Source of the DNA: Acidobacteriota bacterium
Lineage (GTDB): Bacteria > Acidobacteriota > UBA890 > WLXD01
Direction of reading: 5' to 3'
Length of the DNA stretch: 64,000 nucleotides
Assembly: GCA_012103255.1 (NCBI GenBank)
Contig: WLXD01000008.1
Span: 1-64,000 of the forward strand
Shown here piece by piece: positions 1 to 64,000 of this stretch; the stretch's first letter is position 1, and each line of letters starts with the position of its first letter. The translations under genes and the position numbers were made by a program. The notes under the pieces were generated by a model. That model was given only the letters and a program-made list of their open reading frames with translations. It had not been told where the DNA came from and ran no database searches.

Positions 1-126
1 GAGCCCGCCTTTGCTGATGCCAGACTCCGCAGCAACGGCATCGAGGGTCAATTTTGCGAAACCGTGATTCATCACAACGATCTCGGCGGCGTCCAAGAGT
101 ACGTGGGCGTTATTGGGTCGATTCAT
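1..126 (-). CDS. TetR/AcrR-family regulator, N-terminal part (cut by window edge)
   Basis: The reverse strand from the ATG at 126 encodes a typical TetR N-terminus (MNRPNNAHVLLDAAEIVV..., then LTLDAVAAESGISKGGL), which is helix 1 plus the DNA-binding helix-turn-helix. About 42 residues are visible; the ligand-binding domain lies outside the window. A perfect inverted repeat begins 5 bases upstream of the start codon, which is the arrangement expected of an autorepressing TetR protein. The regulated partner is not visible: nothing convincing is encoded on the other side for 800 bases. Confidence 0.8.
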   Translation of the reverse strand, partial: MNRPNNAHVLLDAAEIVVMNHGFAKLTLDAVAAESGISKGGL

Positions 127-130
127 TACA

Positions 131-158
131 AAACTATACCGTCTGGACGGTATAGTTT
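131..158. promoter_or_regulatory. Perfect inverted repeat, probable TetR operator
   Basis: Two 13-base arms (AAACTATACCGTC and its exact complement) are separated by TG. The repeat sits immediately upstream of the truncated TetR gene and includes TATAC elements that could also serve as promoter hexamers. Size and position match TetR autoregulatory operators; binding is inferred. Confidence 0.7.
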
Positions 159-955
159 CAACATCTAAGCAATCCATCGACGACGCTCATTTCTAACTAG
201 CCGGCCGAAAGCTACCGTGAGCGGGCTGTAGCAGCCGAAGAAGCGGTCGGTGCGCACAGCTGATCCGTACGGACGCAAAGGCCAGGTGCGCAAGTAGAGC
301 CATGCGCGCGAGCCGCAAACATCTGGCACGATAGTCGCGACTGAATATGTCAGACAGCGTGTTTTCCGCTAGGGTCCCGGCGTCGACTTCGAACTCGTTC
401 GCCTCCTCGCAGTGGCCTCGACCTCATCGACAAACAGACGCAGATCGCCGTATTCGCGCTCTAACGTCCTGAGTTGAGTCAAGCCGCACCTCCACGATGC
501 ATGCCGCCACCCCGGATCAGTCTTTGTCTGACCGACGCAAGGTGGTGAAGACGCACGCCTACCCGCATTACCGAAAAGGCTGTTGCCTCGCTACGGCCGT
601 TCTGACCATCAGCGCACTGTTTGGGATACGGGCTTTGCCCCACTCTCGAAGTTGAGGTGCACGACTGGTCGCGGTCACGAAGTACCCATCCCGACTCGGC
701 GGCGGGCCAGAATCAAGAAGTCTGCGCACCGGGCCTGAGTTTGTCGCCGGGCGGCTACGTCTTGGGCTACGCGGAGGCCGCAGGACCACTCGAGAGCATC
801 GGGCGTCCGGTGATAGGTCGATGATCTGCTGAAGCTGGTCCCGCTGCGCCGCTGTGCGCTTCGGGACTGCCGCGTCGGGTTCCCTCGTCGAGACCAGTCG
901 CTCGATCGAGTGCGCTCGGCCGCGGTAGCGAGATCCCGGTATCGTAGCCTATTAT
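159..955. other. About 800 bp without a convincing gene
   Basis: Short open frames occur on both strands but none has a credible start, ribosome site or recognisable domain. A reverse-strand stretch near 390-480 reads LTQLRTLEREYGDLRLFVDE before a stop; it looks protein-like and may be a gene remnant, but I cannot identify it. The stretch contains copy A of an 18-bp repeat (753-770). Confidence 0.5.
753..770 (+). repeat. Repeat copy A (GGCTACGT-n-TTsGGCTAC type)
   Basis: The 18 bases GGCTACGTCTTGGGCTAC resemble sites at 4383, 10178 and (more weakly) 32317. Upstream of copies A and C there is a further shared TACCCAT(T)CCCG segment, so the repeat may be the conserved end of a longer decayed element. 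Function unknown. Confidence 0.45.
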
Positions 956-968
956 ATCTGTGACAGAT
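956..968. promoter_or_regulatory. 13-bp palindrome ATCTGT-G-ACAGAT, probable PadR operator
   Basis: Perfect 6-bp arms around one central base lie 25 bp upstream of the preferred PadR start (994). The palindrome overlaps an alternative ATG at 967, which argues against that upstream start. PadR proteins usually repress their own operon from such dyads; binding is inferred from position and symmetry. Confidence 0.6.
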
Positions 969-993
969 GCATCTTTCACGGATTCAACAAAAC

Positions 994-1347
994 ATGACCA
1001 AGTATCCGACGCCTCTGACACCGGCCGTCTATCACGTCCTACTCGCCCTCGCCCCGGAGCCGCGACACGGCTACGCGATTGCGGCTGAAATCTCCCAGGT
1101 CACCGCCGGCGAGCTGACGATGGGCCCGGGAACGCTCTACGGATCTCTGCGGCGGATGGAAGGGTGGGGTCTCGTCGAGCCCTCGGAGCCACCCGCCGAT
1201 GCCGCCACGGGTGACGGCCGACAGTCCCAGCGCCGCTACTACCGCTTGACGCCGACGGGCCGCGAAGCGCTGCGCCTGGAAGCGCTGCGACTTGAGCGGG
1301 CGGTAACGCTCGCCCGCGCGCATCACGTTCTGGGGGGGCCCGCGTGA
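994..1347 (+). CDS. PadR-family transcriptional regulator (module 1)
   Basis: The 117-residue protein has the PadR winged-helix pattern: LTPAVYHVLLALAPEPRHGY, then GPGTLYGSLRRMEGWGLVE and the wing QRRYYRLTPTGREALR, ending in a short helical tail. PadR proteins are dimeric repressors that typically control adjacent transport genes. The stop codon overlaps the GTG start of the following permease (GTGA), so the two genes are translationally coupled. A 13-bp palindrome precedes it. I prefer the ATG at 994 over the one at 967 because the latter lies inside the palindrome; the ribosome site is weak in either case. Confidence 0.88.
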   Translation: MTKYPTPLTPAVYHVLLALAPEPRHGYAIAAEISQVTAGELTMGPGTLYGSLRRMEGWGLVEPSEPPADAATGDGRQSQRRYYRLTPTGREALRLEALRLERAVTLARAHHVLGGPA

Positions 1348-4003
1348 GGGCATTCGCCCGCGCGCTCAGTGCGCTCTTTCTCTGGGCGGCCCCCTCGGGG
1401 TGGCGCCGAGAGGCCGGAGGCTACGTTCGCGCGTGGGTCGAGGACGCGATCCGTGACGCCGAGCATCGCGGGGGCGCCCGCCCCTGGATCGAACTGACTA
1501 CGACGATCGGGAGGGATGGGATGATGACCTGGATGCGAGAGTGGCGCGCAGCGGTGGGCGGGTTGGGTCGCCCGTTGGCCGACCTCAGGATGGACCTTCG
1601 TTTCGCCTGTAGATCCTGGATTCGGCGGCCCGGCTTCGCGGCGCTGGCCATCGGCACCCTCGCGCTCGGCGTGGGCGCGGTGACGACGAGTTACGCCATC
1701 GTCGCCGGGGTCGTGTTGAATCCCCTGCCGTACCCCGACGCCGATCGGCTCTACCACGTCGGGCAGTCGAGCCCTAAGCAGCCCGGTCGGGTCTTTCTCA
1801 TGTCGTATCCGGATCTCATGGATCTCGCGGCCGCTCCAGGGACCTTCGAGGCAATCACGGGGAGCTGGGTGGGGCGCTTCAACCTCCTCGAGGGTCCGAT
1901 CCCGGAGTCGATTCTCGGCGCCCGGGTTACGCCCGGGTACTGGCAGACCGTCGGCGTCGAGCCGCGTCTGGGCAGGAGGATCACGCCAGAGGAGTACGCC
2001 GTCGGCGCGCGCGTTGTCGTGCTTCGTCACACGCTGTGGGCGAACAGCTTCGGGAGCGACCCGAACATCCTCGGTCGATCGATCTCGCTGAACGGAACCC
2101 CCTTCGAGGTGGTCGGCGTGATGCCCGAAGGCTTTCGGCCGCCACAGATTCTCCGCCAACGGAACGCCCAGTTCTGGAGCGCTCTTTCGCTCATCTCCGA
2201 CGAACAGAGGGCCGACCGTCGCGGTGGCTCTTTCAACGTGATGGGGCGGCTCCGGCCCGGAGAGTCGATCGAGACGGCCCGTGCGAGCCTCGCTGGTTTC
2301 GGCGCCCGCATGCGCGCCGCCTACCCGGAGATCCTGGCCGACCGCGGATACAGCGCCAACCCACTCCTGGATGAGACGATCGGCAACGTCCAGACCCAGC
2401 TTGTTCCGCTTGCAGGGGCTTCGATCCTGCTCCTCCTCATCGCCTGCACCAACGTGGCGAACCTCCTCATGATTCGCGCGACCGAGCGAGAGCGAGAGCT
2501 CTCGCTCCGTGTGGCGATCGGAGCCGGGCAGGGCCGCATCTTCCGCCAGCTCCTGACGGAGAGCGCCCTCCTCGGCGCCGCCGCCGGTGTGCTCGGGGCA
2601 GGCATCGCTTGGGTCTCGCTCGAGCTCTTTACAAGTTTGAACCCGGGGGACATCCCCCGTATCGACGAGGTCGGTTTCGAGCCGGGGGGACTCGTGTTCT
2701 CGCTCGCGGCCGCCATCACGACCAGCTTCGTCTTTGGACTGGCCCCTGCTCTCCTGTCGCGACAGGTCGGCCCGGCGGAGCGACTGCGTCGTGGCGGTGT
2801 GGGCTCCGCATCGCGACGCGCGACCCGAATCCGCGGCGGACTGATCGCGCTCGAGAGCGGGCTCGCCCTCGTGATCGTGATGGGCGCCGGACTCCTCGTG
2901 AACAGCTACGCGCGGCTCTCCTCGATCGAGCCCGGCTTCGACGTGGAGGCGTACACCCTGTCGCTCGGATACGCCGGTGAAGACGACCCCGTCGCCATGA
3001 ACGCCTACCACCAGCGCATCCAGGAGGAGTTGGAGGCGATTCCAGGCGTCGAGCACGCGGGTGCGACGTGGATGATCCCTCTAACCGGCTGGGGTTGGCA
3101 GGGCCTCGACATCCGCGGCGTTCCCCCCGCGGCCGGTGATCGTCCCCGTCACTCCTTCCGCTACCAGCGGATCCGGGGCGACTACCTCGAGGCGATGGGG
3201 ATCCCGATCCTCCGCGGCAGGGGGTTCGACGACCAGGTGGACGGGTACGGCGCGCCGAAGGCCGCCCTGGTCAACGAGTCCTTTGCGGCTTGGATCTCCC
3301 GGCACCGGGATCCGATCGGGGCGATCTTCGACCTCGGTGAGAAGGGATTCTCTGCGGGCGAGTTCGAGATCGTTGGCGTCATCGGGGACATTCGGCAGTA
3401 CGACCTCTCGCCCCCCCCCCCGAGCCGGAGGTCTACTTCTCCGCGCCGCAGGAACCGACGGGAACGCTCACCTGGGTCGTGAAGATTGCGCCCGGGCAGG
3501 GTGGAGAGATCGGGACGGCGCTCCGCGAAGCGGTCGCAAGAGTCACCACCGATGTGCCGGCTCGGAACGTGGTGCCGATGGAGGCCCGCGTGTCGCGAGA
3601 GATCGAGGTGCCACGCTTCTACATGCGGCTCCTCACCAGCCTCGCCATCGTCACCCTCCTCCTCGCGGTTGTCGGCGTCTATGGGGCGCTCGCCTTCACC
3701 TTCTCGCAGTCCACGGCGGAGGTCGGAATTCGGCGGGCGCTGGGCGCGACGGAGAGGGGCGTGTCGAAGCTCCTGCTTCGCCGCGGACTCTTGCCTGTCG
3801 CGATCGGGATCGTATTGGGTGGCGCGCTCGGCTTTCCGGCAACGCGCGTGCTCAGCGCCTTTCTCTACGGCGTTTCACCCGGGGATCCGGGCACGTTGGC
3901 CGGTGCCGCGTTGATCCTCGCGATTGCCACGGGGGTGGCCTGCTGGATCCCTGCGTGGCGCGCCTCAAGGACGGATCCAATGGCGGTTCTCCGGGGCGAG
4001 TGA
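1344..4003 (+). CDS. Duplicated MacB/FtsX-type (ADOP) permease, frameshifted at a poly-C tract (module 1)
   Basis: A membrane permease with two MacB-type periplasmic domains and two FtsX blocks, the architecture of orphan permeases found beside PadR genes in Acidobacteriota. Visible are the first transmembrane segment after FACRSWIRRPGFAALAIGTL, the FtsX block around LLLLIACTNVANLLMIRATE, and a C-terminal FtsX block containing VGVYGALAFTFSQSTAEVGI. The first reading frame stops at 3482, just after an 11-base C run at 3411-3421. The second frame, from 3479, carries the remaining ~175 residues. Changing the run to 12 C would join them as ...SPPPPEPEVYFSAP.... Either the gene is a pseudogene, the tract is phase-variable, or the consensus is wrong by one base. 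Transported substrate unknown. Confidence 0.85.
3411..3421 (+). repeat. Poly-C tract (11 C) inside permease gene
   Basis: Eleven consecutive C within the coding sequence, exactly where the reading frame of the module-1 permease is lost. Long C/G runs are classic slippage sites and also classic sequencing-error sites. Confidence 0.9.
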
Positions 4004-4483
4004 GCGAGCCGCCGGCGCGCGGCGTCGTTGGGGTCAACTCTGACCAGCTTCTTCGTCGTTCGTGTGGTTGAGGCTCTCTCATACCCCAGCGGTGGGAAGT
4101 AGCAGGGCCAATCCCCCGCCCTGGCGCGCATTCTGGGCGTCCATTCGCGATTCTGGGGAGCGTTACGACGCGTGTGGGTCTGGTCCCGAGCTGGCTCGGT
4201 ATATTCAGCGGTGCGACGGGGGCGACAGCCGATAGGACAGCGGACTACCAATGCTATCCTGCGAGAATCCGCAACTAACTGAATCCAAGGGATTTAGACT
4301 CCGGCACCCCGGCCTTTGGGCTGGGACGGTCACCGGACGTGCGGGTCGCTCGCGACCAACGGGCCACAGTCCGCTGTTAGACGGCTACGTTTGGGGCTAC
4401 ACGGACCTAAAAGGCTGCTCAGGAACCGGGGCACATCGGCCCACGCAACTAGCCAGACTACGCGGCTGCCCGCGATCGTCCTG
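4004..4483. other. 480-bp intergenic region between permease and defence block
   Basis: No supported gene. It contains repeat copy B at 4383-4400. The DUF5677-type gene downstream is on the opposite strand and ends at 4484, so this stretch should hold the 3' ends of both flanking units; I see no clear terminator hairpin. Confidence 0.5.
4383..4400 (+). repeat. Repeat copy B
   Basis: GGCTACGTTTGGGGCTAC differs by two bases from copy A (753) and resembles copy C (10178). Copies B and C bracket the DUF5677 gene and the CBASS operon. Confidence 0.45.
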
Positions 4484-5689
4484 TCAGCGCCGCGATTCAG
4501 CTTCGTCGGTGCGCGACGCGACCGCCGCGAGGAGCCTGTCGAGGATGCGCGACATGATCTTGAGGATCACGATGTTGTCCAAGGTCGAGAATAGCTTCAG
4601 CGGGGCAGCAGACACCTGAAGCAACGATATCCCTGCGCTCTGCAAAGGCTCAGCAAGCCCAAAGCCACTCGGTCCGGCGAGCAGGAACTCGTCTTCCGCA
4701 AGAAGGCCAAGCTTGAAGAACACCCCCTTGGGATTAGCGTGAACATTGTGACTCGCCATCCGATAGTGGGCGCGGAGGTGCTCAAGTTCTGTGGCCTCTT
4801 CGAGGTCACGGAACGTGGGACGTTGGGCCCCAAGGTGCTTCGCCGCCCATCCGTATTGGCCGTCGAACTCTTTCCCGTAGAGCGCGAGCAGCGATCGCCT
4901 TCGGTCCTGCAGTTCCTCGAGTTTCATTTCCCCCAGTGGCTCGTAGCCGAGCTTCGCTGCACAGGCGGAGTAATCTCGGGCGGCTCTCCAGGATTCAACG
5001 ACCTCGTGAGCGACGTAACGTTCCGCAAGATCGTCCCCTCCGTCCGCAATCAGGAACGCGACGACTGCGACTTCGTGCAGAGTCCTCCAGCGCGCCATCG
5101 CGCCGTCTGCGAACCCGCCCGCACACAGCGCGATGACCTCGTAGGCGATCTGGCAGCCCCGGGCGTGGAGACGCGCCAGCAACGAGCCCGCCGCGTCGAG
5201 TTCGTCATCGTCTTCGAACACGGCTTCCCCGAACTCTGTTGCCACATAACGCAACTCCTCCAAGTGGACCAGGACGTCGCCCCATTCGGCGCGGACCCTT
5301 GCTTCGAAAGCGGTCTGCCGCTGGTTGTCCTCCGATCTGTGTCCCGGCCAGATTCCGCGCGGCGTCGCGTCTACCTCGTCGGCAAGCTCTTCGGCTATGT
5401 CACCCACCAGCTGCTGCACCGTGCCCAGGAACTCGTCCGAGGCTCGATCGATGAACTCGAGATCAGACTGACCGAACTCGAGAGACAATCCGGGAAACTC
5501 GCCCGTGGACAACTCGATGTCTACGATCCCGTCTTCACTGCGCAGCAGACGCGCGGCTAGCTCCGCCAACTCGTTTTCGGTGAGAGGAGCGTCCTCCTCA
5601 GCGAGCTTCGTGCGAAGCAGTTCCATCAACACCGTTACCGGCGCGAGTTGCTCGAGCGTTTCCTTGAAGCGGCGATCCAATTCCCGCAT
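4484..5689 (-). CDS. DUF5677-type protein
   Basis: A 401-residue protein beginning MRELDRRFKETLEQL with a good ribosome site (GGAGG six bases before the ATG). The central part (about residues 160-260) has the pattern RLHARGCQIAYEVIALCAGG, FADGAMARWRTLHEV, then a hydrophobic stretch and HEVVESWRA, which I recognise as the DUF5677 family. Its biochemical function is not established to my knowledge. An acidic helical N-terminus precedes this core. It lies 370 bp from, and on the opposite strand to, the CBASS operon, between two copies of a short repeat, so an accessory or defence-related role is possible but inferred only from location. Confidence 0.65.
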   Translation of the reverse strand: MRELDRRFKETLEQLAPVTVLMELLRTKLAEEDAPLTENELAELAARLLRSEDGIVDIELSTGEFPGLSLEFGQSDLEFIDRASDEFLGTVQQLVGDIAEELADEVDATPRGIWPGHRSEDNQRQTAFEARVRAEWGDVLVHLEELRYVATEFGEAVFEDDDELDAAGSLLARLHARGCQIAYEVIALCAGGFADGAMARWRTLHEVAVVAFLIADGGDDLAERYVAHEVVESWRAARDYSACAAKLGYEPLGEMKLEELQDRRRSLLALYGKEFDGQYGWAAKHLGAQRPTFRDLEEATELEHLRAHYRMASHNVHANPKGVFFKLGLLAEDEFLLAGPSGFGLAEPLQSAGISLLQVSAAPLKLFSTLDNIVILKIMSRILDRLLAAVASRTDEAESRR

Positions 5690-6058
5690 GGGTTGCCTCC
5701 AGAGGTATGAATGTCCTCCGCTCCCGTTGTTACAGACGGCTCAGCGTACCTTCGCACGTCCGCCGTTGGGTGCTCGTTCCGTCCAGGGTGGACGAGTCTG
5801 GGCAGCGTCCGGATCCGAGTAGCGGACCACCAAGTCCGCCGCGGGCGGCGGCCGGCGGCGAAGACCGGGAAGGCACGCGGGCTTCTGGCGCTTGGCGGCT
5901 TCTCGAACGGGCCAAGCCCCCGCCGCCCACGTAATCGGTCGGGGACGTGGCTTGGGAAATCGGCCGTTCGGCGAACATCACCTGTTCAGGCGGAATCTGC
6001 GACCAGGCGCACGAAACGTTGGGCGGGCAAGACGACGGCCTGACCGGCCAGAGAAGAC
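5690..6058. other. Intergenic region, no gene seen
   Basis: About 370 bp between the start of the DUF5677-type gene and the end of the XRE regulator gene. It must contain the promoter of the former. Short frames on both strands show no family features or ribosome sites. Confidence 0.5.
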
Positions 6059-6475
6059 CTAGCCGTTACGTAGTCGTTCTACGTACTTCACGGCCTGGGC
6101 TTGGTCAGCTGGGTTGAGCTCAGCGAACGCGCCTACCAGTGCATCGAGCATGCCAGAGGCCGCCTCTCGCCTTTGGCCCAGATAGCCGGCCCAGTCTGCC
6201 AGAAGCGCGAAGTCCAGGCGATAGAACGACGCGAGTTCGAGAACTATGGATGGAGCCGGCCGCCGTATGACGCCGCGCTCAATCTGCGACAGGTGCGCGT
6301 TCGGGATGCTGGTGGCTCGCTCAACCTCGCGAAGCGACAGCCCGCGATGCGCTCGCGCACGTCTCAAGATGTCACCCAGCACCGGCTCAGCGGGCTCGGA
6401 GCGCCGATCATCCCGTTCAGAACTGGACAGCTTCTTCACAACATCACCATACCGTACGACGTGCCGGGAGCGCAT
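6059..6475 (-). CDS. XRE-family helix-turn-helix regulator of the CBASS operon
   Basis: A 138-residue protein with an XRE/Cro-type HTH at about residues 34-90 (LGDILRRARAHRGLSLREVE, HLSQIERG, SIVLELASFYRLDFALLADW) and a helical C-terminus ending ELNPADQAQAVKYVERLRNG. I chose the ATG at 6475 because an AAGGAG ribosome site lies nine bases before it; the open frame continues upstream through the operator region without good starts. It is divergent from the CBASS genes, and the 40-bp gap holds three spaced TTAGC half-sites, one overlapping its own ribosome site. It probably represses the operon and itself, as CBASS operons often carry HTH regulators; this is inference. Confidence 0.75.
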   Translation of the reverse strand: MRSRHVVRYGDVVKKLSSSERDDRRSEPAEPVLGDILRRARAHRGLSLREVERATSIPNAHLSQIERGVIRRPAPSIVLELASFYRLDFALLADWAGYLGQRREAASGMLDALVGAFAELNPADQAQAVKYVERLRNG

Positions 6476-6484
6476 CGTGCAAAG

Positions 6485-6514
6485 CTCCTTAGCGGATATG
6501 CTAACCTCCTTAGC
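6485..6514. promoter_or_regulatory. Three-half-site operator between XRE gene and CBASS operon
   Basis: The direct repeat CTCCTTAGC occurs at 6485-6493 and 6506-6514, 21 bp apart. An inverted half-site GCTAA lies between them at 6500-6504. The TTAGC/GCTAA elements are therefore spaced 11 and 10 bp, one helical turn each. On the minus strand the first repeat includes the AAGGAG ribosome site of the XRE gene, and the second abuts the annotated ATG of the AAA ATPase. This fits an autoregulating XRE switch. Confidence 0.6.
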
Positions 6515-7417
6515 ATGAATGTCGCAGATTGCGTGATCGCGAACGAGCTGATGCCGGACCCAGCGTATGAGTCCGCCTGGTCTTCGATCATCGTTGAACC
6601 GAGTCTGAAGGACCGGCTGCTGCACGCGACGCTGCTAGCACTTCAGCTCCGCCCGAAGCTGCCGCCTGAGGTGACGGCTCTACACGGCCTGGTCTTGCTT
6701 CACGGGCCACCGGGGACGGGTAAGACCACACTGGCTCGCGGACTCGCCCACGAACTCGCACCTCTAACAGACTCCAAACAAGCGCGATTGATTGAAATCA
6801 ACCCGCATGGGTTGATGAGCGCCGAGCACGGACAAAGCCAGCAGAAGGTATTCGAACTGTTGTCCGACCATGTTCCTTCATTAGCGGCCGACGGCTTGCC
6901 GACGATAGTCCTCCTGGACGAGGTTGAGTCGATGGCCGTGTCGCGTAGCGCGGCTTCGCTCCAGGCGAACCCCGCGGATGTGCATCGAGCGACCGATGCA
7001 GTACTGACGGCTCTCGACTCGGTCGCCCGCGAGCACCCGTCGATCATCACGGTCGCGACCTCCAATTTCACTGACGCGCTTGACGAAGCGTTCAAGTCAC
7101 GGTCCGACGTAGCCATCGAAATCCCACTTCCCGATGCAGACGGCATCAAAGCGATTCTCGGCAGGACGCTTCTGGACTTCGGACAGGCCTACCCCGGAAT
7201 TGCGAAACTCGCTGGCGACTCTCGGCTGGACGAGGCGGCATGTTCTCTCATCGGCGTTGACGGCCGCCGCGTTCGCAAGGTCGTTACGGAGGCGTTGGGG
7301 CGTCGACGGGAGTCCATCCTCGATCCCAATACGCTCACCATCGAGGATCTCACCGAAACCAGCAGGGAGTTCGGGGCGATGGAGTTACAGATGGAAGCCA
7401 GCGATGCAGCGCTCTAG
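6515..7417 (+). CDS. cap6: TRIP13/Pch2-like AAA+ ATPase of type III CBASS (Cap6)
   Basis: A 300-residue AAA+ protein resembling bacterial TRIP13 homologues, which remodel closed HORMA proteins and so limit CD-NTase activation. Walker A is GPPGTGKT at 64-71, Walker B IVLLDEVES at 131-139, sensor 1 ATSN at 181-184, an arginine finger in FKSR at 193-196, and sensor-2 arginines near 251. An N-terminal segment IIVEPSLKDRLLHATLLAL precedes the ATPase, as in TRIP13. No ribosome site precedes the ATG at 6515, which directly abuts the operator; a leaderless transcript or a start at ATG 6551 is possible. It is the first gene of a tightly packed operon with HORMA, CD-NTase and effector genes. Confidence 0.85.
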   Translation: MNVADCVIANELMPDPAYESAWSSIIVEPSLKDRLLHATLLALQLRPKLPPEVTALHGLVLLHGPPGTGKTTLARGLAHELAPLTDSKQARLIEINPHGLMSAEHGQSQQKVFELLSDHVPSLAADGLPTIVLLDEVESMAVSRSAASLQANPADVHRATDAVLTALDSVAREHPSIITVATSNFTDALDEAFKSRSDVAIEIPLPDADGIKAILGRTLLDFGQAYPGIAKLAGDSRLDEAACSLIGVDGRRVRKVVTEALGRRRESILDPNTLTIEDLTETSREFGAMELQMEASDAAL

Positions 7418-7874
7418 AGAGATAGCCGCTGCGCCCGAGCGCTCCGCCAGCGAAACTGTCTCGACGATCGGCGACCTTTTCCGCGACACCCTGGCGGCTT
7501 CTACCCTCGAGCTTGACGAGGTCGAATCGGCACTCGACACGGCACGCCCCGCGCTACTCGCCCTCGTGGCCGGCGGTCATCTCGATGGCAACGCGCTCGT
7601 CCTCGTTGCCGCGTCGCTCCACTTGAGCGTTACCACGGTATCCGGAGACCGAGCCGTAGGCCTCGACGAGAATCTCGCCGCAGTACCTGGCGCCGCAAAG
7701 GCCAAGACCTGGACGCTTTACCTCCCGACGCCCGATCCGTTAGCAACAATCGTGACCGCTGCGGCCAAACAACACGACTGCCTGTCGGTCGACGTGCCGC
7801 CGGACGACGCGAAGGCCACCACCCAAGCAGCATCGTCCATCGATCTCGACGCGTTCGCTCGAAGGAAGGAGTGA
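7404..7874 (+). CDS. Unrecognised 156-aa protein inside the CBASS operon
   Basis: The ATG at 7404 overlaps the end of the AAA ATPase gene by 14 bp and the stop is one base before the HORMA start, so it is part of the operon. The protein starts MQRSREIAAAPERSASETVS, has a helical acidic middle (STLELDEVESALDTARPALL), a hydrophobic stretch (GNALVLVAASLHLSVTTVS) and an ordered-looking WTLYLPTPDPLATIVTAAAK before a polar tail. It lacks the threonine-rich N-terminus of the neighbouring HORMA protein and has no signal peptide or clear membrane helix. I do not recognise a family. Its position suggests a HORMA or CD-NTase partner, or a substrate of the ATPase; that is inference. Confidence 0.75.
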   Translation: MQRSREIAAAPERSASETVSTIGDLFRDTLAASTLELDEVESALDTARPALLALVAGGHLDGNALVLVAASLHLSVTTVSGDRAVGLDENLAAVPGAAKAKTWTLYLPTPDPLATIVTAAAKQHDCLSVDVPPDDAKATTQAASSIDLDAFARRKE

Positions 7875-7875
7875 G

Positions 7876-8379
7876 ATGCCGACGAGTACTGTCACGGCCA
7901 CGCATACGCGTACAAACACAGCGACCTATCTCACCGACCTCATCCTGGGGACGGTTGGCGATCTTCTGGCGAGCCTCGGTATCGACGCGACTCGTCTGTA
8001 CCGCGATTGGGCTCAGGACGAGGCCGCCATCAAACAGTGGATCTTGGAGGCGTCCTTGAAAAAGCTGGTCTTGGAATGCGTCCAACCCAACGGCACAGTA
8101 GCGCCGATCTTCGAGTTTCCGGTGACCTACTCGGCCACGGGGCTGGGTAACGCCGCTTTCGCCGCCCAGCGAGCCAAACTCGCGCGGTACCGAGCAAAGC
8201 TCGCCAGCGTACCCCGCGGGACGACCTACCGCATTGTCTGTACGTTTCAGGGAGCTCACTCGCCGATGGACGGCTGGTCGCCCACAAAGCGAACCTCCAC
8301 TGCTGGCCTGAAGGCAAACAACTTCGGGGTCCTCGGCTCCGGACCTCACGCAACGGCCTCGATGAGAGTCTTGAGCTAG
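7876..8379 (+). CDS. cap7: Bacterial HORMA-domain protein of type III CBASS (Cap7)
   Basis: A 167-residue protein with a strong ribosome site (GGAAGGAG) before the ATG. It has the Thr/His-rich first strand of bacterial HORMA proteins (MPTSTVTATHTRTNTATYLT), a helix DLILGTVGDLLASLGIDA, WILEASLKKLVLECV, and a C-terminal half with TTYRIVCTFQGAH, PMDGWSPT and a glycine-rich end. In type III CBASS, HORMA proteins bind a closure peptide and activate the CD-NTase; the TRIP13-like ATPase opens them again. Only this one gene looks like HORMA here, whereas some type III systems have two. The family call rests on pattern memory and gene order and should be confirmed by profile search. Confidence 0.75.
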   Translation: MPTSTVTATHTRTNTATYLTDLILGTVGDLLASLGIDATRLYRDWAQDEAAIKQWILEASLKKLVLECVQPNGTVAPIFEFPVTYSATGLGNAAFAAQRAKLARYRAKLASVPRGTTYRIVCTFQGAHSPMDGWSPTKRTSTAGLKANNFGVLGSGPHATASMRVLS

Positions 8380-8388
8380 GGATCGGCT

Positions 8389-9246
8389 ATGACGTACGTA
8401 GATGAGGCGTTCGCGAAACTTCGCTCTCAGCTTGAGATCACCAAAACAGAGAGCGATCTCGCGGCGCGGCGGCACAGGGCGATCCGTGACCACGTGTCCA
8501 GCCACTGGGATCTCGAGGACGACTTCCTCACGGGCAGCTATCGACGGCACACGAAGACGAAGAAGCTGAAAGACGTTGACATCTTCGTCGTCGTCCGACG
8601 CTCGGGGGAACAGGGTCATCTCCGTGACTTGGGGCCGCGGGCTCTCCTCGAAGAGCTGAAGATGCTCCTCGACGAGAAGTACGACAGCGTTACGATCGAC
8701 CGGATGGCCTGCACGATCGACTTCGGTTCGGAGGAGATCCTCTCCTTCGACGTCGTTCCGGCGTTTAAACGCAAGACTGGCGGCTACGAAATCCCTGACA
8801 CGTCTAGCGGCTGGATCGCTACGAACCCAAAGCGGCACCACGAGATGACCACCGAGAAGAACGCCGCTTGTGACCAGAAGTTCGTGCCGTTCGTCAAGAT
8901 GGTCAAAGGCGCGAACCGCGAACTCGGAGAACCCGTCGACCCCTCTTTCCTGCTCGAAGTCATGGCGCTCGAGTTGGTTACGTCTCCGTTCGGACGGTAT
9001 CAGGACGAAATCGTCTGGTTCCTGGCGACGGCAGCAGACGAGTTTGACCGAGCGTGGCCAGATCCGGCAGGGATCGGTCCAGATGTGAACACGATGTCCG
9101 AGCGTGATCGCCGAACGGCATCCACAGCGTTCCAGGAAGCTCAGCAGATCGCTGAGCGCGCCGTCTGGATGGAAGACAACGGTCAGGAAAAGGCAGCTGT
9201 CGAGGAGTGGCGCCGGCTCTTTGACTGGAGGATGCCGCGGCCATGA
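8389..9246 (+). CDS. cdnC: CD-NTase cyclic oligonucleotide synthase of CBASS (probably clade C)
   Basis: A 285-residue nucleotidyltransferase of the cGAS/DncV-like superfamily. The catalytic signature is complete: GS at 49-50 (FLTGSYRRHTKTKKLKDVD), the metal-binding pair D62 and D64 in DVDIFVVV, and a third aspartate D121 in LSFDVVPAF. The helical C-terminal half includes FVPFVKMVKGANRELGEPVD and FLLEVMALELV, typical of the PAP/OAS-like core. It should make a cyclic di- or trinucleotide on phage infection. The clade C call follows from the HORMA/TRIP13 neighbours and is inferred. Its stop overlaps the next start (ATGA at 9243). Confidence 0.85.
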   Translation: MTYVDEAFAKLRSQLEITKTESDLAARRHRAIRDHVSSHWDLEDDFLTGSYRRHTKTKKLKDVDIFVVVRRSGEQGHLRDLGPRALLEELKMLLDEKYDSVTIDRMACTIDFGSEEILSFDVVPAFKRKTGGYEIPDTSSGWIATNPKRHHEMTTEKNAACDQKFVPFVKMVKGANRELGEPVDPSFLLEVMALELVTSPFGRYQDEIVWFLATAADEFDRAWPDPAGIGPDVNTMSERDRRTASTAFQEAQQIAERAVWMEDNGQEKAAVEEWRRLFDWRMPRP

Positions 9247-10061
9247 CAGGCGGTTCGAACCCATCACTTCTTGCTCTGAGCAGAGCCGAACACGAAGTCG
9301 CCAAGCGATGGCTCGTTCGCAGCCGGCTAGCTCATTCCGCGACGCTAGTGTTGACGACTCTGACGGTCTGGGCAAGTGGTCCATGGCACTACTACTTCGC
9401 GCTCGGCGCGCTCGGGACGGAGGCGTTCGCTTGGGGTTGCCGCGTGTATGGCGCTGTAGGACGTCATGCGCTAGCGGAGAAGGGTCGCCGAGCCGCCCTC
9501 CTGTGGAACGCCTTCGGGAAGACACCCGGTCCGCTCGACCTTCGTGATCTTCGCGCTGAGTTCAGCGAGCAGGCTGAACAGACTGCAACCAGCTTCGAGG
9601 ACGACGACTACTACGCGTCAACTCAGGCCCAAGGTCCAGACCGTCTCAGGGACTTGATACAAGAGAGCGCGTTCTGGTCGCACCAGCTGTACCGAACTGC
9701 GGCAATGACGATGGGAGCCCTCGCGGCGGTGCTCCTGATTCTCGTCCTCGTCGCGTTCGCCATCGTCATGGGCGCGCAGTCCGCTGACTACGCCCTGACG
9801 GTCGCCCGCATCGGGGTCGTCTTCCTCTCGTTCCTTGTCTTCTCCGACGTCCTGACAGATGCCTGGGCCTGGTCCGTTGCCGCGACGAAGTCCAAAGAGG
9901 TGTCTCGTCGACTCGACGGCGAGACGCTTAACGACCCGCCCAACGCTCTAGCCGTCTTCGGCGACTACAGCATCGCGACGGCGACCGCACCGCCGATCCC
10001 ATCCTTTGTCTACAGGCGGCACCACGATCGGATCGAGCGAGCGTGGCACGCTACCCAGTAG
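9243..10061 (+). CDS. Four-transmembrane CBASS effector (S-4TM-like)
   Basis: A 272-residue protein with two hydrophobic segments near residues 31-45 and 48-66, a soluble middle with LRDLIQESAFWSHQLYR (about 135-151), and two strong membrane helices near 154-176 and 184-204, ending in a soluble tail. This 2+2 helix arrangement with an intervening cytosolic block matches the SMODS-associating 4TM effectors, which are thought to open or disrupt the inner membrane when the cyclic nucleotide binds. The start codon overlaps the CD-NTase stop. It is the last gene of the operon, placing killing downstream of sensing. Confidence 0.78.
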   Translation: MTGGSNPSLLALSRAEHEVAKRWLVRSRLAHSATLVLTTLTVWASGPWHYYFALGALGTEAFAWGCRVYGAVGRHALAEKGRRAALLWNAFGKTPGPLDLRDLRAEFSEQAEQTATSFEDDDYYASTQAQGPDRLRDLIQESAFWSHQLYRTAAMTMGALAAVLLILVLVAFAIVMGAQSADYALTVARIGVVFLSFLVFSDVLTDAWAWSVAATKSKEVSRRLDGETLNDPPNALAVFGDYSIATATAPPIPSFVYRRHHDRIERAWHATQ

Positions 10062-10177
10062 ACTGCGGTCGCTTCAGCGCCAGAATCTCCGGGCGACCAT
10101 GGAGTGACGGCTACCCATTCCCGTATTCGCTGGAGCACCTACAGGCGAGCTAGAATCTGCTCCCGCTGGACGGCACC

Positions 10178-10195
10178 GGCTACGTATTCGGCTAC
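10178..10195 (+). repeat. Repeat copy C
   Basis: GGCTACGTATTCGGCTAC lies 75 bp upstream of the intact tRNA-Arg. It resembles copies A and B, and copy D at 32317, which also sits directly upstream of a tRNA-Arg relic. Confidence 0.45.
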
Positions 10196-10234
10196 GTGCT
10201 GACCGTGACGCTCAGCAACACTCTAGTGATCACG

Positions 10235-10265
10235 TCATAAACTCTTTGTATTCAAAGACTTATGA
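10235..10265. repeat. Imperfect inverted repeat upstream of tRNA-Arg
   Basis: TCATAA-act-CTTTG and CAAAG-act-TATGA face each other across a short spacer, ending six bases before the tRNA. A similar element (CTTTGT..TTCA..GACTTATG) occurs at 12937-12963. It could be a recombinase or regulator site; no enzyme that would use it is seen. Confidence 0.45.
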
Positions 10266-10270
10266 CCTAC

Positions 10271-10344
10271 GCGCCCGTAGCTCAGTTGGATAGAGCAGCG
10301 GACTTCTAATCCGCAGGTCGGGGGTTCGAATCCTCCCGGGCGCG
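10271..10344 (+). tRNA. tRNA-Arg (anticodon UCU)
   Basis: A complete cloverleaf can be drawn. Acceptor GCGCCCG pairs with CGGGCGC, D-stem GCTC pairs with GAGC, and anticodon stem GCGGA/TCCGC holds the loop CTTCTAA with TCT at positions 34-36. The T-arm is GGGGG-TTCGAAT-CCTCC and the discriminator base is G. CCA is not fully encoded (CCT follows). Partial copies of its 3' half occur at 13920, 23780 and 32335, so it is a likely integration target. Confidence 0.95.
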
Positions 10345-10881
10345 CCTTGTATCTCCAACGGTTCCAGCGGACTGCGGGAATCGTCGACGCGACACGAGTT
10401 GTCGGAACTAGCCGCGAACATCCGAGAAACGCCTTTCGGTGGGGACTATTTGGTCACAGCGCGCAGTGCCCGCCGTTCCGCGTCCTGCCCAAACCGGGCC
10501 AGCAGAGCGGCATGGATGACTTGCGCCGGCGTGGCCGGGTCATATGGACGGGCTCCACGTTTCCGCCCGACGCATCGCCTTGCGCGCGGCGAACTCGAGA
10601 ATGCCCCGCCGTGTGATCTGCCTGCTCGGTCCTGAGCCTGTCGGCGAATGCCGGTGGCCGAGAGGGACGGGTATGACGGACGAGTGCCATCGGGTCCGTC
10701 ATGATGTGAGCAAAAGGGTACCAATTGGTGCCGTCTGGAGCCGAAAGGTGGCATTCGGCACCACGAGCATGTACACTGATTCTCAACAGCAGAACGGAGA
10801 CCTCGAATCCCTCGGGTTCACGATCTGCCGTAACCCGCGTCGCGGCTTAGGGCCGCGCCGCGAACTCACAGGAGGTGTGAG
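10345..10881. other. Gene-poor start of the segment downstream of tRNA-Arg
   Basis: No gene can be supported. A reverse-strand frame ending at 10446 has a plausible C-terminus (PAQVIHAALLARFGQDAERRA) but no start or family. The stretch contains a TTGGTACC-type dyad at 10717-10732, upstream of the small genes that follow. Confidence 0.45.
10717..10732. promoter_or_regulatory. Dyad GGTACCAA-TTGGTGCC, possible operator
   Basis: Two back-to-back copies of TTGGTACC (one with a single change) form a 16-bp near-perfect palindrome. The same 8-mer is repeated in tandem at 13026 and 13037. Both sites flank the small genes 10882-11963, which include a ribbon-helix-helix-like regulator that could bind them (inference). 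Confidence 0.4.
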
Positions 10882-11085
10882 GTGAGCCAACGACCCAGGA
10901 TCGTCTTTGTCGTCGACACGTTGTCGGAGCGGAGAGATCAACGTTTGCCCTTTGAGCCGCCGCTCGTCGATGCCTATGGCGGGTACCCGTACCGCGGTCC
11001 TTTCGAGGCTCGCGGTATCGACCTGGTCAACATCGGCGGAGTTGATCCGCTCTGGGGTAGGCGATCTAACCACTGGCTCGTCTGA
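10882..11085 (+). CDS. Small hypothetical protein (67 aa)
   Basis: A GTG-initiated frame with a strong AGGAGG ribosome site 6 bases upstream. The product starts MSQRPRIVFVVDTLSERRDQ and contains YGGYPYRGPF and GIDLVNIGG. No signal peptide or membrane helix is evident, and I recognise no family. It is followed by further small co-directional genes in a segment bounded by tRNA-Arg copies, so it is probably accessory. Support is the ribosome site and context only. Confidence 0.5.
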   Translation: MSQRPRIVFVVDTLSERRDQRLPFEPPLVDAYGGYPYRGPFEARGIDLVNIGGVDPLWGRRSNHWLV

Positions 11086-11229
11086 TCACTGCGTGATCTC
11101 ATCACCTTCACTAACTGACCTGCTGCGCTGAGTCGGCGCGGACCTTCTTCGGGTTGAGCAGAAGGGGATCAGACGGGCGCGAAAACTGAGATCACGCGCC
11201 CTTCTCGCTCGCTCTATGGAGCTGCGAGA

Positions 11230-11580
11230 ATGACCGAAAAACTTAAGAACGCGATCCAGTCCATCTGGGCCGACGGCGTGCGGGTGTTGGGGCGGGTGAA
11301 GATTTCCGTCTCCGACGGCGAGTCGCCGGAAAGCCAGGACCCGGTTGGAGTTGGAGCGCCGTTCGCGAACACGCAAGTCGTCGTGTTGGTGGATGGTGGC
11401 CGTCCGTCGCCGGCCGGCAAGCTTCGTCTTTGGCTCGTAGCCTTGGCAGGTTTTGCGGCTGGCGCTGCCGTTGGCGGCGCGGCTGGTTGGGCGATCGCGA
11501 CGGGTAGCTACGATGAGCTCATGTGGGTGCTTGAGATCTTGGCGAGGATCTTCTGGATCGGCGTGGAGATCTTGTTGTAG
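11230..11580 (+). CDS. Small membrane protein (116 aa), accessory
   Basis: Starts MTEKLKNAIQSIWADGVRVL after a GGAG site. The first ~65 residues are soluble. A hydrophobic Ala/Gly-rich helix at about 70-92 (LWLVALAGFAAGAAVGGAAG) and a second hydrophobic segment at the C-terminus (WVLEILARIFWIGVEILL) follow, suggesting a membrane hairpin. It is 20 bp upstream of the ribbon-helix-helix-like gene and probably co-transcribed. Family unknown. Confidence 0.6.
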   Translation: MTEKLKNAIQSIWADGVRVLGRVKISVSDGESPESQDPVGVGAPFANTQVVVLVDGGRPSPAGKLRLWLVALAGFAAGAAVGGAAGWAIATGSYDELMWVLEILARIFWIGVEILL

Positions 11581-11600
11581 CTGATCTACGGAGAAAGAAG

Positions 11601-11963
11601 ATGGCAACTGAGAGATTCCGCATCGTATGCGACCTCTCGAGAGGGGACTATGAGCGCTACCAGCGTCTGCAGGAGACCGTGGGGGCTCCGAAGCTGGCCG
11701 ACGTAGTGCGAGAGGCTTTGCAGGTCTACGAGTACTTGGCGGAGGAGGTGTTTCTTGAGGACGCGTCGTTCCGCCGTGTTGACGCTGCAGGCAACGTGTC
11801 GCCTCACCCTGTGCCGTTCTTCAACGTCGGCGTTGTATCGGCGAGGAGAGCGGCTGCGTTGAGGACTGCACCACCGCACGCGAAGGACCAACCCTCAAAT
11901 GGTGGCGCGGGTCCGTCCGCCGATTCCACCACCGCCCAGAAAACGGCGCTCGAGCCGGTCTAG
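11601..11963 (+). CDS. Ribbon-helix-helix-like DNA-binding protein (120 aa)
   Basis: A good ribosome site (GGAGAAAGA) precedes the ATG. The first 45 residues (ERFRIVCDLSRGDYERYQRL, then KLADVVREALQVYEYLAEE) show the strand-helix-helix pattern of Arc/CopG-type regulators. The C-terminal 50 residues are low-complexity and Pro/Ala-rich. Such proteins dimerise and bind tandem short palindromes; TTGGTACC-type sites on both sides of this cluster are candidates. The family call is tentative. Confidence 0.6.
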   Translation: MATERFRIVCDLSRGDYERYQRLQETVGAPKLADVVREALQVYEYLAEEVFLEDASFRRVDAAGNVSPHPVPFFNVGVVSARRAAALRTAPPHAKDQPSNGGAGPSADSTTAQKTALEPV

Positions 11964-12034
11964 CTCCAGCGACTAGGCCCCACGGCGGTCGTAGCACCGC
12001 CGCTCGCGCCTCGGGGACAGCCCGCCGCATTCCA

Positions 12035-12721
12035 CTACGGGCACGTCACATATTCGAACAGAAACTCCTGAGCCCAGTTCGTGTCGGCCACCAGTGCGAC
12101 CTGGCCATCACTGTGCCAGTACATGTGCTGCGCGGGCCGCCTTCCGTGCCTCAAGTACCACCCATTCGCTGTGCTCGACAGAGAACCGGCAATATCGATC
12201 GCGTCGATCTGCGTTCCGGCTGCGCCGTTCGGGGCAGTGCGATGCGAAATGACAAAGCTCCCGCGAGTGTTCTCCATGACTAGCTTGAAGTCGGAGTCAC
12301 GGACGTCCACAGCATGCCCCGACCCTGTCACTGCAGTGCTTGTTGCAAGTACGGGCGTCGGTATCTCTAGCGCGACTTGATTTGCGTCCCCCGCCAGGAT
12401 TGGAGCCCCAGTCGTGGCACCAGGGTAGTTCGCAACCAAACGAAAGATCGTGAACTCAGAGCTGTTCGGGCTCCTCACCGGTTGGGCAAGGCCCTTTCTC
12501 AGAACTCGTTGCCTCTCCACGATATACGGCTGGCTCCCCGTTCCTGGTTGTCTGATCCGTACACAGTCGCCACTGACGAGTCTCCTCGCGTTCGCGCTGA
12601 TCGTGACCTGTTGGGTGTCGGATGCGACGCTGCTACCTGTCCCGACTGCCGGATACGCGGTCGCTGAGGCTACAAGCAAGGTCGCACTGACGAATGCGGT
12701 GGCGAGCCGCCGTGTCCTCAT
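12035..12721 (-). CDS. Secreted protein of unknown function (228 aa)
   Basis: I chose the ATG at 12721, preceded by an AGGAGA ribosome site, because the protein then begins with a clean signal peptide (MRTRRLATAFVSATLLVASA, cleavage near TAYPA). The mature part contains SGDCVRIRQPGTGSQPYIVE and DSDFKLVMENTRGSFVISHR, with only two cysteines (in DCVRI and VTCP at the end). This suggests a beta-rich extracellular domain, perhaps disulphide-closed. No family recognised. It lies alone in the accessory segment, opposite to the small genes. Confidence 0.7.
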   Translation of the reverse strand: MRTRRLATAFVSATLLVASATAYPAVGTGSSVASDTQQVTISANARRLVSGDCVRIRQPGTGSQPYIVERQRVLRKGLAQPVRSPNSSEFTIFRLVANYPGATTGAPILAGDANQVALEIPTPVLATSTAVTGSGHAVDVRDSDFKLVMENTRGSFVISHRTAPNGAAGTQIDAIDIAGSLSSTANGWYLRHGRRPAQHMYWHSDGQVALVADTNWAQEFLFEYVTCP

Positions 12722-12936
12722 GGCAGGGTCTCCTGTCTGTGGGGCAAGCCGTGCGGGGACCATCTTCCTGCCAGTGTCCGTTGGCGAGGCGACCTGAGCT
12801 TGTGTTGGACCTAGGGGCTCCGCTCGGCGACGAGACTCACTGTTCGTTTCTACTAAACCGAGGCGAGCCGCAGTTTCCGAGGCTTGACCTTCAAGCACAA
12901 CGTGCTGAGGTAGTCGGGTGATCTCGGGGGTCAGTA

Positions 12937-12962
12937 ATAAGTCCTTTGTTCATGGGACTTAT
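12937..12962. repeat. Perfect 8-bp inverted repeat ATAAGTCC...GGACTTAT
   Basis: Arms at 12937-12944 and 12955-12962 with a 10-bp spacer. It is related to the dyad at 10235-10265 just upstream of tRNA-Arg. The size is compatible with a recombinase core site or a dimeric repressor operator; no use can be assigned. Confidence 0.5.
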
Positions 12963-13025
12963 GTGGCTCAATGTTTCGTGCTGCTTGCGGCGAATTCGCC
13001 CCAGATCAGTCGATTTCAGTGCTGA

Positions 13026-13044
13026 TTGGTACCGTTTTGGTACC
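13026..13044. promoter_or_regulatory. Tandem TTGGTACC motifs, possible operator
   Basis: Two exact copies of TTGGTACC start 11 bp apart (13026 and 13037), about one helical turn. The related dyad at 10717 lies on the far side of the small-gene cluster. Tandem short sites at this spacing are typical of ribbon-helix-helix regulators; assignment to the protein at 11601 is inference. Confidence 0.4.
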
Positions 13045-13095
13045 TGGTCTACGAACTGTCCGCGTGCCAGAATCAGTCGAAAGAGGGAGGTCACT

Positions 13096-13164
13096 TTGAC
13101 CAAACTTTTGACGAAGCCGTCAAAACACCCCAATGCGGGGACAACCACAAACGCCAACGGCTAG
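13096..13164 (+). CDS. Very short TTG-started frame (22 aa), possibly a truncated gene
   Basis: GGGAGG precedes a TTG codon with correct spacing. The frame LTKLLTKPSKHPNAGTTTNA stops after 22 codons. The start looks like a real translation start whose coding sequence has been cut short, but there is too little sequence to name a family. It could equally be chance. Confidence 0.25.
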   Translation: MTKLLTKPSKHPNAGTTTNANG

Positions 13165-13551
13165 AGGTCGAGCGGGCAGAAGCAGATCATGGCGCGACGC
13201 GCTGGCGTTATCCAGTGGTGTGGGTACGCGGCAAGGCGAAGGCCGTCCCATGGGTCTGCCCCCATGCGGCGGCACCAGCGGGAGCCAGGGCGGCGGGAAA
13301 CGAACTCAACTAGGCCGATCCTGCTAACTACTTGATGGCAAACGACTTTCGTCACAAGTGCTTGGAAAGTCGAGACTTGCCGCCTCTATTTGAGTGCCCT
13401 GGATTCCCCTCCAGTCTCCTGGAGTCGACCCCAGTCGTGGAGACATTGTGGAGACGACATCGTGGAGGTGCACACGGTTGTAGCGGCGGTCCGGCGCGTC
13501 GATCGACCCTAGCGGCGGCAGGGTGCGGATGATCCAGTTCATTGCGCACCG

Positions 13552-13870
13552 GTGGGCACTCTGAACGCAGACCAGCTGCCAACGAATCTCAAAACCCTCT
13601 TCACGCCGACCAGTTCGCTGGTCGATGTCTACACGCTGCCGGGGTTCGATCTGGCCGGAAGGCCAGGCAGGTTCGCCCCTGCGGTTACCGGAATCGATTG
13701 GACTACATCCTGCCATCGAGCAACCTGGCCTCTCATTCCCAGCGCGGCGAGATACTCCGTCGCGGCCTTTGGGGGACGCGCAAGACTCGCCCGACGAACT
13801 GGACGACCTATCCGGAAATGCTCTCGAACACCGACCATGCGGCGGGCGTCGTCGAATTGGACTTCTGGGC
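13552..13870 (+). pseudogene. Remnant of an endonuclease/exonuclease/phosphatase-family gene
   Basis: Frame 1 reads LPTNLKTLFTPTSSLVDVYT followed by LPGFDLAGRPGRF. After a single-base shift near 13680, frame 3 continues YRNRLDYILPSSNLASH, EILRRGLWGTRK and YPEMLSNTDHAAGVVELDF. The NRLDYIL and DHA..VELDF blocks are the hallmark C-terminal motifs of the EEP (DNase I-like) superfamily. The N-terminal two thirds of the protein are missing. The fragment ends about 50 bp before a copy of the tRNA-Arg 3' end, as if truncated by an insertion or deletion event. Confidence 0.6.
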
Positions 13871-13919
13871 AGAATGCCCGAGCGAGCCCTGTTTCCAGGC
13901 CTTGCCCGAGGAGCATCAG

Positions 13920-13958
13920 TCCGCAGGTCGAGGGGCCGAATCCTCCCGGGCGCGCCTT
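13920..13958 (+). repeat. Partial copy of the tRNA-Arg 3' end (att-like)
   Basis: Thirty-nine bases match 10310-10348 of the tRNA-Arg region with three mismatches, covering the 3' anticodon stem, variable loop, T-arm and acceptor 3' strand. There is no 5' half. It sits two bases before the stop codon of the converging gene at 13961. With the intact tRNA it brackets about 3.6 kb of gene-poor accessory DNA, as an attL/attR pair would. Confidence 0.75.
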
Positions 13959-13960
13959 TC

Positions 13961-15133
13961 CTACCGCTCGAAGCGCTCCATGCGCTCGACGAGCATCTGG
14001 ACTAGGCGGACCACCTGGTCCACGGAGCCGTCCGCGTAGGGGCCACTCCCGGAGCGACTGATCTTCAGTACGCCGAGGCCGCGCTGGAGGTGCGCGACCA
14101 CCATCATGTCGTTCCGGACCGAACTCTTGGATCCGGTCCAGTACATCCAACCATCGGCGATACCGCTCAGGTATTTGCCTCCGGCCGCCGGTTGCGACGA
14201 CGTGATGTCTTCGACCTCTTCTTCGTAGTATTCGACCCAGCCCTCGTGTTCCCGTAGTTCGTCGGCGTCGAAGTTGCTGGTGTCGCGGGCGAGCAGTCGC
14301 GCGAGTTCCTCTTGCGCGCGCGGGAGTCCCTCGACGCGGCGCCCCTCGCCGAAGCGCGCCTGTTTATCCTGCTCGGCGGTCACGAGATCGGCCACCTGGG
14401 CTCGACTGGGGTGAGCGGCGGCGAGCCGCTCCGCTGTGCCCGGCGCGTACAGGGTCACGTCGATCGAGAGGATATCGACGTCGACGTCGGTCCCGCCGTA
14501 CTCGTTCGTCTGCGCACCAGGGACGGTTTGCGTGCGCATGTACTCGTTGCCGAACCAGGCGACGGTGCCACAGTACATCTCGTCGAGCGCGCCGATGAAC
14601 TCCTCCTTGGTCGGATTCGCCTCGCCGATCTGCCGCGCGAACGCAGTCAGCCCCAGTGCGGTGGCAACCTGGCCGAGCCCCTCTTCATCCTGCTCGGCTC
14701 GATCCGCCGTGTCTTCCATCGAGCCAACCACCGCCGCGAAGTCCTCGTCCGAGACCAACTGAAGGGCCGTGCGGATGGCGAGGAGAGAGGTGCGAGGATC
14801 GCTCTGAACCTCACGCCACTCCTCCTCCGTGTCGAATTCCGCGAGTTCGTCCTCCCATGGCCAGATCCACCCGCCGCCAAGAACCTGATTGACCTCCTCG
14901 ATCGTCGGCAAGACGGGGCGCAGGTCCTCGTCTTCGTCACCGGCGAATAACCCGCCGATGAGACCGGTCAAGGAAAGCGAACAGGAGGGCAGGACACCCT
15001 GGGGCGCAAGGAATGGCGACCCGGTGGCGTGCGGCGGCCTGGCATTCGCCGGCGCAACGGCGATCAGTCCCACTGCGACCGAGATCGCGGCAACCCGGTC
15101 CCACCGCAGTCCTCGAGACCGTCCGTCCGCCAT
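13961..15133 (-). CDS. Secreted protein, last gene of the FHA/phosphodiesterase cluster
   Basis: A 390-residue protein from the ATG at 15133, which follows the upstream gene's stop by two bases, so the two are coupled. It begins with a signal peptide (MADGRSRGLRWDRVAAISVA, then VGLIAVAPANA). The mature part is acidic and helical (PTIEEVNQVLGGGWIWPWED, SLLAIRTALQLVSDEDFAAV), ending in a region with GWMYWTGSKSSVRNDMMVVA and a C-terminal helix LVQMLVERMERFER. No enzyme motif or known family is recognised. It probably acts in the periplasm or outside with the membrane-anchored phosphodiesterase encoded just upstream. Confidence 0.75.
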   Translation of the reverse strand: MADGRSRGLRWDRVAAISVAVGLIAVAPANARPPHATGSPFLAPQGVLPSCSLSLTGLIGGLFAGDEDEDLRPVLPTIEEVNQVLGGGWIWPWEDELAEFDTEEEWREVQSDPRTSLLAIRTALQLVSDEDFAAVVGSMEDTADRAEQDEEGLGQVATALGLTAFARQIGEANPTKEEFIGALDEMYCGTVAWFGNEYMRTQTVPGAQTNEYGGTDVDVDILSIDVTLYAPGTAERLAAAHPSRAQVADLVTAEQDKQARFGEGRRVEGLPRAQEELARLLARDTSNFDADELREHEGWVEYYEEEVEDITSSQPAAGGKYLSGIADGWMYWTGSKSSVRNDMMVVAHLQRGLGVLKISRSGSGPYADGSVDQVVRLVQMLVERMERFER

Positions 15134-15135
15134 CG

Positions 15136-18100
15136 TCACCGAGCGCAAAGGGCGCCGTTCTGCGGTGCGGCCGACGGGTCGATTGTCACCCGTGGGAGCA
15201 GCCCCCTTGGCGCCGTGTCCGACGGACCGGCGTGTACGGAGGCTCCGTGAACGGCGGCGCCGGAATGCTGCTGCGCGAGACGCGCACACCGTGCCGACAC
15301 CACGGCGTCGAACTGACGTTCGGGAGAGACCGCCACGAGCTCGAACCACTCTTCGCCTTGGCCGGAACTGCGCCCGTCTCCCGACGCCTCCCAGTAGTAG
15401 ATCCTGAGGACGTAGTACTTGACCTCGGAGGCCGTCGAGCGGTTTGCCAGAACATCTTCGATTACTAGGTCTTCAGAGAGCTCCGTTCGGGTAACGCCTA
15501 CTCGGCGCGTCTGGTAGCGGAGTACCAGCGCGGGGACATCGCGATTCCCCGGGCGAACCTTCCGCCTCATATCTATCGCACTCGCGACCAGTTCCGTGAG
15601 ACTAGGTGTTACATCGGTCGGTGCACGCCGCGTGCTGCCGACTGACTCTCCAGGGACAGCCACGGCGAGCGGCACGAGCATGTCGTTGCTCACGAGCCCG
15701 CCGTGCGCACCGGGGTCGTATGAGTGCTCGAAGAAGAAATCGGGGTATCGAGCCAGCAAGACGATGTCCCCAGAACGCGAGGAGTTCATGCCTTGTATGG
15801 CCTCTTCGATGAAGGCACGGTCCCCGGAGTCCCAGCAGTAGCGACATGAATCGGAAGGACCATCGAAAAAGACGGCGTTGCCCGCTAGGTAGCTCGACAG
15901 ATCCGTCACCTGTCCGGAATTCATGTCGTACACCTGATAGGGCCAGCTCCGGAAGGGATCGGCTGGGCCGCGAGTTTCGGGAGGAGGAGATCCGCCCTCC
16001 GGTATCCGCACGAGAATGAGATCGATCTGGGATCCCTCGGCGATGTCATGGGTGCCGGGCCACCACCAGGTGCCGCCGCGTTGGGCTTGCGTGCGCAGGT
16101 ACTCGGCGACCTCTAGTACGCGATCCGTGGACGGTGCCCCCGACCACGGCGCCCAGGTCGCTGGCCCGTCCGCGTAGGGCGGCTTGGCGCGCAAATAGAC
16201 ATGCGCCGAGCCGCCGTTGAGACCGATCACGCAGTCGCTCTCTTCGACTTTCCGCCACCCCGGTCCGTGAGAGTCGTCGCCACTGGCGATGGCTGCCATC
16301 AGTGCGGCCCGCTCTACACTGGATTCGAGGTCGCATCGGAGCGGCGAATCGCGGGGCGCTCCCGGGACCGGAGCCGGCGCCTGCTCCGTCGCGGCGCGAA
16401 CGCCGGCCCAGTAGTCCGGGACATTCGTGGTCGGTCCGAAGCCCGCTGCGCCGCCGAGATCGGCCTCGTTGATCGCCTCCGAAAGCCGCTGCACATCGGT
16501 GATGTCCACCGGATCTCGGGCAAGGAGTTCTCGGAGAGTCGGTTCCACCAGGCGTTTCACGTCCGACTGCCCGTGGTCGGCCGTGACGATCCACATCGCC
16601 TGCTTGACCATTGGCTGGCTCATGGCCATGTCGATGACCTTGCCGATCTGCGCGTCGAGCAACGGCAGGGTATCGCGATGCTTGTCGACGACCCTTCCAG
16701 GGTTCAGGTGACCACCGTGGTCCAGGCCACCGAAGTAGAAGGTTGCGGCTGCGATGCGGTGCGTCCGCAAGCCACGGAGTCCGACGTTGTCCTCCCCAGC
16801 CAGGAACTCCCCCAACTCCTGGGCCATTTCCGAGTCGTACCAGCGCGCCTCGCCGGAACGGCTCACCGCGTACGTCAACTGGTCGCCGAAGCTCGCCGGA
16901 ATCCTGTGTGTCTTGTCAACCGCGTCGCCGAAGTACATGTTGAAGGAAATCACGCTTTCCAAGCCCAGCGCCGCGACCTTGTCGTACACCGTCTTGTCCC
17001 CATCGCGAGGGTCAGGCCAAAGCACCGAGTTCGCCAGGCCGTCGCTGTCGAACGACTGCGACGGGTCGTCCTTTTCCAGGTAATTACTGGACCAGGTCGG
17101 CAAGTAGCCAGCGACACCAGTTTGCGAGAGCTGTTCGAGACTACTGCGGTGCGCGATGGCGCCGCCCCACACCGGCACTTCGTGACTCGTGAAAGCGTAT
17201 CGCCGTGGCGGATTCGCCAGCCGATCCAGCCACTCGTTCCCCGGGAAACCGTATTCAGAGGGCGTCCGACCAGTGAAGATCGCCGCATGGCCAGCAAAGG
17301 TGTACGAGGGGAACACCGTGGTAGCCCCTTTGATCGCAAGGCCGTGTTCAAAGCCGAGCGCACCCCACGATCCGACCGTCTGGTCCCCGATCGGTTTGCC
17401 GAAGAGCCCGGCCAGGGTCGGGATCTTGTCGCGCTCCCCCTGGAGCACCTCGTAGAAGACATCTTGGCGCAGGCCGTCTATATCCACCACGATCGCGAGC
17501 CTCGGTGCCACGAAGAACGCCTGCTGAACCGTGATTGGCTCATTTCCCACATAGATCGTGAGGTCCCGCCAGCCCAACTCAGCATCGTCCGGGACGAAGA
17601 CCAGGAACTTCAGTCGGTCGACCGACCGATCCACGAACCCACCGCCACGCTCCGGCATGCTGTCCGGTGTATCTCGACCGAAGACTGGCCTTCGCACCGA
17701 GCCGGCACCGGTGAACGTCGCGGCATCGGGGTAGCGGAACGCCAGCAATGTGTCGGACGCATCGATCGTGCCGGTGACGTTGTCACCGATCTCGACCCAT
17801 GCAGGCAGGGGCACCGAAAGCACCGCGACCGTTCCTCGCGGGATGCCTCGCTTCGACACGGGCACTTCGTCTGTCTTCACTTCGGCCCAGTCGAGCCGCT
17901 GGTCGCCCATCCGGACCGCCGTGAACGATGTGAAGTGCAAGGTCGGGAAGCTGATCTCGTTGCGTTCGGCATCGACCTCGCCAAGCATCGGCCGCCAGAA
18001 GCCGTCGCGCCAGTAGGCACCGGTGATGCCTTCCGCGTCGCCCTCGAACGGGATCGTCACAGTGACGGGCTGCGGAAATTCGTCGACCGCCTGATCGGTG

Positions 18101-18588
18101 GTCACCTCGATGACGGTGCCACGGACCTCCGCGTCGAAAGTCCGGAAGCCACCTGCTGCGGCTGCCGCGCGCACGACGGTTGGCTGCTCTACCGCCCCTG
18201 GCGGGAACCGGACACGGGCGCCGCTGGGATGTTCAAGTGTCCCGCCGTCCGGACCAATCGTCACCTGAACCGGGTCGGTGTACTCGAGCGAGGCCACGGT
18301 GCGGACGGACATCGTCGGGGCAGTCCAACTCTCGTCGCCGCCGGGCCAGAACCACCACGCAACGACGAGCGTCAAACTGACACCTGCGATGCCGGCCAGG
18401 ATGGCTAGTGGACTGCCAGAAACAGCCGGCAGGTTTCCCCCGCTCCCTCGATCGGCACGTCGCCCGGCGGCACGGTCGCGCGGCCCCCTGCGGGCGCGAT
18501 CCTCGCGGGCGCCGCCGCACTTAGGGCAGAACCGGACGCCGGCACGCATGGTGCTACCGCATGATCGGCAGAACACTTTGTCGCTCAT
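15136..18588 (-). CDS. Zinc-ribbon / ZU5-like / alkaline-phosphatase-superfamily phosphodiesterase, membrane anchored
   Basis: An 1150-residue fusion. The N-terminus has a zinc ribbon (CRSCG...CPKCGG, residues ~7-26), a basic linker, and one membrane helix near 65-85 (AILAGIAGVSLTLVVAWWFW). A ZU5-like domain follows (GGTLEHPSGARVRFPPGAV) with beta-rich domains after it. From about residue 370 comes a type I phosphodiesterase/nucleotide pyrophosphatase fold: metal motif LAIVVDIDGLRQD, PSYTFAGHAAIFTGRTPSEY with the nucleophile threonine, GGLDHGGH and TADHGQSD. These place the catalytic domain outside the membrane. Substrate unknown. Start chosen at MSDKVFCRSCG. Upstream lie two FHA genes on the same strand, so phospho-dependent signalling may control it. 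Confidence 0.8.
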   Translation of the reverse strand: MSDKVFCRSCGSTMRAGVRFCPKCGGAREDRARRGPRDRAAGRRADRGSGGNLPAVSGSPLAILAGIAGVSLTLVVAWWFWPGGDESWTAPTMSVRTVASLEYTDPVQVTIGPDGGTLEHPSGARVRFPPGAVEQPTVVRAAAAAGGFRTFDAEVRGTVIEVTTDQAVDEFPQPVTVTIPFEGDAEGITGAYWRDGFWRPMLGEVDAERNEISFPTLHFTSFTAVRMGDQRLDWAEVKTDEVPVSKRGIPRGTVAVLSVPLPAWVEIGDNVTGTIDASDTLLAFRYPDAATFTGAGSVRRPVFGRDTPDSMPERGGGFVDRSVDRLKFLVFVPDDAELGWRDLTIYVGNEPITVQQAFFVAPRLAIVVDIDGLRQDVFYEVLQGERDKIPTLAGLFGKPIGDQTVGSWGALGFEHGLAIKGATTVFPSYTFAGHAAIFTGRTPSEYGFPGNEWLDRLANPPRRYAFTSHEVPVWGGAIAHRSSLEQLSQTGVAGYLPTWSSNYLEKDDPSQSFDSDGLANSVLWPDPRDGDKTVYDKVAALGLESVISFNMYFGDAVDKTHRIPASFGDQLTYAVSRSGEARWYDSEMAQELGEFLAGEDNVGLRGLRTHRIAAATFYFGGLDHGGHLNPGRVVDKHRDTLPLLDAQIGKVIDMAMSQPMVKQAMWIVTADHGQSDVKRLVEPTLRELLARDPVDITDVQRLSEAINEADLGGAAGFGPTTNVPDYWAGVRAATEQAPAPVPGAPRDSPLRCDLESSVERAALMAAIASGDDSHGPGWRKVEESDCVIGLNGGSAHVYLRAKPPYADGPATWAPWSGAPSTDRVLEVAEYLRTQAQRGGTWWWPGTHDIAEGSQIDLILVRIPEGGSPPPETRGPADPFRSWPYQVYDMNSGQVTDLSSYLAGNAVFFDGPSDSCRYCWDSGDRAFIEEAIQGMNSSRSGDIVLLARYPDFFFEHSYDPGAHGGLVSNDMLVPLAVAVPGESVGSTRRAPTDVTPSLTELVASAIDMRRKVRPGNRDVPALVLRYQTRRVGVTRTELSEDLVIEDVLANRSTASEVKYYVLRIYYWEASGDGRSSGQGEEWFELVAVSPERQFDAVVSARCARLAQQHSGAAVHGASVHAGPSDTAPRGLLPRVTIDPSAAPQNGALCAR

Positions 18589-18670
18589 GATGCGTTCCTC
18601 GGCCGCTCCCGATAGCCCGCCTGACCATAGCACTGAGCCCCGCCATCGCCAACGGATACAGGGCGCGATG

Positions 18671-20353
18671 CTACTGCGCGGGACGGCCTACCACGCGGAT
18701 CTCGGTCAGCACCTGAATCGCATCTGCCCGCCCTTCAATCAAGCCGGCCCATTTTATCCGGAAGGATCGCGCCGTCAGCTCCGGGATAGGACAGGACTGC
18801 AGGCCCGGCGAGTCTTCCAAGCGACAGCGCGGGCCGCTTCCGTCCGGGAACTCGAACAGCGCCTCGCTAAGCCTCGCCCACTCCAGGAACATCGCACGCG
18901 ACGGCGCCACCGCGATCTCGATGGCCTCGATGACATACGGCCGGTCCAGCGTTAGCTCGATCCACGGCCGCACGTCGGTCTCCGACAGCCAGTACGTACT
19001 CAAGTCGCCATCGATCGCGAAAGCAGCCGGGTTAGAGGCCTGTGCCGTCGACGCAGAAATCCTCACCCCGGCGGTCAGTAGACGGCTGCCACCGGCGTCG
19101 CCACCGCGAGGCGTGACGCTGTCGGCGCCGGGATCGTTCGAATCAAAGCGTGCCCCGTCCGGCGGGACCGGCGTAACCGGATTCGCGCGTGAGTCCGATG
19201 ATCGCATCGAGCCGGCCGGTGGCACTGATTCGGTTGACTCCCGGACAACATCAGCGCGCGGATCCGCGCCTTCCTCGATGGAGTGGACGCGGTGCGACAA
19301 CTGGTAGTAGCGGTCCTGAAGTTCCGCGAAGCGTGTCCGAGCGGCGTCGACCTCGTCGCGCAGCTCGCCGGCCCGCGCCTGCGCGGCTCGGGCAACGCCA
19401 TCGATGGCCGCGACCTTACCGGCCTGCTCCTGGATGGAGGTGCTCAACGCGGCGACATCCTGACCCTGCTGCGCCTCCAGAGCCTGTAGGTCGGAACGCG
19501 CCGACGCGAGTCTCGCGTTCAGGTCGTCGAGACGCGCTCCAGTCTGGTCCGCCGCCGCCTCAAGTGCGACGACCCTCGAGTCGGTCGCCCTCATGCGGTC
19601 CTCGATCGAACGTAGTCCTTCGAGGAGACTCTCCTTATTCTGCTCCGCCAACGCGCCCACCCGACTCAGCTCGGCCTCCGCAACATCCACCTGCGCTGCG
19701 AGCACTCCAATGCGGCCATCGAGCTCCTGTCTCGACCGGGCAAGATCTCCCTGGACCGTGGCCACATCGCGCTCGAGCTCCCGGTCAGCGACCTCGAGAT
19801 CGCTGCGCAGTGTGTCGACCTGCGTTTCGAGCTGACGGGCGGCCTGTTGCATCGCGGCGTTGGTGGCGTCGATCTCATCGCCTAACCCGACCAGGCGCCC
19901 GCGGCCAACCCAGGCGAGGACGACGATCGCCACCAAGAGCGCGACGTCGAGGCCGGAAACGCCCCAGATCGTGCGTTGCCGCTCCTCCGTAATGGCGGCG
20001 GCGATCCGTGTCTCGGTCCCCGGGACATCGGCGACCGGAGCCTCCCCGGGCTCGATAGTGAAACGAACCTGTGGCCCGCCCCGGCCGAACTCTACGATGT
20101 CTCCATCACGGAGCCGGTGACGCGTGATCGGCTCGCCCGCAACGAATGTGCCGTTCGTGCTGCCGACATCGGCAAGCCAGAAAGCCCCACTATCGACGCT
20201 GATTTCGGCATGACGACCGGAGGCGACCGTGTCGTCGTCCGTATCGAGCCTCAGATCGCTGGCGGGGTCGCGGCCGATCATCACGGGACCGTTGTCGAAG
20301 TACTCGACACCACCGGCTCGACCGCCGTGTAGATGTGTCACCTTGAGATGCAT
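18671..20353 (-). CDS. FHA-domain membrane protein with coiled coil and discoidin-like C-terminus
   Basis: A 560-residue protein. Residues ~1-105 form an FHA phosphothreonine-binding domain (VMIGRDPASDLRLDTDD, SGRHAEIS, DVGSTNGTFVAG). One membrane helix follows near 150-170 (VALLVAIVVLAWVGRG). Then comes a long heptad-rich coiled coil to about 350, and a C-terminal F5/8 C (discoidin)-like beta-sandwich with NPAAFAIDGDLSTYWLSE and PWIELTLDRPYVIEAIEI. It probably links a cytoplasmic phosphoprotein to an extracellular carbohydrate or envelope ligand. It is flanked by a second FHA gene and the phosphodiesterase gene on the same strand. Confidence 0.82.
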   Translation of the reverse strand: MHLKVTHLHGGRAGGVEYFDNGPVMIGRDPASDLRLDTDDDTVASGRHAEISVDSGAFWLADVGSTNGTFVAGEPITRHRLRDGDIVEFGRGGPQVRFTIEPGEAPVADVPGTETRIAAAITEERQRTIWGVSGLDVALLVAIVVLAWVGRGRLVGLGDEIDATNAAMQQAARQLETQVDTLRSDLEVADRELERDVATVQGDLARSRQELDGRIGVLAAQVDVAEAELSRVGALAEQNKESLLEGLRSIEDRMRATDSRVVALEAAADQTGARLDDLNARLASARSDLQALEAQQGQDVAALSTSIQEQAGKVAAIDGVARAAQARAGELRDEVDAARTRFAELQDRYYQLSHRVHSIEEGADPRADVVRESTESVPPAGSMRSSDSRANPVTPVPPDGARFDSNDPGADSVTPRGGDAGGSRLLTAGVRISASTAQASNPAAFAIDGDLSTYWLSETDVRPWIELTLDRPYVIEAIEIAVAPSRAMFLEWARLSEALFEFPDGSGPRCRLEDSPGLQSCPIPELTARSFRIKWAGLIEGRADAIQVLTEIRVVGRPAQ

Positions 20354-20368
20354 GGCTTCTCCCGTCGG

Positions 20369-21695
20369 TCAGCTCAGCTCGACACGGAATCGTTGCTGTC
20401 CGATCCGGAGTCGGTCCCCGTCTTGGAGTTCGGTTTCTTTGCCCAGACGCCAGTACGTGCCGTTGCTGCTACCCAGGTCCTCGAGAAAAACGCCCGCGGC
20501 GTCCCTGCGGATCTCAGCGTGATTCGACGAAACGTACGGATCGCGGGTGAAGACGATGTCGCCCTCCGTGCGGCCGATGCGATGGTGATCGCCGTTCAGC
20601 ACGTAGCGGCTTCCTTCGATCTCATCACCGGCCAGCACGGTCAAACTGCCGATGGCGCCCGCGGCCTCCTGGCCGACGATCACAGTGTCGTCCGCGGAAC
20701 CGGCCCCCGCCTCGCCACCGTCGAGTAGGTCGAAACGCAACGCCTGTTCGCCGATCAGGAACGTAGCCCCGCCCGAGAGTTGACGGCGTTCACGTAGCCG
20801 CAGATAAACGCCGTTGCTACTACCCCGGTCCGAGACGAAAAGGCGTCCGCCGCGGTAAGACAGCCGTGCATGCCGGTTCGACAGGTAGCCGTCCGCTGGA
20901 AACTTGATATCCCCTGCCTCTCGCCCAATGTCAACCGTTGCGCTGTCGACCGGGTAGCGGTCGATCTCACTTTCGTCTTCGGCCAAACGTACCAGCACGG
21001 CGAAGCCCGCGGACGGTTTCGCGCCCAGAAGGAGTGTGCCTTCGTGCTTCGCTGGCTCGACTATCTCCGTCGGCGGGATTCCCGGACGGTCAACTTCCGC
21101 CGGGCCCGAGACATCTACAGCGGGCCGCGACTCGATCGGCGTGCCGCACTCCCCGCAGAATGCATCTCCCATCTCGGCCGGCTCACCGCATGCCGCACAC
21201 ACGAGCACATCCGCACCGGTGGACTGCGCTCCACCTGGCGACCTTGGGACCTCCGCCGCAACAGCGGGCGCGATGCGGTGGCGCGTCGCTATCGCGAGGT
21301 AGCCGGGCGCGAATGGTGTGAGCGGAGGGACCGCAATCCACCAGGGCTTGCCGCATCGATCGGCGACACCCATCCACAGCAAAACGAACATCGCGACGGG
21401 CACCAGATACGCCGCCACTCCGAACCAGAAGAGCTGGGGCGCTACGCCGGCCAGAATGCCGATCACGAACGGGACGCCCAGGATGACGAGCGTCCACCAC
21501 CAAGCGCGCTGAGCCATGCGGACGATCAACACGATATTGAGGATCGGGACCCATGCGAACCAGGTGTTCGGTTCCCCCTAGGCGGCGCGCCAGCAGGAAC
21601 GTGCACAACGAACCGTAGACGTAGAGCACAGGGACCATCACGAAGATGAACAGCGCCGTACCGAGAATCGCAGCAAGCAGTCCTTCTTGACTCAT
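20369..21695 (-). CDS. Double-FHA, zinc-ribbon membrane protein (frameshifted near the N-terminus)
   Basis: The downstream frame (to about 21530) encodes membrane helices (WWWTLVILGVPFVIGILAG), a zinc ribbon CAACGEPAEMGDAFCGECG, and two FHA domains (VDIGREAGDIKFPADGYLSN with DRGSSNGVYLR, and HRIGRTEGDIVFTRDP with DLGSSNGTYWRL). The upstream frame from the ATG at 21695 encodes the expected N-terminal helices (MSQEGLLAAILGTALFIFVM) but breaks at a run of five G (minus strand) near 21574-21578. Removing one G joins LARRLG to EPNTWFAWVPILNIVLIV as a single protein of about 440 residues. So this is one gene with a +1 indel, either real or a consensus error. It is divergent from the kinase gene, whose product may phosphorylate partners it binds. 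Confidence 0.75.
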
Positions 21696-21760
21696 GATCG
21701 CGGTAACCTACCATGCAGATCTTCCGCGCTCCACGGCCATACTCGGGGGACCGGGTCAGG

Positions 21761-23647
21761 ATGAATCACCCCAAAACCCTAGGCCGGTATGAGGTCAATC
21801 GGGTCATTGGCAAGGGCGCAATGGGGATCGTCTACGAGGGCCGCGACCCTCTGATCGGCCGCCCGGTAGCCATCAAAGTCATCCGGGGCGACGTCGATCC
21901 CTCAACCGAACTCGAGTCCCGCTTCCAGCGGGAGTTTCAGAGCGCAGGGCGCCTCTCGCACGCGAACATCGTACCGGTCTACGACGTCGGGCGAGAAGGC
22001 CGCGCCTGGTATATCGCCATGGAGCTCGTGGACGGTCGGGGGCTCGACGCCTTGCTAGCCACGGCTGCGCCTGACCACGCGACGTCACTGTCGATCCTCG
22101 CGGCCATTGCTCAAGGCCTCGACCACGCGCACGCCCAAGGCGTCGTGCACCGCGACATCAAACCGGCGAACGTACTCGTCGGTAACGACGGCGTGGTGAA
22201 GGTCACCGACTTCGGCGTGGCAAGGATCGCGGGGGCGACGGTCACGGTGGCGGGCAGTCTGCTGGGTACGCCGGCATTCATGTCTCCCGAGCAGGGTCGG
22301 GGGCTGAAGGTGACGCCGGCGTCCGACCAGTTCTCGCTGGCGGTCATGGCTTACGAACTCCTGACCGGTGAACGCCCATTCGACGGAGACACTCCATCCG
22401 CGATTCTCTACAGGATCGTTCACGAGGAACCGAGCGCCCCGACAGTCGTGGCTCCCGGGCTGGCGCAATCCGTCACCCACGCTCTTATGCGGGCGATGTC
22501 GAAACGGCCTGATCGTCGCTTCCCAAGCTGCAGCGAGTTCGTGGACACGTTGGCGAACGCGCTCGACGAGCGCAACACGTCGCCCGCGCAGCCACGACAC
22601 TCCGCGTCTGCAGCGACCGAGAGTCCGATTCGAGTTGCGGTTGCCCTGGCGGCCACAGTCGTCGTGGCGATCGCCGCGATCTGGATCGCCAACGCGTGGA
22701 ACGATCCTGTAAGCAGTGCTGGCGACCCGACCGCGACAGCGGTTGCACCGCGCGACGAAGCACCACCGCCGGCACCGCCAGACCAGTTCTCGACTGCGGG
22801 TGCCGACGCGGCGCCTACGAACGGAGCCGCGGCGCCGGCGGAAGCCGTCGCGACCGAAGACAGCGGCCGGCCAGACGGGGCGACGTCCGAAGCCGTGGAT
22901 GAGCCAGATACAGCGGTAGCGGTGACCGACGCCAGTCAAACGCCGCCGGATCCGGGTCCGGAACCGGCCGCGGAGGCCCGCGCCGTCCAGGGCACCCCGT
23001 TTCTGTTCGAGAGCTCGCCGGCCGGGGCTCTCGTTGTCGTGGATGGCTCGGAGATCGGCCGCACTCCGGTTCCCTATCCGGTCCTAGCCGGAATCCGGCA
23101 TCGCGTTTCGCTCAGCCTTCCCGGTCATCAGCCGGTGAACTGGGCGTTCAGTCCTGAGTCCCTCACGCCGGAACAAGTCGCGGACCGACGTCTGTTCTTC
23201 GCGCTAGAGCCCGTCACCCCTCCCGGAACGGTGATGGTGAACGGGACGTACGACTTCGAGGTCGAGGCCAGCGCGAACGGTCGGCGAACCCGTCGATCTC
23301 GGCACACCACGGGCGCGGCAATCGATCTTCCGCCGGGCAGCTGGACGATCAGGGTGCTCGCACCGGAGGTTTTTCTCGACCACACTTTGCGCGTGGACTT
23401 GCGATCAGGCGAAACGGCGGAGATCCCGCTTCCGTCCCTCCTGTCCGTCCGGGTCGCGGCCGCCCCCGGCAACTGCCGGGTGAACGTCAACGGAATCGAC
23501 GTGGGCGTCACGCCCCTCGAACTACCCATCGTCGCGGGGCAACACGAGTTTCTGTTCGAGTGGCCCGGACTCGGGAAGTCTATTCGCCGAAACGAGCGGC
23601 TCACGAGCCTCAACCGGAACATCTTCGCCACTGCGCCCGCGAGATAA
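21761..23647 (+). CDS. Ser/Thr protein kinase with PEGA-type extracellular repeats
   Basis: From the ATG at 21761, a 628-residue Hanks-type kinase. Glycine loop GKGAMGIVYEG, lysine in VAIKV, catalytic HRDIKPANV, metal-binding DFGVAR and the GTPAFMSPEQ activation-segment end are all present, so it should be active. A membrane helix lies near residue 290 (VAVALAATVVVAIAAIWIAN), followed by a long Pro/Ala/Asp-rich linker. Two PEGA-like beta domains follow (FESSPAGALVVVDGSEIGRT and VAAAPGNCRVNVNGIDVGVT). It is divergent from three genes encoding FHA and phosphodiesterase proteins, pointing to a kinase/FHA signalling circuit. An earlier ATG at 21713 adds 16 residues of doubtful value. Confidence 0.9.
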   Translation: MNHPKTLGRYEVNRVIGKGAMGIVYEGRDPLIGRPVAIKVIRGDVDPSTELESRFQREFQSAGRLSHANIVPVYDVGREGRAWYIAMELVDGRGLDALLATAAPDHATSLSILAAIAQGLDHAHAQGVVHRDIKPANVLVGNDGVVKVTDFGVARIAGATVTVAGSLLGTPAFMSPEQGRGLKVTPASDQFSLAVMAYELLTGERPFDGDTPSAILYRIVHEEPSAPTVVAPGLAQSVTHALMRAMSKRPDRRFPSCSEFVDTLANALDERNTSPAQPRHSASAATESPIRVAVALAATVVVAIAAIWIANAWNDPVSSAGDPTATAVAPRDEAPPPAPPDQFSTAGADAAPTNGAAAPAEAVATEDSGRPDGATSEAVDEPDTAVAVTDASQTPPDPGPEPAAEARAVQGTPFLFESSPAGALVVVDGSEIGRTPVPYPVLAGIRHRVSLSLPGHQPVNWAFSPESLTPEQVADRRLFFALEPVTPPGTVMVNGTYDFEVEASANGRRTRRSRHTTGAAIDLPPGSWTIRVLAPEVFLDHTLRVDLRSGETAEIPLPSLLSVRVAAAPGNCRVNVNGIDVGVTPLELPIVAGQHEFLFEWPGLGKSIRRNERLTSLNRNIFATAPAR

Positions 23648-23743
23648 CCGCAGAATTCCGGATCGCCACCCGATTGAGCGCGTGGGATGACCGCGCCGCA
23701 CCTACGCGCGCCTGTGGGCGCCCTCGGCAACGCGAGAAGCCGG

Positions 23744-23819
23744 ATGGCCCAGCTCAATGGATACACCAGCGGACTTCTAATCCGCAGGTCGAGGGTTCGA
23801 ATCCTTCCGGGCGCGCCTT
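23744..23819 (+). pseudogene. Degenerate tRNA-Arg copy (att-like)
   Basis: The 3' part, from the anticodon arm to eight or more bases past the acceptor, is nearly identical to tRNA-Arg at 10271: 38 of 40 bases over 23780-23819, including loop CTTCTAA. The 5' acceptor strand (GATGGCC) cannot pair with the 3' strand and the D-stem is broken (GCTC facing CACC), so it is not a working tRNA. Downstream bases CTTGCATCTCC also match the intact locus (CTTGTATCTCC), as expected for a recombination remnant. Confidence 0.75.
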
Positions 23820-23854
23820 GCATCTCCGCGATCCCATGGACTGCCGGCCGGCGA

Positions 23855-24424
<570 letters not shown>

Positions 24425-24498
24425 GGCGACATCCTCAGGCAGGCGAGAAGCCCCGCCTCATCGCCGGGGTGAATCGACGATGAGGACGAGACCGCTCG

Positions 24499-24888
24499 TC
24501 AGAATGTGTAGATCTGGAAACCCTGCTCGGTCATCGCCCCAAGACTCGGCAGGCCCGTGGTTCCCGGGGCCGCGTTGTCGGTGAGCAGCTCGAGACCGGC
24601 CGTCTCGACGCCCTCTCTCGCTCCGAAGACATCCGCACAGCCGCAGGACGCTCCGGCGACCGACTCGCTGACTTCCTTGAACAGACCGTGCGCTGGGTGG
24701 TCGACCTTGCTCAGCTCGGCAGGCCACCGCGTGCCGGCTCCCTGGAAGAGGATCTGCACGTCGTCGCCGCGCGACTGGTAGTCGTACGCGACGGCCAGGG
24801 CGTTGAACACTCTGCCGAGTGACTCCTCGCCGCCCGTATTGGGATCAGAAAGGACCACGATCGCTGCCTTCTGCTTTGAGTTACTCAC
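24499..24888 (-). CDS. DsrE-family protein
   Basis: A 129-residue protein with the DsrE/DsrF-like alpha/beta fold: KAAIVVLSDPNTGGEESLGR, VAYDYQSRGDDVQILFQGAG, then SVAGASCGCADVFG with two cysteines in a CGC motif where family members often have their reactive thiol. Members participate in sulfur relay or act as small redox proteins. A 26-bp palindrome lies 48 bp upstream of the start, matching the operator near the TetR gene. Confidence 0.82.
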   Translation of the reverse strand: MSNSKQKAAIVVLSDPNTGGEESLGRVFNALAVAYDYQSRGDDVQILFQGAGTRWPAELSKVDHPAHGLFKEVSESVAGASCGCADVFGAREGVETAGLELLTDNAAPGTTGLPSLGAMTEQGFQIYTF

Positions 24889-24936
24889 TGCTTCCTCCTT
24901 GGTGCGTGGCGCAACGTTGCTGGCGCCGGTTGAAAT

Positions 24937-24962
24937 GACTGTACCGAACGATCGGTCCAGTC
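24937..24962. promoter_or_regulatory. TetR operator upstream of DsrE gene
   Basis: Arms GACTGTACCGA and TCGGTCCAGTC are complementary with one mismatch around ACGA. The core TACCGAACGATCGGT recurs at 25621, upstream of the TetR gene itself, so both promoters are probably controlled by the regulator at 25000-25566. Confidence 0.7.
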
Positions 24963-24999
24963 GAAAAACAAACTTCCACGATTCCCAGTTCGTCAGTGG

Positions 25000-25566
25000 C
25001 TACCCTGTCGGCCGCAGAAGAAGATCTGGCAGATCTTCCAGCGCCTGCCGAAAGATCTTCTTGTCGTCCAACCCGCGGGCGGTGACCAGGGCGCCCTGCA
25101 CCACCACCACCGCACTGCCCGCCCGCCGACGCGCCTGCGTCGCCGGCACGCCTGCGTCGCGCAAGACCCTGATCAGCGCACGGATGAGTTCACGTAACGT
25201 ACCGGCGATCTCCTGGCCGTAGCGATCTCCCCCACCGCTAAGAACCATGGCGCCGAGCAGGCAGTTTTTGCTGCCGCCCTCGTAGAAGCGATGGATCCCT
25301 TGGGTCCACGCCTGCAGGCGATCGGCTGGGGCCCCGTCGCCGATCAGAGGGTCCAACAGGTCGCGCTGCACGTGCGTCGCAATCCAGGCGAAGACCTCGC
25401 GCCCCATCTGTTCCTTCCCTTCTGGAAAGTAGTGGTAGAGGCTCGCCCGGCCGAGGCCGGTCGCTTCGGAGATCATGGCGAGACTCGAGCCGTCGTAGCC
25501 ATGGCGGCGGAATACATCGCCGATCAATTCCACGACATCTTCGCGGGACTTCTTGGGAGCTGGCAT
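25000..25566 (-). CDS. TetR/AcrR-family regulator
   Basis: A 188-residue repressor with a canonical N-terminal HTH (VVELIGDVFRRHGYDGSSLA, ISEATGLGRASLYHYFPEGK) and a helical ligand-binding domain with a cysteine in GSKNCLLGAMV. Matching palindromes lie upstream of its own gene (25621) and of the DsrE gene (24937). The own-gene site lies between it and the divergent msrP, so msrPQ may also be controlled. Inducer unknown; an oxidant or electrophile would suit the neighbouring genes, but that is speculation. Confidence 0.88.
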   Translation of the reverse strand: MPAPKKSREDVVELIGDVFRRHGYDGSSLAMISEATGLGRASLYHYFPEGKEQMGREVFAWIATHVQRDLLDPLIGDGAPADRLQAWTQGIHRFYEGGSKNCLLGAMVLSGGGDRYGQEIAGTLRELIRALIRVLRDAGVPATQARRRAGSAVVVVQGALVTARGLDDKKIFRQALEDLPDLLLRPTG

Positions 25567-25620
25567 CGGGTCTCGTTCGGTTAAGGCGATCCATCGAGTG
25601 TTGGCTGTTGATCGGAACTA

Positions 25621-25636
25621 TACCGAACGATCGGTA
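25621..25636. promoter_or_regulatory. TetR operator between tetR and msrP
   Basis: TACCGAACGATCGGTA is an inverted repeat with six-base arms. It shares its 15-base core with the site at 24942. It lies 55 bp upstream of the TetR start and 185 bp upstream of msrP. Confidence 0.7.
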
Positions 25637-25820
25637 CAATAGCAACTCCCTCGCCAGCGCCATTGACAGCAGATCGCGCGACATTGCGGCGACCGGTAGG
25701 CTGGATTTTCCTGAAACCGTTCCGGACCGGACAGACAAGTAGGGGCATAGCGAAACGACGGCCCTGCGCCTTAGGATTGCCGCTACCTGCGGCCGCGTAA
25801 GCCCGAATCCAGGAAGAGCA

Positions 25821-26783
25821 ATGCTGATCAAGAAAGCCGGCGACATTCCCGCATCCGAGATCACCCCCGAGTCGGTGTACAACAACCGCCGCCACTTCCT
25901 GCGCGCAGGCGCAGTCGGCGCTGTGGGCGCACTCGCCGGCGGCCTCTGGGCACGCGAGAGTCTTGGCGGCACGGTGATGCCGCAGGACGAGTTGCCCGGG
26001 GTGGTGAAGTCGCCGCTGTCGACCGACGAGGACACGAACTCGTGGGAGCAGCTCACGGGCTACAACAACTTCTACGAGTTCGGCACCGGCAAGGACGACC
26101 CCGCCCGCTACGCCCACGAGATGAACACAGACCCGTGGAGCATCAAGGTCGACGGCAACGTCGGCAAGAAGGGCGACTACTCGGTTGACGACCTGATCAA
26201 GCCGAGCCAGCTCGAGGAACGCATCTACCGCTTCCGATGCGTTGAGGCCTGGTCGGCGGTGATCCCGTGGGTTGGTGTGCCGCTCAAGGACGTTCTCGCC
26301 CGCCTGCAGCCGGACTCTGACGCCAACTACGTGGCCTTCGAAACCCTGCATCGTCCCGACGAGATGCGCGGACAACGCGGGCGCGCGCTCAGATGGCCCT
26401 ATGTCGAGGGGCTTCGGATGGACGAGGCCATGCATCCGCTCACCCTGCTGGCGGTCGGTCTCTACGGTCGCGCTCTGCCCAACCAGAACGGTGCGCCGAT
26501 TCGCCTGGTGGTGCCGTGGAAGTACGGCTACAAGAGCATCAAGTCGATCGTCCGAATCAAGCTGACGAAGGACGAGCCGCCCACGTCCTGGAACATCGCC
26601 AACGCGCGCGAGTATGGCTTCTACTCCAACGTGAATCCCGAGGTGTCGCATCCGCGCTGGAGTCAGGAGTACGAGCGCCCGCTCGGCGGCTTCCTGAAGA
26701 ACAAGAAGACGCTGATGTTCAACGGCTACGCCGACCAGGTTGCCTCGATGTACGCCGGCATGGATCTGGCTCGATTCCACTAG
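25821..26783 (+). CDS. msrP: Protein-methionine-sulfoxide reductase catalytic subunit MsrP (YedY)
   Basis: A 320-residue molybdopterin oxidoreductase. A twin-arginine signal is visible at NNRRHFLRAGAVGAVGALAG, so the folded enzyme is exported by Tat. The cofactor cysteine is in FRCVEAWSAVIPWVGVPL, and the family signatures YNNFYEFGTGKDDPARYAHE, VVPWKYGYKSIKSIV and the C-terminal GYADQVASMYAGMDLARFH are present. Length matches the family. It reduces oxidised methionines in periplasmic proteins, taking electrons from the heme subunit encoded 46 bp downstream. Confidence 0.95.
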   Translation: MLIKKAGDIPASEITPESVYNNRRHFLRAGAVGAVGALAGGLWARESLGGTVMPQDELPGVVKSPLSTDEDTNSWEQLTGYNNFYEFGTGKDDPARYAHEMNTDPWSIKVDGNVGKKGDYSVDDLIKPSQLEERIYRFRCVEAWSAVIPWVGVPLKDVLARLQPDSDANYVAFETLHRPDEMRGQRGRALRWPYVEGLRMDEAMHPLTLLAVGLYGRALPNQNGAPIRLVVPWKYGYKSIKSIVRIKLTKDEPPTSWNIANAREYGFYSNVNPEVSHPRWSQEYERPLGGFLKNKKTLMFNGYADQVASMYAGMDLARFH

Positions 26784-26829
26784 GTTGAGCCACTAGGCCG
26801 AACCCACCAGGCCCTGGCCGGAGAACATC

Positions 26830-27447
26830 GTGAAAATCCCCCTGTTCAGGCTAGCTGTGCTCGTGGCGTGCATCACGCCCGGCGCACTCCTGCTCTACGG
26901 CGCATTCGTTACCGGTGACCTCGGCATCAATCCTGTCGAGACGCTGCAGCATCGAACGGGCGCAACGTCGCTGCAGCTGTTGCTGGCATCGCTCGCGATC
27001 ACGCCGCTGCGCAAGATCACCGGATGGAGTTGGCTGATCAAGGTGCGCCGGATGCTCGGCGTGTGGGCGTTCGTCTACGGCTTCGCCCACTTCATGAGCT
27101 ATTTCGCCTTCGACCGACTATTCAGTCTCGCGGGCGTGGCCGAGGACGTCGTGCTACGGCGCTTCGTGCTCTCGGGCATGGTCTCGCTCCTGGCGATGCT
27201 GCCGCTGGCGCTGACCTCCACGAAAGGCTGGATCCGACGCATGGGCGGAAAGAAGTGGCAGCGCCTTCACCGACTCGCCTACGTCGCCGCCGTCGCCGGC
27301 GCCCTCCACTTCGTATGGAAGAAGAAGGTGCTCACTTTCGAGACCATCGCCTACACGATGTCGGTGCTTCTATTGCTCGGATACCGCCTCGTCGAGGCGA
27401 CCCGCAAGCGCCGCCCGTCATCGACCAGGCAGGCTCCCGCCGCCTAA
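26830..27447 (+). CDS. msrQ: MsrQ heme-binding membrane subunit (YedZ)
   Basis: A 205-residue membrane protein with about six helices. Conserved pieces include GDLGINPVETLQHRTGATSL, LASLAITPLRKITGWSWLIK, VRRMLGVWAFVYGFAHFMSY and WQRLHRLAYVAAVAGALHFV; the histidines bind heme. It passes electrons from the quinone pool to MsrP. It starts with GTG at 26830 and follows msrP closely, as in most msrPQ operons. Confidence 0.93.
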   Translation: MKIPLFRLAVLVACITPGALLLYGAFVTGDLGINPVETLQHRTGATSLQLLLASLAITPLRKITGWSWLIKVRRMLGVWAFVYGFAHFMSYFAFDRLFSLAGVAEDVVLRRFVLSGMVSLLAMLPLALTSTKGWIRRMGGKKWQRLHRLAYVAAVAGALHFVWKKKVLTFETIAYTMSVLLLLGYRLVEATRKRRPSSTRQAPAA

Positions 27448-27501
27448 ACTCGCCCGGTTCAGTCCCCAGCGCGCTGCGTGCCCGAGAAACAGGAGGGTCC
27501 G

Positions 27502-27903
27502 ATGGTCACCGGCGAGTGCAATTGCGGCGCGGTCCGGTTCGAGATCGATGCAGAGATCTCGGACGTGTACGTCTGCCACTGCTCGCGGTGCCGCAGATTC
27601 ACGGGAAGCAACGGCATCGCCGTCGTTGTGGTCGCAAACGACGATTTTCGGTGGGTCGATGGCCAGCAGCAGGTCGCGACCTGGACCAAACCGGACACGG
27701 ATTGGCAGGTCTGGTTCTGTCGTACTTGCGGCTCACCGGTGCCGGGCGAGAACGACTCCACCAGGATGTTCGTGCCGGCGGGCTCGATTACTCAGGGAGG
27801 CGCGGCGCTCGAGGTTCGCCACCACATGTGGGTGGGTTCCAAGGCTACCTGGGACGAGATCGGTGATGACGGGCAGCAGCACCCCGAGCAGTTCTGCAGC
27901 TGA
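27502..27903 (+). CDS. GFA-family (CENP-V-like) zinc protein
   Basis: A 133-residue protein beginning MVTGECNCGAVRFEID after an AGGAGG ribosome site. Zinc-binding cysteines are in CNCG, CHCSRC and CRTCG, the pattern of the glutathione-dependent formaldehyde-activating family; most members have unproved function. The C-terminus (HHMWVGSKATWDEIGDDGQQ) is typical. A second paralogue lies at 43724. It converges on permease module 2 across about 50 bp. Confidence 0.88.
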   Translation: MVTGECNCGAVRFEIDAEISDVYVCHCSRCRRFTGSNGIAVVVVANDDFRWVDGQQQVATWTKPDTDWQVWFCRTCGSPVPGENDSTRMFVPAGSITQGGAALEVRHHMWVGSKATWDEIGDDGQQHPEQFCS

Positions 27904-27918
27904 CGCTTCGAAGCTGAC

Positions 27919-27944
27919 TCGCCGACGGGCTCGGTTTTCGGCGA
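27919..27944. terminator. Hairpin between convergent genes, possible bidirectional terminator
   Basis: TCGCCGA and TCGGCGA form a seven-base stem with a 12-base loop, between the GFA stop (27903) and the permease stop (27956). There is no long T tract, so activity as an intrinsic terminator is uncertain. Confidence 0.3.
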
Positions 27945-27955
27945 TCGGTGGGTCT

Positions 27956-30592
27956 TCACCCACGCAGCACGTTGACTGGGTCAACCTGGATTGCGCGACG
28001 AGCGGGGATGGCAGCGCCCCCGATGGCCGCCAGGGCCAAGGCGCCGATCGCGGCGACCAGTACGGCGGGATCCGATGAGGACGTGCCGTGCACCAGGCTC
28101 TCCATGAACCGGTAGGCGGCAGCCGTCATGCCTGCGCCGACGACGAGACCGACCGTCAGCATGGTCGCGATCTCTCGCGCAACAATCGCAACGACTCCCT
28201 CTCGGCTGGCGCCCAGCGCCCTACGCACGCCGAACTCGAAGCGGCGTTCTTGCACCCAGAGCGCCAGGACTCCGTAGAGCCCCACCGCCGCCAGCAGGAC
28301 GGCAGCCGCGGCAAATGCTCCGACCAGCGTTGCCGTGAAACGTGTCGCGGCCAGATCGTCTGCGACCAGCTCCGGCAGGGGAATCGGTTGCGCGACAAGA
28401 CCTCGCGGATCGATCTCGGCCACGGCGTCGCGTACGTGCTCGAACATCGTTGTCAGGTCGCCGGTCGTGCGCACCGCACCATAGAGCCGCGGTCCCATCG
28501 GCACCTGGAAGATCGGGTAGTACACGGTCGGATTCGCCTCGCGCGCGATCGTCGCGTGACGCATGTGCTCCACCACTCCGACGATGCGTGACCACTGGCC
28601 CTGACCACCCCACTGCGGCTGAACCCAGAGTCGCTTCCCAACTGCGTTCTCGTTGGGAAATGCGGCCGCGGCCAGATTCGCGTCGATCACAATCATGTCC
28701 GGCGACTCGGCCCCGTCGAATACCCGGCCCGCGAGAAGCGACGTGCCCATCGCGGCCAGATAGCCGGGGCTCACGAAGCGATAGTCCGCACTCGCCTGAG
28801 CGCTATCGGCCTGCATGGCTTCGGTGGCGTACGGCCCACTCCAATCGCCGCCGCGCAGCGGCATTCGCTGAGTCAGGCCCACAGCAGTTGCGTTGGGTAT
28901 GAGCTCGAGCCTTTCGCCCAACGCCCGCGCCCCCGCCGCTACCGCCGCCCCATCCGGGTAGGAGCGGGAGTCCTGATACAGGAATGTCAGAACGCCCTCG
29001 GCTTGGAACCCGGGCTCGACGCCCTGCAGCGTCGTGAAGCCTTTCAAGAGCCATCCCGCACCGGCGAGCAGCACGAGGGAAAGCGCGACCTGGGCGCCCA
29101 CCAGGGAACGTCGAACACCGTGCGAACCACGCGCGTTCACGCGATCACGAAGAACGTCCGCCGCGTCGCGACGAGCCTCGCGCAGCGCCGGGAGCATGCC
29201 CGCGAGGATCGCCGTCGAAGCAGTGGCCAACAGCGCGAAAGTCAGCACGCGAAGATCGATCTGAATGGTCTCGAGACGCGGCCAGCCAGGGGGCGCAGCG
29301 GCTCGCAGCAATTGCACTCCGAACCAGGCCGCGGCCGTTCCCAGCGCACCGCCAGCGCCGGCAAGCAGGCACGTCGTAGCGAGAGTCCGAAGAAAGGCAC
29401 TCCAGCGGCTCTCACCCATAGCCGAGCGGACTGCTGCGTCACCGCGACTCGCGAGGACCTGCGCCAACAAGATGTTGGCGATGTTTGCGCACGCAATAAG
29501 CAGCACGCAGACCACCGCACCCATCAGCGTCTGAATCGTTGGTCGAGCCTGGCCAACAACCTCGTGCAGCGCGGGTGTCAGTCGAACCCGGACTTCCGCC
29601 TCTTCGTAGGCAGGCGAAGCCTCCCTCAGCACCATGGCAAACGTCACCATTTCGGCCCGCGCCTCTTCGACGCTCACGCCCTCTGCCAGACGGCCAATGG
29701 CCTCGACCCAGTTCGCCGACCGATTGCCGCCGTCGAAATAGCCGGGCCCCACCGGTATCCACATGTCGATTCGGGTTCGCGGGCCCGCGTTGGAGTAGCC
29801 GGCGACAGTCTGCGGGTCGACGTCTGGCGGCAGAACGCCGCTGACGACGACCGTGCCCGAGCCCGCCGGAACTCGGCGACCGACGACGGTTGGGTCCGAA
29901 CCGAAATAGGTGGCCCACAGGGTGTGACTGATCACGACGTCGCCGCCAAGGCCAGTTCCCATTTCGACGTTACCGTCGGGATGCGGATTCCCGAAGTCCC
30001 CGAGATAGGGCTCGATCTGAAGGGTCGCGAAATAGTTCGTCGTGACCTGCAGCGCTTGCACCTCGACGGGCCGGCCTTCGCCAATCGCCATGGCCACGGT
30101 GCCCCAAAGCGCGGCGACACTGCTGAAGGAGCGCGCGGTGGAACCCAGGTCACGGAAGTCGCCGGCGGTGAGCGGCACGCCCTGACTGTCGTCGGTGTCC
30201 AGGGACACTCGCACGACGCGGTCGGGATCTCCGAAGGCGAGCGGCGTAAGGAGCACTCCGTCCAGCGCGGAGTAAACCGTGGTGGTCGCCGCAACCGCGA
30301 TGCCGATCGTTGCCACGATCGTGATCGAGGCGATGGGACGCCACAGCACCGAGCGCACCGCGTCGCGTATCGGAATCGCGGGCAACTCCACGCGCGCATT
30401 GGGGCTCCCGAAACGCCAGATCGTCCGCACGGCCTGCCAGCGGTACCAGCGCCGGGCGCGGGCCGGAGTGCGTTCAACCACGTAGCGTCTGAACTCCTCG
30501 TCGAGATCCCCAACGACGAACTCTCGCGCGTCGCGCGGCAGAAGGCGGCGCAAGAGAGCTCGCGTCCAGCGTGGCGGCGCGTGCCTACTCAC
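27956..30592 (-). CDS. Duplicated MacB/FtsX-type (ADOP) permease (module 2)
   Basis: An 878-residue orphan permease. A short cytoplasmic N-terminal prefix domain (RALLRRLLPRDAREFVVGDL, DEEFRRYVVERTPARARRWY) precedes the first helix (ASITIVATIGIAVAATTTVY). A periplasmic MacB-type domain follows, then an FtsX block (VVCVLLIACANIANILLAQV), a second periplasmic domain and a second FtsX block ending ARRAIQVDPVNVLRG. No ATPase is encoded nearby, as usual for this class. The GTG start at 30592 overlaps the PadR stop by 8 bases. Substrate unknown. Confidence 0.9.
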   Translation of the reverse strand: MSRHAPPRWTRALLRRLLPRDAREFVVGDLDEEFRRYVVERTPARARRWYRWQAVRTIWRFGSPNARVELPAIPIRDAVRSVLWRPIASITIVATIGIAVAATTTVYSALDGVLLTPLAFGDPDRVVRVSLDTDDSQGVPLTAGDFRDLGSTARSFSSVAALWGTVAMAIGEGRPVEVQALQVTTNYFATLQIEPYLGDFGNPHPDGNVEMGTGLGGDVVISHTLWATYFGSDPTVVGRRVPAGSGTVVVSGVLPPDVDPQTVAGYSNAGPRTRIDMWIPVGPGYFDGGNRSANWVEAIGRLAEGVSVEEARAEMVTFAMVLREASPAYEEAEVRVRLTPALHEVVGQARPTIQTLMGAVVCVLLIACANIANILLAQVLASRGDAAVRSAMGESRWSAFLRTLATTCLLAGAGGALGTAAAWFGVQLLRAAAPPGWPRLETIQIDLRVLTFALLATASTAILAGMLPALREARRDAADVLRDRVNARGSHGVRRSLVGAQVALSLVLLAGAGWLLKGFTTLQGVEPGFQAEGVLTFLYQDSRSYPDGAAVAAGARALGERLELIPNATAVGLTQRMPLRGGDWSGPYATEAMQADSAQASADYRFVSPGYLAAMGTSLLAGRVFDGAESPDMIVIDANLAAAAFPNENAVGKRLWVQPQWGGQGQWSRIVGVVEHMRHATIAREANPTVYYPIFQVPMGPRLYGAVRTTGDLTTMFEHVRDAVAEIDPRGLVAQPIPLPELVADDLAATRFTATLVGAFAAAAVLLAAVGLYGVLALWVQERRFEFGVRRALGASREGVVAIVAREIATMLTVGLVVGAGMTAAAYRFMESLVHGTSSSDPAVLVAAIGALALAAIGGAAIPARRAIQVDPVNVLRG

Positions 30593-30938
30593 CGCCAGAA
30601 TCCGCGCGTGCCGCGAGTCCTTCCAGGGTGCTCAGCACGCCGCGCGCCATGCGTCGCGAATCCGTGTAGGACCGACGAAGCGTAGCGGCCCCCTCTGGCT
30701 CAACGAGGTAGTACTTGCGCCGCTGCCCGGTGCGCTCGGGCGCAGTCTCACCCACACGCGACGACACGAACCGCCGCTTCTCAAGGCGCGACAGAGTGGT
30801 GTAGACGGCCCCGGCCGAGACGTCGCGACCCGTGTTCGCTTCGATCTCCCGCCGGATCGACACGCCGTACGCCTCATCGCGCAGCCGAAGAACGGCAAAG
30901 AGCACCAACTGCTCGAACTCTCCGAGGGACCCCGTCAT
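30585..30938 (-). CDS. PadR-family transcriptional regulator (module 2)
   Basis: A 117-residue winged-helix protein: SLGEFEQLVLFAVLRLRDEA, YGVSIRREIEANTGRDVSAG, AVYTTLSRLEKRRFVSSRVG and the wing RRKYYLVEPEGAATLRRSY. It is translationally coupled to the permease. A 13-bp palindrome lies 49 bp upstream. It closely resembles the regulator of module 4 in its N-terminus but faces a different palindrome, suggesting the modules are separately controlled. Confidence 0.92.
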   Translation of the reverse strand: MTGSLGEFEQLVLFAVLRLRDEAYGVSIRREIEANTGRDVSAGAVYTTLSRLEKRRFVSSRVGETAPERTGQRRKYYLVEPEGAATLRRSYTDSRRMARGVLSTLEGLAARADSGGE

Positions 30939-30986
30939 CAGATCTCAACCTCTGGCGCTGGGGGAGCGTTCCGGCAGTATAGGATG

Positions 30987-30999
30987 CCTACACTGTAGG
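30987..30999. promoter_or_regulatory. 13-bp palindrome CCTACA-C-TGTAGG, probable PadR operator
   Basis: Perfect six-base arms around one base, 49 bp upstream of the module-2 PadR start. It has the same 6-1-6 geometry as the palindromes of modules 1 and 5 but a different sequence. Confidence 0.6.
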
Positions 31000-31152
31000 G
31001 ATCAAGGGGCGTTTCGCACGGCCCGTGGCGTGAGCCCGTCCGACCCTTCTGCTTGTCGAGTCTCCGCGATGCCTCCGCCTTGACTCTCACGCAACGTGAG
31101 GGTCTACGGTGCCGCTTTCGACGCAACCCGCGCGTAGGCGCACGAGGCAACA

Positions 31153-31524
31153 ATGCGAAACCCGATCAAGCTAGTCCTATTCGGCGTGGGTGTGTGGCTC
31201 GCCCCATTCGTGGTCGGAATGCTCAGTTGGCCGTTGCAGGAGAGCGTGCCCGCCTTGTTTGAAACCGTGGTGTCCGTTGCCATGTCTGGGGCAGCGGTCG
31301 TCTTCGGCCTTCTCTACTTGAGACTCAATCCGAACGTGTCGCTGCGCGATACCGCTGCTGTCGGCACGCTCTGGATGGCGATCTGTCTGTTGATCGATGC
31401 ACCCTTGTTTCTCGTAGGCCTTGGGTGGTCGCCATTCGAATACGCGACTGACATCGGGCTCGCCTACCTCATGGTCCCAATCGTAGTGATGGGCCTAGGA
31501 GCGGCGTCTCGGGCCAAGGAATAG
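31153..31524 (+). CDS. Small four-helix membrane protein (123 aa)
   Basis: Nearly the whole protein is hydrophobic, with four helices: IKLVLFGVGVWLAPFVVGML, a segment with SVAMSGAAVVFGLLYL, TLWMAICLLIDAPLFLVGLG and YLMVPIVVMGLGAA. It begins MRNPIKLVL and ends SRAKE, with charged residues at the ends. No family is recognised. Co-directional with the methyltransferase gene 41 bp downstream but with no convincing ribosome site, so the exact start is uncertain. Confidence 0.7.
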   Translation: MRNPIKLVLFGVGVWLAPFVVGMLSWPLQESVPALFETVVSVAMSGAAVVFGLLYLRLNPNVSLRDTAAVGTLWMAICLLIDAPLFLVGLGWSPFEYATDIGLAYLMVPIVVMGLGAASRAKE

Positions 31525-31565
31525 TCTCCGGAACACGGCTGGCATTCTTCCCTTGGATTCATCAC

Positions 31566-32288
31566 ATGACCCACGTTCCTATCGAAGCGACGATCGAGCG
31601 CTGTTGGCGTGAGGTAGCCACCATTGAGGAAGCGTTCGAAGCAGGCGAGATCGATCGAGAGGGTTGGCATCGTCGTATTGCGAGCCTTGTAGTGCCGGCG
31701 TATCTGGCCGGCGAAGATCCACGGGCTCAGTCGGGCTTCGAGGGAACCGGGGCCGACTGGGAACACGCACGAGGTCTGGTCGCGGAAGCTATCTCCCGAC
31801 CCGGCACGTTTCTCGACGTAGGCTGCGCCAATGGGCTGCTGATGGAGAGCGTTCGCGCCTGGTGCGGACAGCGAGGCCTATCGATCGAGCCGTTTGGGGT
31901 TGAGATCTCACCCCAACTGGCGGCCTTGGCCCGGCAGCGACTTCCTCAATGGGCTGATCGCATGTTCGAAGGCAACGCTGCCGGTTGGTCCGCCCCGCTC
32001 CGGTTCGATTTCGTTCGCACGGGGCTGGAATACGTGCCCCGATCGCTGGCGCCGGCCCTGCTTGAACATCTTCTCTCTACAGCTGTCCACCCGCGCGGCC
32101 GGCTGCTCATCGGCCCGTATACGGAGGAACGTGACCAGACGCGGTCAGCACTCTCCGTGCAAGACACTCTGCGGGCGTGGGGCTTCGAACCTGCCGGCAC
32201 GCTCAGCCGCACGCATGAGCGCGATGATCGCGTCGTCCGTCGCCTGACGTGGATCGGCGGTCGCGCAAGAATTCCGGACCTTGCCTGA
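31566..32288 (+). CDS. Class I SAM-dependent methyltransferase
   Basis: A 240-residue protein. The SAM-binding motif I is FLDVGCANGLLMESV (about residues 80-95), followed by an acidic strand end (FGVEISPQLAALARQRLP) and a motif IV-like RFDFVRTGLEYVPRSLAPAL. The helical N-terminus has DREGWHRRIASLVVPAYLAG. The substrate is not predictable. A degenerate tRNA-Arg relic lies just downstream. Confidence 0.85.
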   Translation: MTHVPIEATIERCWREVATIEEAFEAGEIDREGWHRRIASLVVPAYLAGEDPRAQSGFEGTGADWEHARGLVAEAISRPGTFLDVGCANGLLMESVRAWCGQRGLSIEPFGVEISPQLAALARQRLPQWADRMFEGNAAGWSAPLRFDFVRTGLEYVPRSLAPALLEHLLSTAVHPRGRLLIGPYTEERDQTRSALSVQDTLRAWGFEPAGTLSRTHERDDRVVRRLTWIGGRARIPDLA

Positions 32289-32316
32289 AGGACTGGCGCA
32301 ACCTGGAAACAAGAGC

Positions 32317-32334
32317 CGCTACGAATTCGGCTAG
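32317..32334 (+). repeat. Repeat copy D (weaker)
   Basis: CGCTACGAATTCGGCTAG matches copy C (10178) at 15 of 18 bases. As with copy C, a tRNA-Arg sequence lies directly downstream. Confidence 0.35.
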
Positions 32335-32408
32335 GTGCCCGTTGTTCAGTTGGATTAGGGAACGGATTTCTGGTCCGCAGAGCGAGGGTCGGATCGTCTA
32401 GCTGGCGG
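32335..32408 (+). pseudogene. Decayed tRNA-Arg copy
   Basis: GTGCCCGTTGTTCAGTTGGA followed by TTAGGGAACGGATTTCTGG and TCCGCAGAGCGAGGG aligns along the whole length of the tRNA-Arg at 10271. Many substitutions disrupt the D-stem, T-arm and acceptor. The anticodon-loop region retains TTTCTGG. It is best read as an old duplicate, perhaps from earlier integration. Confidence 0.55.
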
Positions 32409-32542
32409 CTGCGGCATGGTCAGATGGACGCCCCGCGTTTCTCTTTTTTGTCCCCGCGTCGACTTTTTCTGTGGCTGTGTATCTAATATATATGAGTCCC
32501 ACATATCGAAGTCACACACATTGGAGTTTTCCCTTGAGTGGC

Positions 32543-32869
32543 ATGAGCGATCTGAAGAAGGGGTCGGCCGAGATTGTCATCCTTTCCCTGCTGGATGAGG
32601 CGCCTCTGCATGGGTACGGCATTGCCAAGCTGGTGACGGAACGCACCGATGGGGCGTTGAAGTTTCACGCGGCCTCGCTATACCCGGTGCTCTATCGGCT
32701 CGAGAAGCGCGGAGTGATCCGCGGCGAGTGGGAAGCGGGCAAGGGCGACCGGCGGCGGCGGCACTATCGGCTGACTCCCAAGGGCAAGCGAACGCTCGAG
32801 ACGCAGCGGGGCCAGGTGGCGGAGTTCATCGATGCCCTCGGCCGGCTGACAGGTGTGCCGGATGCCTGA
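32543..32869 (+). CDS. PadR-family transcriptional regulator (module 3)
   Basis: A 108-residue winged-helix protein from the ATG at 32543: MSDLKKGSAEIVILSLLDEA, LHGYGIAKLVTERTDGALKF, ASLYPVLYRLEKRGVIRGEW and wing RRRHYRLTPKGKRTLETQ. It overlaps the start of the permease by 8 bases. The region upstream is AT-rich (TATCTAATATATATGAG) and probably holds the promoter. An ATATgagtcccacATAT dyad there might be the operator, but it is weaker than those of modules 1, 2 and 5. Confidence 0.92.
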   Translation: MSDLKKGSAEIVILSLLDEAPLHGYGIAKLVTERTDGALKFHAASLYPVLYRLEKRGVIRGEWEAGKGDRRRRHYRLTPKGKRTLETQRGQVAEFIDALGRLTGVPDA

Positions 32870-35555
32870 CTACCGCGAGGTGGTCCGCGAGCGACTCTCT
32901 GAATCACGGCTCCCGGAGACCGTGCTGGCGGAGATCGTCGAAGAGGTCGCCGCGCATCTTGCCGACGTCCACGCCGACGCTCTGGAGGCCGGCGCATCGG
33001 AGGAGACCGCGCGTCGCACGGCACTTCTCGAACTCGAATCGGACCCGCCGCTGCACGAGGCGCTCCCGCGCCGCCCAGCCCGCGCCGCCTCGACCGAACC
33101 ATGGAAACGGGGCGGTTTCGGGATCGGGTTCCCATCGATCATCGAACACGCCGCATCGCTTCTGCAGGATCTGCGATACGGGCTGCGCGGACTACGACAT
33201 CGGCCTCTCTTCACGGTCGCGGCCCTGCTCACCCTTGCGCTGGGCATCGGCGCCAACTCCGCCCTCTTCAGCCTCGTCTACGGAGTCCTGCTCCGTCCCC
33301 TGCCCTGGGCCGAGTCTGAACAACTCGTCGTGATCTGGCGCTCGGCGCCGGAGAATCCGTCCTCCCGGGGGCCGCTCACGGACGATGAGTTCGACCGCCT
33401 GGCCGGCCTGGAGGTGATCACAGGTGCGGCCGCGCATGAGCAGCGCGAGATCCGGCTCGTGGTGAACGACACGACCACACGACTTGCGGGCGCCTCGGTA
33501 TCGGCGGGCTTCGGCCAGCTGCTTGGCCTGCAGGCGCAGCATGGCCGCTGGCTCGCAGACTCGCCGGAAGCGCCAGAGATCGTTCTCGCGCGGAACACGG
33601 CGGCGGAACTGTTCGGGCAGCCGTCCGACGCGATCGGACGATCTGTCGTCGTTGACGAGCGGCCACACACCATCGTCGGCGTCCTGGCCGACGGCGACAG
33701 CTTCCCAGCTCAGAGCGCAGCGTGGCTCCTGCGCCCAGCGCTCTCGGCCACGGCGAGATCTATCGGGTTCGCGTCGCTCACCGTGATCGGTCGCGTCCAA
33801 GCAGGAACAGACCTCGGAACCGTCCGAGCGACTCTCGACACGGTGGCTGCCGCAGACACACCCGAGGCGTACGGCCGCGGCACGCGCTACGCGACTGCAT
33901 CGCTGCAGGAAACGATCGTGGGAGAGGTCCGCCCCGTTCTGGTTCGGTTCGCCCTGGGGGTTGGCCTCGTGTTGCTCATCGCCTGCGCCAACGTGGCCAA
34001 CCTGTTGCTGGAGCAGGCGGCGGCGCGGCGTGGCGAGCGGGCGGTGCGTCGATCTCTCGGCGCCAGCCGACTACGACTCGTTCGCCAGAGCCTCGTCGAA
34101 AGTCTTCTGCTCGGCGGCATGGGCGCCGCCCTTGGCGTTGGGCTGGCCTGGGCGGGAGTACGGACGTTCGTGGCTCTGGATCCGCTGAGAATGCCGCGCC
34201 TCGAAGCGATCCAGATCGACGCCGCCGTGCTCGTGTTCACCCTGGCGCTCGGCCTACTCACCGGGCTGTTGTTCGGCATCGCACCGGCCCTACGCGCGGG
34301 GCGCGAGAGCGTGCGGGCCGTGCTCGGCGAGAGCGCCGCGGGCACACCGAGCGCATGGCGTGGGCGTGGCCTCGCAGTGCTGGAGTTGTCGATGTCGATG
34401 ACGCTGCTCATCGGGGCCGCGCTGCTCGTGCACAGCTTCCTGCGCATGGCGATGATCGACCCGGGGTACGACGCGGACCGTGTTCTCACAGCGCGCCTCG
34501 ATCTCGGAGGTATGGGCGACGCAGAGGTCACCAACGCAGCCGTGGCCGACATGATCGACCGACTGACAGGCCTACCGGGTATCGCCGCGGTGTCCTTTGC
34601 GGAAGTGGCCCCACCGGCCGCGCCCGTGCTCGAGCGTGAGGTCATGATCGAGGGCCGGCCGCTCGGAGCCGGCGACGCCCGGCCACGCGCCTGGGCGATC
34701 AAAGTAGGCGCCGCATACTTCGACGCGCTCGGACTCGAGTTTCTGGATGGTGCGTCGTTCACCGCCGAGGATGTCGAGGCGGAGCGCCGCCAGGTAGTCG
34801 TCAACTCGGTGTTCGCGCGTCGCTATCTGGAAGGCGACTCAGGCGTCGGGCGCCGCCTACTTCTCGACGGCGGCCTCTGGGAAATCGTCGGTGTCGTGGC
34901 CGACGCCCGCTTGGGCGACGTCCGCGAAGAGGCGATGCCCACCGTGTATCAACCCGGCCAGCGCCCGGTCTCCAACATGACGGTAGGCGGCCGTCGGGCC
35001 AGCTTCAGCATCGGGTCCTGGCTCGTGATTCGAGCGTCCGGCGACGTGCGCCAGACCGCTGCCCAGGTAAGCGAAATCGCGCGCGCGGTGCCCGGCTCCG
35101 TGACTGTGGCTCGCCTCGATCTGGTCGCCGATCAAGTGTGGAGCAACCTGGCGGCACCCCGGGTACTTGCGGGAACCTTCGGCGCGTTCGCGCTCAGTGG
35201 CGCGCTGCTCGCCGCCATTGGCGTGTATGCGGTCACGGCGTACTCGGTGAGCAGGCGCACCTACGAACTCGGCGTGCGCATGGTGATGGGCGCCACTCCT
35301 CGCGGCATCGTGCGCGGCGTGATGCTCGACGGGGTCGTGACCATCGCAGGCGGTGTTGCCCTGGGCACCGTCGCGGCTCTGGCGCTCAGTCGCTACATCG
35401 GCAATTTCCTCTACGACATCGAGAGCACCGACGTCCTCACATACGCCTTCGTGGCTGCTCTCCTGGCCCTCATCGCTGCGGTCGCCACCTATGTGCCCGC
35501 CCGTCACGCCGTCTCGATCGATCCGATCGAAGCGCTGCGGCGATCTTCCCGATAG
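32862..35555 (+). CDS. Duplicated MacB/FtsX-type (ADOP) permease (module 3)
   Basis: An 897-residue permease from the ATG at 32862, intact. The N-terminal prefix domain (MPDYREVVRERLSESRLPET, VEEVAAHLADVHADALEAGA) is the form typical of PadR-linked permeases. The first helix follows RHRPLFTVAALLTLALGIGA. The first FtsX block contains LGVGLVLLIACANVANLLLE, and the last one IGVYAVTAYSVSRRTYELGV. It ends ARHAVSIDPIEALRRSSR. No ATP-binding subunit is nearby. Confidence 0.92.
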   Translation: MPDYREVVRERLSESRLPETVLAEIVEEVAAHLADVHADALEAGASEETARRTALLELESDPPLHEALPRRPARAASTEPWKRGGFGIGFPSIIEHAASLLQDLRYGLRGLRHRPLFTVAALLTLALGIGANSALFSLVYGVLLRPLPWAESEQLVVIWRSAPENPSSRGPLTDDEFDRLAGLEVITGAAAHEQREIRLVVNDTTTRLAGASVSAGFGQLLGLQAQHGRWLADSPEAPEIVLARNTAAELFGQPSDAIGRSVVVDERPHTIVGVLADGDSFPAQSAAWLLRPALSATARSIGFASLTVIGRVQAGTDLGTVRATLDTVAAADTPEAYGRGTRYATASLQETIVGEVRPVLVRFALGVGLVLLIACANVANLLLEQAAARRGERAVRRSLGASRLRLVRQSLVESLLLGGMGAALGVGLAWAGVRTFVALDPLRMPRLEAIQIDAAVLVFTLALGLLTGLLFGIAPALRAGRESVRAVLGESAAGTPSAWRGRGLAVLELSMSMTLLIGAALLVHSFLRMAMIDPGYDADRVLTARLDLGGMGDAEVTNAAVADMIDRLTGLPGIAAVSFAEVAPPAAPVLEREVMIEGRPLGAGDARPRAWAIKVGAAYFDALGLEFLDGASFTAEDVEAERRQVVVNSVFARRYLEGDSGVGRRLLLDGGLWEIVGVVADARLGDVREEAMPTVYQPGQRPVSNMTVGGRRASFSIGSWLVIRASGDVRQTAAQVSEIARAVPGSVTVARLDLVADQVWSNLAAPRVLAGTFGAFALSGALLAAIGVYAVTAYSVSRRTYELGVRMVMGATPRGIVRGVMLDGVVTIAGGVALGTVAALALSRYIGNFLYDIESTDVLTYAFVAALLALIAAVATYVPARHAVSIDPIEALRRSSR

Positions 35556-35588
35556 CCAACCGTTTCCCCTACGAATCCCATCTCGCCG

Positions 35589-35601
35589 CCCCCCCCCCCC
35601 C
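35589..35601 (+). repeat. Poly-C tract (13 C) upstream of acidic secreted protein gene
   Basis: Thirteen C lie between the permease stop and the GGAG ribosome site of the gene at 35619. Length variation here could change spacing of transcriptional or translational signals, or may simply be an assembly uncertainty. Confidence 0.85.
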
Positions 35602-35618
35602 GCGGAGTAATCCCACCG

Positions 35619-36290
35619 ATGCGTACTCATCTTCTCGCCGCCGTCGTCACCTCATCGCTCATCGTGACCGGCGCCACCCCGGCGTTCGCCTTCCAGGAAC
35701 AGATGGAAGCCGAAGTCGAAGAGCAGCCCGGAACCCTGGTCGGCTACGTCGTCATGCGCGAGGGCAACGAGCTCATTCTCAGCAACATCCCCACGATCTC
35801 AACCTCACAACAGGTGTTCCAGTTCGGCCCTGGCGAGGAGATCGACGTCGACGGATTCACCGAGGGTGAAGACGGAGAGTCCTCCGCTCCGGTGATGCGC
35901 GGCGCTTTCATCCAGGCCGCTCCGCCCGAAAGCACGGACGGCGAGTCGGAGGCCACCGAGAACGAGACCGAGGAGGAAACCGAAGCAGGAGAGGGCGACG
36001 AAGCAGCCGATGACGAAGAAGCTGCCGAAGGCGAGGGCACGTTCGTGATGGCGGGCGACGCGCCGGCTGCAGGCGGCGTCTGGGTCTCCTCCGCCGACGA
36101 GGGCGCCGCCGAGCTCCCTACAACCGATGAGCCGCTCGAACTGCATCAACTGCGCCTGGCGGGCGACGTGCCCGGCCATGAGGTTCTGGTCCCCGGGCTG
36201 AAAGTCCGAGTCCATTTCGAGGGCGAGGGTGAGGACCGCGTCGTTGCGCGCGTGGAACTCATACAGGTCGACGCCGCAGAGCAGCAGTAG
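35619..36290 (+). CDS. Secreted acidic protein of unknown function
   Basis: A 223-residue protein with a clear signal peptide (MRTHLLAAVVTSSLIVTGAT, then PAFAF). A beta-rich part with TLVGYVVMREGNELILSNIP comes first. Then a strongly acidic Glu/Thr/Asp-rich linker (about 105-145), and a C-terminal beta-rich part with HEVLVPGLKVRVHFEGEGED. No family recognised; the acidic linker suggests an extended spacer between two small domains. It follows permease module 3 after 63 bp and may be co-transcribed, a possible export substrate or partner. Confidence 0.75.
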   Translation: MRTHLLAAVVTSSLIVTGATPAFAFQEQMEAEVEEQPGTLVGYVVMREGNELILSNIPTISTSQQVFQFGPGEEIDVDGFTEGEDGESSAPVMRGAFIQAAPPESTDGESEATENETEEETEAGEGDEAADDEEAAEGEGTFVMAGDAPAAGGVWVSSADEGAAELPTTDEPLELHQLRLAGDVPGHEVLVPGLKVRVHFEGEGEDRVVARVELIQVDAAEQQ

Positions 36291-36321
36291 CGAGGATTGA
36301 GTTCAGGACGTCGCGCCTCGC

Positions 36322-36909
36322 CTACCGCGTCAGGTCGAACCTGTAGAACGGCATCTCGGGGCGCGCGTCCGTCCGCGTGTCGATGAAACGGATCTCAATG
36401 GCCGCTTCGCTAGGCGCAGAATCAGGCTCTGCCGCGAAATGGAGGGCAATCACGAACTCCTTGGTGAAACCCATGGACGTCATCACCGGATCGTCAGCGC
36501 CGTACATCACAACGGCGTCGCCCTCGCGCACGCCCACAGCGTGCACGCCGTAGGTCCCGGTGTCGTCCATGTAGCTGACTGTGTAGTGGTCGTGTCGGCG
36601 GTCGTAGCCGATGACGAACATGGTCTTTCCGATCAGACCCCCTTCAATCGCCATCTCGATTTCGAGAAAGCGTCCGTCGACACGCATACGTGCGACGGCG
36701 GAACCGCGAGCCTCTCCAGCGCCGCCCGCGACGGCCATGAGCGGACTGGCTTCAACAGTCCATTCACCCGCTAACGTCGCGAGAGCTTCGTGTTCGGCGC
36801 CCGGCTGGCTTAACTCCTGCATCTGTTGCATGTCTTGCATGCCGTTCTCTCCCCGTTCCGAGCCAGCCACAAGTGCCAGTGCGGTAGCGACAATCAGCCA
36901 ACTAGTCAT
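36322..36909 (-). CDS. DUF1579-like secreted protein
   Basis: A 195-residue protein from the ATG at 36909 (AAGGAGA ribosome site). A short signal peptide (MTSWLIVATALALVAG) is followed by HEALATLAGEWTVEASPLMA, FLEIEMAIEGGLIGKTMFVI and GYDRRHDHYTVSYMDDTGTY, the lipocalin-like pattern of DUF1579 proteins. Function is not established. It lies 13 bp downstream of the alpha/beta hydrolase gene on the same strand and is probably co-transcribed. Confidence 0.7.
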   Translation of the reverse strand: MTSWLIVATALALVAGSERGENGMQDMQQMQELSQPGAEHEALATLAGEWTVEASPLMAVAGGAGEARGSAVARMRVDGRFLEIEMAIEGGLIGKTMFVIGYDRRHDHYTVSYMDDTGTYGVHAVGVREGDAVVMYGADDPVMTSMGFTKEFVIALHFAAEPDSAPSEAAIEIRFIDTRTDARPEMPFYRFDLTR

Positions 36910-36922
36910 TCCGATTTCTCCT

Positions 36923-38770
36923 TCAATCCGATCGCGGCTCCCACAGGACATTCAGGATGCGCCACTCGCCGTCCCATCGGACGAGCTGTAGGAAGTCGAC
37001 CCAGTCGTTCGCGTCGACGCGCACAATCGCAGCGTCTTCGAACCGATCGAGGATCTCTATGTCGGCGCGTTGAACATCTTCGGCCGGCGAGTTCGTGCGC
37101 GAGCCGGTCATGCGAACGAGGATCTCGGCCGTCTGTTCGCTGAGACCACTGGTGCCGTCGCGTCGCACAAACGTCATGCGCTTCGCGAGGTCCGGGTGCA
37201 GGCTCGATTCCATGCGCGCCGCATCGCCCGTGTACCACCCTTCGATGTAGTCCAACGCGGTTCGCCGCAGCTTGCGTGCGTCGCGATCATCTTGCTCCTC
37301 GATACGGAACGGCCAGGCCGGGGCGGATTCCGTGCATGCCATGTCCAGGCCTGAAGCGGAGCCACGATCGAGGAAGTCAGCGTAGATCCCACGCAGACAC
37401 TCGTCGTAGCCAGCGAGCTGGTGGCGCGCTGCGGGCAGCATTACGAACTCGCCATTGGCCAAATGGGTGGCCGCGCGCCGCCCATGGTTCGCCGGAGTCG
37501 CGTAGTCGTGCTCACCCGTGATCAGGAGCGCGGGTATCTCCGAGACCACCGGAGTGTCGTGCTCGGGGTGCACCTCGCCGGTTGGCCAGAAATCGCAGAT
37601 ATCGAACTCGAAGTCGGCGCGCTGCGCGCCCTGCAGAGTCGTGGCTGCGGCCGCCTTGACCTGTTCTACGTCGGTGAACGCCACAACTTCGGCGCATCGC
37701 ACCGACCGGTTCATCCCCAACGCGACTCCGGCTCCTGCTCCCCGCGTACGTCCGGTGACGAAGCGTGCCAACTGGTCGAGATCGCCGTCCGAAATCTTGT
37801 CGACGATCTGCGGTAGCTGACGCGCCGCCGGTGTCGAATAGAGCGAGTAGCGCACCGCAGTGAGAAAGGCCGCCTGATCGATTGTGACCGTCTGCTCCGG
37901 GCGACGTCCTCGCTTCGACAGGTGAATCGAAACGGGCTCGTTCCTCAGCTGAGTGACGATCCCGCGGAGATCCGATTCGAACTTGGGATAGGCCTCAGCA
38001 CACATCTCGTCGGTCGCACACTCGCCCACCAGGGCCGCGATTCCCTGGTCCAGCCGTTCGGCCACGGTGAGGAGCATGCGCGGGAACTCGGGGGCCACGG
38101 CTTCGAGGATCGCGGTGCGGATCGCGCCGGGCCGGAGTCGCATGTACTCGAGCCCAAGCCGGCTACCGTACGACGCTCCAAACAGGTTGACCTGTTCGTA
38201 GCCAAGCGCCTTACGGATCTGTTCGAGGTCGCCGATGATATGGCCGGTTGTATAGGCCGCCAGATCGGCACGGGCGCCTAGTGTCTCGAGACAAGTCCGG
38301 TATCGCTCCGGGTCGAAAGGGCCCGTCAGGTAGGTCTGGGCCAACTCCGGGTCTCCCCCGACGGGGCAGTCGAGACCATTCGATCGCCCGGTGCCGCGCT
38401 GATCGATAAGCACCAGATCGCGCGATCCCCCGATCCCCGCCCACATCTGGGCCAGCATCCCGGCCATCGGTGTCGACGCCTGCCCCGGACCGCCGGAGAG
38501 AAAGAACACCGGATCCGGTGCACGGGCCGACCCGCTGGCCGGAACGCGAACGAAGAAGATCTCGATGTGCCGGCCGCCCTCGCGGAGCGGGTTCTCCACG
38601 ACCGGGAGCTTGCCGCACTGCATCGAATCCGGGAATCCTTCCGCGGCGCAATCGAGCCAAACGATCGCGGAGTCATCTTGGGCCGCGAATGCGACTCGGT
38701 GGGAGAAACCGGCCACGAGTACCAGCGCTACGAGCGCAATAGTGCGAAATGTCGAGAGCTTTGTGATCAC
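36923..38770 (-). CDS. Secreted alpha/beta hydrolase (TAP-like) with NTF2-like C-terminal domain
   Basis: A 615-residue protein with a signal peptide (MITKLSTFRTIALVALVLVA). The hydrolase part resembles S33 tripeptidyl aminopeptidases: oxyanion region FFLSGGPGQAS, RGTGRSN, nucleophile elbow NLFGASYGSRLGLEYMR, aspartate region LLITGEHDYATP and a histidine in PAARHQLAGYDECL. After about residue 500 comes an extra domain (RRTALDYIEGWYTGDAARME, LVRWDGEWRILNVLW) like the NTF2/lumazine-binding-like fold. This fusion is unusual: the tail resembles stand-alone proteins of other genomes. Substrate probably peptides, released N-terminally, but not proven. Confidence 0.82.
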   Translation of the reverse strand: MITKLSTFRTIALVALVLVAGFSHRVAFAAQDDSAIVWLDCAAEGFPDSMQCGKLPVVENPLREGGRHIEIFFVRVPASGSARAPDPVFFLSGGPGQASTPMAGMLAQMWAGIGGSRDLVLIDQRGTGRSNGLDCPVGGDPELAQTYLTGPFDPERYRTCLETLGARADLAAYTTGHIIGDLEQIRKALGYEQVNLFGASYGSRLGLEYMRLRPGAIRTAILEAVAPEFPRMLLTVAERLDQGIAALVGECATDEMCAEAYPKFESDLRGIVTQLRNEPVSIHLSKRGRRPEQTVTIDQAAFLTAVRYSLYSTPAARQLPQIVDKISDGDLDQLARFVTGRTRGAGAGVALGMNRSVRCAEVVAFTDVEQVKAAAATTLQGAQRADFEFDICDFWPTGEVHPEHDTPVVSEIPALLITGEHDYATPANHGRRAATHLANGEFVMLPAARHQLAGYDECLRGIYADFLDRGSASGLDMACTESAPAWPFRIEEQDDRDARKLRRTALDYIEGWYTGDAARMESSLHPDLAKRMTFVRRDGTSGLSEQTAEILVRMTGSRTNSPAEDVQRADIEILDRFEDAAIVRVDANDWVDFLQLVRWDGEWRILNVLWEPRSD

Positions 38771-38812
38771 TTCGGATCTCTACGTATGGGGAAGACGAAG
38801 GCGGTTGGCGAG

Positions 38813-41470
38813 CTAGCGCGCTCTCAGCGCTTCCACGGCGTCGACCCGCAGGGCGCGCCACGCCGGCTCGAGACTGGCAAAGACGCCTACGGCGCCGAGC
38901 GCGCCGATCACGCTCACGAACACGAGAGGATCACGCGGGTCCACGTTGAACATCAGGTTCACGATCACGCGGGAAACCATCCACGCGAGGACGAGGCCGG
39001 CGCACAGTCCCAGGGCAAGTTGCCCACCCGCCTGACGGGCGACGAGGCGTAGTACGCCACTCGGTTGAGCACCCAGCGCGACCCGTACACCGATTTCCTG
39101 ACGCCGCCGCGCCACACCGAACGACACGATTCCGTAGAGCCCCGTCGCAGCGATGAACAAAGCCGCGACGCCGAAGATCACGAACACCGTGCCGAACGCG
39201 CGGTAGAACCAAGAATTGCGTCGAATGACCTCGTCGAACGAGCGCACATCCAGGGGTGCCACGTCGGGATCGATCCCGGTCAGCACCGCCCGTAGGGCCG
39301 CGGTCGCGGATTCAGTCTCTCCAGCCACACTCATGAGAAACGTAGCGGCTTCCGGCTCTTCTTGGGCCAGTGACAGGTAGGCTCCCGATGGGTCGCCGTC
39401 CGGTGTGCCCGGCGTGGCGAAGCCGGCCATTGCGAGATCCGGGACAACGCCTACGACATCGACCCAGGTCGCTTCGGCTCCGCTGCCAAGACGTATCCGA
39501 CGGCCCACCGCAGACTCGCCATCAAACGCGCTCTGCTGCAGCGAGATGTTGACGATAGCTACGCGTCGCTGGCCGGCTTCGTCGCTGCGACGAAACAGGC
39601 GGCCGTCAATAGGTTCCACTCCGAGAGCAGCGAAGAAGCCCGTGCCCACCGACGCGGTGTGCACCTGCCGTTGATCGCGGCGCAGCAGATCGCCGTCATT
39701 CTCCAGCGCGATATCCGAGAAAGGAGCAAACGTCGCCGGGAGCGCGGTGGTGAGGCCGCCCGCGGCGATACTGGGATGCTCCGCACCGAGCCGCGACAGC
39801 TCCCCGTAGATACGAGCGCGCTCCCCCTCGGCGTCGAACTTGGCGGCCGCCAGGTCAATGTCGGCGGCAAGCAGGGGTTCGGTGGCGAACGGGTACTCGT
39901 ACGACGATAGCGCCAGAATGCTACGAGCAGTCAGGCCGGAACCAACAAGAAGCGCGCACGAGAGCGCGACCTCAACAACAACAAGCGAACGCATCACCCG
40001 ACCGACACGCAGGCTGGACGACCCGCGGGAGTCGTCACGCATCAGAACGGCCGGACTCAGCCGGCGCAGCTGCATCACCGGAGTGAGACCGACAAGGACC
40101 GTACACACAAACGCCAGGCCGGCAGAGAAGAGCCAGGATTCGATCCCGATCTCGAACTGGATGTAACTCGGCCTGCCTGTGAGTGTCGCGGACGTCGCCC
40201 GGTCGAACCCATCCACCGCCGCCCAACCCACACCGAGCCCGATCGCCGCACCCCCGAGGCTGATGAGGAGAGCCTCAGCGAGGAATGGGAACGCGGCGCG
40301 GAAGGTACCGCCGCCAAGCGCGGCTCGAGTCGCGACCTGAACCGTGCGCGTGGCGGCCCGCGTCATCATGAGGTTGGCAACGTTGGCAGTAGCGATCACC
40401 AGCACGAAGGTCACCGCCACGACCATTGCCAGAAACAACTGCGACAACTCGCCCCCCGTCTGGGATTCGATGAACGTCTCCACACCCACGCTTACGCCGT
40501 CATAGGTCTCCGGGTGTTCGTCCTGCCACCGCGCCAAAACCGCGGCCACGTCCTGCCGCACAGCACTGGTGTCGTCTTCTAGCGACCTGCCCAGAACCGA
40601 AAACGCACCACCGCGTTCGCGCAGGCCGACAACCGGTTCCTCGATCAGTGGCAGCCACAAATCTTGATTTTCGGGAAACCGGAACTCCGGCGGCATCACT
40701 CCAACCACGCGTGTCTCCGCGCCGTCGATCCGGATCACTTCGCCGAGGGCGAGCCGGGGCTCGCCGAAGCGTTCGCGCGCGAACCATTCAGCCAGAATCA
40801 CCACCGGTTCCACGCCTATCTGCGCATCGTCGTCCGAGAACTCACGGCCCGCCATCGGCGGCACCTGTAGGACTTCCCACAGGTTCGCCGCGATCAAGGC
40901 CGCCGTGTGCCGTGACGCGTTTTCAGCGAGGCCAACAACGACCTGAGTTGTCCGATACGTCGACACCTGGTTCAGCGTTCGCTGGTTGCGCCTCAAGTCA
41001 ACGGTGTCGGCGTAACTCCACTGCGGATCGAAACTCCCCGGAACCGTCGCGTCCGCTCGACTCAGGACGAGGATCTGGTGCGCGTCCGGTACGTTGAGAC
41101 CGCGTAGGAATACGCCGTAGATGATCGCGAACATGAACATCGCGAGTCCGATACCGAGTCCAATCACGGTCATCGAAACGACTGCCGCAGAAGGAGTTCG
41201 GAGAAGGGCTCGCGCCGCGACTTTCAGTTCAGTCGTCAGGCCGTGGACGGACCCCCTCGAAAACCAGCGACCTAGGCCATACCCAAAGCTCAGTCGCACA
41301 GCGTGCAATCCATACCAAAAGAGAGCTCGCAGATACCCCTTGGCCCGAACCTTCACGGCCCACTCGTCGTAGGCGTCGCCCAGAATGCTCTCACCCCGCA
41401 CGCCGCTCGGAAGAACGCTGCGGAGTAGACGATCGACAAAACGCGGGGGCTCGGGGACCCTCCCGCTCAC
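38813..41470 (-). CDS. Duplicated MacB/FtsX-type (ADOP) permease (module 4)
   Basis: An 885-residue permease. I chose the GTG at 41470 (VSGRVPEPPRFVDRLLRSVL) because it overlaps the PadR stop as GTGA, the same coupling as in module 1; the longer frame runs back into the PadR gene. The prefix domain continues as GESILGDAYDEWAVKVRAKG. The first helix follows RTPSAAVVSMTVIGLGIGLA, the first FtsX block contains VLVIATANVANLMMTRAATR, and the last block IAATGLYGIVSFGVARRRQE. It ends RALRVDAVEALRAR. The gene is intact. Confidence 0.9.
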   Translation of the reverse strand: MSGRVPEPPRFVDRLLRSVLPSGVRGESILGDAYDEWAVKVRAKGYLRALFWYGLHAVRLSFGYGLGRWFSRGSVHGLTTELKVAARALLRTPSAAVVSMTVIGLGIGLAMFMFAIIYGVFLRGLNVPDAHQILVLSRADATVPGSFDPQWSYADTVDLRRNQRTLNQVSTYRTTQVVVGLAENASRHTAALIAANLWEVLQVPPMAGREFSDDDAQIGVEPVVILAEWFARERFGEPRLALGEVIRIDGAETRVVGVMPPEFRFPENQDLWLPLIEEPVVGLRERGGAFSVLGRSLEDDTSAVRQDVAAVLARWQDEHPETYDGVSVGVETFIESQTGGELSQLFLAMVVAVTFVLVIATANVANLMMTRAATRTVQVATRAALGGGTFRAAFPFLAEALLISLGGAAIGLGVGWAAVDGFDRATSATLTGRPSYIQFEIGIESWLFSAGLAFVCTVLVGLTPVMQLRRLSPAVLMRDDSRGSSSLRVGRVMRSLVVVEVALSCALLVGSGLTARSILALSSYEYPFATEPLLAADIDLAAAKFDAEGERARIYGELSRLGAEHPSIAAGGLTTALPATFAPFSDIALENDGDLLRRDQRQVHTASVGTGFFAALGVEPIDGRLFRRSDEAGQRRVAIVNISLQQSAFDGESAVGRRIRLGSGAEATWVDVVGVVPDLAMAGFATPGTPDGDPSGAYLSLAQEEPEAATFLMSVAGETESATAALRAVLTGIDPDVAPLDVRSFDEVIRRNSWFYRAFGTVFVIFGVAALFIAATGLYGIVSFGVARRRQEIGVRVALGAQPSGVLRLVARQAGGQLALGLCAGLVLAWMVSRVIVNLMFNVDPRDPLVFVSVIGALGAVGVFASLEPAWRALRVDAVEALRAR

Positions 41471-41805
41471 GGAGTGCCTCGATCGAGCTCTGGCTCCAGC
41501 CCGACCCACAGGCGTTGCTGGGCCTCGTAGCACTTCCGCACGATGGCGAGACCCGCGCCGGTGAGACGGAATCGTCGCCTACGCTTCCCCCCGCGCTCCG
41601 GGCCGCCTTCCTCGACCTCCCACTTGACCAGCCCCTTCGACTCCAAACGGTCGAGGGCTCGATACAGCGCACCGCGCGATACTTCTCGCCCGACGACGCG
41701 GTCGAGCTCGCGGATGATCGAGAGCGCGAACGCGTCTTGCCTCAGCCTCAGGACGGCAACCAAGACCATCTGTTCGAACTCACCCGGGTACGAATTGGCC
41801 GGCAT
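41467..41805 (-). CDS. PadR-family transcriptional regulator (module 4)
   Basis: A 112-residue winged-helix protein: YPGEFEQMVLVAVLRLRQDA, FALSIIRELDRVVGREVSRG, ALYRALDRLESKGLVKWEVE and wing KRRRRFRLTGAGLAIVRKCY. Its ATG overlaps the stop of the small secreted protein gene (ATGA) and its stop overlaps the permease start, so this module is a three-gene operon, unlike the other four. Confidence 0.92.
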   Translation of the reverse strand: MPANSYPGEFEQMVLVAVLRLRQDAFALSIIRELDRVVGREVSRGALYRALDRLESKGLVKWEVEEGGPERGGKRRRRFRLTGAGLAIVRKCYEAQQRLWVGLEPELDRGTP

Positions 41806-42209
41806 CAGGACTCCTCCTCGATGCGCTGACCGCTGATCGCGTCCTCCGTTCCCTGGAACGTCACAACGCCGGTGAAGGTGTCGCCTTCGAAGTCCAGAAC
41901 GAAATCGGGCCCCTCGCCACCCATCTGTTCCGTCGAGAGCACAACTTGCTGCCCATCGATCGCAACTTCAACGATTTCCAGACCCGGCATGCCCCCCTCG
42001 GGCTCGATCACGCCGAACAGACCTTCGTCGGAGCATTCCACCGTGATCAATCCGCTGAGCGGCATGCCGCCCATGTCCGCGTCGAACTCGTAGGTGCCTG
42101 CCGGGTCAAATTGGCCGGGCTCGACGCATGTGGGCGACTGCGCCAGGGCCGGCGCCGCGGGGACGGTCAGAGCGGCTGCGGCGAAAACAGCAACGGCAAG
42201 GATTCTCAT
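41805..42209 (-). CDS. Small secreted protein at the head of PadR/permease module 4
   Basis: A 134-residue protein from the ATG at 42209, chosen because it gives a clean signal peptide (MRILAVAVFAAAALTVPAAP, cleaved near ALA-QS). The mature part has two cysteines (PTCVEPGQFD and ITVECSDEG) and beta-strand repeats (LEIVEVAIDGQQVVLSTEQM). It is translationally coupled to PadR, so it is co-expressed with the permease and may be its cargo or a periplasmic partner. An alternative upstream ATG at 42251 lies inside an inverted repeat. Confidence 0.72.
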   Translation of the reverse strand: MRILAVAVFAAAALTVPAAPALAQSPTCVEPGQFDPAGTYEFDADMGGMPLSGLITVECSDEGLFGVIEPEGGMPGLEIVEVAIDGQQVVLSTEQMGGEGPDFVLDFEGDTFTGVVTFQGTEDAISGQRIEEES

Positions 42210-42240
42210 CAGAGCTTCTCGACGGGGATCGGCGAAGTCC

Positions 42241-42282
42241 GGTGTGTACATCTACGACTTCGATGTCTGCATCGTACACACC
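42241..42282. promoter_or_regulatory. Inverted repeat GGTGTGTAC...GTACACACC upstream of module 4
   Basis: Perfect nine-base arms (42241-42249 and 42274-42282) with a 24-base spacer that holds a further CGATG-tctg-CATCG dyad. The element lies 31-73 bp upstream of the module-4 operon, so it may be the PadR operator region. Confidence 0.5.
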
Positions 42283-42375
42283 GACCCGCCACATCGCAAC
42301 TTAAACTCTCGGTCGACCAGGGCAACAACTGGAAGACGGTCTTCGCAAACGCACGTAGAAAACGGTTCTGTTCGC

Positions 42376-43698
42376 ATGAACTTGATGACTAGAGAAAATC
42401 CCGACCCGCCGGCGTCCACTCGTGTTCTGGTCCTGACCGCCTGCGGCGTTTTCCTGCTATCGGGATGCACCACATCGGGGCCGCCGGCGGAGGGCGCAGG
42501 CGACTGGGTCGGCTCGATCACAACCGAGGGCGCCGTAACCACCACGATCAACGAATCGGGTTCGATCTGGGGCGACGGTGCGCGGCTCGTCGAGGAAATG
42601 TCGATCGGGGTCGATGTGGGCGAGGACGAGTACATGCTCGGCCGCATCGGAAGCATCGCGGTGACTGACAACGTAGTCGTTCTGGCGGACACCCAGACGC
42701 CGTCGGTTCGTATGTACGACACCGACGGACGCTACCTCCGGGCAATCGGGACCGGACCCGGCCAAGGACCTGGTGAGTATCAGGCTCCTGTCCTCGTGGC
42801 AGCCGACCCCGACGGCACCGTGTTTGTGTTCGACCCGAACGGTCGACGACTCACTGCATTCGACGAGCACGGCGAAGTCCTCGAAGACTGGGAGGTGCAG
42901 GACGCTGCGTGCTGCGCCTGGCGGATGGCATTAGCGCCCGACGGGACGCTGTGGCTGCCTGTACGGCAATGGGCGTTCCAATCGCCGACGGGCGACACGC
43001 GCTTCGGCATGCGGGCCTACCCGCCGGCCGACGCCTCCATGGACGAGGTCGAGTGGTTCCCCGAACTCGAGTTCGAGACAGCGACGGTTACGGCCGATGA
43101 CCGCCAGTTGGAGGTGCCGTTCAGCCCTGGCTACGCCTGGGCTCTCACCGCGGACGGCGGTGTGACGATCGGCACGAGCGATCAGTACCAGTTCGAGACG
43201 CGCCGACCGGACGGCTCCAGTCTCGTGGTCCAACGGCGAGTCGACACGGTGCCCGTGGATCCTGCCGAGGCCGAGTGGCGCAGCCGTTGGATGCTGGAGA
43301 ACATCCTCAACTACGTGGATTCCGAGTTCAGCGGAAGCGTCGCGATTCCCGACCAGAAGCCGGCGTTCATCGGCTTCGCACCGGACTCGCTCGGCGGCAC
43401 GTGGGTGTGGCGCCAGGGCGCGAGCCGCCACCTGACGGGTGATTGCGTCGATGACCCGCGCGATCAGGATCTGGGCTACTCGCGCGACAACTCGTGCTGG
43501 GTCGAAGACCGCTACTTCGACATCTTCAGCCCCGAGGGGAAGTACCTCGGATCGGTGCCACAGCCGGACGGCATCGCACGCTGGAACGCGCAGCTCAACG
43601 TGTACCCGATGGGCGACATCGTCTACGCGGTAGTGGAAACAGCCGAGGGTGTTCCGACGGTCAAGCGCTACCGACTAGAGCACGGCGACGGCACGTAG
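42376..43698 (+). CDS. Beta-propeller (NHL/6-bladed) lipoprotein
   Basis: A 440-residue protein from the ATG at 42376, which places a lipoprotein signal (STRVLVLTACGVFLLSGC) at the start; the lipobox cysteine is in LLSGC. The mature protein has repeated blades: IGSIAVTDNVVVLADTQTPS, VRMYDTDGRYLRAIGTGPGQ, VFVFDPNGRRLTAFDEHGEV and further copies. These match 6-bladed propeller lipoproteins common in Bacteroidota and Acidobacteriota; ligand unknown. It is divergent from module 4, sharing its intergenic inverted repeat. Confidence 0.78.
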   Translation: MNLMTRENPDPPASTRVLVLTACGVFLLSGCTTSGPPAEGAGDWVGSITTEGAVTTTINESGSIWGDGARLVEEMSIGVDVGEDEYMLGRIGSIAVTDNVVVLADTQTPSVRMYDTDGRYLRAIGTGPGQGPGEYQAPVLVAADPDGTVFVFDPNGRRLTAFDEHGEVLEDWEVQDAACCAWRMALAPDGTLWLPVRQWAFQSPTGDTRFGMRAYPPADASMDEVEWFPELEFETATVTADDRQLEVPFSPGYAWALTADGGVTIGTSDQYQFETRRPDGSSLVVQRRVDTVPVDPAEAEWRSRWMLENILNYVDSEFSGSVAIPDQKPAFIGFAPDSLGGTWVWRQGASRHLTGDCVDDPRDQDLGYSRDNSCWVEDRYFDIFSPEGKYLGSVPQPDGIARWNAQLNVYPMGDIVYAVVETAEGVPTVKRYRLEHGDGT

Positions 43699-43704
43699 TG
43701 ACAA

Positions 43705-43718
43705 GGCGTCAAAACGCC
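43705..43718. terminator. Small hairpin between convergent genes
   Basis: GGCGT-caaa-ACGCC lies between the propeller lipoprotein stop (43698) and the GFA gene stop (43724). The stem is short and lacks a T tract, so this is a weak terminator candidate. Confidence 0.3.
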
Positions 43719-43723
43719 GCCAC

Positions 43724-44119
43724 CTACCCCATTGGGGGATATTCCGGGAACTGGGTGAGGCCATCGGTGATCTCTTCCCAGGAAGCCTTGGAGCCCACCA
43801 TCATGTGGAACTGGGGCTTGAACTCGGAGCCAGGCACCAGGGTTCCAGCGTTCACGACAGTGAAGTTCTCGCCGGAGGCGTAGATCCCGCTACCGCAGGT
43901 CTTGCAGAAGTGCCGAGCGGCGAAGCCCTCCTCGGCATACGTCGTTAGCTGATCTGCGCCAGCGACGATATTCAGCTTGTCGGTGTCAACGAGGAACGCT
44001 GGCAGGCTGCCGCTCCCGCTCGCTCGTTGGCAACGCGTGCAATGACAGTGACCTGCGACGCTACCGTCGGTGTCCGCCTCGTACTGAACTCCGCCACACA
44101 AGCAACCACCTTTGAGCAC
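43724..44119 (-). CDS. GFA-family (CENP-V-like) zinc protein
   Basis: A 131-residue protein: MLKGGCLCGGVQYEAD, CHCTRCQRASGSGSLPAF, HFCKTCGSGIYASGENF and the typical end MMVGSKASWEEITDGLTQF. Zinc cysteines CxC, CxCxxC and CxxC are intact. It is a paralogue of the gene at 27502 but closer to the consensus of the family. Biochemical role not established. Confidence 0.9.
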   Translation of the reverse strand: MLKGGCLCGGVQYEADTDGSVAGHCHCTRCQRASGSGSLPAFLVDTDKLNIVAGADQLTTYAEEGFAARHFCKTCGSGIYASGENFTVVNAGTLVPGSEFKPQFHMMVGSKASWEEITDGLTQFPEYPPMG

Positions 44120-44216
44120 CGCGACCTCCAGTCGAGATTCGATTTCGTGCGCACGCGGAGCGCGGCGCCGATCTTCATCCTAGCGCAGCCCGACGTCGAC
44201 TCGGTGGGCACCGGGG

Positions 44217-45533
44217 CTACCTGGTGAGAAGCAGGGCACTGCTCAGCAGAAAAGTGCCGCTCGAAGCGTCGGCCCATACGACCCGGAAACGCCCTGGCCC
44301 AACGGAGGCGAGGCCGAAGTAGTCACCGCCATAGGGCCAGCGGCGCGCCACGCGAGCGTTGGGCGACGCTCCAGCCGGTGGACTCGCACCCGAGTCTCCC
44401 AGGCAATACGGCGATGCGGCCAAGTCAACCGGCTCAGAGAAACTGTTGCCGTCATCGGTCGAGCTCGCGGCGCGCACGGCCAGGCACCGGTTCGCCGAAT
44501 CCGCCAGCTCGTACCAGGCGACGACCAAGTCGCCTCCCGGGCCTACCGCTCCCTGGGCGCTGAAGTGGCTCTTGGGCCCGCCCGTCGCGCCCAGCACGAC
44601 TGGCTTCGGAACATTCCATTGGCGCCCGCCATCTTCGGAGTTCGCGAGCCAGATCCCCGACCTGCCTGCGCGCATGTCGTCGAACGCTACGTACGCGTTT
44701 GTGGTTCCGGCCTGCCCGACCAATACGGGAATCGTGCTCGACTCGGCGATCTCAACAACCATCGTGAGCGGTGCGAACTCGTTATCGGGGGTTGAGAACT
44801 CCGACGTCCAGACCCGCAAGCGATCGAGACGGCGTCGGCCGCCAACGGAGAAGTCCACGATCCCGACCAGCATCGCACCTGACGGAAGTGCGATCGCATT
44901 CAAAGTGTTGGTCCAGAGATCGTTCCAGAGCAACCGGGCAGGCGCCGAAAAGCTCACGGCCCCGTCGCGTGAGAACGACGCGAACGGCGCGACGTACTCA
45001 CGGCCGTCAACGGCTACTTCCTGCATTCCGACGACCACTACCTGACTCGGACCCGACAGCGGCGCATCTCGCAGCACCAGGGCCGTATGGTCGAACTCAC
45101 CCGGCGCAACTTCGTGCGGCGACGACATCGGAAGGCTCGCAGGCGGACCCCAGATGAGACCGCCGTCCAGCGACTTGAAAACGAGCGTCTCGCGCCCGGA
45201 AAGACAAGATACGTAGGCGACGCCTTCATCGTCTACCGCCGTCCACGGATCAAACTCACAACCGGCAAGAAGTTTCGATCGCCACGTGGAACCCGCGTCA
45301 AACGATGACATCACCTCCACCGTCGGACCTTCGGTGGCCCAGACCATACTCGCCACGACAAGATGTGATCCGTTGTGCGGGTGCACGGCAAGCGACGGCT
45401 CCACTCGCGGAAGACTGGGGTCACTTGCCGGTAGCTGGCGGGCGTTGACAACCTGCAACTGGACGGGCGTCATGCCTAGCGTGCCAGCCAGAGCAGCCGC
45501 CGCGGCCAGGGCAAACAGCCTGGGGCTCTTCAT
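44217..45533 (-). CDS. Sialidase-like beta-propeller exoprotein
   Basis: A 438-residue secreted protein from the ATG at 45533 (MKSPRLFALAAAAALAGTLG signal). Four Asp-box (BNR) motifs are visible: SFDAGSTWRS, SLDGGLIWGP, SEDGGRQWNV and STDDGNSFSE, which mark sialidase-type propellers. The catalytic arginine triad of true sialidases cannot be confirmed by eye, so a carbohydrate-binding or other propeller role is possible. It is the last gene of an operon starting with ArsR. Confidence 0.75.
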   Translation of the reverse strand: MKSPRLFALAAAAALAGTLGMTPVQLQVVNARQLPASDPSLPRVEPSLAVHPHNGSHLVVASMVWATEGPTVEVMSSFDAGSTWRSKLLAGCEFDPWTAVDDEGVAYVSCLSGRETLVFKSLDGGLIWGPPASLPMSSPHEVAPGEFDHTALVLRDAPLSGPSQVVVVGMQEVAVDGREYVAPFASFSRDGAVSFSAPARLLWNDLWTNTLNAIALPSGAMLVGIVDFSVGGRRRLDRLRVWTSEFSTPDNEFAPLTMVVEIAESSTIPVLVGQAGTTNAYVAFDDMRAGRSGIWLANSEDGGRQWNVPKPVVLGATGGPKSHFSAQGAVGPGGDLVVAWYELADSANRCLAVRAASSTDDGNSFSEPVDLAASPYCLGDSGASPPAGASPNARVARRWPYGGDYFGLASVGPGRFRVVWADASSGTFLLSSALLLTR

Positions 45534-45574
45534 CGGCTTCGTGCGGCGCGGAGGTGACGCCATTGCGAGGTCTC

Positions 45575-47290
45575 TCAGTTAACCTTGATGCGTTCGAGCA
45601 CGGCAGCAACAGCCTCGTCGGCGGCCAGTCGACCCTCGGGAGGGCCGGCGTTGGTCATGAATGCGACTACGGTCTCAACGATCGGATCCACTACGAGGTA
45701 GGCGAAGAACGTGCCGGCCGAGCCTCGGTGTCGATGCTGACCGCTCGCAGGATCGATGCCCCATCCCGCCGCGTAGGGCACGTTGGCTGCACGGTGCAGT
45801 TCTGCGATCGTCTCCGCCCTCAGGAAACCGTCTTGCCCAGACAGGCCCGCCAGGTGGGCCTGTCCGTAGCGCACAAGATCGGCAGGCGAGCAGTGGGTAT
45901 TCCCGGGAGGGCCGATGAACGCGCCCAGATCGAATTGACCGAACTCCTGGATGATCCGAGCCCCGGCCGCTCCGAAGTGACCACGCGGCTGGTTGGGACG
46001 ATCGGGCGTAGCGGGCCACCCCACGCCGCAAGACGCCAGGCCAAGTGGCCCGAATACCTCTTCCCTTACGAGTTGCTCCCAGGCCCGCCCGCTAACAACC
46101 TCACCGACGTGGCCAGCAATCGCATATCCCGCGTTCGAGTACGCGAACGGCGCGGCCAGCGGCTCCGTAGCAAGGACCTCGGTGACGTAGGCTCGACGCT
46201 GCTCGACCGTCGAACCAGGAAGACTATTCAGGCGCTCGATCTCAGTAGGCTCGAGGTTCAGGTGCGGCTCAACGCCTGCGCCGTGGCGAAGCAGTCGTTC
46301 AAGGGTGATGTCCTCGTATGGCGTCCCTGGTGCCAGCTCGGGCAAGAGCTCGCCGAGAGTGTCACTCCATGCGAGGTCACCCGACTCGACCAAGCGACCA
46401 AGCACCGAGCCCGTGATCGACTTTGTGATGGACCCGATGTGGAATCGGTCGTTTGTATCTACCCGAACGACTCCGCCCATCGACGTGACTCCGGCCACGC
46501 CCACATGCGGTTCCCCGCCCAGGCGCGCCCACGCGATCGCCACCGCCGGCAGATCAAACCTATCTACGAACGTGCCGGCCAGCTCCTCCAACCAGATCTG
46601 CTCGGCCGCCTGATCGGCGCTCGGCTCCGCGGCTTGCGAGGCGCGCATGAGTTCGACTCGCGCGTAGCCGTCTTCCCCAATGTCGTCGTTCCAACGTGCG
46701 TCTGCTCCCACCGAGCCGATCACGTTGAACCGTTCCAGGTCGGGGGCGATGTCGGTTCGCCTCACCCCGACGATGTAGGCGTTGCCGGGGGCGTCGATGT
46801 AGAAGGTCAGGTTGGCCTGCATCACGTTGATCCAGTCTCCGCTCGAGATACCGGCGGCATCGGTGATGCCGTTGTAGCCACGGACCCGGTCGCCTTCGTC
46901 CTCCAGCGGGCCGACCGACAGCATCACGTCGACCATGAAGTTCTTGTTGGTGCCGTACCAGGCGACACCGTTGGTCTGATCGGAATCGGTATCGAGGGAG
47001 ATGCTCACGGCAGGGCGTTCGATGCCGCTGGCGTCGAAGACCTCGAGTCGAAACCAGAGCATGTCGTCCGCCGCGTCGTAGAAGTACGCCAGCGTGCGTC
47101 CGTCGGCTGAACCCTCGCGCTGACCATCACCGCGTTCGTCCCGCGCGATCTCCGACCACTCGAAGTTGGAGCCGTGTGCAGGCGCGTCTTCAACATCGAA
47201 TGTCGACAGGTTCCCGGCCGGTGCGCAGGCAGCAACCAGGCAGCATGCGACGACCGCCGTAACGTCTGCGCGGACGGAAATGCGCGTCAT
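45575..47290 (-). CDS. Lipoprotein serine hydrolase (beta-lactamase class C fold)
   Basis: A 571-residue protein with a lipoprotein-like N-terminus (TAVVACCLVAAC). Residues ~25-215 form an extra N-terminal domain (ARDERGDGQREGSADGRTLA, VSISLDTDSDQTNGVAWYG). The C-terminal serine hydrolase has SITK (FHIGSITKSITGSVLGRL) with nucleophile Ser and Lys, YSN (FAYSNAGYAIAGHVGEVV) with the catalytic Tyr, and an HRG triad-like motif near the C-terminus. This is the penicillin-binding/esterase EstB family rather than a resistance enzyme. It directly abuts the SRPBCC gene upstream. Confidence 0.85.
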   Translation of the reverse strand: MTRISVRADVTAVVACCLVAACAPAGNLSTFDVEDAPAHGSNFEWSEIARDERGDGQREGSADGRTLAYFYDAADDMLWFRLEVFDASGIERPAVSISLDTDSDQTNGVAWYGTNKNFMVDVMLSVGPLEDEGDRVRGYNGITDAAGISSGDWINVMQANLTFYIDAPGNAYIVGVRRTDIAPDLERFNVIGSVGADARWNDDIGEDGYARVELMRASQAAEPSADQAAEQIWLEELAGTFVDRFDLPAVAIAWARLGGEPHVGVAGVTSMGGVVRVDTNDRFHIGSITKSITGSVLGRLVESGDLAWSDTLGELLPELAPGTPYEDITLERLLRHGAGVEPHLNLEPTEIERLNSLPGSTVEQRRAYVTEVLATEPLAAPFAYSNAGYAIAGHVGEVVSGRAWEQLVREEVFGPLGLASCGVGWPATPDRPNQPRGHFGAAGARIIQEFGQFDLGAFIGPPGNTHCSPADLVRYGQAHLAGLSGQDGFLRAETIAELHRAANVPYAAGWGIDPASGQHRHRGSAGTFFAYLVVDPIVETVVAFMTNAGPPEGRLAADEAVAAVLERIKVN

Positions 47291-47752
47291 CTACTCGGAC
47301 CCAGCGAGGGACTCGCAGTAGGCGCCGAGGGACTCGGTGTGTTCCTGCATGCCGCTTCGGACCTTCCCCATGATCAGCGGGTTCATGATGCGTGCCAGCA
47401 GGCGGTGCGGCGTCGCGTCGAGACGAATCTCAAGTAGGGTTGCAGCGCCGCTCCCCTGGGTGACTTCACGAAACGTAAACGACGTGTCCCAGATCGTGCC
47501 ACCGGTGTCGGCTACGAAGCGTGCTCGCTCGTACTCCACACACTCGGTGAGTTCGAGTTCGGTCACCATCGTTCGCCCATTGCTGGAGCGAGTCTCGCGG
47601 AACTTCGCACCGGCTCCGGAGCGTTGTGACCCGAGGAACTCGACTTCAGCGATGTCGGGGTTCGTGTCCGGGAGTCGCTCGATGTCCGTGATCACGCGGA
47701 ACACGGTGCTGATCGGAGCGTTGATCTCGCGTGTGACCACAACACGTCTCAT
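47291..47752 (-). CDS. SRPBCC (START-like) family protein
   Basis: A 153-residue protein: RRVVVTREINAPISTVFRVI, DIERLPDTNPDIAEVEFLGS, and a C-terminal long helix ending MQEHTESLGAYCESLAG. This is the polyketide-cyclase/START-like fold, which binds a hydrophobic ligand in its cavity. The ATG overlaps the stop of the preceding SRPBCC gene and the stop is adjacent to the serine hydrolase ATG. Confidence 0.85.
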   Translation of the reverse strand: MRRVVVTREINAPISTVFRVITDIERLPDTNPDIAEVEFLGSQRSGAGAKFRETRSSNGRTMVTELELTECVEYERARFVADTGGTIWDTSFTFREVTQGSGAATLLEIRLDATPHRLLARIMNPLIMGKVRSGMQEHTESLGAYCESLAGSE

Positions 47753-48219
47753 TGAGACGTCGCCTGCCCCGCGGCGTCAGGAACCACCACGGCGTCGAGT
47801 TGCGACAGGCTGGAGGTCCAGCCGCCATTGATGATGCTCGTGAACTGATCCGGGATCCCGCTGTGCGTCAGCGTGACGACGGTTTCCTCGCCGTCGCTCT
47901 CGAACTCGACTCGCACGGTCATCTCCGGCGTGCCGAGCGCCGGATCGGCGTAGAGCACATACTCGAGGAGTGCTGGTGGCTCCACGGCTATGAACCGACC
48001 CTGGCCGTGCGCCTCGAACACTCCCGGCTGCTTCATGAGGGTCCGGAACTCGGCACCAGGCACGGCGATCCAGTTGTCGACTTCGAGCGAAGCATCGACG
48101 TGGCACTTCATCCACTTCACGACGTGCTCCGCCTCCGTCCAAGCGCTGTAGACCAGCTCGATGGGGGCGGCGAAGCGTCGTTCCAGAGTGACGGTTTGCG
48201 TAGGGGACTCTGAGTTCAT
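47749..48219 (-). CDS. SRPBCC family protein, AHSA1-type
   Basis: A 156-residue protein from the ATG at 48219, which overlaps the ArsR stop (ATGA). It has the AHSA1/activator-like pattern: TLERRFAAPIELVYSAWTEA, EHVVKWMKCH, then VRVEFESDGEETVVTLTHSG and GGWTSSLSQLDAVVV. ArsR plus AHSA1-type pairs are common and presumably form a ligand-responsive unit; the ligand is unknown. Confidence 0.88.
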   Translation of the reverse strand: MNSESPTQTVTLERRFAAPIELVYSAWTEAEHVVKWMKCHVDASLEVDNWIAVPGAEFRTLMKQPGVFEAHGQGRFIAVEPPALLEYVLYADPALGTPEMTVRVEFESDGEETVVTLTHSGIPDQFTSIINGGWTSSLSQLDAVVVPDAAGQATSQ

Positions 48220-48617
48220 TGGACTCCGGGCTCCTTGCGTGCGGCGGTAGGCTGGTTGGCAGGCTCCGCGGCCTTCATCTCTTCGAGGTAGTCGGACAGA
48301 GTGTCGAAACGGCCTTCCCAATCGGCGCGCACCAGTTCGACCCAGCGCTCGGCGCGGTTGAGCGATGCCGGGTCGATCTCGCACCGGTGAATCCGGCCCT
48401 GCACATCGCGCTTCAGCAGGCCCGACCGTTCCAGCACTTTGATGTGCTTGGTGACGGCACCCTTCGTGATGCCGAACGGAGAGCCGAGCTCACCGATCGT
48501 GGCGGACCCTCGGGCCAGCCGGAAGAGCATCTGGCGACGCGTCGAATCGGCCAGGGCTCCGAAGATCAGGTCGAGTTCCGGGCCCGCCGTGTCTTGAACA
48601 ACTTCATTGTTTACCAT
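48216..48617 (-). CDS. ArsR-family winged-helix repressor
   Basis: A 133-residue protein: LIFGALADSTRRQMLFRLAR, SATIGELGSPFGITKGAVTK, HIKVLERSGLLKRDVQGRIH. It has no obvious metal-binding ELCVCD motif, placing it with the SRPBCC-linked subgroup. It is the first gene of a five-gene operon. Upstream, GTTTACCATTCGGTATACTG contains the likely promoter and operator, and the opposite strand starts the MmcQ/YjbR gene. Confidence 0.92.
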   Translation of the reverse strand: MVNNEVVQDTAGPELDLIFGALADSTRRQMLFRLARGSATIGELGSPFGITKGAVTKHIKVLERSGLLKRDVQGRIHRCEIDPASLNRAERWVELVRADWEGRFDTLSDYLEEMKAAEPANQPTAARKEPGVQ

Positions 48618-48688
48618 TCGGTATACTGTTTAACGAACATTCATCCATGTCAAGGTGCACCCACCGACCAGTTCACAGCGGAGATCCG

Positions 48689-49018
48689 ATGTCCGACGCC
48701 ACCGACCCGATTCGCGAAGCAGCCGCCGCCTTCCCTGACGTGGAGTCCGGAACCGCCTGCAATCAGACCTCGTTCAAGGTCGGCAAAGGGAAGTTCCTCT
48801 TCATCGGGCCGGGCGCCAAGGGCATCGGCTTCAAGGCAATGTTCAAGCTCGATGCCAGCATGGATCAGGCGCGCAAGCTCGAGGCGGAATCACCCGACCG
48901 CTTCGGTGTGGGGAACACGGGCTGGGTCAGCGTGCGCTTCAGCGACGAGGCTCCCCTAGCCGAGAACATCTGGCGACCCTGGCTCGAGGAGTCACACGAA
49001 CTCACCGTCCGGAAGTAG
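48689..49018 (+). CDS. MmcQ/YjbR-family protein
   Basis: A 109-residue protein from the ATG at 48689 (GGAG upstream): AAAFPDVESGTACNQTSFKV, KGKFLFIGPGAKGIGFKAMF, GVGNTGWVSVRFSDEAPLAE, NIWRPWLEESHELTVRK. Length and pattern match the MmcQ/YjbR fold, whose cellular role is poorly known. It is divergent from the ArsR operon and may share control. Confidence 0.82.
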   Translation: MSDATDPIREAAAAFPDVESGTACNQTSFKVGKGKFLFIGPGAKGIGFKAMFKLDASMDQARKLEAESPDRFGVGNTGWVSVRFSDEAPLAENIWRPWLEESHELTVRK

Positions 49019-49049
49019 GCCTTCTAGCCCACGGCCGCCCCGGCGAACG

Positions 49050-49595
49050 TTACAGCTCGCGATCGATGCGCTCGCGGAGGGCCAGCACGAAGTGGTTCGC
49101 GATGCGTCGCGCGCCCTCGTTGTCCCAGCCGCGACGCTGGTTGCCTGACACGCGTCGCCCTGTGAGCGAATCGGTGGTGCCGTCGGCCCACATCAGGGCC
49201 TGGTCGGCGGGATCCGCGACCACGAAGAGCAGCTTGTTGAACTCCGCGAGCGGCATCACCTGCTCGTAGATTCCCTTGGAAAAATTCACCTGATCGTTGG
49301 TCACCAGGGTGATCTTGATGTCGGCGTCTTCGAGATCATCCACCACCTCGTAGCGGCCCCATTCCTTCAGCAGCCGCTCGATCTCGTTCTTGATCCGGCG
49401 TTCCGCGCCCCGATTCTCGGTGCCGAGCCGCATGTCGGTTTCGATCGTCACCGTCTTGCCAGTGAAGAGACCTTCGGGCTCGATGAAGATGTCGTAGGTG
49501 TTACCGCCGTCTTCTTCCTGAGCCGCCGCGGTGCCGCTGACGAGAACCAGGAGTATGAGCAGGCAGGCCACCGGTATGCGCCGGACGTTTCGCAT
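49050..49595 (-). CDS. Secreted protein of unknown function (181 aa)
   Basis: The ATG at 49595 follows a GGAGAG ribosome site and gives a signal peptide (MRNVRRIPVACLLILLVLVS, then GTAAAQ). The mature part has the strand-helix pattern of a small alpha/beta domain: KTVTIETDMRLGTENRGAER, IKNEIERLLKEWGRYEVVDD, DADIKITLVTNDQ, LLFVVADPADQ. It resembles other periplasmic proteins of this type without a name that I recognise. It follows the SLC13 gene at about 100 bp on the same strand. Confidence 0.72.
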   Translation of the reverse strand: MRNVRRIPVACLLILLVLVSGTAAAQEEDGGNTYDIFIEPEGLFTGKTVTIETDMRLGTENRGAERRIKNEIERLLKEWGRYEVVDDLEDADIKITLVTNDQVNFSKGIYEQVMPLAEFNKLLFVVADPADQALMWADGTTDSLTGRRVSGNQRRGWDNEGARRIANHFVLALRERIDREL

Positions 49596-49698
49596 GTATT
49601 GCTCTCCAACAGGGGATTGTTGGCAGGACACTGATCACGCGTCTGAAGATAGAACGCTCCGAAGCCGCGTTTTCCGATGACAACCGTGCAACCAATGG

Positions 49699-51474
49699 TC
49701 AGATGGGCCAGAACCACAGGATGGTTGGCACCGCAACGGCAATCACGAGGATCTCAAGCGGCAGGCCCATGCGCCAGTAGTCGCCGAACTTGTAGCCGCC
49801 CGGCCCCAGAATGAGCGTGTTGTTCTTGTGACCGATCGGCGTGAGGAACGCGCACGAGGCAGCCACCGCCACACCCATGAGGAACGGGTCCGGGTGGGCC
49901 CCGATCTGCTCGGCAACCTGCACACCGATCGGAGCGGCAATGAGGGCCGTGGCCACGTTGTTGAGGAGATCGGAGAGTGTCATCGTGATCACCATCAACA
50001 CCGTGAGTACGATCGCTGGCGACGCCCCGGCGGTCAGGTCGACGATCGACTGGGCGATGAGCTGCGTTCCCCCGGACTGTTCAAGCGCGCCACCGAGCGG
50101 GATCAGCGACGCCAGCAGCACGATCACGGGCCACTCCACCGCTGTGTAGATGCGCGAGAGCGGGACGATGCCGAGCCCGACATAGCTCGCCACGCAGGCG
50201 GCCAGCGCGATCGGCAGGTAGACGATCCCGAAACTCGCCAGCAGCACCGCGGTCGCAAACACGCCGACGGCAAGCCAGGCCTTGTCGCGCTGCGCGACTT
50301 CCAGCCCTCGCTCGGCCAGCGGCAGGAGGCCAAGTCGCCGAGCCACGTCAGGAAGTTGCTCGGAACGTCCAACGAGCAACAAGACGTCGCCGGGCTGAAT
50401 CTCGAGATGCCGCACGCGGTCGCGGAACTTCTTGCCCTGTCGCGACACGCCTAGCAGCGTCGTTCCATACCGACTCATCAGACGCAGGCTATACGCCGAT
50501 CGGCCCGCGAGCCGCGCGTCCTGGGGAACCACGACCTCCATCATGGCCAGGTGGGCGCCGAGCAGACCACCGCTCGCTTCCGCGCCAAGAAACTCCAGAC
50601 CGGTGGCGCCGACGAACGTCTCGATCGCGGCGGGGGCACCCTCGATCACAAGCAGGTCGTCGGCACGAATCTCCTCGCGCCGCGCGTAGCCTGGCAGGCG
50701 CTTCCCCCGGCGAACCAGACCCAGGACGTTGATGTCGCTGTCCTCGGCTTGCCCGTCGAGGTCGCGCACTCGCGTCCCGACAAGGCTCGAACTCTCGGCC
50801 ACGCGCGCCTCGGCGATGTAGTCGTCGAGGTTGGCCAGCTCGGCCGCGCGGTCGCGCTTTGTCCGATCCACGGGAATCAGACGCCACCCTACGAGCGCCA
50901 CGAACAGCACTCCGGCCACCGAAACGGCCAGGCCCACCGGCGCGAAATCGAGCATCCGGTACGGCTCACCGAGCGCGCCCTCGCGGAACGTCGCGATCAC
51001 GATGTTGGGCGGCGTCCCGATGAGCGTCACCATGCCACCCAGAATCGAGGCAAAAGAGAGAGGCATCAGGGTGAGCGCCGGCGAACGCTTGGCGCGCCGC
51101 GCCGCCTGCATGTCGACCGGCATCAGGAGCGCAAGGGCTGCCACGTTGTTCATCACCGCGGACAGCGCGGCGGAGACGGTGGACATGATGCCCACGTGCG
51201 TCGAGACCGACCGGTCCTTGTCGACAAGTGCCCCGGTGATCAGCTCAACGGCGCCGGACGCCGCGAGCCCGCGACTCACGACCAGCACGAGAGCAATGAT
51301 CACCACCGCAGGGTGTCCAAACCCGTCGAAGGCGGTGCCCGAGGGCACGACGCCAAGCAGAACGCCGACGATCAGCGCGCTGAACGCGATCACGTCGTAG
51401 CGCCAGCGACCCCAGACAAGCAGCGCAAAGACCGCAAAGAAGAGTGCGAAGAGGATGCCCTGGTCGAGATTCAA
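49699..51474 (-). CDS. SLC13-family permease with two TrkA-C domains
   Basis: A 591-residue transporter. I chose the TTG at 51474 (LNLDQGILFALFFAVFALLV) because a GGAG site lies seven bases upstream and no ATG precedes the first helix; the frame upstream encodes unrelated residues. Two membrane halves flank two TrkA-C (RCK_C) domains (EARVAESSLVGTRVRDLD and MEVVVPQDARLAGRSAYSLR). It has the Na+/dicarboxylate/sulfate (DASS) family motif NVATALIAAPIGVQVAEQIG near the C-terminus. Substrate could be a dicarboxylate or sulfate. Length matches this subfamily. Confidence 0.85.
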   Translation of the reverse strand: MNLDQGILFALFFAVFALLVWGRWRYDVIAFSALIVGVLLGVVPSGTAFDGFGHPAVVIIALVLVVSRGLAASGAVELITGALVDKDRSVSTHVGIMSTVSAALSAVMNNVAALALLMPVDMQAARRAKRSPALTLMPLSFASILGGMVTLIGTPPNIVIATFREGALGEPYRMLDFAPVGLAVSVAGVLFVALVGWRLIPVDRTKRDRAAELANLDDYIAEARVAESSSLVGTRVRDLDGQAEDSDINVLGLVRRGKRLPGYARREEIRADDLLVIEGAPAAIETFVGATGLEFLGAEASGGLLGAHLAMMEVVVPQDARLAGRSAYSLRLMSRYGTTLLGVSRQGKKFRDRVRHLEIQPGDVLLLVGRSEQLPDVARRLGLLPLAERGLEVAQRDKAWLAVGVFATAVLLASFGIVYLPIALAACVASYVGLGIVPLSRIYTAVEWPVIVLLASLIPLGGALEQSGGTQLIAQSIVDLTAGASPAIVLTVLMVITMTLSDLLNNVATALIAAPIGVQVAEQIGAHPDPFLMGVAVAASCAFLTPIGHKNNTLILGPGGYKFGDYWRMGLPLEILVIAVAVPTILWFWPI

Positions 51475-51627
51475 GCGAACGCTCCGTGGTTGGCCGCTAA
51501 GTCTAGCCGAAGCCCCACCCACCGGAGCGATCAATGGAATCGCGTCGAACGAGCTTTTGTCGCCGCAAAACAACGCCCCGAGCGGTTCTTGCCCGACGAC
51601 TGACCGATCGAGCACGCGGAGATCTGC

Positions 51628-51828
51628 ATGCACCTGAGCACCGACATCCTGTCCGGCGAAGTCAGCTACCCGTGCGAATGCGGCCGGACCGCACGCGTCC
51701 ACGTCACCGAGCTACGCCCCGGTTCAGTGGACTACTGCGGCTGCGGACAGTTCCGCATCAGCCTCAATCACGATCAAGTGAACGAGTATCGCGCGGCCGC
51801 CCGAGTCGGCCGGCTCCGCGCCGACTAG
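51628..51828 (+). CDS. Small cysteine-pair protein (66 aa)
   Basis: A 66-residue protein with GGAG eight bases before the ATG. Two CxC pairs (YPCECGRTARVHV and DYCGCGQFRI) could bind one zinc ion or iron. It otherwise has no signal peptide and no recognised family. It lies alone between the SLC13 gene and the permease module 5, on the opposite strand to both. Confidence 0.55.
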   Translation: MHLSTDILSGEVSYPCECGRTARVHVTELRPGSVDYCGCGQFRISLNHDQVNEYRAAARVGRLRAD

Positions 51829-51855
51829 CTGTACCCGAATGACCGTTCGTGCACC

Positions 51856-54498
51856 CTATCCGTCGCGGAGAAGAGCCACGGGGTCGGAGCTCAGCGCCGA
51901 CCTGGCAGGAATAACCGCCGCACCGATCGACACGACGAGAAGACACAGGGCCGCCAGACCGAAGGTGGGAAGGTCGAGCGGTTCCACCCCGAACAGCAGC
52001 CCCTGGAGCCCTCGGCCCAGAAGCACCGCACCGCCGGTGCCGATCAACAGCGCGATCCCGGCCAGGGTACCGGCTTCGCGGAGAACGGCCACTAGAACCC
52101 GAGCTCGCGTGGCGCCCACAGCCACCCGGATGCCGAACTCGCGCTGGCGCATGACCACCGTATAGGCAAGCACGCCGTAGACCCCGACGGCCGAGATCAG
52201 GAGAGCCACTGCGGCGAACCCGCCCATGAGCGCTGCGTTGAAGCGGGGCCGCGCGATGGCGGCTCCGAGGCGCGATTCGAACGAGTCGACGTTGGTCACC
52301 GGAATGTCCGGATTTGCCTGGCGCACGAGATCCGCTGCCGCCAGCGCGGCCACCGCCGGCTCGCGTTCAACGCGCGCGAGCACCACGTACGTGAATATCC
52401 AGTCCTGAGCCATCGGCACGAACACTTCCGGCTCCGCCTCACGGGTGCGCGACTGCCGCACGTCGTCCACCACGCCCACGACACGCAGCCACGGGAGGCG
52501 GCCGTCCTCAGTGCCCATGATTTCCTTGCCGAGTGCGTCACCATCGGGCCAGAAACGGTCGGCCGCTGCGCGGTTGATCACCGCGACGGGGCCTTCCATC
52601 GTCGGGTCGGCGGACGTAAAGGGCCGACCTGACAACATCGACACGCCGAGCGCATCGAAGTAGCTGGCAGAGACAACGTTGTAGAGCACGGGCGGTAGCT
52701 CGGCCTCAGGCACCGGACGATCGCGCATCGTCAGATTGTTGGTCCAACCTCCGGGGCTCACGGGCGGGGTCAGAACCGCACCGGCATCGTCCACGCCCGG
52801 AAGCGCTTCGATACGCTCGAGCAAGCCGGTCATGAAGTCCGCGCCTGCTTGCCCACCGAACTCCTCGCCCTGTGGGAGCCGCACATTGAGGGAGAGCAAT
52901 GAACTCGTGTCGGCGCCGATGTCGACTGACTGCAGCGCATCAAAGGTCCGCACCAGCAACCCGGCCGTGACCGTGAGCACCAGCGCCAGCGCCAGCTGCG
53001 CCACCACAAGTAGGCGCCGGGCTCGCACAGCTCCGCCGCCCGCCGAAGTGCGCGTCGACCCGAGCAGCGTCTCCATGCCGGCGTCCGACTGTCGACGCAG
53101 GCGCAGCACGGGCAACAGACCGACCGCGAGCCCCGTCATCAGGCTCAGAGCAACCGCGAAGACGAAGACGGGCACATCGAAGGCAACGGAGTCGACCCGC
53201 GGGATCACGCTTGCGGCGCTCACACGCGCAGCGGAAACCACGATCTGTGCCGCCGCGAGACCGAGCGCGCCACCAAGCAACGACAACAGCGCGGACTCCA
53301 TCACCAGCATCCGCGCCAACCGACCAACCGAGCCGCCAAGCGCGCGACGCAACGCCAGTTCTGACGTGCGCGAGGTGGCGCGCGCCAGGGTCAGGCTCGT
53401 GAGGTTCACGCAGGTGATCAGGAGCAGCGCGCCGACGCCGGCCGACAGCACCAGCAGCGCTGGCCGCACCGTGCCAACCGCATCGTCCAGTAACGAGACC
53501 GCCTCGAAGTAGTTGCCGTTGTTGGTATCCGGATGGTCTGCCTCCAGACGCGCCGCGAAATCAGTCATGAGACTGTTCGCGTTGGATGGCGACATGCCCT
53601 CGGCGAGACGTCCCACCATGTTGTGACGATGCCAACGCCGCAGCCCCTGTGGATTGGTGAGCGGCGGGAGCGGCACCCAGGCGTCCGAGAACGGGTAGTC
53701 GAACCCTGCCTCCATGACCCCGATCACCGCGTAGGGTTCACCATCGAGAACGACGCTCGTCCCCACAATGGCCGGATCAGCCGCGAACTGATTCCGCCAG
53801 AGGCCGTCGGAGAGCACTACGACGCGATCGTCGTTCGCCTCTTCCTCAGCGGAGAACCAGCGCCCCAGCGCCGGCTGCACGCGACAGACCCTTGCCAGGC
53901 TCGCGGACGTCGACCTGGCGCGAATCGAGACCGCCTGTTCGACTCCGGTGAACACACGCGAGTTCCACATCCAGATCGCCAGATCCTCGAACACATCCGT
54001 CTGGCCACGAAGATCGGCATAGTTGCCGTAGGCCACCATGACCGCGTTCGGGTTGGAGTGCTCGCGTTCATAGACGCGCACGATTCCGTCCGGATCGACA
54101 TGATCTAGCGGGGTAAGCAGCACTCCCTTCACCACGCTGAAGGCCGCGGTGCTCGCGCCGATGCCAAGGGCGAGAGTAAGCACCGCCACGATCGCGAAGA
54201 TCGGATCACGAAAGAGCCCGCGCGCCGCGTAGCGGGCGTCGGCTCGGATTCCACCCGGCGCCTCGTCACCCCCGTCGTCAGGAACAGATCGTCGCTCCGA
54301 CCACGCGGTGCGCGTGAGGTCACCAACCGTGTGCAGCCAGAACTTCACCTTTCCAAGGGCGCCGGAAAATCCCGGATCCTCGCGGTGTGTGCGAAAGAAG
54401 AACAGCATGTCGTCGTTGTACCGAGCGCCGAAGCGATGGGGATATGCGCGCAGGAGGAGTCCGTAGAATCGTTCGCCAGCGGTGAGTCGCTCGGTCAT
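51856..54498 (-). CDS. Duplicated MacB/FtsX-type (ADOP) permease (module 5)
   Basis: An 880-residue intact permease. The N-terminal prefix (LTAGERFYGLLLRAYPHRFG, DDMLFFFRTHRED) is of the type linked to PadR genes. The first helix follows RDPIFAIVAVLTLALGIGAS. The first FtsX block contains VGALLLITCVNLTSLTLARA, the last VAALLISAVGVYGVLAYTVV, and the end is IPARSALSSDPVALLRDG. Coupled to PadR by a four-base overlap (ATGA). No ATPase gene is adjacent. Confidence 0.92.
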   Translation of the reverse strand: MTERLTAGERFYGLLLRAYPHRFGARYNDDMLFFFRTHREDPGFSGALGKVKFWLHTVGDLTRTAWSERRSVPDDGGDEAPGGIRADARYAARGLFRDPIFAIVAVLTLALGIGASTAAFSVVKGVLLTPLDHVDPDGIVRVYEREHSNPNAVMVAYGNYADLRGQTDVFEDLAIWMWNSRVFTGVEQAVSIRARSTSASLARVCRVQPALGRWFSAEEEANDDRVVVLSDGLWRNQFAADPAIVGTSVVLDGEPYAVIGVMEAGFDYPFSDAWVPLPPLTNPQGLRRWHRHNMVGRLAEGMSPSNANSLMTDFAARLEADHPDTNNGNYFEAVSLLDDAVGTVRPALLVLSAGVGALLLITCVNLTSLTLARATSRTSELALRRALGGSVGRLARMLVMESALLSLLGGALGLAAAQIVVSAARVSAASVIPRVDSVAFDVPVFVFAVALSLMTGLAVGLLPVLRLRRQSDAGMETLLGSTRTSAGGGAVRARRLLVVAQLALALVLTVTAGLLVRTFDALQSVDIGADTSSLLSLNVRLPQGEEFGGQAGADFMTGLLERIEALPGVDDAGAVLTPPVSPGGWTNNLTMRDRPVPEAELPPVLYNVVSASYFDALGVSMLSGRPFTSADPTMEGPVAVINRAAADRFWPDGDALGKEIMGTEDGRLPWLRVVGVVDDVRQSRTREAEPEVFVPMAQDWIFTYVVLARVEREPAVAALAAADLVRQANPDIPVTNVDSFESRLGAAIARPRFNAALMGGFAAVALLISAVGVYGVLAYTVVMRQREFGIRVAVGATRARVLVAVLREAGTLAGIALLIGTGGAVLLGRGLQGLLFGVEPLDLPTFGLAALCLLVVSIGAAVIPARSALSSDPVALLRDG

Positions 54499-54857
54499 GA
54501 CCGACTCCGGCCGGCGGCCACGGCCGACTTGGCGTCGCCGAGCACGCGTTCGAAACGGGCGAGTTCCTGTTGCAGCGCATTGCGTCCCGCCGGCTCGAGG
54601 CGATAGACCCGTCCGCGGCGCTTGTCAGCCGCCGGCTCCTCTGTGTTCTCGGCGACCAGGCCGCGGCGCTCGAGGCGCTGGATTGCCTGATACAGGCTGC
54701 CCGACCCGAGGATGAAGCCCTCGCCAAGTCGTTTTTCGACGTCCAGTTTGATCGCATAGCCGTGCGAGGCACCCCGACTCAGGGTAATCAGGATTTCCAA
54801 CGCCACGTTCGACAGCGTCTGCTCTTGTCCCACCGCGATACCTCTTCTGCTGTTCAT
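54495..54857 (-). CDS. PadR-family transcriptional regulator (module 5)
   Basis: A 120-residue winged-helix protein: TLSNVALEILITLSRGASHG, YAIKLDVEKRLGEGFILGSG, SLYQAIQRLERRGLVAENTE and wing RRGRVYRLEPAGRNALQQEL. A 13-bp palindrome starts six bases upstream of the start codon, so the protein probably blocks its own transcription. Confidence 0.92.
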   Translation of the reverse strand: MNSRRGIAVGQEQTLSNVALEILITLSRGASHGYAIKLDVEKRLGEGFILGSGSLYQAIQRLERRGLVAENTEEPAADKRRGRVYRLEPAGRNALQQELARFERVLGDAKSAVAAGRSRS

Positions 54858-54862
54858 AACAA

Positions 54863-54875
54863 GTCACGTCGTGAC
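54863..54875. promoter_or_regulatory. 13-bp palindrome GTCACG-T-CGTGAC, probable PadR operator
   Basis: Perfect six-base arms around one base, just upstream of the module-5 PadR start (54857). A looser half (GTGACTGTTATCACG) lies about 10 bp further. Same geometry as the sites of modules 1 and 2 but different sequence. Confidence 0.6.
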
Positions 54876-54995
54876 ATATTGCGCTGTGACTGTTATCACG
54901 TCAAGGCCGCCTCGCACGCGCGCGACGCCTAGCGCCTGATCGATCCTGTACGCTGCCGATAGCTTGACGCTCCCGCACGACGTACCGAGGTATAG

Positions 54996-56891
54996 ATGGC
55001 CGCACCGCATGGCAACCGCCGGTTTGCTCCCGCCCTGACCGCCCTATTGCTCAGCGCCAGCATGAGCCTGGGACCGGTTCTCACGGAGATCGCCTGGGCG
55101 CAGGAGGCAGCGCGCCCGGTGTTCGCTGACGGGCAGGCGCAGATCGTCGAGGCGTTCTCGAACCCGGACGACTGGATTCGCGAGGAGCTGTGGGTGGAGG
55201 CTCCGTTCGACTCCGACGCGGACGGCGTGCCCGATCGCCTGCACGTCTCGGTTGTGCGTCAGCTGCAAACCAAAACGGAAGGCCTGCAGGTCCCGGTGGT
55301 GTACGGATCAAGCCCCTACTACTCCGGCACTTCGGGGCCACGGCAGTATCTGTGGGACGTGCGCCAGGAACTGGGCGACGACCCGCCGTTCCGCGAATAC
55401 AGCCCGCCCGTGGAGCAGCGTCTGCAGCCGGGCATCTCGCAGGGGTTCGTGACCGACTGGGTTCCGCGCGGCTTTGCCGTGGTGCACTCCGAGGCGCCGG
55501 GCACGGGCCTCTCGCTGGGTTGCCCCACGGTTGGAGGCCCCGCGGAATCGCTCGCTCCAAAGGCGGTGATCGACTGGCTCAACGGACGCGCCAAGGGCTA
55601 CACGACACGAGCCGGCGACGTTGAAATCGCCGCCGACTGGTCCACCGGCAAAGTCGGCATGACTGGCACCTCCTACAACGGCACCATCCCGGTGGCCGCG
55701 GCCACCACAGGAGTCGAAGGTCTCGAGGCCATCATCCCCGTGGCGCCCAACAACTCGTACTTCCGCTACTACCGCGAGAACGGTCTGGTGCGTCATCCCG
55801 GCGGCTGGCTCGGCGAGGACATCGACTTCCTCTACGACTTCATCAACAGCGGCGACCCGGAGCGGCGGCCCGACTGCAACCGCATGATCCGCGACGGCGA
55901 GATGCGCGCCTTCCAGGATCGCGCCACGGGCGACTACAACGACTTCTGGGCCAGCCGCGATCTGCTCCAGGATGTCGATGGCATCCGCGCCGCCACACTC
56001 GTGGCCCACGCTTTCAATGATTGGAACGTGAAGCCGGAACACAGCGTTCTGGTGATTGAGGCGCTCAAGCGCAACGGCGTGCCCTACCAGGCGTACTTCC
56101 ATCAGGGTGGCCACGGCGGCCCGCCACCGATGGAGCTGATGAATCGCTGGTTCACCCGCTACCTCTACGATGTCGACAACGGTGTGGAGAACGACCCGAA
56201 GGGCTGGATCGTGCGCGAGGGCGACGACCGACTCGAACCCACCCCCTACCCCGACTATCCGCACCCGGATGCCTCGCCGGTGACGCTCTTCCCCAGCGCG
56301 GGCGGCACCCAGCAGGGCGGCCTCGCGATGGCTCGCGGCGAAGCCCAGGGCACCGAAACGCTGGTCGACAACTTCTCGTTCGACAGCAAGGCGCTCGCTC
56401 AAGCCGAGTGGACCGAGCACCGGCTGCTCTACGCCACGCCGGAGCTCGCGGCGCCGGTGCATCTCTCCGGCTGGGCGCGGGTCACGCTGCGACTCGCCTC
56501 CAACAAGCCGGCTGCGAATCTGAGCGTCTACCTCGTATCCCTACCTTGGGTGGAAGGGCGGCGGGCACGCGGCGGCCTGATTACGCGCGGCTGGGCCGAC
56601 CCGCAGAATCATGCGGCGCTCACCGGCGGAGCTCCCCTCAATCACGTGGAGCAGACCGACAGTCGTTCGCTGACACCGGGCGAGTTCTACGACATCAGCT
56701 TCAGTCTGCAGCCGGACGATCAGGTGATCGCGGCAGGCCAGCGCATCGGATTGATGATCATGTCGAGCGACAAGGACTTCACCCTGCACCCGGACCCGGG
56801 CACCGAACTGACGATCGACCTCGAAGGCACCTCAATCGAGCTGCCGATTGTCGGAGGCATTGACAGTCTGGCCGCCGCCCCCGCGCGTTGA
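54996..56891 (+). CDS. Secreted X-Pro dipeptidyl-peptidase (S15/CocE-like)
   Basis: A 631-residue exported peptidase. A signal peptide (ALTALLLSASMSLGPVLTEI, then AWAQE) is followed by the S15 catalytic domain, with PSYYSG-type VVYGSSPYYSGTS, nucleophile in VGMTGTSYNGTIPVAAATTG, aspartate region AFNDWNVKPEHS and a histidine in FHQGGHGGP. The C-terminal beta-jelly-roll has HLSGWARVTLRLASNKPAAN. It releases Xaa-Pro dipeptides or hydrolyses related esters. The start codon is preceded by GAGG five bases upstream. Stop is five bases from the converging subtilase stop. Confidence 0.9.
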   Translation: MAAPHGNRRFAPALTALLLSASMSLGPVLTEIAWAQEAARPVFADGQAQIVEAFSNPDDWIREELWVEAPFDSDADGVPDRLHVSVVRQLQTKTEGLQVPVVYGSSPYYSGTSGPRQYLWDVRQELGDDPPFREYSPPVEQRLQPGISQGFVTDWVPRGFAVVHSEAPGTGLSLGCPTVGGPAESLAPKAVIDWLNGRAKGYTTRAGDVEIAADWSTGKVGMTGTSYNGTIPVAAATTGVEGLEAIIPVAPNNSYFRYYRENGLVRHPGGWLGEDIDFLYDFINSGDPERRPDCNRMIRDGEMRAFQDRATGDYNDFWASRDLLQDVDGIRAATLVAHAFNDWNVKPEHSVLVIEALKRNGVPYQAYFHQGGHGGPPPMELMNRWFTRYLYDVDNGVENDPKGWIVREGDDRLEPTPYPDYPHPDASPVTLFPSAGGTQQGGLAMARGEAQGTETLVDNFSFDSKALAQAEWTEHRLLYATPELAAPVHLSGWARVTLRLASNKPAANLSVYLVSLPWVEGRRARGGLITRGWADPQNHAALTGGAPLNHVEQTDSRSLTPGEFYDISFSLQPDDQVIAAGQRIGLMIMSSDKDFTLHPDPGTELTIDLEGTSIELPIVGGIDSLAAAPAR

Positions 56892-56895
56892 GAGG

Positions 56896-58398
56896 CTACG
56901 GCGCGACCGCCTTCACCGCGCGCTCGGCGTTGACACGGCCAGCGCCAAGTCTGCCGACGAAGGCGCCATTCTGGCTATCGATGCTGTCAGCCGTGTCCTC
57001 GATCACCTTGCGGACATCGGATACGGACAGATGTCGATCAATAGAGACTACCAGTGCCGCGAGACCCGCCACGTGCGGCGCGGCCATCGACGTGCCGTTC
57101 TTGTATTCATAGCCGCCACCCGGCACGGTCGAAAGAATCTTCACTCCGGGAGCCGATACCGTGATCGCCGCGCCATAGTTCGAGAAACTCGCACGACGAT
57201 CTCGTTGGTCCGTTGCCGCGACGGCTATGACTTCGGGATAGATGGCCGGGTAAGCCGGCGTCACGTCCATATCGCGGTCCGCATTCCCGGCGGCGAACAC
57301 CACCACCACATCGGCGGCTACAGCGCTCTTGATGGCATGGTGCACCGCGGCGTGGTTCCCGCTCATTCTCCAACTGCAGTTCACTACGTAACGCCGCGTG
57401 GGGTTGTCTCGGGCTCGCGTCGCAACGTAATTAATCGCATCGGCGCGATTTTGATTCATGCCCGCTTGCAGATTGATGCGTAAAGGCATGACGGAGATGC
57501 CCGGAGCGACACCAACTACTCCGGCCAGGTTGCCCACGGCCGCTACCGTTCCGGCAACGTGGGTCCCGTGCGTGCCGGCGTCTGTGGGCGACATGTCGTC
57601 ATCTTGCGCAAAATTCCAGTCCTCGCCATTGCGAGGCAAGATGTTCGCCGCGAGATCTGGGTGCTCGATGTCAGCTCCAGTGTCGATAACTGCCACAACA
57701 ACATCGCGCGCACCCACACTCACATTCCACGCGGACGTGACACTGATATCCGCTCCTGGCTCACCAGAAGTCCCACCTATCTGCTGTCCAGTATTGCGGA
57801 GGCCCCAGAGCCGCCCGAACAGCGGATCGCCGGGAATAGCCAAATCGTCATCGAATCCCGCCTCGCTCGGCTCGGCGAAGAGGATCTCCTCCAGCTCCAG
57901 AAAGGCACGAATAGTGGTGAACAGACCCTGTCCCTCCGGCACCGCGAGCGTGTAATAGCCGGGTGTCCGTTGGCGGACGAGGATCGAACACCCAGTCGCC
58001 TGAATGAGGGCCTCCGCGACGTCAGGTCCCGTGCCTGCCACGAATTGGACCGTGAACTCGTCCGGGAGGAAATAACGCGCGAGGCCGTCCGCGTCGGTCA
58101 GCACAGGGAGTGTGTTCAACGCGTCATGTAGTCCGAGGAACTCGTCGGACACTGCCTCGGACTCAGCCGCGTTTGCGACCTGAACCACGGTGAACCCCCG
58201 CGTGCGGTTGACCGTTTGGCCAAGACCAACAGAGTCCGGTGTAGCCGCCAGCAGGTCACTCACCGCTTTGGCCGATGATTCGGGCAGAAACGTCGTCACT
58301 AACTCGCGCTCGCTGGCCGTGAACTCTCGTCGCTCCCCGCTAAGCTTGTCGACATAGAAGAACTCGTCTTCTACCGCGACTCTCTTCTTCTGGTTCAT
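56896..58398 (-). CDS. Subtilisin-like serine peptidase (S8) with long N-terminal propeptide
   Basis: A 500-residue peptidase. The catalytic triad is visible: Asp in VVVAVIDTGADIEHPDLA, His in GTHGTHVAGTVAAVG, Ser in KNGTSMAAPHVAGLAALVVS, with oxyanion Asn in VVVVFAAGNADRDMD. The first ~190 residues form an N-terminal region including an inhibitor-like domain (FTVQFVAGTGPDVAEALIQA, TGCSILVRQRTPGYYTLAVP). There is no classical signal peptide, so secretion is unclear. I chose the ATG at 58398 because AGGG lies nine bases upstream. A small co-directional gene precedes it by 87 bp. Confidence 0.9.
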   Translation of the reverse strand: MNQKKRVAVEDEFFYVDKLSGERREFTASERELVTTFLPESSAKAVSDLLAATPDSVGLGQTVNRTRGFTVVQVANAAESEAVSDEFLGLHDALNTLPVLTDADGLARYFLPDEFTVQFVAGTGPDVAEALIQATGCSILVRQRTPGYYTLAVPEGQGLFTTIRAFLELEEILFAEPSEAGFDDDLAIPGDPLFGRLWGLRNTGQQIGGTSGEPGADISVTSAWNVSVGARDVVVAVIDTGADIEHPDLAANILPRNGEDWNFAQDDDMSPTDAGTHGTHVAGTVAAVGNLAGVVGVAPGISVMPLRINLQAGMNQNRADAINYVATRARDNPTRRYVVNCSWRMSGNHAAVHHAIKSAVAADVVVVFAAGNADRDMDVTPAYPAIYPEVIAVAATDQRDRRASFSNYGAAITVSAPGVKILSTVPGGGYEYKNGTSMAAPHVAGLAALVVSIDRHLSVSDVRKVIEDTADSIDSQNGAFVGRLGAGRVNAERAVKAVAP

Positions 58399-58485
58399 TG
58401 TGATCATCCCTACTGTTCAGAGCAGAATGTCCCGCGGGACGACGACCGCATTCCCAAACCCGGCCGCCGCCCATCACGCGAGACG

Positions 58486-58725
58486 CTACTCGCAGTGCTT
58501 CTCAAGACCCTCAATGATCTTCTCAAGTGCCTCGCAGGCCAGCTTCAGAGGCGGAACGAAGATACTCAGCGTGCAGACAATGGTTTTGACAAGCTTCAAG
58601 GGCTTGAGGATCGCGCACGGGTCGAACGCGACCGCGTCAGAGGCAAGCGCGTTGGCGTCAGCCACCGCAGTGGCACCAAGTGCCTCCAGCTCCGCGAGTT
58701 GCTCGCGCAGATTCTGTTCGGACAT
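58486..58725 (-). CDS. Small cysteine-containing protein upstream of subtilase
   Basis: A 79-residue protein with a good ribosome site (GGAGAC seven bases before the ATG). The N-terminal half is a charged helix (MSEQNLREQLAELEALGATA); the C-terminal half is hydrophobic with four cysteines spaced about 13 residues apart (FDPCAILK, TIVCTLSIF, LACEALEK, KHC at the end). It precedes the subtilase on the same strand, so the two are probably co-transcribed. It could be a peptide substrate or precursor processed by the peptidase, or an unrelated small membrane-associated protein. No family recognised. Confidence 0.55.
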   Translation of the reverse strand: MSEQNLREQLAELEALGATAVADANALASDAVAFDPCAILKPLKLVKTIVCTLSIFVPPLKLACEALEKIIEGLEKHCE

Positions 58726-58970
58726 TTCGATGTCTCCAGTTCGAGTTGGGTTGGTACGATCTCGTCCGGGTTTGCCGTGGGTGATGAATCCGTCCGAGAA
58801 TCAGCGGACATAGACCTAGACGAACGCGTCCTGGTTTTTCCCGCAAAACTTCTCGCGGCCATCCAACGCCGCAGTGCGCTTGTCACGGAGCATCCACCCG
58901 ACCCGCGGCGGCAAATCGCGCATCTGTATGCAACGATGTCGCTCTGGCTCATGACGTACCAGGAGTTTCG

Positions 58971-61370
58971 ATGCGTTCAATCACGCGCGCGCCGAGGGTC
59001 GTGGCCGTCGCGATGGCCCTCGCGCTGATGGTGCCGACTACCGCACTCGTAGCGCAGCAGGAGTGGCCCGGCTTTCGAGGCGCGGACGGCAGCGCGATCT
59101 CGACCACCTCTATCGACTTCGAAACGCTCGCGCCCGAGGTTGTCTGGCGGGTCGAGATCGGGAGCGGCTATTCGGGCGTCGTGGTGTCGGACGGCCGCGC
59201 GCTGACGATGGTCGAGACTCAGGAGGGCCAGTTCATACTGGCTCTGGACGCCGACACCGGTGAGGAACTCTGGCGGCAGCGGATCGCCGATCGTCACCCG
59301 GGCCATGACGGGTCGTGGGATGGCCCGATCTCCACACCCGTGGTGCACGGCGGCGTGGTCGTTGGCCTCGGGGCCTGGGGTCGCCTGGTGGCACTCGACC
59401 TGGTTGACGGCGAGCCCATGTGGTCGGTGCATCTCGCCGACGATCTTGGTGCGCCGCTGCCCGTCTACGGCTTCGCCAGTTCGCCGCTCGTGGTGGGCGA
59501 CACGCTCGTGGTCAATGGCGGCGGAGACGCGGGTACGGTGCTCGGTTTCGACCTACGTATCGGCGAGAAGCTCTGGGAAGTAGGCACGGAGAGTGCGGCG
59601 GCTCAGTCGCCTGTCCGGATGACCATTGCAGGACGCGACATGGTTGTCGCGGCGGGTGGGCGCTCAGTGTTCGGCATCGACCCCGCCACCGGCGAAGTTG
59701 CATGGGACTACGCACACGGAGGCGGCGGGGTGCGCGGCGCTGCGAGCATGGTGCCGGTCGACGTGGGCGACGACCGTCTCTTCTTGACGCACAGCGGCGA
59801 CGCCGGACAGATGATGGTAGTCGCCGAGGGCAACGGCGCGCTTGCCGGCAGCCAGGTATGGGAAGCACGAACGATCCGGAGCACTTACGTGCCGGCAGTG
59901 CACCATGACGGTTACATCTACGGATACAACCTGCGCATTCTGTCGTGCGTCGACGCCGCTACCGGGGAGTTGATGTGGCGCTCGCGCGCCCCGGGCGATG
60001 GATTCCCGATGATCGTCGACGGCCATCTCATGGTCCTCACCAAGGACGGCACGCTGCACATCGCGCGGGCCACGCCGGACGGATACCAGGAACTCGTAGG
60101 CGCGCCGGTTTTCGAGCAGCTCTCCTGGACGGCACCCTCGGTGGCCTACGGCGACGTGTTCGCGCGAAGCCAGACCGAGATCGTTCGAATCGACCTGAAC
60201 GGTGGCGGCTCACGAGCCATCGCTGCCGCCGACCTGAAGGTCCCGCGCAGCCTCGACCCGGGCGACGGTGAGTTCGGCCGCTTCGTGCGAGCCGTGGAGG
60301 CAGCTGCCGATCCTGCCGCGACGATCGACGACTTTTTCGCCGCGGATCGCACCTACCCGATTCACGAGGGCGACTCGCGCGTGCACTTCGTCTACCGAGG
60401 CGAAGGCTCCGACGTCGCAATCACTGGCGACATGCTGGGCACGCGCCAGGATGTCGAGATGGTGCGCGTCGGCAACACCGACCTCTACTACTACAGCGCT
60501 GAGTACCTGCCCAACTCGCGCCTGTCGTATGCGTTCCTGCGTGACGGCGAGATGTTCACCGATCCGCTCATCGTGCCGACCATGATCTACTCGGCCGAAC
60601 GCGAGCACATCTTCGGCGATCGGCCGCTCCCGATGTCCGAACTGCGTATGCCGCGCTGGTCGCTCCCGGGTCACCTGCGCGAGCCGGACGCGGCGACGCG
60701 CGGCACGGTGCAAGAGATTGAGATCGGTGACGACAACGCGGTCACATGGAACGTCTACCTGCCACACGGCTACGCCGAGTCCTCGGCCCGCTACCCGGTG
60801 GTCTACTTCCACGGCCCCTCGCCGGCCAACCTCAGTTTGATTCCGGACGCATTCGACAACCTGATCGCGGATGGCTTGGCACCGATGATCGCCGTATGGA
60901 CGGACCGGCAACTCCGCGCGGGTCCCCGGTATGGCTCGCACTGGGCCGAGCAATTGGTACCGACGATCGACAACTCGTTTCGCACTGACGCCACGCGCGA
61001 CGGACGGGTTTCCGTGGGCGGCGGAGTCGGCGCGCTGGCCGCCTTCCAGGTCGCGATCGAACAGCCGGAGATGACTGCCGGCCTGGCGATGCTGAGCATC
61101 CGCGCGCTCGATCAGCAGTGGAATCCGCTGATGCCGCGGTTTGGCGATGCCGACACACATCCGCGCCGGATCTACTTGAGCTGGGGCGTCTACGGGCGCC
61201 GCAATCCGCAGGAAGTCTGGGACAATCGCGTGGTGTCTGCCGAGCGCGCGCAGCAACTGCGCAGCCTTGGCTACGACGTGGCCGGCGGCGAAACGCCCGA
61301 TGCCATCGGCTGGGCGAGCTGGCGCAATCGACTCGACGAGATCATCCGCTCGATCATTCCGCAGGAGTAG
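58971..61370 (+). CDS. PQQ-type beta-propeller fused to esterase-like (pseudo)domain
   Basis: A 799-residue secreted fusion; signal peptide VVAVAMALALMVPTTALVAQ. Residues ~30-430 form a PQQ-like 8-bladed propeller with repeats ALDADTGEELWRQRI, ALDLVDGEPMWSVHL, FGIDPATGEVAWDYA and VDAATGELMWRSRA. Then comes an Ig-like N-terminal domain (VHFVYRGEGSDVAITGDMLG) and an esterase-D/enterochelin-esterase-like domain (TWNVYLPHGYAESSARYPVV). Where active members have G-x-S-x-G-G, this protein has VSVGGGVGALAAFQ, so the nucleophile serine appears to be glycine. It probably binds rather than hydrolyses. It ends four bases before the rhamnosidase start, one operon. Confidence 0.8.
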   Translation: MRSITRAPRVVAVAMALALMVPTTALVAQQEWPGFRGADGSAISTTSIDFETLAPEVVWRVEIGSGYSGVVVSDGRALTMVETQEGQFILALDADTGEELWRQRIADRHPGHDGSWDGPISTPVVHGGVVVGLGAWGRLVALDLVDGEPMWSVHLADDLGAPLPVYGFASSPLVVGDTLVVNGGGDAGTVLGFDLRIGEKLWEVGTESAAAQSPVRMTIAGRDMVVAAGGRSVFGIDPATGEVAWDYAHGGGGVRGAASMVPVDVGDDRLFLTHSGDAGQMMVVAEGNGALAGSQVWEARTIRSTYVPAVHHDGYIYGYNLRILSCVDAATGELMWRSRAPGDGFPMIVDGHLMVLTKDGTLHIARATPDGYQELVGAPVFEQLSWTAPSVAYGDVFARSQTEIVRIDLNGGGSRAIAAADLKVPRSLDPGDGEFGRFVRAVEAAADPAATIDDFFAADRTYPIHEGDSRVHFVYRGEGSDVAITGDMLGTRQDVEMVRVGNTDLYYYSAEYLPNSRLSYAFLRDGEMFTDPLIVPTMIYSAEREHIFGDRPLPMSELRMPRWSLPGHLREPDAATRGTVQEIEIGDDNAVTWNVYLPHGYAESSARYPVVYFHGPSPANLSLIPDAFDNLIADGLAPMIAVWTDRQLRAGPRYGSHWAEQLVPTIDNSFRTDATRDGRVSVGGGVGALAAFQVAIEQPEMTAGLAMLSIRALDQQWNPLMPRFGDADTHPRRIYLSWGVYGRRNPQEVWDNRVVSAERAQQLRSLGYDVAGGETPDAIGWASWRNRLDEIIRSIIPQE

Positions 61371-61374
61371 AACC

Positions 61375-64000
61375 ATGCGCCGACGCGACTTCCTCCGCGG
61401 TGCACTGGCGACCGGAGTCGTGGGTGCAGCGGCTGGGCAAACCAGCAACGCTCACGCAGCGTCGGCCGGAACTGCGCTGCAAAGCGACGCGGCAATCATC
61501 CCCGTCCGACTGCGGTGCGAGTCGTTCCGCAATCCGCTGGGGCTCGACGTGGCGCAGCCCCGCATGGCCTGGCAGCTGCAACCTGTCGATCAGGACGCCC
61601 GCGGGCTCAGGCAGCTCGCGTACCAGGTGCGCGTGGCCTCCGCTCCCGAACTGCTCGTAGGTCGACCCGACCTGTGGGACAGCGGCTTCGTCGAAACATC
61701 CGAGCAACTCCAGGTGGAGTACGCGGGTGCCGACCTCGCCAGTCGTGCCCGGTGCTTCTGGCAGGTTCGTGTGTGGGATGCGGAGGGTGAGAGTTCGGCC
61801 TGGAGTCGTCCTTCTCATTGGGAAATGGGACTGCTCGAACCTAGTGATTGGGAAGGTTCCTGGATCGGCGACGGCAGCAAGGAACCTGGCTCGACAGAAG
61901 GCCACTATGAAGAGGACCCAGCGCCGCTGTTACGGCGCGAGTTCGAACTCGGCGGCCCGGTGGCTCACGCTCGGCTGTATGCGGCCGGGCTCGGCTACTA
62001 CGAACTCCGGCTCAACGGCGAGAAGATCTCCGACCACGTTCTCGATCCGGCATGGACCAGCTTCGACAAGCGTGTGCCGTACACGAGCCACGATGTTACG
62101 GCGATGCTGCAGTCGGGCGACAACGTGATGGGCGCGATGCTCGGCAACGGTTGGTACAACCCGCTGCCGATGCAGATGTGGGGCCGCATCAATATCCGCG
62201 AGCACATGATCACGGGTCGCCCACGACTCATCGCGCAACTCGAAGTCACCTACGAGGACGGCTCCCGGCAAACGGTCGGCACCGACGAGGAATGGACTCA
62301 TCACCCGGGGCCCATCCGACGCAACAGCGTGTACCTCGGCGAGGAGTACGACGCGCGGGACGCACAACCTGGCTGGGATGCGTCCGGTTTCGACGCGAGT
62401 GCCTGGAGTGCCGCGGTGGCAGTGGCCGATGCGTCGGACGCGCTCGGACCGCTCCGCGCACAGGATGTGCCGCCCATACGAATCACCGATCGCATCGAAC
62501 CAGTCTCGGTGAACGAGATCAGCTCCGGGATCTTCATCTTCGACATGGGACAGAACTTCGCTGGCTGGGCGCGGCTCCGGGTCGAGGGGCCGCCTGGCGT
62601 GCGCGTCCGGATGCGCTTCGGGGAACTCCTCTACGCGGATGGCCGCCTCAATCCGATGACCGCGGTGGCAGGACAGATCAAGCGCCGAAGCGCCGACGGC
62701 ATATCGGTGGGCGGCCCGGGCGCACCTGAGGTGGCCGAGCAACTCGATACCTACACGCTGTCAGGCAACGGCATCGAGATCTACACACCACGGTTCACCT
62801 TCCACGGCTTCCGCTACGTGGAGGTATCCGGATTCCCCGGTCGCCCAGGCACCGACGCCCTCGAAGGCCTCCGGCTCAACACCGACGTGGAAAGCGTCGG
62901 CGAGTTCAGCTGCGCCGACGAAACGCTCAACGAGATTCAGTCGATGGTGCAGTGGACGCTGCTGAGCAATCTCTTCAGCGTGCAGTCGGACTGCCCCGCG
63001 CGAGAGAAGTTCCAGTACGGCGGCGACATCGTGGCAACGAGCGAGATGGCCACGCTGAACTATGACTTCTCGAACTTCTACGCCAAGGCGACGCGCGACC
63101 ACGGCGAGGCGGCGCGTGAAGGCGGCTGGCTCACCGAAACAGCACCGTTCGTGGGCATCTCGGCTGAGAACTACGCGCCAGATGCCGCGCCGATCGGCTG
63201 GGGCCTCGCCCACCCGTTGCTGGCAGTGCAGTTGCACCGCTACTACGGTGACCGTCGCATCGTTGAAGAGCAGTACGACACCGCGAAACGCTGGGTCGAC
63301 AACTATGCGGAGCATGCCGACGGGCACATCATCGATCGCTGCATCAGCGACCACGAGAGTCTGGATCCCCGACCTGATGGCCACCGCCCACTACCACCAG
63401 GCTGCGCAGTTGATCGCGAAGATGGCGGCGATTCTCGGTCGCGCCGCCGACCAGACTCGATACACCGAGCTCGCGACGGAGATCGGCGAGGCGTTCGTCG
63501 ATCGCTTCTTGGTTCCGGGAACAGGCGGATTCGATCTAGGCACCCAGGCGTGCCAGGCCACCGCGCTCACCATGGGACTCGTACCCGACGTCGAACGCCA
63601 GGCAGCCGTCGACCGCATGGTCGAACAGGTAGTGGTCGAGCATGGTGGCCACATCGCGGCCGGCATCTTCGGAACGAAGTATCTCCTCGAGGAACTGACA
63701 CGCGCCGGCCACGCCGACGTCGCCTACGAGATGGTGCGGACCCGCGAGTTCCCTGGATGGGGCTACATGCTCGACCGGGGCGCCACCACCCTGTGGGAGC
63801 ACTGGGAGTTCAGCGACAACATCTACTCGCACAACCACCCGATGTTCGGCTCGGTGAGCGAGTGGTTCTTCAAGGGCATCGGCGGCCTTCGACCTGACGA
63901 CGAGGCTGTTGGATTCAACCGTTTCCACATCGCGCCGAACGTGGTGGGCGATCTCAGCTGGGCGCAGACCACAGTGCGCGGCGCGCGCGGGCGCATGGAC
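61375..64000 (+). CDS. GH78 alpha-L-rhamnosidase, Tat-exported, frameshifted and cut by window end
   Basis: Starts with a twin-arginine signal (MRRRDFLRGALATGVVGAAA) after an AGGAG ribosome site. Typical GH78 pieces follow: DVAQPRMAWQLQ, a carbohydrate-binding domain with YYELRLNGEKISDHVLDPAW, FIFDMGQNFAGWARLRVEGP, and the catalytic (alpha/alpha)6 barrel from VQSDCPAREKFQYGGDIVAT. The frame breaks near 63367-63370 (CCCC). From there a second frame carries LMATAHYHQAAQLIAKMAAI, TKYLLEELTRAGHADVAYEM and GATTLWEHWEF to the end. Removing one C rejoins them as DPDLMATAHYH. The missing C-terminus lies beyond 64000. Removes terminal rhamnose from glycans. Confidence 0.85.

Follow-up and report, generated by a model that had tools for sequence, protein, structure and literature searches.

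A candidate membrane phospho-signaling module with FHA readers and a putative outer-side phosphodiesterase in an Acidobacteriota bacterium

The five-gene cluster described here belongs to a 4.8-Mb Acidobacteriota genome in nine contigs and lies in the window, that is, the stretch of 64,000 nucleotides that was analyzed. As judged by sequence, the best reading of the cluster is that of a variant of a recurrent module—an FHA protein with a transmembrane (TM) segment and an effector domain, encoded near Ser/Thr kinases—in which a discoidin domain would have been swapped in and a phosphodiesterase-type enzyme added. That the whole cluster is one membrane phospho-signaling module with this enzyme as its outer-side output has about an even chance of being right. 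The full five-gene set was found in this one genome only.

A sequence-only reading had placed a PEGA-domain kinase divergent from four co-directional genes at 13961–23647; the open reading frames show all five at the positions first given and with the range correct (Table 1). Third-position GC of 0.74–0.81 supports coding in all of them. The minus-strand quartet is compact and tightly packed, with no predicted terminators between its genes. Hydropathy indicates one TM segment each in the kinase, the FHA-discoidin protein, and the enzyme, and the 390-aa protein shows a signal-like segment. With the likely start of the double-FHA gene (see below), the divergent starts lie 17 bp apart, or about 66 bp if the kinase begins at M17 (about 21761), as is possible. 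The cluster contains no PP2C phosphatase; two PP2C matches occur elsewhere in the same genome. Directly downstream, a predicted secreted protein without Pfam match is encoded at 12035–12898 (minus strand), and at 27956–30592 (minus strand) lies an ADOP-type MacB/FtsX permease without an ATPase domain of its own, a permease type that is typical of Acidobacteriota.

Table 1. Genes of the cluster, with the basis of each assignment
Feature	Length	Coordinates	Strand	Basis
Secreted orphan	390 aa	13961..15133	-	Predicted N-terminal signal segment
Alkaline-phosphatase-superfamily phosphodiesterase-type enzyme	1150 aa	15139..18588	-	Pfam PF01663
FHA-TM-coiled coil-discoidin protein	560 aa	18671..20353	-	Pfam, TM, motifs
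Zinc-ribbon double-FHA membrane protein with multi-TM N-terminus		20369..21695	-	Pfam, frame analysis
Hanks-type Ser/Thr kinase	644 aa / 628 from M17	21713..23647	+	Pfam, motifs

The kinase has the features of a Hanks-type transmembrane Ser/Thr kinase: intact motifs, a TM segment at 308, and an outer sensor. Its cytoplasmic kinase domain (residues 26–280; Pkinase, 4e-47) is followed by the TM segment (about 308–326), an extracytoplasmic Pro/Ala-rich linker, and PEGA domains (two stretches, 7e-17), and its identity as a PEGA-domain Ser/Thr kinase holds. The motifs GKGAMGIVY, VAIKV, HRDIKPAN, and DFG are intact, with SPE where APE is expected.

The double-FHA protein, whose description as a zinc-ribbon membrane protein likewise stands, features two FHA domains and a zinc ribbon that is sub-threshold in Pfam; only its listed start needed correction. 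The true start is likely 21695 and not 21532. Frame 0 from the ATG at 21695 gives MSQEGLLAAILG...LARRLG (fuller reading MSQEGLLAAILGTALFIFVMVPVLYVYGSLCTFLLARRLG), and the next frame continues as EPNTWFAWVPILNIVLIV... (fuller reading EPNTWFAWVPILNIVLIVRMAQ...); the frame changes at a run of five G near 21574–21578, through either an indel of the assembly or a genuine frameshift. The EPNTWFAWVPILNIVLIVRMAQ frame reads as the natural continuation of the multi-TM domain. The simplest explanation is a surplus G (+1) in the assembly, with a genuine frameshift as the alternative; the probable indel hides about 55 N-terminal residues of the protein. The joined-frame N-terminus of 140 aa has no Pfam match. 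Both FHA domains carry the R/S/H/N ligand residues, and each of the three FHA domains of the cluster has the GR, S, H, and N of a phosphothreonine reader (GRD/SGRHA/STNG, GRE/SNRHA/SSNG, and GRT/SSNHA/SSNG).

The FHA-discoidin protein consists of an FHA domain (25–90), a TM segment (129–147), a coiled coil (about 160–365), and a discoidin/F5_F8 type C domain (432–555), the last matched by Pfam at 1e-7, above the cut-off; the FHA-coiled-coil-discoidin assignment of the sequence-only reading is thereby upheld. In a domain scan of this protein and its 19 best same-phylum relatives, nine of the 20 FHA proteins carry a trypsin-like domain and three a PrsW-family intramembrane protease domain, and discoidin, a domain of the sugar-binding type, occurs in the window's protein only. 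In all checked members of the trypsin group, the FHA domain comes first, the TM segment next, and the trypsin domain last. This FHA-single TM-trypsin-like family (L081 7487–8932, L088 8716–10347, L089 4565–6370, and L082 16732–18735, with further members at L108, L111–L113, and L115–L117) frequently has Ser/Thr kinases and PP2C phosphatases as neighbors in the phylum. FHA proteins with many TM segments were seen as well (L109 9297–10778, L118 9018–10577, L120 7997–9445, and L122 9143–10705).

The proposed check on conserved gene order gave a divided answer: the order of all five genes is conserved in none of the genomes sampled, and hence the strongest version of the linked-set claim is weakened, but a core of kinase, FHA protein, and FHA-TM-effector protein recurs. 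In another family (G019:C91), consecutive genes encode a kinase, a zinc-ribbon-kinase-FHA protein, an FHA-TM-trypsin protein, a PP2C phosphatase, and a zinc-ribbon double-FHA protein. A paralogous locus on contig C7 of the window's own genome has a kinase divergent from a zinc-ribbon double-FHA gene, followed by a zinc-ribbon kinase and an FHA open reading frame; its double-FHA protein is 34–35% identical to that of the window over the zinc ribbon and both FHA domains. At this C7 locus (L016 13390–13785), the zinc-ribbon kinase frame ends beside a run of seven G and the FHA frame overlaps it, and the two correspond to one fused gene in G019 (L081 6089–7450); the split is possibly another indel or a natural one. 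A kinase is found near the FHA relatives at 11/23 loci versus 2/20 controls (Fisher 0.008) and a PP2C phosphatase at 5/23 versus 0/20 (Fisher 0.035), in small samples with FHA loci and controls imperfectly matched. The count covered about 9 kb on each side; the FHA loci were picked by similarity to the FHA-discoidin protein and not by kinases, the control stretches came mostly from the same genomes, and L081, L088, and L089 had been viewed before the count. The FHA-trypsin protein, with its TM segment between the domains, is present at 10 of the 23 loci. With PP2C at five of them, the phosphatase is not a constant feature of the recurrent module. The window's cluster shares the defining arrangement, an FHA-single TM-outer-domain protein near a kinase, with discoidin as the outer domain. 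The phospho-signaling set of the sequence-only reading is thus supported by relatives in which the pair of kinase and zinc-ribbon double-FHA protein and the FHA-TM-extracytoplasmic architecture recur near kinases and PP2C. Further FHA clusters, one with Tad-pilus-type genes (G003:C117) and two others (G001:C32/C187), were inspected and are non-orthologous.

The enzyme features a zinc ribbon (7–24; sub-threshold in Pfam), a TM segment (61–79), a ZU5-like region (about 105–225), and a phosphodiesterase-type domain (about 366–1010; PF01663, 7.5e-22), in agreement with the zinc-ribbon enzyme of the alkaline phosphatase superfamily described before. It has the nucleophile T and the two-metal ligand set of that superfamily. 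With the branch of PafA and the type I phosphodiesterases/nucleotide pyrophosphatases it shares the PF01663 domain, the metal ligands, and the segments of the nucleophile T430 and of N451, which align with the PafA motif segment; it differs by its TM anchor, its ZU5-like and zinc-ribbon N-terminus, its long insertions, and its length. Against the PafA equivalog model (NF042991; cut-off 650 bits) it reaches 30.7 bits, over the motif segment only. By its Pfam name the domain would be expected to act on diesters, but the solved proteins closest to it in sequence, PafA (a phosphatase) and a nucleotide pyrophosphatase/phosphodiesterase, match over short segments only, so that a preference for either mono- or diesters is possible. 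An AlphaFold model from a two-sequence alignment (pLDDT 29.7) was too poor for a fold search. The ZU5 label holds in part: the similarity is weak but reproducible, appearing independently in the window and in a distant homologue at L086; the PF00791 scores of 15.8 and 14.6 bits, respectively, lie under the cut-off of 21 bits, and the region is therefore called only ZU5-like.

Relatives of the enzyme are few. Only short domain-level matches came from the genomes of the family and order and from 396 genomes of the same phylum; a full-length scan of the genome-collection contigs gave no match, and a search of plasmids gave none either. A rescan with the catalytic segment yielded one locus, L090, in a Planctomycetota MAG, and 199 further Planctomycetota genomes returned only the same protein. 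This one full-length relative found can be aligned with the window's enzyme over the whole length (36% identity); the nucleophile and all expected metal ligands are unchanged between the two (D371, T430, D623, H627, D671, H672, and H962). The relative lacks the N-terminal zinc ribbon. Its neighbors include a TypA/BipA-like GTPase and a beta-lactamase-like protein, both named by eye from sequence; the contig ends at the gene, and the part of it that was seen has no FHA or kinase gene. The enzyme can therefore exist without the module. Within the alkaline phosphatase superfamily it belongs to a long subfamily that is rare, seen in only two phyla in this sampling. Two other candidates were set aside: an acyltransferase-phosphodiesterase-type protein (G003:C112) has only the catalytic domain in common with the enzyme, and the C7 kinase (L015) matches the enzyme only over a short TM 'FWP' segment.

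The N-terminal half of the enzyme has a relative of its own, a 765-aa protein (G067; L086 8003–10300) with an FHA domain, a zinc ribbon, a TM segment, and a ZU5-like domain, which matches enzyme residues 6–212 at 2.5e-8 in the same-phylum search and at 6e-11 in a pairwise comparison (ZU5-like regions DGGTATLNDGARVEIPPGVL versus DGGTLEHPSGARVRFPPGAV). This fusion links the N-terminal half of the enzyme to FHA proteins and suggests that its zinc ribbon, TM segment, and ZU5-like region serve as an anchor used with FHA domains, the output domain being swappable. In its outer part, the 765-aa protein has the motif HELIHH, which hints at a metallopeptidase.

The secreted 390-aa protein is present as described, coding by third-position GC and with a predicted signal-like segment; its start abuts or overlaps the stop of the enzyme gene. 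It has no match in Pfam, PDB, or PADLOC, and no homologue among the 396 same-phylum genomes but for one marginal match of 83 residues. A single-sequence AF2 model (pLDDT 38.6) was uninformative and too poor for a fold search.

The chief rival reading takes the cluster as two adjacent units: a conserved signaling core and a separately acquired pair of phosphodiesterase and secreted protein, serving nutrient scavenging or envelope turnover and inserted downstream by chance. It is a serious contender, only somewhat less likely than the single module. The core recurs without the enzyme, the only full-length relative of the enzyme has neither the zinc ribbon nor FHA or kinase neighbors on the part seen, and neither enzyme nor orphan was found in genomes of the same genus (two genomes for the enzyme), family, and order. 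Against two units stand the tight packing of the four genes without a predicted terminator, the cytoplasmic zinc ribbon of the enzyme, which resembles that of the double-FHA protein and is absent from the L090 relative, and the kinship of its zinc-ribbon-TM-ZU5-like half with the FHA-fused G067 protein. The earlier claim that the signaling set is wired to the phosphodiesterase consequently stands in part, with operon structure and one FHA-zinc-ribbon-TM-ZU5-like fusion elsewhere in its favor and the absence of the enzyme from relatives and of the module at L090 against it.

Among known systems, the cluster resembles Hanks-type kinase/PP2C/FHA sets (actinobacterial PknB-PstP-FHA; OdhI/GarA-type FHA) in its transmembrane Ser/Thr kinase, extracytoplasmic sensor repeats, and co-encoded FHA readers. 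It departs from PknB-PstP-FHA-type sets in that the kinase has PEGA and not PASTA domains, PP2C is missing from the cluster, the FHA readers are membrane proteins that bear a zinc ribbon in one case and an outer domain in the other, and an extracytoplasmic enzyme is added. The FHA-TM-trypsin/kinase/PP2C loci of the same phylum (G019:C91, G338:C150, G274:C22, and G016:C10) have in common with it an FHA-single TM-outer-domain protein adjoining kinases, and the G019 locus additionally the zinc-ribbon double-FHA protein; their outer domain is trypsin-like, whereas that of the window is discoidin, and no relative of the phosphodiesterase was found in those genomes. No published description of the FHA-TM-trypsin/kinase/PP2C module was found, within a partial coverage of the literature.

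Two further readings are far less probable. In a defense or conflict module, the kinase would trigger an extracytoplasmic effector enzyme under attack; the distribution is patchy and the kinase domain matches PADLOC kinase models (e.g., PD-T4-6 and mad6), but those models are domain-generic, the other four proteins have no meaningful defense-family match (matches to LmuB cover the coiled coil only), the outputs face outward, and no effector acts on nucleic acids, which makes this reading very improbable. Least likely of all is type VI secretion-like threonine phosphorylation of the PpkA/PppA/Fha type, or another secretion-machine regulator: the logic of kinase plus FHA protein is common to both and weak TagH/VI_FHA profile matches occur, mainly confined to the FHA domains, but TagH (TIGR03354) reaches 50.8 bits against a cut-off of 120 bits, no T6SS structural genes were seen in or around the cluster, the kinase has PEGA domains, and the FHA protein has a zinc ribbon.

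In the single-module reading, the PEGA kinase would sense an outside cue and phosphorylate threonines on cytoplasmic partners and probably on itself, and the zinc-ribbon double-FHA membrane protein would act as the phosphothreonine-reading hub. Through the FHA-discoidin protein, the state of phosphorylation would be coupled to a binding domain outside the cytoplasm. The phosphodiesterase-type enzyme, which its cytoplasmic zinc ribbon would keep close to the hub, would supply the output activity on the outer face, with the secreted 390-aa protein as its accessory or substrate-facing partner. The substrate would probably carry a phosphodiester or phosphate group, as an envelope polymer, a lipid, or a nucleotide. 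That the enzyme is wired to the kinase is our inference, and so are the phosphorylation of partners, the signal direction, the recruitment by zinc ribbon, and the enzyme substrate. A role in envelope stress or surface-glycan remodeling, as proposed in the sequence-only reading, is speculative and draws on the discoidin domain and on the location outside the cytoplasm that is predicted.

The more general point is the recurring FHA-TM-outer-effector architecture. Cytoplasmic kinase/FHA signaling might, through zinc-ribbon/FHA membrane anchors, govern exchangeable hydrolases that face outward or are embedded in the membrane (trypsin-like, PrsW, phosphodiesterase), a tentative and rather unlikely generalization; no description of such inside-out phosphothreonine control of outer hydrolases was found in the literature searched. 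If the wiring is real, bacteria would control enzymes outside the membrane in a modular fashion by cytoplasmic Ser/Thr phosphorylation, exchanging the outer domain while the FHA-TM plan stays the same, and FHA membrane proteins in phyla that are poorly cultured would gain a testable role.
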